From a virus: a stretch of DNA of 26,492 nucleotides. Both the position numbers and the translations under genes were made by a program. Below are positions 1 to 26,492 of this stretch, piece after piece. Location: the IMG/VR virus record IMGVR_UViG_3300007236_000046, positions 1 to 26,492 of that record. One strand, 5' to 3'. The notes beneath the pieces were generated by a model. That model saw nothing but the letters and a program-made list of their open reading frames with translations, made no database searches and was not told the DNA's origin. Every line of letters starts with the position of its first letter. Within the stretch, counting starts at the first letter, position 1.

Positions 1-106
1 CGTTTGCGCCAGCGGCAGTTAGTCTTTCTATCTCATCCCATACATGGTCGAAACCAATGAAACGAGAGTGGGGGAACGAAAACACTTTTGTTCGTGTATT
101 AACCAT
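1..106 (-). CDS. Small heat-shock protein, Hsp20/IbpA family (N-terminal fragment)
   Basis: The gene starts with ATG at 106 and runs off the left edge, so only 35 codons are present. The peptide begins MVNTRTKVFSFPHSRFIGFD and continues HVWDEIERL. The phrase 'IGFD...F/W..IERL' is typical of the N-terminus of IbpA-type small heat-shock proteins, which hold unfolded proteins in the cytoplasm. Hsp20 genes are common in marine T4-like phages and often sit near regA and gene 43, which fits this position. A strong ribosome binding site (AAGGAG, 6 nt before the ATG) supports the start. A perfect late promoter, TATAAATA, lies about 65 nt upstream, so the chaperone is probably made late, perhaps to help head or tail assembly. 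The alpha-crystallin domain itself is outside the window, so the call rests on the N-terminus and context. Confidence 0.72.
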   Translation of the reverse strand, partial: MVNTRTKVFSFPHSRFIGFDHVWDEIERLTAAGAN

Positions 107-171
107 TGCTATCTCCTTTTCTTAAAGCAAGATTGTTGTCTAGTTACCGGACAATTCCGCGTAACCACCGT

Positions 172-179
172 TATTTATA
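172..179 (-). promoter_or_regulatory. T4-type late promoter TATAAATA (for Hsp20 gene)
   Basis: A perfect match on the minus strand to the T4 late -10 motif TATAAATA, read by gp55. It is about 65 nt upstream of the Hsp20-like ATG at 106, leaving a leader of roughly 60 nt. It overlaps one arm of a 9-bp inverted repeat (174-197). Confidence 0.75.
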
Positions 180-197
180 CAAGTTTTTTTGTATAAA
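174..197. repeat. Inverted repeat overlapping a late promoter
   Basis: The plus strand has TTTATACAA (174-182), a 6-nt loop, and TTGTATAAA (189-197): a 9-bp perfect hairpin. It lies just after the stop codon of the gene ending at 209, and one arm overlaps the late promoter at 172-179. No T-tract follows on the minus strand, so it is a poor intrinsic terminator. It could be an operator or an mRNA 3'-end structure. Confidence 0.5.
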
Positions 198-208
198 CTA
201 CGATATTT

Positions 209-835
209 TTAATGATTTGAAACGAGTCTATTGACTTCTGTATCTTCATCTTTTAATGTTATAAAAAATCTACAGTTAAATAAATTTTCTTCATACTGTA
301 AACCATGTATTTGCATATTGTTTATCAAATAAACACCATCTAGGATATAAGAACCATAAAGTTCTAATGATGGATTACCTTCTTTATCTTCATACCAATA
401 CAGACGCAAAGGTTCTTCTCTTCGTGCAAACTCATCACTTTTTGTTGCAGGATTTGCTTCAGGGTCAAAAGATGTTTCCATTGCAAGGGCATCTTTATTC
501 ATTTTATAGAAATTGGTTACACATCCACCGTTATTGTACATTGGTGCTATTAGTTTGAATTTATAAGAACCACCATCAGTATGAGCAACGTTTGGGACCT
601 TAGCGGGAAAACTTAAAGCACCCCAATCATCAATGTTTAGATTAAGTGGTGCAAGAGCTTCCGAGACAATTGGAAGACTCTCTTCCATAGGAAACTCTGA
701 ATGAGCATAACTAATAGCATCATAAACTTCATGATTAAATTTATCTTCTGGAAAGAAGTTTTGTAACTCTTTCAGCATTTCCTCTGTAAAAGGAACAGAT
801 AATTTATAATAATACAAATCGTTTATATTTTCCAT
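209..835 (-). CDS. Putative 2OG-Fe(II) oxygenase-like protein
   Basis: A 208-residue protein. It shows the pattern of a DSBH iron/2-oxoglutarate oxygenase: H85-T-D87 ('NVAHTDGG') as the first metal pair, H177 ('NMQIHGLQ') as the distal His, and R189 about 12 residues later as the likely 2OG carboxylate anchor. The spacing of about 90 residues between HxD and the distal His is normal for the fold. The substrate is not evident. Asp/Asn hydroxylase-like proteins look similar, and phage members may modify proteins or nucleic acids. Its start overlaps the stop of the upstream gene (TAATG), so the two are translationally coupled and likely share the sigma70 promoter at 1161-1189. The family call is motif-based, without full sequence similarity to a known enzyme. 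Confidence 0.55.
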   Translation of the reverse strand: MENINDLYYYKLSVPFTEEMLKELQNFFPEDKFNHEVYDAISYAHSEFPMEESLPIVSEALAPLNLNIDDWGALSFPAKVPNVAHTDGGSYKFKLIAPMYNNGGCVTNFYKMNKDALAMETSFDPEANPATKSDEFARREEPLRLYWYEDKEGNPSLELYGSYILDGVYLINNMQIHGLQYEENLFNCRFFITLKDEDTEVNRLVSNH

Positions 836-1137
836 TATTCACAAATACCTTCGTATCCACAACGATAAGCAGCACGTTTTTTAGCTTCCAATTCTTCTCG
901 TTGACGCCGAGCAACACCTTCCATGTATGCACGTTCTACTTCAAGTTTTTCTTTTTCGAAATGTGAATTATACACATCTTTGTCATTCTTTCGTTTATAA
1001 TGGTCAGCAATTTTATCGACCACTAAGATGCCACCAAGAACAGCTAAAACGTTTTTTTCTTTTTCACCAAGTGCAGAAGCAGATGACGCATACATTAAAG
1101 ATGATAACACAATAGCAAATATTAGTAATTTTTTCAT
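835..1137 (-). CDS. Small secreted or membrane protein with signal peptide
   Basis: A 100-residue protein of unknown function. Residues 1-22 form a clear signal peptide: MKKLL start, hydrophobic core, and an A-S-A cleavage context before LGEKE. Residues 29-41 (NVLAVLGGILVVD) are a short Gly-containing hydrophobic segment. Residues 55-90 are highly charged and likely helical or coiled coil. C93 and C99 near the end could form a disulfide, which fits export to the periplasm. The start is supported by GAGGAA 5 nt before the ATG. It is the first gene after a consensus sigma70 promoter and so is probably early. An envelope role (superinfection exclusion, spanin-like or periplasmic inhibitor) is possible, but nothing in the sequence decides between these. 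Confidence 0.72.
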   Translation of the reverse strand: MKKLLIFAIVLSSLMYASSASALGEKEKNVLAVLGGILVVDKIADHYKRKNDKDVYNSHFEKEKLEVERAYMEGVARRQREELEAKKRAAYRCGYEGICE

Positions 1138-1160
1138 ATTAATTCCTCAATTGTTATACA

Positions 1161-1189
1161 ATTATATATCGGAATATGTTTTATGTCAA
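1161..1189 (-). promoter_or_regulatory. Consensus sigma70 promoter (early)
   Basis: On the minus strand TTGACA (1189-1184), a 17-nt spacer, then TATAAT (1166-1161): a perfect match to the bacterial sigma70 consensus in both hexamers and spacing. It lies directly behind an intrinsic terminator and about 25 nt before the ATG of the signal-peptide gene at 1137. It should be read by unmodified host polymerase early in infection. Confidence 0.85.
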
Positions 1190-1191
1190 GC

Positions 1192-1214
1192 AAAAAAGGG
1201 GACTGTAAGTCCCC
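1192..1214 (-). terminator. Rho-independent terminator
   Basis: On the minus strand GGGGAC (1214-1209), loop TTACA, GTCCCC (1203-1198), then TTTTTT (1197-1192). It lies just after the SAP-like gene that ends at 1241. It closes the clamp-loader/regA transcription unit, and the sigma70 promoter at 1189-1161 immediately restarts transcription. Confidence 0.88.
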
Positions 1215-1240
1215 AATCATTCAGGTGCCGTTTATTATTA

Positions 1241-1501
1241 TTATGATTCCAGTTTTTGGATTAACACAGCTTTAGTGTCATTAGCTTTTACATCAATCCC
1301 CTGCTTTGCACAAAGGTCCTTGAGTTCTGCTTTTTTCAAAGTTGTCAAATCAACTTTTGGTTTAGCTTTCGTTTTCTTTGATAATGTTTTTTTCTCAGCC
1401 GGTGAAGGTTCTTCAACAACTGGTGGTTTTTTTGGCCAAACAATATACGCAACCAACCCACCAAAAAGAAGAAGTGCAACAAGTACAATCAAATTTTCCA
1501 T
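1241..1501 (-). CDS. Membrane-anchored protein with C-terminal SAP/HeH-like domain
   Basis: An 86-residue protein. Residues 3-22 are one transmembrane helix near the N-terminus. Residues 24-50 are a Pro/Lys/Glu-rich linker. Residues 51-85 match a SAP/HeH-type helix-extended-loop-helix motif ('LTTLKKAELKDLCAKQGI', then a charged loop and 'TKAVLIQKL'), a small fold that usually binds DNA. The inferred topology is a short outside tail and a cytoplasmic nucleic-acid-binding domain tethered to the inner membrane. The gene starts 1 nt after the RegA stop and ends before a terminator, so it is the last gene of the 45-44-62-regA unit. Function is unknown. Tethering replicating phage DNA to the membrane is an inference only. 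Confidence 0.7.
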   Translation of the reverse strand: MENLIVLVALLLFGGLVAYIVWPKKPPVVEEPSPAEKKTLSKKTKAKPKVDLTTLKKAELKDLCAKQGIDVKANDTKAVLIQKLES

Positions 1502-1502
1502 G

Positions 1503-1910
1503 TCAATTATTTCCTATATTATATTTTGTAGTTAGTTTCCATTCATCCTTTTCTTTGAAAGAAAGGATTTTTATCTGTGATAACGGAACCTTTAGTTCCT
1601 CTATCTTAGATTCATCTACTATATTAATCAAGTTCCACTGCCTGAGTAAATCTACAATACTATTTCGCCTTCCGATATCGTTTTCATCAATATTAGTTGG
1701 TTTACCATCCAGTTGAAACAGTTCTTTAAAATGAACTATGTAATACTTACCTTTTTTATGTAAAATGTGACAAGATTGAAACAACTCTTTATCTTTTCTT
1801 GAGGCAACACCAATTCTACTTAGTGTCTCTCTAATCTTTAGAAAATCAGATTGTTCTTCAAAAGTAACTTCAACTAGTTTCTCCACCAGTGATGTTTGGT
1901 CTTCGTACAT
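1503..1910 (-). CDS. regA: RegA translational repressor
   Basis: About 135 residues. It matches T4 RegA through the body of the protein: 'DFLKIRETLSRIG', 'KDKELFQSCHILHKKGKYYI', 'VHFKELFQLDGKP', 'RRNSIVDLLRQWNLI' and 'EWKLTTKYNIGN' are all recognisable RegA blocks. RegA binds the start region of early phage mRNAs and blocks ribosome loading. The ATG at 1910 is preferred because AGGTGG lies 5 nt upstream. A GTG at 1919 with GGAG 4 nt upstream would add three residues. Either way the N-terminus is about 10 residues longer than in T4. It overlaps the end of gp62, and its place after 44-62 is the canonical T4 order. Confidence 0.93.
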   Translation of the reverse strand: MYEDQTSLVEKLVEVTFEEQSDFLKIRETLSRIGVASRKDKELFQSCHILHKKGKYYIVHFKELFQLDGKPTNIDENDIGRRNSIVDLLRQWNLINIVDESKIEELKVPLSQIKILSFKEKDEWKLTTKYNIGNN

Positions 1911-2289
1911 TACTACCACCTATCTCCATTCTTTCTCTCAATACCTCAATCTGATTAGCAGTCAGTAAACTGAAGTACTCCTTAGATTTACTGGTGGAGA
2001 CATTGTAATATTTAGATACTATATCCACCTGTTCATTCTCTTGAGGCTTCTCCCAATTTGAGAACCTCTTTCGTTTTCTAAGGATATTTAGAAAAAATAG
2101 ATACTGAAGGCGATTTTCTGTGTCAAACCTTGTATTCATCTCGTTTGTGAAGTAAATGGAATCCTCATGATATGACAAAGCACGATTGGTCAAGTATGGC
2201 GAATAGGAGTTTTCATCCTGTTCATCCAACATGATGTCTTCTTTATCATAAGATACCGACTTAACGTAATCAAAAGGATTCTTTTTCAT
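1870..2289 (-). CDS. gp62: Clamp loader small subunit gp62
   Basis: A 139-residue protein, shorter than T4 gp62 (187) and about the size I recall for marine T4-like versions. Recognisable stretches include 'DIMLDE', 'YSPYLTNRALSYHEDSIYF', 'NEMNTRFDTENRLQYLF' and 'RKRKRFSNW', which fit gp62 of cyanophage-type T4-likes. gp62 combines with four gp44 subunits to load the gp45 clamp at primer ends using ATP. Its start overlaps the gp44 stop by 4 nt (ATGA), which implies coupled translation and a controlled 44:62 ratio. Its own 3' end overlaps regA. Confidence 0.85.
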   Translation of the reverse strand: MKKNPFDYVKSVSYDKEDIMLDEQDENSYSPYLTNRALSYHEDSIYFTNEMNTRFDTENRLQYLFFLNILRKRKRFSNWEKPQENEQVDIVSKYYNVSTSKSKEYFSLLTANQIEVLRERMEIGGSNVRRPNITGGETS

Positions 2290-3227
2290 TTCTTAAACTT
2301 GCACTCTTTCATCAATTCGGTCAAACATGCAACAAAGTTTACTTCGGCATCCATCGCAAAAGCAGATTTGTATTGATAATCTGCAATAACAATCACCGCA
2401 GCAGGTAGTGAAGAAGGTTCGAGTCTTTCTTCGAGAGAATCAAACACTTTGCGAAAAAGTGTATTGAAATCATTGTCGGAGTTTTGTCCAACCCATTTCC
2501 TCATTTGAGTCCAGTTTCTAGATTCCAACATATCAATAAGTGGAGTCAATTTTTCTTCAGAAAGGGTGGATAAAAGTCCAGAGTCGATACTCCCAGATAC
2601 ACCGTACCGTTGTACTTCATTAAGACAACGACGCATATCGGGGAAGAACTTCATTACCAATTCAGCAAGAACTCTCTCATCATATGAGATAGATTCCTTA
2701 TCACAAATCTCTGTGATGCGTTTAAGGAGTTTTCCTGCAATCTTAGGTTTATCCTTGGGGGGAATGGAAAAATCGATTACAGTGCACCTAGAGTGCAATG
2801 GCGGTATGATTCGATTCTTATAGTTACAAGTGAAAATAAACCTACAGTTGGAACTAAACTCTTCAATAAAGTTTCGAAGAGCAGGTTGTACAGAGTCAGC
2901 TGATATGTAATCAGCTTCATCTAAAATAACGACTTTAGTGTCTCCGGTAAGAGACATGGTTGATGCGAAGTTTTTAATTTTGGTTCGTAGGGTATCAATC
3001 AATCTACCCTCATCGGAACCGTTAATCACAATGTAATCAGCATCAAGTTCATGACATAGTGCTTTTGCAACTGTAGTCTTACCGATACCAGCAGAACCAC
3101 AGAGCATAAGATTTGGAATCTCACCATTCTTTACGAATTGGTGAAATGTATTTTTAATATCGTCCGGTAAAATTGTGTCTTCGATTGTCTTTGGACGATA
3201 CTTTTCAACAAGTAAAAACTCTTCCAT
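2286..3227 (-). CDS. gp44: Clamp loader large subunit gp44 (AAA+ ATPase)
   Basis: A 313-residue clamp-loader ATPase close in size to T4 gp44 (319). It has the Walker A motif GSAGIGKTT with K50, Walker B ILDEAD with D103-E104, and the S146-R147-C148 motif characteristic of clamp loaders, whose Arg acts in trans on the neighbour's ATP. The N-terminal 'VEKYRPKTIEDTILP' is the usual RFC-like opening. With gp62 it opens and loads the gp45 clamp onto DNA for gp43 polymerase and late transcription. It starts downstream of the tRNA gene, with GGAG 12 nt before the ATG. Confidence 0.96.
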   Translation of the reverse strand: MEEFLLVEKYRPKTIEDTILPDDIKNTFHQFVKNGEIPNLMLCGSAGIGKTTVAKALCHELDADYIVINGSDEGRLIDTLRTKIKNFASTMSLTGDTKVVILDEADYISADSVQPALRNFIEEFSSNCRFIFTCNYKNRIIPPLHSRCTVIDFSIPPKDKPKIAGKLLKRITEICDKESISYDERVLAELVMKFFPDMRRCLNEVQRYGVSGSIDSGLLSTLSEEKLTPLIDMLESRNWTQMRKWVGQNSDNDFNTLFRKVFDSLEERLEPSSLPAAVIVIADYQYKSAFAMDAEVNFVACLTELMKECKFKK

Positions 3228-3248
3228 AATATATTCTAACTCCGAAAA

Positions 3249-3322
3249 TGGAGCGGGTACCGAGAGTCGAACTCAGGACTAAACCTTGGCAAGGTTTTAT
3301 TTTACCACTAAACTATACCCGC
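3249..3322 (-). tRNA. tRNA-Gly (anticodon GCC), CCA encoded
   Basis: On the minus strand the acceptor arms GCGGGTA (3322-3316) and TACCCGC (3259-3253) pair perfectly, followed by discriminator T and an encoded CCA (3251-3249). The anticodon arm is AAACC-TTGCCAA-GGTTT, giving anticodon GCC, which reads GGC and GGU. The T arm contains the usual TTCGA. The length with CCA is 74 nt. Its 5' end abuts the T-tract of the terminator at 3323-3349, so it is either made by read-through from gp45 or co-transcribed and processed out of the 45-44 message. Confidence 0.95.
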
Positions 3323-3349
3323 AAAAAGCAAAGACCCCACCATCTTTGC
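3323..3349 (-). terminator. Intrinsic terminator between gp45 and tRNA-Gly
   Basis: On the minus strand GCAAAGA (3349-3343), an 8-nt loop, TCTTTGC (3334-3328), then TTTTT (3327-3323). The T-run ends exactly where the tRNA begins. It may attenuate transcription between the highly expressed clamp gene and the clamp-loader genes. The first acceptor nucleotides follow directly. Confidence 0.7.
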
Positions 3350-3353
3350 GTAC

Positions 3354-3425
3354 ATGGACCAACCTAATTTTAGAGAGAGTGAGAAACGGTCCATTCCCTG
3401 ATATTGACGGACTAGGGCAATATCA
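3354..3425 (-). ncRNA. Structured RNA segment after gp45 (two hairpins)
   Basis: The 97 nt between gp45 and the tRNA hold no gene but have two inverted repeats besides the terminator. TGATATTG (minus strand, 3425-3418) pairs with CAATATCA (3406-3399) around an 11-nt loop and includes the gp45 stop codon. ATGGACC (3394-3388) pairs with GGTCCAT (3360-3354) around a 27-nt loop. The structures could stabilise the gp45 mRNA end or form part of a small RNA. No known RNA family is recognised. Confidence 0.45.
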
Positions 3426-4094
3426 ACCAAACTTGGAGTCCGGTTCAAGTGCAATAAAATACTGTACACTATGTTCAGACGATTCAAAGTGAGAGATACC
3501 AACAGAAGCAACACTCACTGTGTACGTGGCAGGTAGAATCTTCAAATTCTCAATTTTGAAATTGAAAGAGAAATCCGATGAATCTTTCAAATTTTCTGTG
3601 ATAACTTTTCTACTGAAAGAATTAGATGTTGGGTTCTTCTTATCTCGTACAACTAAGTAAACATCATCACTAGACTTCTCTAATACCAAATCAGTTACAC
3701 CCAAAACACTGGAAGCTTTCTGCATCTCTACTAACGTGTCTTCTTCAAGTGTAAACGTGACCTCACAATCAGGCATTGTAATCATCTTTTCTGGTGTTAC
3801 TACCATACCTTCACTTGCATAGTGATACTTCATCGAAGCACTCGTATCGGAGATAACTACAGAACTATCACCAAAGTTAAAATCTGGTGTTTCCATTAAG
3901 GATGTTGCACCTAGAAACTCAGACAGATTATAGATACTGAAAGTCACTGGAAAATCCTCAGAGACATCAGCCACCGCAAGAATGTTTTTCATGTTTGAAA
4001 TAGTTTTCAAACGATTACCTTCTTCAACTTTAATACCAGAGTTGATGGTAGAAAAGTTTTTAAGGATTGATTTTGTTGAATTGCTTATTTTCAT
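3423..4094 (-). CDS. gp45: Sliding clamp gp45
   Basis: A 223-residue protein, near the 228 of T4 gp45. The opening 'MKISNSTKSILKNFSTINSGI' followed by 'SNMKNILAVADVSEDFPVTFSIYNLSEFL' is typical of T4-type clamps. Three gp45 subunits form a ring on DNA that tethers polymerase gp43 and, with gp55 and gp33, activates late promoters. Its start overlaps the stop of the MoxR-like gene by 4 nt (ATGA), with GAGGTG upstream as ribosome binding site. It is followed by hairpins and a terminator rather than directly by gp44. Confidence 0.93.
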   Translation of the reverse strand: MKISNSTKSILKNFSTINSGIKVEEGNRLKTISNMKNILAVADVSEDFPVTFSIYNLSEFLGATSLMETPDFNFGDSSVVISDTSASMKYHYASEGMVVTPEKMITMPDCEVTFTLEEDTLVEMQKASSVLGVTDLVLEKSSDDVYLVVRDKKNPTSNSFSRKVITENLKDSSDFSFNFKIENLKILPATYTVSVASVGISHFESSEHSVQYFIALEPDSKFG

Positions 4095-5233
4095 GCACTC
4101 ACCTCATTATCAGTTTCAATCTCATTATTGTACCCGAAGTTTACATCACTGTCAATCTTAGAATACAAATCCAAGATAGAATTTTTTGTTTCTTCATCAA
4201 AACGTGTCACACACATTGTAATCGATTTCATGCGGTCACCAAACATTCGAAAGGCTTTCACAATATGAACCAATCGTCGAGTGGTGATAACATCATCAAT
4301 ACCACCATCATTGTATGTCTTTCGAATAACATCCGCCCATTGTACAAGTTTTTCAATAAACTCAACATCAGCATCACCAGTCAACTGCATTTCTTTGGTG
4401 AGAATTTTTTTCTCGGCGGTGACATTGGGATACATCTGTTCAAGTGAAATTGCAAAACGTTCTAACATTGCTTCGTTCATGATTTGAGTACCAATGAACC
4501 TACCATCATCAGAACCTTGACCCTTAGTGTTAGCAGTCGCAATGATTGTGAATCCATCCTTGGGTTCAACAAACTCACCAGTCTTTTTAATAAAATAACC
4601 TTTACCTTCAAGGATAGACTGTAAACACATGAGTTTGTTTGAACCCAAATCCACCTCATCAAGAAGCAAAACAGAACCAGTACGCATTGCACGTAATACC
4701 GGACCTTCACGGAACGACATATTACCATCAATTAAAGTATGACCACCAATCAGGTCATCTTCATCAGTCTCAATTGTGATATTTACACGTATCATCTCAC
4801 GCTTGAGTTTTGCACAAATCTGTTCGACCATCAACGTTTTACCATTACCCGAAAGACCAGTAATGAAAACGGGGAAGAACATATCAGACTGGACAATCAT
4901 TTTTAAATCATTGTAATGTCCGAAAGGAACATAGTTTGGCATTACTTCAGGTACAGATTGCATTGTCTCCTCAACGGGTTTGAATGGAACAACATTAGTT
5001 GCAACATTAGTTGTTGGTTCTGGTAGAATGGTAGACAAGTTGAAAATAACCTTGCCCTTTTCTTTTTCTTTGAAAGAATACCTTTTAGTATTACTCATCC
5101 AATATGGGACAGAGCCCAAAGATTGTTTGAGTTCTTTGCGGGTAAATCGTGTTTGACCAGGAAAGTCTCGGGTCAGTGTTTCAATAACTCCCATACGTCC
5201 TTTAGTCATACGGAATACTTGTACATCACTCAT
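4091..5233 (-). CDS. cobS-like: MoxR/CobS-type AAA+ ATPase
   Basis: A 380-residue AAA+ ATPase. Walker A is GLSGNGKT with K132, Walker B is VLLLDEVD with D192-E193, sensor 1 is N235 in 'IIATANTKG', and an Arg finger candidate is R259 in 'LERF'. Residues 145-180, with 'DEDDLIGG', are the MoxR/CobS signature between the Walker motifs. The first 70 residues are a separate basic region, possibly DNA- or partner-binding. Phage homologues are commonly named cobS, but no cobaltochelatase partner CobN is seen here. The gene lies three genes downstream of a metalloprotease-VWA protein (6208-8436), the usual partner type for MoxR ATPases, which suggests a chaperone or remodelling pair. AAGGAC lies 6 nt before the ATG. 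Confidence 0.88.
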   Translation of the reverse strand: MSDVQVFRMTKGRMGVIETLTRDFPGQTRFTRKELKQSLGSVPYWMSNTKRYSFKEKEKGKVIFNLSTILPEPTTNVATNVVPFKPVEETMQSVPEVMPNYVPFGHYNDLKMIVQSDMFFPVFITGLSGNGKTLMVEQICAKLKREMIRVNITIETDEDDLIGGHTLIDGNMSFREGPVLRAMRTGSVLLLDEVDLGSNKLMCLQSILEGKGYFIKKTGEFVEPKDGFTIIATANTKGQGSDDGRFIGTQIMNEAMLERFAISLEQMYPNVTAEKKILTKEMQLTGDADVEFIEKLVQWADVIRKTYNDGGIDDVITTRRLVHIVKAFRMFGDRMKSITMCVTRFDEETKNSILDLYSKIDSDVNFGYNNEIETDNEVSA

Positions 5234-5267
5234 ATTAAAGTCCTTTTTTTCTCACTCAACTTATATA

Positions 5268-5296
5268 ATGATCTCAGAAAATATCTAATTTGTCAA
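5268..5296 (-). promoter_or_regulatory. Possible sigma70-like promoter before the MoxR gene
   Basis: The minus strand has CTTGACA (perfect -35, 5296-5291) overlapping the TGA of the upstream gene. With a 17-nt spacer the -10 would be GATCAT, only 4 of 6. TATATAAG lies slightly too far downstream. The same CTTGACA starts the promoters at 1189 and 8491, which is the main reason to list it. Confidence 0.3.
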
Positions 5297-5925
5297 GCCC
5301 CCAACTGAAAATAATTTTCAATATTTTCTGTTGAAACTTTAGAATCAATGACAATACCAAATCGTTTACTATTCTTTGGAATAGTAATTTTGGAATAGAC
5401 ATAAGACGGCCAAAAAACAATTGTGCCAGGATTCATTCTAATTATTCTATTGTCTTTTGGTGTGAATGGATTAGATAAATACAAATCAACAGGCCCACCG
5501 TCAAATTGTAAATATCCATCAAAGAATGTTTCAGGTGTTAATGGTTCATACTCTTCCTTAAATGTTAGAGCATTGTCACCTTCAAAATATGATTTACAAT
5601 ACAAGTCTCCATTCAAACAAAAGTCTTTGAACTGGTCTAATATCAAATTCCTAATCTTTGGCACAAAAGAGAACTGGTCCCAATCAAAAATATTGTATCT
5701 ATCTTGTACTTCAGATAAAAACATAATCTCCTCTTCCCTTTGGTCATTTCTAGTAGTCATCCGAGAAACATTGATTATATATTTGTGGTAATCGTTAAAT
5801 GTTTTTACCACCTCATTCAATTCACCATCGTTTAAGAAGTTTTCAAAAAGAAAACAATTCGATTCAAAAGATAAAGACACAACACTATTTGGTTGTTCTT
5901 TTTGTGAAAAGAGTTCAACTTTCAT
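5293..5925 (-). CDS. Degenerate 2OG-oxygenase-fold (DSBH) protein
   Basis: A 210-residue protein. The C-terminal third resembles the last strands of phage 2OG-Fe(II) oxygenases: 'DGYLQFDGGPVDLYLSNPF' (136-153) then 'GTIVFWPSYVYSKITIP' (167-183) and R188 in 'KRFGIVID'. In active members the pattern is 'G..v.FPS...H.v.P....R', but here the distal His position (about 178) is Ser and no clear HxD pair is seen. It is therefore probably not an iron oxygenase, though it keeps the fold and the Arg. It overlaps the Cys-rich gene upstream by 11 nt and lies in the cassette between the VWA and MoxR genes. A binding or structural role is inferred. The fold assignment is tentative. Confidence 0.5.
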   Translation of the reverse strand: MKVELFSQKEQPNSVVSLSFESNCFLFENFLNDGELNEVVKTFNDYHKYIINVSRMTTRNDQREEEIMFLSEVQDRYNIFDWDQFSFVPKIRNLILDQFKDFCLNGDLYCKSYFEGDNALTFKEEYEPLTPETFFDGYLQFDGGPVDLYLSNPFTPKDNRIIRMNPGTIVFWPSYVYSKITIPKNSKRFGIVIDSKVSTENIENYFQLGA

Positions 5926-6184
5926 CTTTAATTTCCCTAATCAATCGTTTCACATCACTCTCAATTGTTTTCGTTGTGAAACATTCAAACGTGTATTCAA
6001 TGCCATCATAAACCATTTCACCAATTGTCTTTTTGACTTTAGTGAATGACCCATTGTTGACCCAGTATCGGAAAGATTTACAATCAGTAACATCATTCGC
6101 ACACATGGAAATATTACTACAATTATACTTCTCACATGGAGTCGGTCCAACAGCAATCAAAGCATCAGCAAATTTATCGTTCAT
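5915..6184 (-). CDS. Small Cys-rich protein of unknown function
   Basis: An 89-residue protein with four cysteines near the N-terminus, C17, C22, C28 and C35 (C-x4-C-x5-C-x6-C), followed by 'KSFRYWVNNG'. The cluster could hold zinc or an iron-sulfur centre. A fifth cysteine is at 68. The C-terminus (70-89) is a charged helix. AAGGAA 7 nt upstream supports the ATG. It sits directly after the metalloprotease-VWA gene and overlaps the DSBH-like gene, so it is part of the same transcript. No family is recognised. Similar short CxnC proteins occur in marine T4-like phages. Confidence 0.7.
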   Translation of the reverse strand: MNDKFADALIAVGPTPCEKYNCSNISMCANDVTDCKSFRYWVNNGSFTKVKKTIGEMVYDGIEYTFECFTTKTIESDVKRLIREIKDES

Positions 6185-6207
6185 TTTAATTTCCTTTTAA
6201 ATTTATG

Positions 6208-8436
6208 TCAAGCAATTTCTTTGATAAATTCGTTCGCGAGAAACCTAGAAGAAATCTTACTCTTTTGGTTCTTCAAAAACGCACTACCAATTTTACGCAC
6301 TGTCGCCTCTTTTAATTCTTCATCAAGGTAGTCATCACCTTGAGTTCCCAATGATGAAGTCTTACAGACAAACAATTTGTTATACCCACGAGTGTCATAA
6401 ACTTTACCAGTTTTAGAAACCTCTTTCCAATCATTCTCCCCAATTTCAAGATTAGCATGAAATATAAGTGTTTGAAATTCTCTTCTATTTTTAACACAAA
6501 AGTAACCAGTTACGGTAAACCCAGTCTCAGCAGAAATCCAATGCAGAAGATTTTGAGTCACCTGGAAACTTCCAGCATACCGATATGACATATCACCAAG
6601 TCGGTATACTTTACGTGAGTATGGGTCTCTCATATAACGTTCAACCCCGCGGTATCTATTCCATCGATTGGATGGGGCATCAGTCTCGGCCATTTGATTT
6701 TCTACTTCGGCCCTCTCTTCATTACTGATATCCAAATCATCACAACTATGAGAGTATCCATCGGTCAGTATAGTTAACACGCACTTTTCAAGTGCATACA
6801 TCTTTCGGAAGTTTGGTAGGTACGTTCTTAAAACAATCAAGTTGTCATCTAAAGGAGTACCACCTAAATTATATTGCTTTGGGAAAAGATGGAAATTGAA
6901 GTAAATATACCCATCCGTAAGCGAATGGTCAGTTTCAAATGTCTTGTTATACTCTTCTAAACCTTTAGTAAAACGTCCAGCAGTTAAGTTACGTGTAAAG
7001 TAAGAATACCACAAACAGGCAACATTGTACATCATTTCGTTGTGGTCTCTGTTAGACATTTCATTACTGAAAATTTCCAGAAGAGAACCTCTACCAACAC
7101 ACCATTCATCCATATAGTCTGAGAATAAAAAGATACGATATGGAATGTTTGTTTTTCTACAGAAGTCAACCAGAATCAAAGCCTGTTCAATCATATCAGG
7201 TACAGAGGACACAATCGAAGATGACCAGTCTAACAAAACTACAACCCCATGATTTTTACCATCAGGTAGTATGGTTGTTCTTTTAAAGATATCATCGACA
7301 ATTTTATATTTTGCTAATCGATTCGTATCCAGTTTACCAGTCTTCGAAGTAATCGCTTTACTGAATCGATGTGCAGTCTGTTGCATCTCAAACTCACGAA
7401 CCATATGATTAACAATCTTCTTGTTCTTATTAGAAAGAATCTTGATAGACTTTTTGATTAAATCGTCATGTTTTTCATACTCTACATTTCTATCATTTCT
7501 CCAATCCTCAAGAACTTTTTTGAAAGTGACAATTTTATTTTTGTAGTGGCCATTCTTCTCGAAGATTGGTAGCAAATCGATTTCAGTACGCATATTCGCT
7601 TCTTCATCGATAAAGGAAGTTTCGTTTTTGTGAGAGAAGTGGTCAGTTACAGATTCTCGGGCACCTTCTTCAGAAGCAACTTCTTCTTCATCGTCATCAG
7701 TCTCGTCACCAATTTCCTGAGTCTCCATTTCTTCCTCAGTTTCATCACCGTCTTCTGAGGTATCACCATACTCTTCATTGAATTCATCTGTTTCAATTTC
7801 ATCACCAGAATCATCAATTTGTTCTAGTGTCTTTTCATAAGACACAATCTCATCTTCATCAGTACGTGTTTCCTTTTCCTTTGAGTATTCAAAGATTGCA
7901 GTTGCACACTCAACAACATCTTCCCATGTCTCACAGCTTTCAGCCATGTCCAAGAACTTTTGTTCTTCATTAGACATTGAAATAAGAACACGTGAACCGC
8001 ACTTGGTAATCAAATTGATTTTATCAATAAGTGAAATTTTATCAAGGTTTTTACCATCAACACCAAAGAAATTTATTTCCATGAGTTCATTGTAAGCAGT
8101 ATGAAACGAACGCTTCAAACCCTGATATCGATTCTTAATATCACGTTCGATACGTACATCTTCAATAACGTTTAAATAACCTTTAAGAGAAGCATTTTCT
8201 GTAACGGTGGAATGTAAACCTTCGTATGGAGTGTTGAGTGCATGGCCAACTTCATGACCCATAAACAAGTCATACAACTCTGGAGATATATCATCTTTTA
8301 GGATAGGACAGCATAAAACACGATTTTCTAAATCAAAATATGCAGTTGGTACTTTTCTATGCACAACTGTGATATTTTCAGATGCCATCAGTTTGGCAAG
8401 AGTGTCTTTAGAATCTCTAATTGTTGTTTGGGTCAT
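6208..8436 (-). CDS. Metalloprotease-like VWA protein (CobT/ViaA-like MoxR partner)
   Basis: A 742-residue protein with three parts. Residues 1-180 contain HEVGH (61-65) and a downstream 'NVIEDVRIERDI' (89-100), whose acidic residues could supply the third zinc ligand: a gluzincin-like metalloprotease arrangement. Residues 190-265 are a very acidic low-complexity linker. Residues 395-570 are a von Willebrand A domain with MIDAS residues D403-W-S405-S-S407, a Thr at 527 ('GGTPLDD') and D559 in 'ILTDG'. This layout resembles CobT, the partner of CobS, and VWA partners of MoxR ATPases in general. With the AAA+ ATPase at 4091-5233 it probably forms an ATP-driven remodelling machine, with substrate unknown. 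It has its own CTTGACA promoter and a GAGAGGAA ribosome binding site. Confidence 0.85.
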   Translation of the reverse strand: MTQTTIRDSKDTLAKLMASENITVVHRKVPTAYFDLENRVLCCPILKDDISPELYDLFMGHEVGHALNTPYEGLHSTVTENASLKGYLNVIEDVRIERDIKNRYQGLKRSFHTAYNELMEINFFGVDGKNLDKISLIDKINLITKCGSRVLISMSNEEQKFLDMAESCETWEDVVECATAIFEYSKEKETRTDEDEIVSYEKTLEQIDDSGDEIETDEFNEEYGDTSEDGDETEEEMETQEIGDETDDDEEEVASEEGARESVTDHFSHKNETSFIDEEANMRTEIDLLPIFEKNGHYKNKIVTFKKVLEDWRNDRNVEYEKHDDLIKKSIKILSNKNKKIVNHMVREFEMQQTAHRFSKAITSKTGKLDTNRLAKYKIVDDIFKRTTILPDGKNHGVVVLLDWSSSIVSSVPDMIEQALILVDFCRKTNIPYRIFLFSDYMDEWCVGRGSLLEIFSNEMSNRDHNEMMYNVACLWYSYFTRNLTAGRFTKGLEEYNKTFETDHSLTDGYIYFNFHLFPKQYNLGGTPLDDNLIVLRTYLPNFRKMYALEKCVLTILTDGYSHSCDDLDISNEERAEVENQMAETDAPSNRWNRYRGVERYMRDPYSRKVYRLGDMSYRYAGSFQVTQNLLHWISAETGFTVTGYFCVKNRREFQTLIFHANLEIGENDWKEVSKTGKVYDTRGYNKLFVCKTSSLGTQGDDYLDEELKEATVRKIGSAFLKNQKSKISSRFLANEFIKEIA

Positions 8437-8450
8437 CTTTATTTCCTCTC

Positions 8451-8466
8451 AAGTATGTATATACTT
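8451..8466. promoter_or_regulatory. Palindrome at promoter, candidate operator
   Basis: AAGTAT-gtat-ATACTT, a perfect 6+6 inverted repeat with a 4-nt centre. It overlaps the -10 hexamer of the promoter at 8463-8491 and the expected start of transcription, the usual place for a repressor site. It could instead be a short 5' hairpin on the leader. Confidence 0.4.
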
Positions 8467-8491
8467 TACCGCAGATGACCCATTTTGTCAA
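8463..8491 (-). promoter_or_regulatory. Sigma70-type promoter for the VWA cassette
   Basis: The minus strand has TTGACA (8491-8486), a 17-nt spacer and TAAAGT (8468-8463). The -35 is perfect and the -10 is 4 of 6. It lies in the 74-nt gap between the oxygenase gene and the VWA gene, giving a leader of about 20 nt that carries AGAGGA before the ATG at 8436. Confidence 0.6.
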
Positions 8492-8510
8492 GTTTTTAAG
8501 TTATTGATTT

Positions 8511-9290
8511 TTAAGAAGAAATAAATTTTTTTTCATAAGTTGGTCGTTTGTTGAACACTTGTTTGTCCTCATCCTTTGCCATAGCATCCGGTGAAATTGG
8601 AGCATAAGTCGGATAAGGTTTTCCCTCTAGTTTCAATCTAAGTATATCTTCATCAACATTCGGGTCCAAATCTATTAATTGTGGGGAGCTTCTATTCAGT
8701 TCAGTTGTGAACCAGTATGATATTGTGTATCTGGCTTTACGTCTAATTTTTTTAACACCATGTTGATGATACATACCTTGGAATATCACACCAGAACCAG
8801 TTTCGGGCTGATATACTGTTTCTTCTGAACCATCTGGACCAGGATACTCTATGAAACTTTCACCACCTCTAAAGTCATCATTCAAATAAAATATACAAGT
8901 CCATTGTCTAGACCTAACCCAAGGTAAGTATCCCTCAGCTTCTAGTCTCAATTCTTGAGTAGAAGTAACATCAGTATGGGGTTCCTGATATGAACCAACA
9001 TGCCATTCGTTTATGGAAGTCATTTCAGGGAAAACTAATTCATCACTTCCTTTGCGAATAGTTCCTATTGCATCATAAATTGGTTTCCACAATAAATCTC
9101 TTATTCTCAAATTTGCGATTTGAGTCATTCTCATAGCATGATAAGAAACAATATCACCAACTGATAATTTGTGAGGATGAGATTTATGGAATCTAATAAT
9201 CTCATCACATTCATCTTTAGTTAATGTATTTCTTATCCAAAGGGGTTCTATGGGTCTATCATCATTTAGGTTTGGATACATCCTATCCAT
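8511..9290 (-). CDS. 2OG-Fe(II) oxygenase (prolyl-4-hydroxylase-like)
   Basis: A 259-residue protein with a full active-site set: H105-T-D107 ('YQEPHTDV'), the distal His H177 in 'HQHGVKKI' and R187 for 2-oxoglutarate. 'WTCIFYLNDDFRGGESFIEYP' (130-150) is the typical core strand pair of P4H-type enzymes. These enzymes hydroxylate protein or nucleic-acid substrates using O2, Fe(II) and 2OG, and they are frequent in marine T4-like phages. The target is not evident. The start overlaps the deformylase stop by 8 nt. The last 60 residues are a Pro-rich tail outside the catalytic core. Confidence 0.85.
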   Translation of the reverse strand: MDRMYPNLNDDRPIEPLWIRNTLTKDECDEIIRFHKSHPHKLSVGDIVSYHAMRMTQIANLRIRDLLWKPIYDAIGTIRKGSDELVFPEMTSINEWHVGSYQEPHTDVTSTQELRLEAEGYLPWVRSRQWTCIFYLNDDFRGGESFIEYPGPDGSEETVYQPETGSGVIFQGMYHQHGVKKIRRKARYTISYWFTTELNRSSPQLIDLDPNVDEDILRLKLEGKPYPTYAPISPDAMAKDEDKQVFNKRPTYEKKFISS

Positions 9291-9774
9291 ATTTTCTTTT
9301 CTCTTTCTTCAATTTACTTTTAACAGCTCTCTGTAGTTTAAGTCTAGAAGCACGTGCAAGAAACAAAACCCCGTTTAGATTATCCATTTCATGTAGAACA
9401 CAACGAGCAGCAACACCTGTTAAATCGAGTTCATGAGTTCCACCCTGAGTATCTTGATATTCAACAACAATGTGTTTCGGACGTTTTAAAGAAACGAAAA
9501 AGTCTGGTACCATGGCATCACCTTCTTTCATTACAACCATCTCTTTCGATACAGCTTTGAGTTGAGGATTGAACATCACAACAACACCTCTGTCTTGTGA
9601 GTTTAAAGCCAAACACCTAACATCATGCCCAATCTGATTAGCAGATAAACCAATGACATTAATCTTTTCTATAGTTTCGGTGAGTTCTTTTTCTAGAAGA
9701 CTGGGGTCCATCTGTGGGTTTTCAAAATCAAAAAACAATGCTGGGGTAGCATTGAACATATTCTTATCTGTCAT
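9283..9774 (-). CDS. def-like: Peptide deformylase homologue with altered metal ligands
   Basis: A 163-residue member of the peptide deformylase family, enzymes that remove the N-formyl group of new proteins. Motif 1 is present as 'IGLSANQIG' (41-49, Q47). Motif 2, normally EGCLS with a metal-binding Cys, is 'EGDAMVP' with D86 in place of Cys. Motif 3, normally HExDH, is 'HEMDN' (128-132), so the second metal His is Asn. The catalytic Glu (129) remains. Two of three metal ligands are therefore changed, so it may be inactive, use other ligands, or have a new role. Phage deformylases are usually linked to photosystem protein turnover in cyanophages. The C-terminus is strongly basic (KLQRAVKSKLKKEKRK). 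It starts 2 nt after the upstream stop. Confidence 0.87.
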   Translation of the reverse strand: MTDKNMFNATPALFFDFENPQMDPSLLEKELTETIEKINVIGLSANQIGHDVRCLALNSQDRGVVVMFNPQLKAVSKEMVVMKEGDAMVPDFFVSLKRPKHIVVEYQDTQGGTHELDLTGVAARCVLHEMDNLNGVLFLARASRLKLQRAVKSKLKKEKRKYG

Positions 9775-9775
9775 A

Positions 9776-11275
9776 TTATCTTAGAGGGTACTTACCCCCA
9801 CCTTTCACTCGTACATTGTCTATTCTAACGCCAAAAAATCTCAATAAAGCAGATGCAGCACGTTTACCTAATGAAACGATATAACTGAACGCACTACGAA
9901 CACGAGACATAATTTTATCTAAAACTTTTTTAGCAGTGTTGGCAAGTTCACTCCCAATATTTCTTGCCATCTTTGATAGCTTAGAAAACATTGCAAACTC
10001 GTCTAGTTGTTGCATTTCTTCCATCAAGAGATTATCTTGTAACATTTCTTCTTGAATTATATCATGAAACGTTTCTTCTGCAAGAGCTTTCTTACTCAAC
10101 TTTTTACTCCTCAGAGCAAGATAAGGTGCACTACCACTAGAGGATTTGAAAGACACATAAAAACTATTACCTCTTGCAAGTACTTTACCTGCACCCTCAG
10201 CAGAATCTAATTGAAGAATATCTGTAATGGCACCTGTATCACGAAACGTTACGATAGAATTTGCAACACCTTGTGATGACGTACCAAATTTCACACGTCC
10301 TGTCGCAGCTTCAAAACAAAAGTGTGACTTGAAAACATCATCACTAAACAACTTATTTAATTGTGAATTAATTTCATTTGCACCGAGGTTTGCATCGTCC
10401 AGTTCTTTAATTAAAGCAGCTTCAGAATCACTCAACTTACCTTTCTTTTGAAGACTCTGAACAGCATCAACCGTTTGTTTGGTACTCAACTTAACCATTT
10501 TTTCTTCTAATAAAGAAGTAATCTCTTTAATTTTTTTAGAACCAGTAGTAGAAGCACTATAGGTAGACATTGCAGCATTAACCGTTGCAATTGCCTCCTC
10601 TTTACCAGCAGACATCAACTGAGAACCACCTGATTTTTTAAGTGAAATGTGTTTGTTGCCGTCAATCAAATCAGTCTTAGGGGTCCTATTAGTGGCACCC
10701 CATTTTGACCAATCCCCCGTTATAGGCAGGACAGATGCACCCAGTTGTTTTAAATCATTAACCCCAAGTTTTTCCACAAAGTCTTTACCGAGTCGAACTG
10801 CCTGTTTCTCATGACCTTCCCAATACTTTTGTGCTCTATCCCACTCAGGACCATCTATGGGTAACTTATTATGTACTTTAACACCAACTGCAATCAGTGA
10901 TTCCCAGTCTTCTCCAGACGGGTTTTTACCAGATAAAGTACTCAACCCATTCATGATTTTATCAACATTACCTACGGAAAATGATTTACCATAGGTATTT
11001 TTGAATGCAACTTGAATCTCTTTCCCTTCGGCTGAACCTTTTGCAACTCCTGTATCTTCGTACTTCTTGATAGTCTGAATCCATTCACTACTATCTTTTA
11101 CCGGAGGTAATTTATAAGAAGCTGTATCTTTTGATGAATAAATCAGTTCACCTTCCACAGACCTTTTGATTATAGTATCAACATTGTTTCTTTTATAGAT
11201 ATCAGTAACGTCAATGTTACCTTCAATCAAAAAAGATTCAGTGAGGTCTTTGTTTAATTGTGTGAAAGATTTCAT
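9776..11275 (-). CDS. Predicted head-packaged protein with PD-(D/E)XK-like nuclease domain
   Basis: A 499-residue protein from the ATG at 11275; an upstream TTG at 11326 would start inside gp46 and is less likely. Its N-terminus MKSFTQLNKDLTES matches that of the 100-residue head-operon protein (MKTFSQISKELIES) and resembles the T4 capsid-targeting sequence MKTYQEFIAEA, with gp21-type sites LTE (11-13) and LIE (16-18). Residues 120-225 look like a restriction-type nuclease core: a helix with E122/E125, then 'PKTDLIDG' (D202) and 'ISLKKSGGSQL' (K213), i.e. D-x8-SLK. Residues 245-310 are helical. The basic amphipathic C-terminus (450-499) is rich in Lys, Arg and Ala. A late motif CATAAATA lies exactly 5 nt before the ATG. 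Packaging and nuclease activity are inferences from motifs. Confidence 0.6.
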   Translation of the reverse strand: MKSFTQLNKDLTESFLIEGNIDVTDIYKRNNVDTIIKRSVEGELIYSSKDTASYKLPPVKDSSEWIQTIKKYEDTGVAKGSAEGKEIQVAFKNTYGKSFSVGNVDKIMNGLSTLSGKNPSGEDWESLIAVGVKVHNKLPIDGPEWDRAQKYWEGHEKQAVRLGKDFVEKLGVNDLKQLGASVLPITGDWSKWGATNRTPKTDLIDGNKHISLKKSGGSQLMSAGKEEAIATVNAAMSTYSASTTGSKKIKEITSLLEEKMVKLSTKQTVDAVQSLQKKGKLSDSEAALIKELDDANLGANEINSQLNKLFSDDVFKSHFCFEAATGRVKFGTSSQGVANSIVTFRDTGAITDILQLDSAEGAGKVLARGNSFYVSFKSSSGSAPYLALRSKKLSKKALAEETFHDIIQEEMLQDNLLMEEMQQLDEFAMFSKLSKMARNIGSELANTAKKVLDKIMSRVRSAFSYIVSLGKRAASALLRFFGVRIDNVRVKGGGKYPLR

Positions 11276-11280
11276 ATCAC

Positions 11281-11288
11281 TATTTATG
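11281..11288 (-). promoter_or_regulatory. Late promoter CATAAATA, predicted leaderless start
   Basis: CATAAATA on the minus strand fits the NATAAATA late consensus of marine T4-like phages. It follows directly on the gp46 stop and ends 5 nt before the ATG at 11275. In T4 late promoters 5 nt separate the motif from +1, so transcription would begin at the A of the ATG. No ribosome binding site is present. Confidence 0.6.
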
Positions 11289-13004
11289 TCAGTCTGCAAT
11301 TCGTGAAAAATTCTTGTGCTTTTCAAACTTTAACACATTCTCAAATCTGTCATATAGCATATCACCTTTGTGGGAGATGATGAATGCGTTAGTCTCTGTT
11401 TCAATCGAACCCAATAGTTTCAAGAAGTCTTCAGTACCAGATACATCAAGAGACGAATCGAACACCTCATCGAGGATAAGAAGATTGGTACTCATACTAT
11501 TCTTCATTCTAGCAATACTTCTCCAAGTGAACAACAAAGACAAATCAATTCTCATCTTCTCACCTTGTGAGAAATTGTCATACTTAAACACGTCTCTGAA
11601 ACGAGATTTAATTGTCTCCTCAAACAATTCATTGAGTTCGAAACCAACGTAGAATTCTAGTTGTGCAAGATACTTGTTAATCAGTTTATTCATAACAGGC
11701 ACATACTGCTTAACTATCTTCTCTTTAACACCTTGGTCTTTCAATAAGAGTTTTGCAATGTCGAGATAGTGTCCGTGTGTGGATAATGACTCTTTCTTTT
11801 TGTGTAATCGGTCTAAAATATCTTCAGCGTCATCAATTCTTCCTTGAACATCGTCATTCTGTCTTAGGTCTTTTTCTAATTCAGTTATTTCTGACAGCAT
11901 CTTAGTTTTATACTTTTTATTTGTTTTAACTTCATTCATCAATTCATCCAATCGTCTCTTCTGTTCCGATAGAAGTTGTTCACGATTAGACATTTCTCGC
12001 AGAGTCTGTTCCAGTTTACTGAGTTCAGTGTTCAACACATGAATTTTTTTCGATACAGACTCAACCTTATGTTCACATAAATCTATCTGTTTTGTCTTCA
12101 CATCATCTGATATTTCTTGACTGCATACAGAACAATGATCATTATCCACAAAAAATTGTTTATCTCTCTTTGAACGTGCGCGTTCAGACTCAAGATTTGA
12201 CATTGAATGTTTAGCTTTATCAAATGTCTCTAGTATCTTACCCCTGCCACTAAGCGACTCTTCAGTTTTGGTGAGTTCACCAGCCTGGAACAACATTTTT
12301 TCTTCTAAGTCGTTGATGTATTTGTCGGTATCATCTACAGTCTTTTTATAACGTTTTACTTTCTCATCTCGATTCTGCTGTAGTGCTTTAAGTTGATTGT
12401 GTAGACCATGTATTCGTTCCTCAAGAAGCTCTATACCATGACGATTCTCATTAACATCATTAATATGATTAGTTACACGATGTCTCAAAATGTTTTGCAT
12501 GGTACTAAAGATAGAAATGTCTAGTAAGTCTTCTACTAACTCTCGTCGGTCTTTGGCTTTCAATTGCATGAAGGGAACAAAGTTTGCAGAACCTAGAATG
12601 GCAACTTGAGTGAACGACCTATAGCTAGTTTTTAGAATATTTTTTTCAAGATATTCTTGATAATCGCGCACTGATGCGTCTTGTGCAACTAATTCTCCAT
12701 CAACGTATATCTCAAACTTATTGGGTTTCATGCCCCGAATAACTTTGTATGATTTTAGTCCGATGGAAAACTCAATCTCTACGACCATTCCTTTGCCGTT
12801 GATTGAGTTAATTAGTAGTTCTTTTTTGAGATTACGAAACCCTTTACCATAAAGTGAAAAACATAAGGCGTCAAGTATCGTAGATTTACCTGCACCATTC
12901 TCACCCAAAATGAGAGTGTTCTGGTGTCTATCTAGATAAATCTCTGTAAACTTGTCACCAGTCGATAAAAGGTTTTTGTACCGAATAGTGTGAAATTTAA
13001 TCAT
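11289..13004 (-). CDS. gp46: Recombination nuclease subunit gp46 (Rad50/SbcC-like)
   Basis: A 571-residue SMC-type ATPase, similar in length to T4 gp46 (560). Walker A is GENGAGKST (34-42, K40). The zinc hook is C291-S-V-C294 between two coiled-coil arms (about 180-285 and 305-410). The ABC signature is 'FSQGEKMRIDLS' (478-489), and Walker B is LLILDE (508-513) followed by the D-loop. With gp47 it forms the Mre11-Rad50-type complex that resects DNA ends for recombination-dependent replication and degrades host DNA. It overlaps gp47 by 4 nt (ATGA). Confidence 0.96.
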   Translation of the reverse strand: MIKFHTIRYKNLLSTGDKFTEIYLDRHQNTLILGENGAGKSTILDALCFSLYGKGFRNLKKELLINSINGKGMVVEIEFSIGLKSYKVIRGMKPNKFEIYVDGELVAQDASVRDYQEYLEKNILKTSYRSFTQVAILGSANFVPFMQLKAKDRRELVEDLLDISIFSTMQNILRHRVTNHINDVNENRHGIELLEERIHGLHNQLKALQQNRDEKVKRYKKTVDDTDKYINDLEEKMLFQAGELTKTEESLSGRGKILETFDKAKHSMSNLESERARSKRDKQFFVDNDHCSVCSQEISDDVKTKQIDLCEHKVESVSKKIHVLNTELSKLEQTLREMSNREQLLSEQKRRLDELMNEVKTNKKYKTKMLSEITELEKDLRQNDDVQGRIDDAEDILDRLHKKKESLSTHGHYLDIAKLLLKDQGVKEKIVKQYVPVMNKLINKYLAQLEFYVGFELNELFEETIKSRFRDVFKYDNFSQGEKMRIDLSLLFTWRSIARMKNSMSTNLLILDEVFDSSLDVSGTEDFLKLLGSIETETNAFIISHKGDMLYDRFENVLKFEKHKNFSRIAD

Positions 13005-14068
13005 ACGTAGCTGTGTTCATCCAATGCTTCAGTATATAACGAACGCATCAAATCTTCAAGTGGTTTTTTTTCACCTTGTATATCAAGTCCCTCGATGTAC
13101 TTGGTAAGAATTGTCAATGTATCTTCTACATTTTCAAACTCACTATCATCCATTGTGTCCATGTGTTTATGGTCATCTACAACTTGTAAGTGTAGTGGGT
13201 TGACCTTAGATAGTTTATCTAACATCATATCAAAAAGATATGGATTCTCTTTGTTCACAACAATCAATTTAACAAATTTATTATCACATGAACTGACATC
13301 CATCTGTTGAATTTCTTCGAAAGTTTTATCTGTATCATCATAGAATACTTTCTCAAACATGGTCAACGGATTGTGAACTGGTAGAATTTCTAGGGTTTCT
13401 GTATCGAAAATGTGAAAATACTTCTCGTCTCCATAGTCAGACCACGTAAATTGCATCTGAGAACCAAGGTAACGGACGTTTCCTATTTGTGACTTGGTAT
13501 GAAAGTGTCCACTCAAAACTGTCTCAAAACGTCTCAGAAACTCTCTAGAGAGACCTGAAGGACAGTTAAACCCAGGCATCATCAATGCACCTTCAATTTC
13601 GAAGTGTCCCATACAGATAGATGATGCAGCTGACGATAAGAAATCTATAGTATCTGCATAATTTTCGTTATTTATCCAGGGAACCAAAGCTATGGGAAAT
13701 CCATCATATTCTTTAACAACTGCTTCAGATATTATATTAATAGTATTATGTTCGAACAATAAAAGTTCCGGTGAATTCACCTCATTTGTAGACTTGTAAT
13801 ACGTGTCATGGTTACCAATCACCAAGTCCATACTGATACCAAGTTCCAACATAGGTTTAATAAAGTGATTTTTGTTGGCAAACAGGGAATTGAAATTGAT
13901 GTACTTACGTCTATCAAAGTAATCACCTAGATGAATGATGTGTTTGATATCATGTTCATCTAAGTACGGGAAGAAAATATCATTGTAGAAACGTGCCTGA
14001 TAATTGGCCATTTCTATCATGTCATTTCGAACACCACAGTGCGTGTCGTTAAGTATCGCTATCTTCAT
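13001..14068 (-). CDS. gp47: Recombination nuclease subunit gp47 (Mre11/SbcD-like)
   Basis: A 355-residue metallophosphoesterase, near the 339 of T4 gp47. The five phosphoesterase motifs are visible: D8-T-H10, 'HLGDYFDRR' with D49, 'GNHD' (85-88), 'GHF' (H153) and 'GHFH' (185-188). These hold two Mn ions for exo- and endonuclease action with gp46. The C-terminal part (about 240-355) is the expected capping and gp46-binding region. The start lies inside the end of gp55 (20-nt overlap), so translation is probably coupled. Gene order 55-47-46 is that of T4-like phages. Confidence 0.96.
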   Translation of the reverse strand: MKIAILNDTHCGVRNDMIEMANYQARFYNDIFFPYLDEHDIKHIIHLGDYFDRRKYINFNSLFANKNHFIKPMLELGISMDLVIGNHDTYYKSTNEVNSPELLLFEHNTINIISEAVVKEYDGFPIALVPWINNENYADTIDFLSSAASSICMGHFEIEGALMMPGFNCPSGLSREFLRRFETVLSGHFHTKSQIGNVRYLGSQMQFTWSDYGDEKYFHIFDTETLEILPVHNPLTMFEKVFYDDTDKTFEEIQQMDVSSCDNKFVKLIVVNKENPYLFDMMLDKLSKVNPLHLQVVDDHKHMDTMDDSEFENVEDTLTILTKYIEGLDIQGEKKPLEDLMRSLYTEALDEHSYV

Positions 14069-14612
14069 AATTGTCTAAGTAATCGTCCAATAAACTTTCT
14101 TTCTTTTTTCTTTTCGGTTTTTTCGGTTCGTAGTTTACTGGATTCATATTTTCTTGCATCCACTCCACACTAGTATTCACATACTTGGGGTCATACTCAC
14201 CATCGATTGTGTCAAACGAACTAAGGAGACCACTACTCTCTTCAATCATTTTTTGTTTAATGAACGATTGTTTTTTCTCACGTTGAATACGTCGAAGAAA
14301 TGCATAGTAGCAAATCTGAGTGATATAGGCAAATGCATTCTTAGATTTTTCACTGTCGAAGTTACCAATATACTGGATACAATTTTCGATTGCATCAGAT
14401 ATCATCTCATCTCTGTAAGTATAGTTGACAAAATTAGGTCTCGTTGATAACCTTGTTGCAATTTTGTAAATACACTCACCGATGTAATTAGACATCATCG
14501 GTTTTTTACTACCTTTGGCAGCGGCCTCTTTATATGCATCTGCATATTCAGATACAGCCTCAGTGAATTCTTTGTTGTTTACGTAATGTTCTGGTTTAGG
14601 TTTGCTTGACAT
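14049..14612 (-). CDS. gp55: Late-promoter sigma factor gp55
   Basis: A 187-residue protein, close to T4 gp55 (185). 'HYVNNKEF' at the N-terminus and the sigma region 2-like segment 'RDEMISDAIENCIQYIGNFD' followed by 'KNAFAYITQICYYAFLRRIQ' match the late sigma family. The C-terminus is acidic (DDYLDNYEDSD), as expected for the sliding-clamp-binding tail. It directs host polymerase to the TATAAATA-type promoters seen throughout this window, with gp45 as activator. No ribosome binding site precedes the ATG. A -10 hexamer TATAAT ends 6 nt upstream, so the mRNA could be leaderless. Confidence 0.94.
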   Translation of the reverse strand: MSSKPKPEHYVNNKEFTEAVSEYADAYKEAAAKGSKKPMMSNYIGECIYKIATRLSTRPNFVNYTYRDEMISDAIENCIQYIGNFDSEKSKNAFAYITQICYYAFLRRIQREKKQSFIKQKMIEESSGLLSSFDTIDGEYDPKYVNTSVEWMQENMNPVNYEPKKPKRKKKESLLDDYLDNYEDSDT

Positions 14613-14618
14613 ACATTT

Positions 14619-14646
14619 ATTATACCCAAAATATTGGAAATTGCAA
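14619..14646 (-). promoter_or_regulatory. Sigma70-like promoter for gp55
   Basis: The minus strand has TTGCAA (14646-14641), a 16-nt spacer and a perfect TATAAT (14624-14619). The predicted start is at or next to the A of the gp55 ATG (14612). It follows an AT-rich terminator, consistent with a new transcription unit for gp55-47-46. Confidence 0.58.
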
Positions 14647-14649
14647 GAT

Positions 14650-14671
14650 AAAAAAACTTTTTTTAAAAGTT
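14650..14671 (-). terminator. AT-rich intrinsic terminator
   Basis: The minus strand has AACTTTT (14671-14665), a 3-nt loop AAA, AAAAGTT (14661-14655), running into TTTTT. The stem has only one G-C pair, so it is weak. It lies between the 117-residue gene (end 14731) and the gp55 promoter. Confidence 0.45.
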
Positions 14672-14730
14672 ACTTGACAGATTTAAGATTAGAATATAAA
14701 CTAATTTTGTCCCACAGGGAATAGCTTATA

Positions 14731-15084
14731 TCAATGGAGTTCAGTCGTAGGTAAATCATATTCCTTACCAACAATAGGAACTAAGTCATTAGTGAGCAAC
14801 TCTTCCCAATTAGTTGCAGCTTTGTCATAAATTGAAACGAAACTTGAGTTGAGTGTACTCCTGTGTAGAATATCAGATTTATAGATATCTATTGCAATAT
14901 CAGAAGATAGTGGAATGTATGGGAAAAATCCCAATTTAGTTTGGGTTATGTCGATTGGTACAAGTTGGAAACTCATTGGAAGTATAATCTTCACAGTTTC
15001 AGTAGATTCAATAGTCATGCCAACGATTTCATTACCAGAAACTAATTTTATGATTTCGTATTTTTTAGGGCTCACATCGTTCAT
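14731..15084 (-). CDS. Conserved T4-like protein of unknown function, Sm-like pattern
   Basis: A 117-residue protein. The segment 'YEIIKLVSGNEIVGMTIEST' followed by 'VKIILPMSFQLVP' (9-44) recalls the strand pattern of Sm/LSm folds (k-L-.-G-.-.-i-.-G, then .-i-.-.-P). The rest is a strand-rich region, then a short helix. An RNA-binding or oligomer-forming role would follow if the fold is right, but no RNA-binding residues are certain. It is coupled to UvsW by a 4-nt overlap and is followed by a weak terminator. I do not recognise a named T4 gene here. Confidence 0.75.
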   Translation of the reverse strand: MNDVSPKKYEIIKLVSGNEIVGMTIESTETVKIILPMSFQLVPIDITQTKLGFFPYIPLSSDIAIDIYKSDILHRSTLNSSFVSIYDKAATNWEELLTNDLVPIVGKEYDLPTTELH

Positions 15085-16493
15085 AATTTAATTTGTGTTA
15101 TCTCGTATTCGAAGTCCTCTTCGTTATAGATATTTATTCGTTCTCTCAGATGGTTTAATGTATAGTTGTTGGTACCCAAATCATCTGATATATCAAACAA
15201 CCTTACACTAATTTTATTCTCAGACTTTCTCAACCCTCTACCAATCGACTGCAAGTTTCGTATCTTAGATTTAGATGGAGAGGCAAAAACAATATTATCA
15301 ATTTTCTTTATATTGACCCCTGTAGAGAATGTACCATAAGACGCAAGAATAACATTGTCATCTTCTTCCTCCACAATACTTCGAACCAGTTCTCTGTCTT
15401 TCGTATCTGTACCACCAAAAACATAATGTAATTTATCACCCAGTCTTGTAGACATTTTTTCATGTAGAACCGCACCATGTTTTTCTACGTATTGAAATAA
15501 TACAAGTGTGTTACCTTTTAAATTATATACAAGATTACAAATGAAATCATTTCTCTTTTCGTGTGAAACCAAATAGTCCATCTCTTCTTGATATGTCATC
15601 TTTTGTTGTTTTGAATGTTTGAGAATGATACATTTAATTTTCAGATTTGCAACAGTTCCTTGTTCCATAAGTTCTGATGTAGAAATTACTTTTTTAACAG
15701 GACCAAACAAACCTTCTAGTTGCAATCTGTGTACCTCTGTTCCATCAAGTGTTCCAGTTGTACCAATTCGATATGGGGTTTCAATCATTTTTTCCATAAT
15801 ACTTTTGAGTACATTTGCTTTAAACAGATGTGCTTCATCTCCAATCACAACATCAAAACTTTGTAAAACATCTTTGGGTGCTTTACTAAAGGATTGCCAT
15901 GTAGTAATTGTAATAGGTGCATCAAATACTTCCTGTCCACTATAAATTTTACATATACGTTCTTTATATCCGTAGTCTTCAAAATCTTTAGTCATCTGTT
16001 CGACTAATGAAGTAGTTGGAACAATAATAACCGTTTTAGCACCATACCATCGGGTAATTAAGTAAATAATAAGAGATTTACCAGATGCAGTTGGGGACAA
16101 CAGAAGTTTCCTACCATATTGTAATGCAGATGTAAATGCATCTATCTGATAGTCTCTTGGTTCAAAAGGTAAACCAACTTCAGAAACAAATTCTTTTACT
16201 TGTTTATCTGATAATTCTATTGGGTCACCTAAAATTTGTGGTACACCTTTTAGTATTAGTTCTCTTTCCTCACAAAATCTTTCTAGATATGGTATCAAAC
16301 CAATATAAAGTTTGTTTGTTTTTAGATTGAATAAACGTATCTTACCATCCCAAAATTTATTTTTATAGGATGGCATAAATTTAGCATTAGGTACAGTGAA
16401 CGAAAAGAATTCAAATAAATCTCTTCGTATGCCATCATCCGCACTAACAAACATAAAAACATCGTCGGATTTACCAACAACAACTTTAGACAT
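15081..16493 (-). CDS. uvsW: UvsW RNA-DNA/DNA helicase
   Basis: A 470-residue SF2 helicase (T4 UvsW is 503). The ATG at 16493 is chosen; a TTG at 16508 would add five residues. The N-terminal domain (1-100) has the typical 'FFSFTVPNAKFMPSYKNKFWDGKIRLFN' stretch in two blocks around residues 29-56. Walker A is SPTASGKS (K139), the DEAH box is D219-E-A-H222, motif III is 'GTTGTLDG' (244-251), and motif VI is 'QSIGRGLRKS' near 430. UvsW unwinds branched DNA and R-loops and shuts off origin replication so that recombination-dependent replication takes over. It overlaps the upstream oxygenase gene by 8 nt. Confidence 0.96.
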   Translation of the reverse strand: MSKVVVGKSDDVFMFVSADDGIRRDLFEFFSFTVPNAKFMPSYKNKFWDGKIRLFNLKTNKLYIGLIPYLERFCEERELILKGVPQILGDPIELSDKQVKEFVSEVGLPFEPRDYQIDAFTSALQYGRKLLLSPTASGKSLIIYLITRWYGAKTVIIVPTTSLVEQMTKDFEDYGYKERICKIYSGQEVFDAPITITTWQSFSKAPKDVLQSFDVVIGDEAHLFKANVLKSIMEKMIETPYRIGTTGTLDGTEVHRLQLEGLFGPVKKVISTSELMEQGTVANLKIKCIILKHSKQQKMTYQEEMDYLVSHEKRNDFICNLVYNLKGNTLVLFQYVEKHGAVLHEKMSTRLGDKLHYVFGGTDTKDRELVRSIVEEEDDNVILASYGTFSTGVNIKKIDNIVFASPSKSKIRNLQSIGRGLRKSENKISVRLFDISDDLGTNNYTLNHLRERINIYNEEDFEYEITQIKL

Positions 16494-17199
16494 ACGGTGC
16501 CCCACCAAACCACATAACTAAAGAATTTCTAGTACCCCATTTAACGGGTTTGATTCTGTGGTGTGTGAGTGATGGAAAGATTACAATTGAACCTTTTGCT
16601 GTGGAAGAATACGGCATAGTCCATATTTGGTTGTTTACATCAAGCTTACCGTTTTCTGGTATCCTATCAAAAACCCTTTCCCATTCTACAAATTGAAAAT
16701 CACCGCCTTCATATTCTGATGGGTCATTCAAAATTAAAGACGCACTTATTTTTCGAATGAATGGTGCACCATTACCATCAACATATGGGTATTGTGAAAT
16801 AAACTGGTCATCTTGATGCCAAGTATAATGGTCGCCAAAATCTTTACACCCATAGTAAGTTGTATGTTGCCATTGTTCTGTTATATAAAATTCTAAAGTA
16901 GATTTCATAACCTCAGAAACAACTTGTTGAGTTTGTGTATAAATTTTAGTTACCATTTCTTCAGGTAAAGTTCCTGAGTCTAACCATCTTATTTCAGAAC
17001 TTCTTATATTTGGGTCTGTTTGCCCCATCCCCCGTTCATCTGGATTTGGTGCGTCTGGGTCTATATAGAGTTCCTGTTTACCAGTAGAACCAGTTGATGG
17101 TGGTATAACTCTACAAAATTGGTTAATATAATCCGCCTCGTCTGAAGTCAAAAAATCCTTTATACAACAGACATTACCTTTATTCATAACAACATTCAT
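16486..17199 (-). CDS. 2OG-Fe(II) oxygenase (PKHD/prolyl hydroxylase-like)
   Basis: A 237-residue protein from the ATG at 17199, with AGGACA 6 nt upstream; the TTG at 17232 lies inside uvsY and is rejected. The active-site set is complete: H128-Q-D130 ('YTWHQDDQF'), the distal His H214 in 'FPSLTHHRIKPV' and R224 for 2-oxoglutarate. 'RKISASLILNDPSEYEGGDF' (149-168) is the family's central strand pair. It resembles the PKHD-type hydroxylases found next to T4 recombination genes in marine phages. The substrate is unknown. The gene sits between uvsY and uvsW and is co-transcribed with them, beginning 1 nt after the uvsY stop. Confidence 0.88.
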   Translation of the reverse strand: MNVVMNKGNVCCIKDFLTSDEADYINQFCRVIPPSTGSTGKQELYIDPDAPNPDERGMGQTDPNIRSSEIRWLDSGTLPEEMVTKIYTQTQQVVSEVMKSTLEFYITEQWQHTTYYGCKDFGDHYTWHQDDQFISQYPYVDGNGAPFIRKISASLILNDPSEYEGGDFQFVEWERVFDRIPENGKLDVNNQIWTMPYSSTAKGSIVIFPSLTHHRIKPVKWGTRNSLVMWFGGAPYV

Positions 17200-17200
17200 A

Positions 17201-17644
17201 TTATTGTCCTGCCATAAACTTACGCCACTCAATTGTGTTTTTAATTGTTTGGTGTCTCCATTTGATATTCTCGATACAACCTTTGAGATAATCTATGGTC
17301 GTTTCAATATAAAAGATTTTTGATTTCATTTGTTGGACATCGTTATCTGCATCTAAAAAAGTTTTGTAATCACCTTTCAAGATTTTCAATCCATCGAATG
17401 GGTCATCACCCCACCCAAGATGTTCAAGTGTATTCTGGTCAATCTTTCCTGTATACCAAAGCCACTTGTTTTTTTGCAGAGTTGACATTTTAAGATTGAG
17501 CGATTGAAGAGTTAACAATTTATCTGTTAACATGTCGGTATATTTTGCGTGGAGTTTTGGTACTTCTAATGATGAACGGTCGAGCTCAATATCATCTATC
17601 TCACAGTCTTTCGACCATTCATTCTTAATTTCATCAAGTGTCAT
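17201..17644 (-). CDS. uvsY: UvsY recombination mediator
   Basis: A 147-residue protein, slightly longer than T4 UvsY (137). The opening 'MTLDEIKNEWSKDCEIDDIEL' and the ending 'IKWRHQTIKNTIEWRKFMAGQ' align with T4 UvsY ('LEDLQEELKKDVFID' and 'IKSRGFAIKHIQDMRAFEAGK'). UvsY loads UvsX recombinase onto gp32-coated single-stranded DNA. It is mostly helical and Lys-rich. No good ribosome binding site is seen in the AT-rich 16 nt before the ATG, so translation may depend on coupling to gp3. The order 23-3-uvsY-uvsW is that of marine T4-like phages. Confidence 0.92.
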   Translation of the reverse strand: MTLDEIKNEWSKDCEIDDIELDRSSLEVPKLHAKYTDMLTDKLLTLQSLNLKMSTLQKNKWLWYTGKIDQNTLEHLGWGDDPFDGLKILKGDYKTFLDADNDVQQMKSKIFYIETTIDYLKGCIENIKWRHQTIKNTIEWRKFMAGQ

Positions 17645-17660
17645 AATATAAAAAAATCAA

Positions 17661-18146
17661 TTATTCGAATTCGTAATATGCAAACCTAAATCGAGCATTA
17701 CATGTGATTGTATCTGTTTCACCACCAGATTCAAATCCAACACCTTGTAAACTTGTTGGTATACAATCTCTAAACTTTATGTATTTAACTGGGATATTTT
17801 TGTTTGTTGTTATAACCAAAGTTATATCAGTAAATTGACCGAGAGGGTCCGTGTATCCAGTATATTTGTCCGGATTTCTGAAAGGAATGATTGTATCCAT
17901 CCAATCATATATTTCTTTAAAATTTTCTAGGTCTTCATCAACCAAGAACGTGACTTCTAATTGTTCAAATTCAACTTTATCACCTGGGAAATATACATCA
18001 ACACCAATTCCTGCCGGTTGAACAGCTTCTGTGAAAGTCATGCCAGGTAAATTAACAGACTTTACATAATATTCCACATTAGGAATTTTATCAATTAAGA
18101 GTCTAAAATTACCTCGATTGAGAATGGACTTGTTTATGTCTACCAT
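17661..18146 (-). CDS. gp3: Tail terminator / tail completion protein gp3
   Basis: A 161-residue protein (T4 gp3 is 176). It aligns with gp3 in 'NFRLLIDKIPNVEYYVKSVNLPG' (gp3 'NFVVSIP...AQSVPIPG'), in 'LEVTFLVDEDLENFKEIYDWM' (gp3 'LIVRFIVDEEFKSWIGMYEWM') and in the C-terminal strand pattern ending 'CNARFRFAYYEFE'. gp3 caps the tail tube and sets the tail's top. A general similarity to the gp19 tail-tube fold is expected for this family. The gene has no ribosome binding site. A late motif CATAAATA lies 5 nt before its ATG, predicting a leaderless late mRNA. Confidence 0.88.
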   Translation of the reverse strand: MVDINKSILNRGNFRLLIDKIPNVEYYVKSVNLPGMTFTEAVQPAGIGVDVYFPGDKVEFEQLEVTFLVDEDLENFKEIYDWMDTIIPFRNPDKYTGYTDPLGQFTDITLVITTNKNIPVKYIKFRDCIPTSLQGVGFESGGETDTITCNARFRFAYYEFE

Positions 18147-18151
18147 ATATC

Positions 18152-18159
18152 TATTTATG
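18152..18159 (-). promoter_or_regulatory. Late promoter CATAAATA for gp3, predicted leaderless
   Basis: CATAAATA on the minus strand, then 5 nt (GATAT), then the gp3 ATG at 18146. The spacing equals that at 11281-11288. It sits just after the gp23 terminator, so gp3 needs its own promoter. Confidence 0.65.
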
Positions 18160-18164
18160 CAAAC

Positions 18165-18189
18165 AAAAAAGGGTCCCGAAGGACCCTTT
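18165..18189 (-). terminator. Strong UUCG-loop terminator after gp23
   Basis: The minus strand has AAAGGGTCC (18189-18181), loop TTCG, GGACCCTTT (18176-18168), then a T-rich tail. It is a 9-bp stem closed by the very stable C(UUCG)G tetraloop. It isolates the highly expressed capsid transcript from the recombination genes. Confidence 0.92.
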
Positions 18190-18214
18190 CTCGTACTCTC
18201 TAATAAGAGTGATG

Positions 18215-19519
18215 TTACATGATGTTTGTAACAGCAGCCTTACGATAGTATTGGTTTTGACCAGCAGTGATGTCACCAGCTGATTGACCAGCAGTTTGCA
18301 GAGCAACGAATGGGTTGACTGCCATACCATAACGGGTCTTGAAACCAATCTTAGGTTGGAAAGTATTTTCACCAACCGCACGTACCATCTGGAGAGGTAC
18401 GTATGGGCAGTAGAACATACCAGCATCATAAGGATTTGAACCCTTATAACCAACCGTCAAATACTGTGAACCAGCATATGGGTCGATGTATACACGATGA
18501 CGACCATTAAGAACACCAGCAAAGGTGTTACCAGTGTCATCTACACTTAAACCAGTGTTCAAAGCAGGAGTGTAATCCAACACACCAGCCATTGATAATG
18601 CTGAAGCAACATCAGAAGAACAAAGGATAAAGTTACCCTTACCGCGACGAGTGTCAATAGCAATTGCGTTTGACTCACGTTCGATTTGGAATAACAGACC
18701 CTTGAATTTTTCAACTGACCATCGACCGTTAGCGTCAACGTCTAGGTTGAAAGTACCGGGTGAAGCTGTACCAAGAGCACCTTGCTTAGCTTGAATATTC
18801 ATTTCACGGATAACTTCACGGTTAATTTCCGCAAGAATTTCCGTAGAAAGAATGTTAGCAAGTTCAGCTTCTGCGTCAAGACCGTGGATAGCCTTAAGGT
18901 CTTGTGAAAGTTCGAGTGAGTACTCAGCTTTCAACGCACGTGACTTAGCAGTTACCGTGGAACGCTCAATACTGAACGCCATTTCACGGAAATCGTTAGT
19001 TCCAGGATTATCTCCAAGAGCTTCTGCGGTAGCAGTAGCCATACCAGTCGGTGTGTCATTCTCGTACCCAGGTGAAGCAAATGGGTCATCTTCTTGTGCA
19101 GCAAGAGGACCAGAGATAGGACCACTACCTGTAGAATAAGCAACATTTGCTTCATCATGCAGGGCTTCAGTCTTGCTAGCAATACCAGCTGTTCGGTAAT
19201 CGTTATAACGTGCTTTCATTGCAAAGATAAGACCAGTTGGTCCAGTCATTGGTTGTACACCAATCATATCATATGCAATAAGGTTAGGCATAGCACGACG
19301 CACCAAAGAAATCAGAATTGGGTCCCAATTGTTGATGTGTGCACCAGTCGCATTCAGAGGGGCTTCCGCCAACATCTGACGCTCTTCACGAAGAGCATTT
19401 TCTTGGTTCTCAAGAATTACAGCAGTAACAGAACGCTTGTAATTATCGGTGATCGCAGGAAGATCAGCGTGTTCAAGGATCGGTTGCCACTTTTCTTGTA
19501 GGTTTTCTGACATAAACAT
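18215..19519 (-). CDS. gp23: Major capsid protein gp23
   Basis: A 434-residue protein of the T4 gp23 family. 'WDPILISLVRRAMPNLIAYDMIGVQPMTGPTGLIFAMKARY' (split at about residues 65-105) and 'FREMAFSIERSTVTAKSRALKAEYS' are strongly conserved gp23 blocks, as is 'YVPLQMVRAVGENTFQPKIGFKTRY' near the end. It forms the hexamers of the head shell after proteolysis. The likely gp21 cleavage site is L50-A-E52, before APLNATG, giving a mature protein of 382 residues. The ATG at 19519 is used because AAGGAG is 10 nt upstream; a second ATG at 19513 is less well placed. A strong terminator follows the gene. It is shorter than T4 gp23 (521), as usual in marine T4-likes. Confidence 0.97.
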   Translation of the reverse strand: MFMSENLQEKWQPILEHADLPAITDNYKRSVTAVILENQENALREERQMLAEAPLNATGAHINNWDPILISLVRRAMPNLIAYDMIGVQPMTGPTGLIFAMKARYNDYRTAGIASKTEALHDEANVAYSTGSGPISGPLAAQEDDPFASPGYENDTPTGMATATAEALGDNPGTNDFREMAFSIERSTVTAKSRALKAEYSLELSQDLKAIHGLDAEAELANILSTEILAEINREVIREMNIQAKQGALGTASPGTFNLDVDANGRWSVEKFKGLLFQIERESNAIAIDTRRGKGNFILCSSDVASALSMAGVLDYTPALNTGLSVDDTGNTFAGVLNGRHRVYIDPYAGSQYLTVGYKGSNPYDAGMFYCPYVPLQMVRAVGENTFQPKIGFKTRYGMAVNPFVALQTAGQSAGDITAGQNQYYRKAAVTNIM

Positions 19520-19547
19520 TTAAGTTTGTCTCCTTATTTAACCTATC

Positions 19548-20906
19548 TTAAAATGGTTTTAGATTTGAAAGTGCAGAGAGGTAACGTTGCATATCTGGGT
19601 TAGTGACAACCGTAGAATTATCTTCTTCGAATTCCCCTGTCCCTTCTTCAACTACTGTTTCTTCTGCGATGGATTCACTCGATACTGTGAAATAAGCTTC
19701 CTTAATTTCAGTAATTTTTTCAGCATAGTCTTCTTCGTTTTTGAAGTCTACACCTTCAGCAAGTGAAACCAACTTTTCTCGTTGTGACTCAGTGAGATCA
19801 GAACATGCATCTCGCACAACATTTGCCCTTTTGAGGTCGGTCACTTCTTCCGACAAATCCATGTTTTTAGACACTTCAACGTCAAGTTTAGCTTCCATCT
19901 CGTCCAGACGGTTTGAGAGTTCATCCATAACATTATACTTCTCATCTGGAATGTCAACATAATGTTCAGTGAACAATGTCTTCAAACCAGTGATGAAGTT
20001 TTCTGTCATCTCAGAACGCAAACCTCGTTCAATTGCAAGTTCGTTTTCTTTCGTCCACTCTTCTGCACAATAGGTCAAGTACTTATCAACTGCTTCTGCA
20101 AGCTCTTCGTGAATTTCCTTAACAGAGGTTTCTAATTTTTCTTCGAATTGGGTTTCCAACTCTTCTTTAATGTGATTAACTTTAGAAGTTACAGCAGCCT
20201 TGAAAATAGTGTGGGCTTTTTCTGTGTTTTCTTCTGAAAGTTCAAGAGATTCTGCAATGGCTCGGATATCTTCATCGATATCAACTTCTTCCATCTTCTG
20301 CATCGCCTTAGGTTCAGCAGCTTTCTTGGGTTCGGCCTTCTTCTTCTCAGAATCGTTTGCACTCATTGCATCTTCGGCATCGTCTTCAACAGACTCTTCG
20401 ACTTCTTCCTCATCATCTTCGGAATCGTCTTCATCGTCCATTTCTTTCATTTTCTTCTTGCCGTAACCTTCTTCCATCTCATCTTCATCCTCATCATCTT
20501 CTTCTTTGGATTCAGATTTTGCTTTAGGTTCGGCTGCCTTACCTTTAGGACCCTTACCGGAATCTTTGTCATCAACACCATCACCATCTTTGTCATGGTC
20601 CATGTCTTGTGACTCTTCCATTTCTTCTTCATCGTCCTCGTCTGAGTGCTTGACTTTTTCGTGGATTTCTGAAACTTGGTCTCGGTCCATGTCTTTCATG
20701 GACTCTACGATTGAACGAGCAAGTTCAGCCTTTGTTAAAGATGTATCTACTTCTTCTTCATTGATGGAAGAAAAAACTGAACGGAGTGCATCTTTATCCA
20801 TAGACTTCATTTCACTTACAACAAGTTTAATGAGTTCCAACTTAGAAATTTCAGTGCTCTCAGAAACAGCTTCTTGCTCATTAGCTTTGTTATCTAACTC
20901 TGCCAT
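19548..20906 (-). CDS. gp22: Prohead scaffold protein gp22 (acidic, extended)
   Basis: A 452-residue scaffold, much longer than T4 gp22 (269). The position between the protease and the capsid gene, high Glu/Asp/Lys content and long helices identify it. Residues 20-48 and 58-86 are a tandem repeat of one helical unit ('SKLELIKLVVSEMKSMDKD' and 'TKAELARSIVESMKDMDRD'). Residues 88-200 are an extremely acidic linker with a D103-x-D105-x-D107-G-D109 calcium-loop-like motif. Residues 207-360 are a long helical core, and the C-terminus ends in 'YLSALSNLKPF'. The scaffold fills the prohead and is cut to small peptides by gp21. A late promoter lies about 35 nt before the ATG with AGGAGA as ribosome binding site. 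Confidence 0.9.
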   Translation of the reverse strand: MAELDNKANEQEAVSESTEISKLELIKLVVSEMKSMDKDALRSVFSSINEEEVDTSLTKAELARSIVESMKDMDRDQVSEIHEKVKHSDEDDEEEMEESQDMDHDKDGDGVDDKDSGKGPKGKAAEPKAKSESKEEDDEDEDEMEEGYGKKKMKEMDDEDDSEDDEEEVEESVEDDAEDAMSANDSEKKKAEPKKAAEPKAMQKMEEVDIDEDIRAIAESLELSEENTEKAHTIFKAAVTSKVNHIKEELETQFEEKLETSVKEIHEELAEAVDKYLTYCAEEWTKENELAIERGLRSEMTENFITGLKTLFTEHYVDIPDEKYNVMDELSNRLDEMEAKLDVEVSKNMDLSEEVTDLKRANVVRDACSDLTESQREKLVSLAEGVDFKNEEDYAEKITEIKEAYFTVSSESIAEETVVEEGTGEFEEDNSTVVTNPDMQRYLSALSNLKPF

Positions 20907-20941
20907 TTTAAATCTCCTGCTACGAGTATTTGTCTGTCTTT

Positions 20942-20949
20942 TATTTATA
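20942..20949 (-). promoter_or_regulatory. T4-type late promoter TATAAATA (gp22-gp23)
   Basis: A perfect TATAAATA on the minus strand, just past the gp21 stop and 36 nt before the gp22 ATG. It provides a leader of about 30 nt with AGGAGA. It should drive gp22 and gp23 down to the terminator at 18165-18189. Confidence 0.85.
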
Positions 20950-20951
20950 TC

Positions 20952-21605
20952 TTAAAGATTTTCAACGAATTGTTTCCAAAGAGTTAACTTAGTCTCTTCC
21001 AATTCGACCCTTTTTGATTCACGAAGTTGTGCTCTCATCTGCTCAAGTTCAACAGCTTTGAGTGCACCATTTTCGTAGAACCATTCTACCCCTTCATAAA
21101 TCCCTTCAACGAATGCTTCAGGGGCAGAGGGATCTGCAACGATGTCAGCAGCAGTAGCAAGTTTGAAATCATCCTTAACGTACTGTGCTCCACCTTTCTC
21201 TTCAATTGAACCGAGTCCTCTTGAAGAAACTCCTAACTTGGCACCATCATCAATTAACGCTCTGACAATATTACCATTAGGTGTACTTAAAATCTTAGCA
21301 CGTCCAACAAAATTATCACCATCTTCTTCTAAAGATGTGATGATATGTGATACACGGTCTAAGTTAATTGTTGGTCCATCTGGGTGACCAAGTTCTCCAA
21401 AAGCTCGGCCGGGTGCAACAAACTCTTTGTTATACCTTGCAACCTCTTCTGCCATGACTTCTTTTGGATAAATGCGGCCGTTACGATTTTTGATATTCGA
21501 CTGCATAAAGACACCTTCAATAAAGTAGTCTTTCTTGCCTGATTCATCAATCGCCTCAACTAGGCTAGTCAATGAACTATCGTTAAACTCTGATATTAAT
21601 TTCAT
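20952..21605 (-). CDS. gp21: Prohead protease gp21
   Basis: A 217-residue serine protease (T4 gp21 is 212). 'NIKNRNGRIYPKEVM' (37-51), 'GELGHPDGPTINLDRVSHII' with catalytic H74, and 'LGVSSRGLGS' (124-133) with catalytic Ser at 127 or 128 are the signature blocks of T4-type prohead proteases. It sits in the prohead core and cleaves after (L/I)-x-E, maturing gp23, destroying gp22 and trimming internal proteins. It overlaps the 100-residue gene by 23 nt, so it is translationally coupled. Confidence 0.96.
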   Translation of the reverse strand: MKLISEFNDSSLTSLVEAIDESGKKDYFIEGVFMQSNIKNRNGRIYPKEVMAEEVARYNKEFVAPGRAFGELGHPDGPTINLDRVSHIITSLEEDGDNFVGRAKILSTPNGNIVRALIDDGAKLGVSSRGLGSIEEKGGAQYVKDDFKLATAADIVADPSAPEAFVEGIYEGVEWFYENGALKAVELEQMRAQLRESKRVELEETKLTLWKQFVENL

Positions 21606-21885
21606 CGATAACTTCCTTAATGTTTATGCCTTCTGATTCCATTTGACCAAGAACACCTTTTGTATCCTTGACTTCTTTCTCTGCTTGTTTTAGAGACTTG
21701 AAGTCACCCAATTTAGAATCATTCAAATATACATGAAACTTCTTTCCATTCATAGAACTGGTAAAAGAAATGATGACCTTCTCACCACCAATTTTTGATG
21801 TCTCACGTTTTACAAATTCGTGACCTTTAGGTAATTTAAATTTGGATTCGATGAGTTCCTTGGAAATTTGTGAAAAAGTTTTCAT
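21583..21885 (-). CDS. Head-operon protein with capsid-targeting-like N-terminus
   Basis: A 100-residue protein in the place of T4 gene 68, just before gp21. Its first residues MKTFSQISKELIES resemble the T4 capsid-targeting sequence (MKTYQEFIAEA) and nearly match those of the predicted packaged nuclease at 9776-11275. L11-I-E13 is a good gp21 cleavage site. The rest (20-100) is a small alpha/beta domain: strands 'KVIISFTSSMNGKKFHVYLND' (36-56), then a charged helix. It is probably a prohead core or internal protein. It begins directly after the stop of the 52-residue gene (TAAATG). Confidence 0.75.
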   Translation of the reverse strand: MKTFSQISKELIESKFKLPKGHEFVKRETSKIGGEKVIISFTSSMNGKKFHVYLNDSKLGDFKSLKQAEKEVKDTKGVLGQMESEGINIKEVIDEINIRV

Positions 21886-22044
21886 TTATTTTTTATTAGT
21901 CCAATCCAAAGACATCTCAATTCTTTTCATGTCAACAGCATCAGCCGCTGATTTAGTCAAACCTGCATTGATGGACTCTCGTGCTGCGTCCATTTTACCG
22001 TCTGTGATTCTTTTGACGATTTCTTGTGCGATTTCACTACTCAT
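21886..22044 (-). CDS. Small prohead core-like protein
   Basis: A 52-residue protein starting with ATG at 22044 and read as MSSEIAQEIVKRITDGKMDA, ending MSLDWTNKK. The pattern 'I...I..GK...A...IN..L..K.ADA.D.KR.E.S' is like short helical prohead core proteins (T4 gp67-type) of T4-like phages. AAGGAA lies 8 nt before the ATG, and a perfect late promoter lies 26 nt upstream. Its stop abuts the next gene's ATG. It is the first gene of the 52aa-100aa-gp21 unit. Confidence 0.7.
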   Translation of the reverse strand: MSSEIAQEIVKRITDGKMDAARESINAGLTKSAADAVDMKRIEMSLDWTNKK

Positions 22045-22069
22045 AATATTTTTCCTTTGGTTTAGAGAT

Positions 22070-22077
22070 TATTTATA
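22070..22077 (-). promoter_or_regulatory. T4-type late promoter TATAAATA (core-gp21 unit)
   Basis: A perfect TATAAATA on the minus strand. The stop codon TAA of the upstream 357-residue gene is embedded in the motif (letters 3-5). The transcript would start near 22064, about 20 nt before the ATG at 22044. Confidence 0.85.
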
Positions 22078-23146
22078 TATTTTTATATCTACCATTGATA
22101 ATAGACGTTTTTGATGACGAATCTTTCCACGGTGCCCAGAGTCGATTCATATAATCAATCAAGTCATAACCAGGTTGATTTATGTAAAATTTACTATCAG
22201 AGGTATCATATGAAAGAAGACTCAAGTCTGGGGTATTGAAATATGTTTCGAACATCTGGCAATCAAATGATGCCGCACCCCATTTGTCTTCGGTAAACAT
22301 ATCAATATTAGTTCTAACATCTTGGGCCCAAGATTCGGGTGAAGTTATAAAATCAAAACAAAATGTCATGGTATTGTTGGCATAACATTTACGTGAAAGA
22401 GCTGTTCCAACTCCATCAGGTGGGCAAAGTGTATCTTCCCCACCATACAAGTTTTCACGATTTATTGTGACAAATCCTGCGGATACCAATCTATCTCTAT
22501 GAGACTGCATATATGAAACCGTATCGGCAGCTGATGCATCATCTCGTATATTTCTCTGAGGAAAACCAGGAAGAGATGCAAAATTATATCTGTACCAAAA
22601 TCTACCGATATTAAAATCTATTCCACAAAAACTTCTACGCCATGGGAACAATAAACCAGCAAATAAAGTTTCGATTGCCTCACCTCTCCAATCTGGGTGT
22701 ATGGCTCGTGCAAGGCCCCTACACTCCCATCTGTCAACATATGAATCTTCGTGAATCTTTAGTCTCCAATCGGCAAAAGCAATAGGGGGCCTCACAGCTA
22801 CATCATAATTTGCAAGTTGGTTTCCTAAATTAACCCTATGTTGGTCAACATATGTTAGTTCGTAAGATTGAAATAGGGCATCGGTACCATTGATATTATA
22901 AATTATTACAGGTTCATATGAATTATATCCAGGATAAACCTCAAATTCCGAAGGTGGGCATGTTCCATCACCATCAATATATCTATCAATGAATCTCTGA
23001 CTTTTTGCACACTGTGATTCAATCTCACTATCATCATTAGTGTCTCTTGTAAACCGACCAGTCATACCATACAATAAATCCACATCATCATTGCCTGCAA
23101 TTCTGTAGGATACGTTTTCACCCATATTGTAATACGCACTACTCAT
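22073..23146 (-). CDS. Virion-module protein with GNAT-like motif, unknown function
   Basis: A 357-residue protein rich in Cys (eight residues) and aromatic residues. The segment 'GLARAIHPDWRGEAIETLF' (about 146-164) resembles motif A of GNAT acetyltransferases (V/I-h-P-x-x-R-G-x-a/G-I), and the N-terminus 'YRIAGNDDVDLLYGMTGRF' looks like the first GNAT strand and helix. A 'GF' after a long helix (about 228) would be the usual GNAT 'k.GF' position. The acetyl-CoA loop is degenerate (RGEAI), so activity is uncertain. The neighbours are late virion genes, so it may be a structural protein that has reused the fold. GAGG lies 12 nt before the ATG. Confidence 0.55.
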   Translation of the reverse strand: MSSAYYNMGENVSYRIAGNDDVDLLYGMTGRFTRDTNDDSEIESQCAKSQRFIDRYIDGDGTCPPSEFEVYPGYNSYEPVIIYNINGTDALFQSYELTYVDQHRVNLGNQLANYDVAVRPPIAFADWRLKIHEDSYVDRWECRGLARAIHPDWRGEAIETLFAGLLFPWRRSFCGIDFNIGRFWYRYNFASLPGFPQRNIRDDASAADTVSYMQSHRDRLVSAGFVTINRENLYGGEDTLCPPDGVGTALSRKCYANNTMTFCFDFITSPESWAQDVRTNIDMFTEDKWGAASFDCQMFETYFNTPDLSLLSYDTSDSKFYINQPGYDLIDYMNRLWAPWKDSSSKTSIINGRYKNI

Positions 23147-23152
23147 TTTTGT

Positions 23153-23752
23153 TTATATCCTCGCTATATATTGTGTTTTCTTAAGATTATCGGAAAGCTT
23201 CCTACCAGTTGAACCAGAAGAAGTATGTGCAGAAAGGGGTTCATCCCAGACTTGATCTGCAATAGCTGCAATGTCTGATTCAGTGATTGCAACTGAAGCA
23301 GCCTCTATGGTAATCAAGTCTACAATATTAGAACGCACAAGAGAAACGGAAACCCCCTCAGCAAAGTAGAATGGGGTTTCACCAGCTTCTCTAGTATATA
23401 GGTTGCCTTCAATAGTCAGTGTATAACTAGACTTAGATGCAAATGGTTGTATTCTCCAACCATTTTCTAAGAAGTACGTTGTGCCCAAATCTTGTGTATC
23501 GGTAATCGGGTCACCACCCACAGCAGTAAATGCTTTAGCCCAAACTCTAGGTTCGGGTGTCTCTTGTGCAGCAACATTCCATTCTTTCCAAGCGGAATAC
23601 AAATCCACCTTTACGTCTAACGTTGTCACTCCTTCATTAACAAATATTGTTCTTGTTGGTCCATCGAATGCAACCTTTTGATTTGGAAATCCGCCCTCAT
23701 CAGCAGGAAGCCAATTCCACCAAGAACCGTAGTTGAAATGGATAGAAGGCAT
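23153..23752 (-). CDS. Virion structural protein (tail or neck accessory)
   Basis: A 199-residue protein. The ATG at 23752 is preferred over a TTG at 23779, which lies inside the upstream gene; the ATG follows that gene's stop by 1 nt. The phrases 'DVKVDLYSAWKEW', 'FTAVGGDPI', 'YFLENGWRIQP' and 'LTIEGNLYTREAG' belong to a common phage virion family found in tail and appendage modules. The C-terminal 'IAAIADQVWDEPLSAHTSSG' is also typical. The protein is strand-rich with no catalytic motif. It is co-transcribed with the 886-residue structural gene. Confidence 0.78.
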   Translation of the reverse strand: MPSIHFNYGSWWNWLPADEGGFPNQKVAFDGPTRTIFVNEGVTTLDVKVDLYSAWKEWNVAAQETPEPRVWAKAFTAVGGDPITDTQDLGTTYFLENGWRIQPFASKSSYTLTIEGNLYTREAGETPFYFAEGVSVSLVRSNIVDLITIEAASVAITESDIAAIADQVWDEPLSAHTSSGSTGRKLSDNLKKTQYIARI

Positions 23753-23753
23753 T

Positions 23754-26414
23754 TTACTGAACGATCTCTTTCCAAGCAATACTAAACATCACTCGTGGAT
23801 CTGAGAAGGTCTTGATTTGCTCGTGTCCAAAGAAAGTAAATGTAAGACGTGATCCTACGAACCCATGAATAACCCCGCCACTACCATATGTGAAAGCAGT
23901 AGTGTCTATTGGTTGAGTCAAATTTCTATCAGCATAGAGATATGCCTTAGTCAAACTAACGATCTTGATAAAACACGTTCTTGGGAATGGATTAGTCCCT
24001 GTACCAGATACACCATGTAAATGTAATGCACCGTCTGCTACATTTATATTCAATGGGAACGTAGCAGTTTCTGGTTCACGTAAAACCCATCGGTCTGATA
24101 TCTGAGGTCTATTACCAGCATCAGCAGGATCAATAGTAACAACTGCTGGTCTGGTCATTGTGAATGTTTCTGTTCCAGCAAAAGTGCCTGTGGTTGCCTG
24201 AGACAATGTTACTTCTGTGCCACTCACTACCTTTTTAATAACAGTGTCAGCATCAATATTTGGTCCTGTGATTGCCGCACCTTCAATTAGTTTAGTGTGT
24301 GTTACACTAGTGGCAGTCGGTAGTGCAGTATTCTGAATGTTTTTACTCAGTGTAATTACGTTTCCAACGACTGCTAATACGGTAGTGCCATCGGCAGTGT
24401 ATGGAGTGCCATCCCCATCAACTGCAATGATGCCACCGCCTACAACAACACCAGCAGCATTGGTTACATTAAGTTCGGTTCCATATGACGCTAATTCACC
24501 ATCAGTTGTTAAAGTAATATCTTGATCGTCTAGTAATAGTGTAGTGCTGTTACCAACTGCGTCAACTGCCGCACCCACTCCTGCTGTTGCAATATTGTTT
24601 TGAATATCAGTAACAACATGTTCAGCAATACCACCATCATCTGGAGAATTTTTATATGAACCATATTGCAAATTGATGTAACGATCAGTTAAAATATCTG
24701 TGAATTGACCATTAAACATATCTTCGAATTCGATTTTTTTTGTATTGCCGGGTTTATTGGTGTCCTCAAAACAAGTGCCAGCAGTAGAAACTTCGAAGTT
24801 TGTGCCGGGGATTTTTGTGAATTCGTGCCCAGAGTGAACACTGTTAACGCCTACTCTAAAATGAACAATTGCGTTACGACTTGCTCCGCTTCCTGTATCA
24901 ACTGAAGCATCGTTATCATAAGCGTATGCGGTGATCTTAGTAGGAATAAAAATACTATGATCAACAGATGTGCCATCGCCTAATAATTCTGATGGTGATA
25001 AAGTGAACAAAGGTCTAAATCCAACTCCGTCTACGGGCAAGTGACCAGTGGTGTAAACCTTTGGTCTACCCAAACTTTGCAAATTGATATCGACTTCAGT
25101 CCACACCGATCCACTATAAGATCTTAAATAAACAAAATTAGAATCAGAAGGTCTTGTCTCTGTAAGTCCGAGTCGAACTAACCCAGCAGGTAAATTGCCA
25201 TAATCACCTCCAGTACCACTTCCGTCACCGTATACAGCATGATTTTGCATTTCTGAATCACTTAAATAGTTATTAAAATGACACACAGGAAGTGATGCAG
25301 TCTGACTCATTGGTTCTGTATATGCGTTACCGTGATAGTATTCGTGAATAACTACTCTTCGACCCTGATAAAAGGTGCCAAATCGAATACGACCCGCACC
25401 ATGCCATTGCACATCAATCCAGTAAATATTGTCTTTTGTTAGATCTAAATCCAACTGACTTTTATTTGACGACCCAAGACTACCGTTTACTAAATCACCA
25501 TTGAAGTTAGGAAATCCGTCAGCAGTATTTGATGAAGCAAGAATATAATCTTTCTTTGATCCAGAAATTGAAGACCTACGAACAAGATACAATACGCCCG
25601 TAGGACCAACTGTAAACATGAAACCGTTTTGAGCATCAAAGATTCCAAATGATCTTTCGCAACCACTGTTACCGTGATTTGTGTTGCTCAAAGGACCTGC
25701 CGCCAGAGAATCAATTAACATCGTCCCCATAAACAAATGCGAAGAGCCCGGAATATAGTGATGATATGTATTAGATGTTGCCGCAGCAAAGTCTTGTTCG
25801 GTTTTAACTTTTACTTCAATGTATTTGCCTACATTATCGTGTTCAATGGCAGCCGTCCGAATGGATCTTGCTCCTCTGTTTAGATAAGTGAGAGAATAGT
25901 TTTCGTATAGTTCGTCGGGTGATGAATAAACATATTCGCCTAAGTGGGTTGCTCCTGACGTTCTAAGTTTACCAAACGCATCTAACTGAGGTGCCCCTTC
26001 ATCAAAGGTAATTTGTGCGGAGCCGTATGCATCGACATCGAGACCATAATCTGGATTGTCATAACCCATAATGTTTTGTGCTGGAATATAAACATCGTAT
26101 GCTTCAACGACTGTACCTACGTTGGTTACACCGTCCGGTGCTGTTATTATTTTACCGACAGCAGGAACTGTATTTTCAAACTTTGCTGTTTTGTTGTAGT
26201 GTACTGCTAAAATACCAGTTCCATCGCCTTTGTCATATACACCGTGAATGTGAATCATACCGAAATCGGCAACGGTATACATTGATCCAATCTTCCAAGT
26301 ATGACCAGTGAAAGTACCACCTGCGGTAAATGATATTTCCGCAGAATGTATCATATACACACGGTCTCCCGTACTCTCCGGTGGTATTCTCGTATATCGT
26401 TTTTCGCCTGCCAT
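23754..26414 (-). CDS. Large virion structural protein (tail fibre / surface)
   Basis: An 886-residue, strand-rich protein. 'LDAFGKLRTSG' (about 146-156), then '...YIEVKVKTEQDFAAA', 'IYWIDVQWHGAGRIRFGTF' (about 335-353) and 'MSQTASLPVCHFNN', are hallmarks of a structural protein family of marine myoviruses. Residues about 640-750 form two loose copies of a domain seen in tail proteins ('ADGTTVLAVVGNVITLSKN' and 'IDADTVIKKVVSGTEVTLSQ'). No trypsin-like signal or enzymatic motif is seen. It is probably a fibre, whisker or decoration on the virion surface. It has its own late promoter at 26448-26455 and AGGA 7 nt before the ATG. Confidence 0.75.
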   Translation of the reverse strand: MAGEKRYTRIPPESTGDRVYMIHSAEISFTAGGTFTGHTWKIGSMYTVADFGMIHIHGVYDKGDGTGILAVHYNKTAKFENTVPAVGKIITAPDGVTNVGTVVEAYDVYIPAQNIMGYDNPDYGLDVDAYGSAQITFDEGAPQLDAFGKLRTSGATHLGEYVYSSPDELYENYSLTYLNRGARSIRTAAIEHDNVGKYIEVKVKTEQDFAAATSNTYHHYIPGSSHLFMGTMLIDSLAAGPLSNTNHGNSGCERSFGIFDAQNGFMFTVGPTGVLYLVRRSSISGSKKDYILASSNTADGFPNFNGDLVNGSLGSSNKSQLDLDLTKDNIYWIDVQWHGAGRIRFGTFYQGRRVVIHEYYHGNAYTEPMSQTASLPVCHFNNYLSDSEMQNHAVYGDGSGTGGDYGNLPAGLVRLGLTETRPSDSNFVYLRSYSGSVWTEVDINLQSLGRPKVYTTGHLPVDGVGFRPLFTLSPSELLGDGTSVDHSIFIPTKITAYAYDNDASVDTGSGASRNAIVHFRVGVNSVHSGHEFTKIPGTNFEVSTAGTCFEDTNKPGNTKKIEFEDMFNGQFTDILTDRYINLQYGSYKNSPDDGGIAEHVVTDIQNNIATAGVGAAVDAVGNSTTLLLDDQDITLTTDGELASYGTELNVTNAAGVVVGGGIIAVDGDGTPYTADGTTVLAVVGNVITLSKNIQNTALPTATSVTHTKLIEGAAITGPNIDADTVIKKVVSGTEVTLSQATTGTFAGTETFTMTRPAVVTIDPADAGNRPQISDRWVLREPETATFPLNINVADGALHLHGVSGTGTNPFPRTCFIKIVSLTKAYLYADRNLTQPIDTTAFTYGSGGVIHGFVGSRLTFTFFGHEQIKTFSDPRVMFSIAWKEIVQ

Positions 26415-26447
26415 TTAAGTATCCTGAAATCTTTTAGTTAATATCTC

Positions 26448-26455
26448 TATTTATA
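26448..26455 (-). promoter_or_regulatory. T4-type late promoter TATAAATA (structural module)
   Basis: A perfect TATAAATA on the minus strand, 33 nt before the ATG at 26414. The probable stop TAA of the upstream gene falls inside the motif, the same arrangement as at 22070-22077. Confidence 0.82.
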
Positions 26456-26492
26456 CTTCGAAAGAACCGTCATAGTTTCTATCGAGTGCCTG
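26451..26492 (-). CDS. C-terminal end of an upstream gene
   Basis: Read from the right edge, one frame gives QALDRNYDGSFEV and stops with TAA at 26453-26451. A second frame is also open, to a TAG, so the frame is not certain, but this peptide is the more natural protein end and stops inside the late promoter as another gene here does. Too short to identify. Confidence 0.45.
   Translation of the reverse strand, partial: QALDRNYDGSFEV

What the first reader, a model, noticed from the sequence alone, without database searches (positions are those of the whole stretch)
9776..11275. Predicted head-packaged PD-(D/E)XK-like nuclease
Seen: the N-terminus MKSFTQLNKDLTES carries L-x-E at 11-13 and 16-18, and the core has a Glu-containing helix (122-125), then D202 in 'PKTDLI' and 'ISLKK' with K213. 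Known: T4 internal proteins enter the head through an N-terminal targeting peptide that gp21 removes after (L/I)xE, and PD-(D/E)XK nucleases use D...(E/S)xK. Inference: a nuclease is packed in the head under late control and injected with the DNA, perhaps to attack host or competitor DNA. The basic C-terminus could bind DNA or membrane.
Basis: partly seen in the sequence, partly recalled or inferred. Interest (0 to 1): 0.82.

Follow-up and report, generated by a model that had tools for sequence, protein, structure and literature searches.

The report
Nuclease carried inside phage heads
A common but unnamed protein of marine relatives of phage T4 looks like a DNA-cutting enzyme that is loaded into the virus head, probably trimmed there at both ends and injected into the host with the viral DNA.

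Summary
The finding holds up. The 499-aa ORF (minus strand, 11275-9776) has the stated start, LxE tripeptides, D202 and K213. It belongs to a large family (384 confirmed loci in viral contigs) without a Pfam match. TPKTD...SLK is in 45 of 45 aligned members, E125 in 44 of 44 scorable ones. The predicted core aligns best to restriction enzymes HinP1I, MspI and HhaI (Z 9.1, 9.0, 6.2; next chain 4.1).

Head targeting is supported by comparison. A T4-type N-terminal tag is in 32 of 79 family ORFs, also in neighbouring enzymes, but in 0 of 243 members of 23 other gene clusters. In T4 it marks all three internal proteins. A late-type promoter ends 5 nt before the ATG, as at the tail tube gene.

New here: a second LxE with a free middle residue is kept between core and tail, suggesting protease trimming at both ends. 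In 44 of 79 cases the gene precedes DUF6267, which has ligase-like motifs.

Nuclease activity, virion presence and DNA target are untested.

The parts
9776..11275 (-). Predicted head-packaged PD-(D/E)XK-like nuclease, 499 aa
   Evidence: ORF and translation; family of 384 confirmed loci; fold match
11281..11288 (-). Late-type promoter CATAAATA, 5 nt before the ATG
   Evidence: same element and spacing in 25 of 79 family ORFs and at the tail tube gene of this window
11237..11275 (-). Capsid-targeting-like N-terminal peptide MKSFTQLNKDLTE, predicted cut after E13 (or after E18)
   Evidence: T4 IPII and IPIII begin MKTYQEFIAE
10097..11056 (-). Nuclease core, residues 74-393 (range aligned to HinP1I/MspI)
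10901..10903 (-). E125 of the first core helix
   Evidence: 44 of 44 scorable rows
10670..10672 (-). D202 of TPKTD
   Evidence: 45 of 45
10637..10639 (-). K213 of SLK
   Evidence: TPKTD...SLK in 45 of 45
9998..10027 (-). Conserved double L-x-E between core and tail (L417-M-E419 and L424-D-E426), predicted second protease site
   Evidence: L417 and E419 in 38 of 38 main-clade rows with a variable middle residue; an LxE before the tail in the 7 other rows
9779..9997 (-). Basic amphipathic C-terminal tail, residues 427-499 (16 K+R, 3 D+E)
20952..21605 (-). gp21-type prohead protease expected to cut the LxE sites
   Evidence: phrog_207 head maturation protease, E 4.7e-78
21583..21885 (-). Second ORF of the window whose own start carries the tag motif (MKTFSQISKELIE), beside the protease
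   Evidence: no PHROG match
18147..18159 (-). CATAAATA plus 5 nt before the ATG of the tail tube gene (gp19-type), same geometry as at the nuclease gene
   Evidence: tail tube phrog_45, E 8.3e-33

Best explanation
The gene encodes a DNA endonuclease of PD-(D/E)XK fold (SxK variant, closest in fold to HinP1I/MspI/HhaI) that is made late, drawn into the prohead core by an N-terminal capsid-targeting peptide, and trimmed by the gp21-type protease after LTE13 (or LIE18). It is probably trimmed a second time at the conserved LxE pair at 417-426, which would free the basic tail from the nuclease. The mature enzyme would leave the head with the phage DNA and nick or cut DNA in the new host; host chromosome is the likeliest target. 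Shown by computation: fold match, catalytic-residue conservation, tag, both LxE sites, late-type promoter, protease gene. Inferred: packaging, cleavage, injection, activity. Guessed: target.
For: Fold: core model pLDDT 90.5. VIA-align top rows are HinP1I 2fkc Z 9.1, rmsd 3.9, 186 aligned; HinP1I 1ynm Z 9.1; MspI 1sa3 Z 9.0, rmsd 5.0, 191 aligned; HhaI 6uke Z 6.2; the fifth row is 4.1. The full-length model gives MspI 8.8 and HinP1I 8.4, then 4.7. Residues: TPKTD...SLK 45 of 45, E125 44 of 44; two distant cyanophage relatives (phrog_22045) keep E-helix, PKTD, SMK/SVK and QL. Tag: 32 of 79 strict and 42 of 79 loose in the family; 0 of 243 in 23 other clusters of five or more; in T4 the strict motif falls on six annotated CDS starts, three of them ipI, ipII and ipIII. 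Late-type promoter at a fixed 5-nt spacing in 25 of 79 family ORFs and at the tail tube gene. C-terminal L417-x-E419 in 38 of 38 main-clade rows, x being eight different residues. gp21-type gene present. Neighbouring nucleotidyltransferases carry the same tag, and T4-GC190 was detected in S-SM1 virions (PMC3037559, passages); P-HM2 annotation places T4-GC190 directly after T4-GC71, the DUF6267 gene.
Against: No virion proteome of a phage holding this exact family turned up in the paper searches. 37 of 79 family ORFs miss even the loose tag pattern, although some of these have an LxE just before the core and two are a fragment and a partial relative. The two cyanophage relatives of phrog_22045 that I read have no tag and no tail. 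Foldseek alone gave no PDB match at E <= 0.001, and Z near 9 is only moderate. No Pfam family matched the window protein, no nuclease is among the 25 of 83 Pfam families shown for the 45 members, mostly chance-level, and none in the PDB sequence search. The usual second acidic residue is a serine. The tag motif also has false positives in T4 (gene 43, td, ndd.1) and misses alt, 67 and 68. In the S-CREM2 virion table (PMC10665884, section 18 read) the cytidylyltransferase ORF154 is listed but not the two ORFs just before it; I did not check what those ORFs are.
Confidence: 0.72

Rival explanations
1. It is an ordinary cytoplasmic late nuclease that works with gp46/gp47 or with packaging (a resolvase- or repair-type enzyme); the N-terminal peptide is a coincidence.
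For: It lies between gp46 and a peptide deformylase here and in 15 of 79 family ORFs, this one included; late expression would also suit a packaging nuclease.
Against: In 44 of 79 a DUF6267 gene follows within 1.5 kb, in 26 of these with gp41 upstream. The tag motif is in 0 of 243 members of 23 other clusters, replication genes included by eye. The N-terminal and C-terminal LxE sites are kept where the flanks are not.
Confidence: 0.15
2. It is packaged but acts inside the new cell as part of a nucleic-acid repair or end-processing kit with the DUF6267 ligase-like protein and the nucleotidyltransferase, rather than as a weapon against host DNA.
For: Gene order nuclease-DUF6267 in 44 of 79; DUF6267 has KxDGxPA in 33 of 33 and an EGxV-type motif in 30 of 33 ORFs, which I recall as ligase motifs I and IV; some neighbours carry the tag. 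In cyanophages and phage C48C1 the slot before DUF6267 can hold other proteins with D...SxK-looking strings (by eye).
Against: DUF6267 is not found in the 47-kb contig that shares this window's nuclease gene or in the 135-kb contig G002, so the nuclease may occur without it; those records may be fragments.
Confidence: 0.25
3. It is a packaged but catalytically dead protein of nuclease fold that serves as core filler or DNA-binding internal protein.
For: Serine replaces the second acidic residue; T4 head cargo includes non-enzymes such as the restriction inhibitor IPI (PMC9026906, passages).
Against: TPKTD, SLK and E125 are kept across proteins only 23-27% identical, and the same motif order is kept in phrog_22045 proteins at 14-16% identity, which fits catalysis better than filler.
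Confidence: 0.12

Closest known systems
HinP1I / MspI / HhaI (type II restriction endonucleases, PD-(D/E)XK)
   Same: Best fold matches (MspI and HinP1I with both models, HhaI with the core model); a TD...SxK arrangement comparable to the SDx18QxK (HinP1I) and TDx17NxK (MspI) motifs, both recalled, not tested here
   Different: No sequence match seen (25 of 83 Pfam families shown; PDB sequences); C5-methylase in only 2 of the 10 records that hold the nuclease; extra targeting peptide and predicted cleavable tail; one scan of genome contigs found no cellular relative
T4 internal proteins IPI, IPII, IPIII and Alt
   Same: MKxF/Y...(L/I)xE N-terminal peptide (IPs); gp21-type protease; trimming at both ends is reported for Alt (PMC9026906, passages)
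   Different: IPs are small non-nucleases, IPI being an inhibitor of a type IV restriction enzyme; here the cargo is a predicted nuclease
phrog_22045 (unnamed cyanophage family; S-RIM50 AMO42966.1, S-IOM18 YP_008126472.1)
   Same: Weak sequence match (E 8.9e-4 for the window protein), structure match of S-RIM50 and S-IOM18 proteins (BFVD E 1.9e-8 and 5.1e-6), E-helix/PKTD/SxK/QL motifs, and it lies directly before DUF6267 in these two phages
   Different: 276 aa, no capsid-targeting peptide and no basic tail
Cyanophage virion cytidylyltransferase/NMNAT (T4-GC190 and similar)
   Same: A nucleotidyltransferase of this kind is encoded in the neighbourhood in many relatives, with the same tag; T4-GC190 was detected in S-SM1 virions (PMC3037559), and NMNAT-like or cytidylyltransferase proteins in S-SCSM1 and S-CREM2 virions (PMC9602691, PMC10665884)
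   Different: Different enzyme; shows the packaging route, not this nuclease
Polyvalent proteins and MuF-fused effectors of phages
   Same: Enzymes thought to be packaged and injected (PMC5512222, PMC9503650, passages seen)
   Different: Single-function enzyme with a short T4-type tag rather than a fusion to a head protein

Membership tests
PD-(D/E)XK nuclease superfamily | alpha-beta-beta-beta-alpha-beta restriction-enzyme fold | tested here: met
   HinP1I Z 9.1, MspI Z 9.0, HhaI Z 6.2, then a drop to 4.1; moderate Z, no Foldseek E <= 0.001
PD-(D/E)XK nuclease superfamily | Conserved D ... xK pair (plus a helix E) | tested here: met
   TPKTD...SLK 45 of 45, E125 44 of 44
PD-(D/E)XK nuclease superfamily | Canonical second D/E two residues before K (motif residues are known to vary, so I do not treat it as decisive; a review notes replacements of the lysine, PMC4081073, passages; replacement of the acidic residue in HinP1I/MspI is recalled) | tested here: not met
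   S211 in 45 of 45
PD-(D/E)XK nuclease superfamily | Metal-dependent DNA cleavage | not testable with these tools
   -
MspI or HinP1I restriction-enzyme families (Pfam level) | Match to those family profiles or sequences | tested here: not met
   0 Pfam families for the window protein at E <= 10; neither among the 25 of 83 families shown for 45 members; neither in the PDB sequence search
MspI or HinP1I restriction-enzyme families (Pfam level) | Partner methyltransferase | tested here: inconclusive
   PF00145 in 2 of 15 records, both among the 10 that hold the nuclease; other methylase families not tested, several records may be fragments
T4-type capsid-targeted internal protein | N-terminal MKxF-type peptide ending in (L/I)xE | tested here: met
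T4-type capsid-targeted internal protein | Late promoter | tested here: met
   CATAAATA 5 nt before ATG, as at the tail tube gene; motif match, not a measured transcript
T4-type capsid-targeted internal protein | gp21-type protease in the same genome | tested here: met
   phrog_207 E 4.7e-78
T4-type capsid-targeted internal protein | Trimmed protein present in virions | not testable with these tools
   No proteome of a phage with this family turned up
phrog_22045 | Profile match and shared motif order | tested here: met
   E 8.9e-4; 4 of 5 A1 members at E <= 1, best 8.9e-5; motifs in S-RIM50 and S-IOM18

The most novel reading that the evidence does not exclude
Marine T4-like viruses carry in their heads a set of co-packaged nucleic-acid enzymes, each bearing the same cleavable tag: a restriction-enzyme-like nuclease (this gene, or another nuclease-like protein in the same slot), a ligase-like DUF6267 protein and a nucleotidyltransferase. 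The nuclease is activated, or released from a DNA- or membrane-binding tail, by the prohead protease cutting at both ends, so that it is held harmless beside the viral DNA and acts only after injection.
Probability: 0.3. Interest if true: 0.85.

Novelty: new variant of a known kind. Interest (0 to 1): 0.68.

Why it matters
It gives a likely function to an unnamed family with hundreds of marine virus members, adds a predicted nuclease to the known kinds of injected T4-type head cargo, and raises a sharp question: how a nuclease can be stored in a head packed with the virus's own DNA. The conserved cut sites make this directly testable by mass spectrometry of virions of two cultured phages, HTVC008M and Melnitz. 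The tag plus fixed-spacing late promoter also suggests a simple genome-mining rule for finding other injected proteins of T4-like marine viruses.

Tried and rejected
Membership in a named family: Pfam (0 families for the window protein; no nuclease family among the 25 of 83 shown for 45 members) and PDB sequences gave nothing useful; the weak phrog_6918 'holin' match (E 0.29) and the BORCS6 (14 of 45 members, best 8.1e-5, in helical parts as I take it) and phiKZ_IP (3 of 45, best 0.042) Pfam matches were taken as chance.

Sequence self-avoidance as a clue to specificity: several palindromes are nearly absent in family genomes (GATC under a tenth of expectation in 49 of 80 loci of 8 kb or more, redundant ones included; TCGA 2 of 121 and CGCG 1 of 68 in HTVC008M). 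Rejected as evidence for the nuclease's own site: the Pelagibacter podophage HTVC011P has GATC 0 of 72 and TCGA 0 of 19 in the 34,000 bases examined and shows no match to the nuclease profile; T4 also avoids GATC (190 of 569); and L088 and L095, whose nucleases share 344 of 352 residues, differ in ACGT (20 of 47 against 0 of 18). Another podophage, HTVC010P, does not avoid GATC (126 of 142), so the pressure is not general to that host either.

Restriction-modification pairing: Melnitz encodes a C5 methylase, but only 2 of 15 records do. Cellular relatives: a genome-contig scan found none (14 pattern matches, 0 relatives). The proteins in the slot before DUF6267 in S-CAM9, P-HM2, C48C1 and S-PRM1 are not detected by the family profile; their D...SxK look is by eye only. 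A mapping of D202/K213 onto HinP1I/MspI residues could not be made, as no sequences or coordinates of those enzymes were obtained. 'Not in print' was not established: the listings showed no paper on this family or on DUF6267.

Full report
OBSERVATION. The ORF lies on the minus strand, 11275 to 9776, 499 aa from an ATG, between gp46 (13004-11289; SbcC-like, phrog_77) and a peptide deformylase gene (9774-9283; phrog_2890). The window is a whole IMG/VR record of 26,492 bases; it carries a gp21-type head protease and a major head protein, a head scaffold and a tail tube gene.

FAMILY. Pfam has no match; PHROGs gives phrog_22045 at E 8.9e-4 and a chance-level phrog_6918 at 0.29. The phages collection holds six records with a relative: two of Pelagibacter phage HTVC008M and four of Methylophilales phage Melnitz. 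A profile search of viral contigs confirmed 384 relatives among 411 pattern matches; the best 80 were kept. One scan of bacterial and archaeal genomes found none. In an alignment of 45 members (38 of the main clade, 7 of the HTVC008M/Melnitz type, identity to the window protein down to 23%), TPKTD and SL are in every row; SLK follows TPKTD after 7-14 residues in 45 of 45; E125 is in all 44 rows that cover it; Q219, S222, E227, E322, G326 and K329 are invariant. The apparent loss of K213 in four rows of the alignment is a misplaced gap.

FOLD. AlphaFold2 gave mean pLDDT 87.2 for the whole protein and 90.5 for residues 70-400. Foldseek alone found no PDB match at E <= 0.001 with either model. 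Re-alignment by VIA-align 2 of the chains ranked by Foldseek put MspI (Z 8.8) and HinP1I (Z 8.4) on top of 993 chains for the full model, next 4.7; for the core, HinP1I (9.1, 186 aligned, rmsd 3.9; a second entry 9.1), MspI (9.0), HhaI (6.2), next 4.1, of 584 chains. The tool warns that Z of 7-8 is a typical best value for models without a clear match; the weight here comes from four rows that are all restriction endonucleases of 4-bp sites (specificities recalled) and from the gap below them. The motif T-D-x8-S-x-K resembles the variant motifs that I recall for HinP1I and MspI. I call it a PD-(D/E)XK-like nuclease of the SxK variant; I do not file it in the HinP1I or MspI families, to which no sequence match was seen.

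TAG. T4 IPII and IPIII both begin MKTYQEFIAE; a review states that the IPIII propeptide targets proteins to the head and is processed, and that Alt is cut at both ends by gp21 (PMC9026906, passages). I scored M[KRQ]x[FY], then 2-12 residues, then [LIVF]xE. In T4 this falls on six annotated CDS starts: ipI, ipII, ipIII, and also gene 43, td and ndd.1, so it has false positives, and it misses alt, 67 and 68 (matched by hand to the tables). In the family's loci it is in 32 of 79 non-identical family ORFs, 42 of 79 with a looser form. Among clusters with at least five members it is in 63 of 168 members of the single-linkage cluster that includes the nucleases and nucleotidyltransferases, 2 of 29 of the DUF6267-type cluster and 0 of 243 members of the 23 other clusters. 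The 43 other proteins that carry it are, by eye, nucleotidyltransferases (FGRFNPPTxGH), small basic proteins, DUF6267 members and some unknowns. In the window it falls on two ORF starts, this gene and a 100-aa ORF beside the protease gene, and on one in-frame internal ATG. In HTVC008M the strict motif does not catch the nuclease, whose start reads MLSF. In the HTVC008M/Melnitz type the tag-like start abuts the core directly (MQGFKTFLSE-AKVKAEDYEA; MLSFTGYSNLSE-ARSRGEEMEE).

LATE CONTROL. CATAAATA ends exactly 5 nt before the ATG. In this window the same octamer with the same spacing precedes the tail tube gene. In 25 of 79 family ORFs an ATAAATA element sits 5 nt from the in-frame ATG. Among the fetched loci the exact arrangement followed by an ORF of 80 codons or more gave 38 distinct N-termini: by my hand count 23 nuclease starts, 8 nucleotidyltransferase starts and 7 others. 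By the geometry of T4 late promoters as I recall it, the transcript would start at or next to the ATG, so these mRNAs may be leaderless; no ribosome-binding site is evident there by eye. Melnitz-type members have an upstream GGAG-like site instead (listing).

SECOND CUT SITE. Between core and tail, L417 and E419 are in 38 of 38 main-clade rows while the residue between them takes eight forms (T, N, H, S, I, M, L, Y); seven residues on, L424 is in 36 and E426 in 37 of 38. The seven other members, with unrelated flanks, also have an LxE (LLHE, ILHE, LLTE, ILTE, ILNE, VLSE, SLDE) just before their tail. Conserved L and E around a free residue is what a gp21-type site should look like. This linker is rich in glutamate, so some LxE would be expected by chance; it is the aligned conservation with a free middle residue that counts. 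The tail after it is basic in the main clade (here 16 K+R against 3 D+E) and in the Melnitz type, but not in the HTVC008M type (8-10 against 7-10), so a DNA- or membrane-binding role for the tail is not general. Trimming at both ends is my inference, with Alt as precedent.

NEIGHBOURS. Of 79 family ORFs, 44 have DUF6267 as the next recognised gene within 1.5 kb (26 of them with gp41 upstream), 15 lie between gp46 and deformylase as here, 4 before gp32; the other 16 are at contig ends or unassigned, with only these seed genes looked for. DUF6267 (PF19782) has KxDGxPA in 33 of 33 ORFs, an EGxV-type motif in 30 of 33 and an LxE before its conserved start in 25 of 33; I read these as ligase-type nucleotidyltransferase motifs I and IV, from memory. 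A PDB sequence search with one member gave no support. DUF6267 relatives occur in 467 phage records, 452 of them named Synechococcus, Prochlorococcus or Cyanophage. It was not found in 7 of 14 records that hold the nuclease, among them the 47-kb contig that shares this window's gene. In S-RIM50 and S-IOM18 the gene before DUF6267 is the phrog_22045 protein, whose sequence keeps the E-helix, PKTD, SMK or SVK, and QL and whose predicted structure matches ours (BFVD E 1.9e-8 and 5.1e-6). These two lack tag and tail, which weighs against packaging being universal. In S-CAM9, S-PRM1, P-HM2 and C48C1 other proteins hold that slot, with D...SxK-like strings by eye only. The gene after DUF6267 in P-HM2, the cytidylyltransferase T4-GC190, has its S-SM1 counterpart detected in purified virions (PMC3037559, passages); NMNAT-like or cytidylyltransferase proteins are reported in S-SCSM1 and S-CREM2 virions, with the authors' caution that they might be carried over during purification (PMC9602691 and PMC10665884, passages and one section).

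FUNCTION. Most likely: packaged late, trimmed, injected, cuts DNA early in the next infection, host chromosome first. For this: T4 breaks down host DNA (recalled) and injected head proteins act first. Not shown: any activity, any target. How phage DNA in the same head is spared is open; possible answers are lack of free metal in the packed head, activation only after trimming or after release, or site avoidance. Site avoidance was examined and cannot be pinned on this enzyme.

VERDICT. It is a new variant of a known kind: T4-type injected head protein, with a predicted restriction-like nuclease as cargo.

Noticed in passing
window 1-26492, break near 19451: GATC is rare: 24 sites against about 118 expected, and only 2 (5270, 12137) lie before 19451 while 22 lie from there on; a recombined segment or a chimeric contig are possible reasons.
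   Followed up: partly
window 18147-18159 and 11276-11288: The tail tube gene and the nuclease share a late-type octamer exactly 5 nt before the ATG, suggesting leaderless late mRNAs in these viruses.
   Followed up: partly
HTVC008M, whole genome (L171-L173): TCGA (2 of about 121) and CGCG (1 of about 68) are almost absent; the relative L101 instead lacks ACGT (0 of 23) in the 17 kb held.
   Followed up: partly
L155:5255-5995, L159:5069-5995, L156:4529-6019, L158:4700-6001: Cyanophage and C48C1 proteins in the slot before DUF6267 are not matched by the nuclease profile yet each shows a D...SxK-like string by eye, as if different nucleases swap in the same place.
   Followed up: partly
DUF6267 members, e.g. 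L023:5183-6403: KxDG and EGxV motifs in this family of unknown function look like a covalent nucleotidyltransferase or ligase.
   Followed up: partly
L063 6001-7474 (G009 131692-132652): The nuclease gene is split into two overlapping ORFs by a frame change; sequencing error or a broken gene.
   Followed up: no
L012, L013, L015, L017, L021, L061, L064: Some family members have an extra stretch of about 250 residues after the tag, part of which also occurs inside nucleotidyltransferase proteins of relatives L030 and L045 (23-32% identity), a sign of domain exchange among tagged proteins.
   Followed up: partly
L006 1-1025 (Melnitz-3): A C5-cytosine methylase annotated HhaI-like lies 7 kb from the nuclease gene, whose fold resembles HinP1I and HhaI; only 2 of 15 records have such a methylase.
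   Followed up: partly
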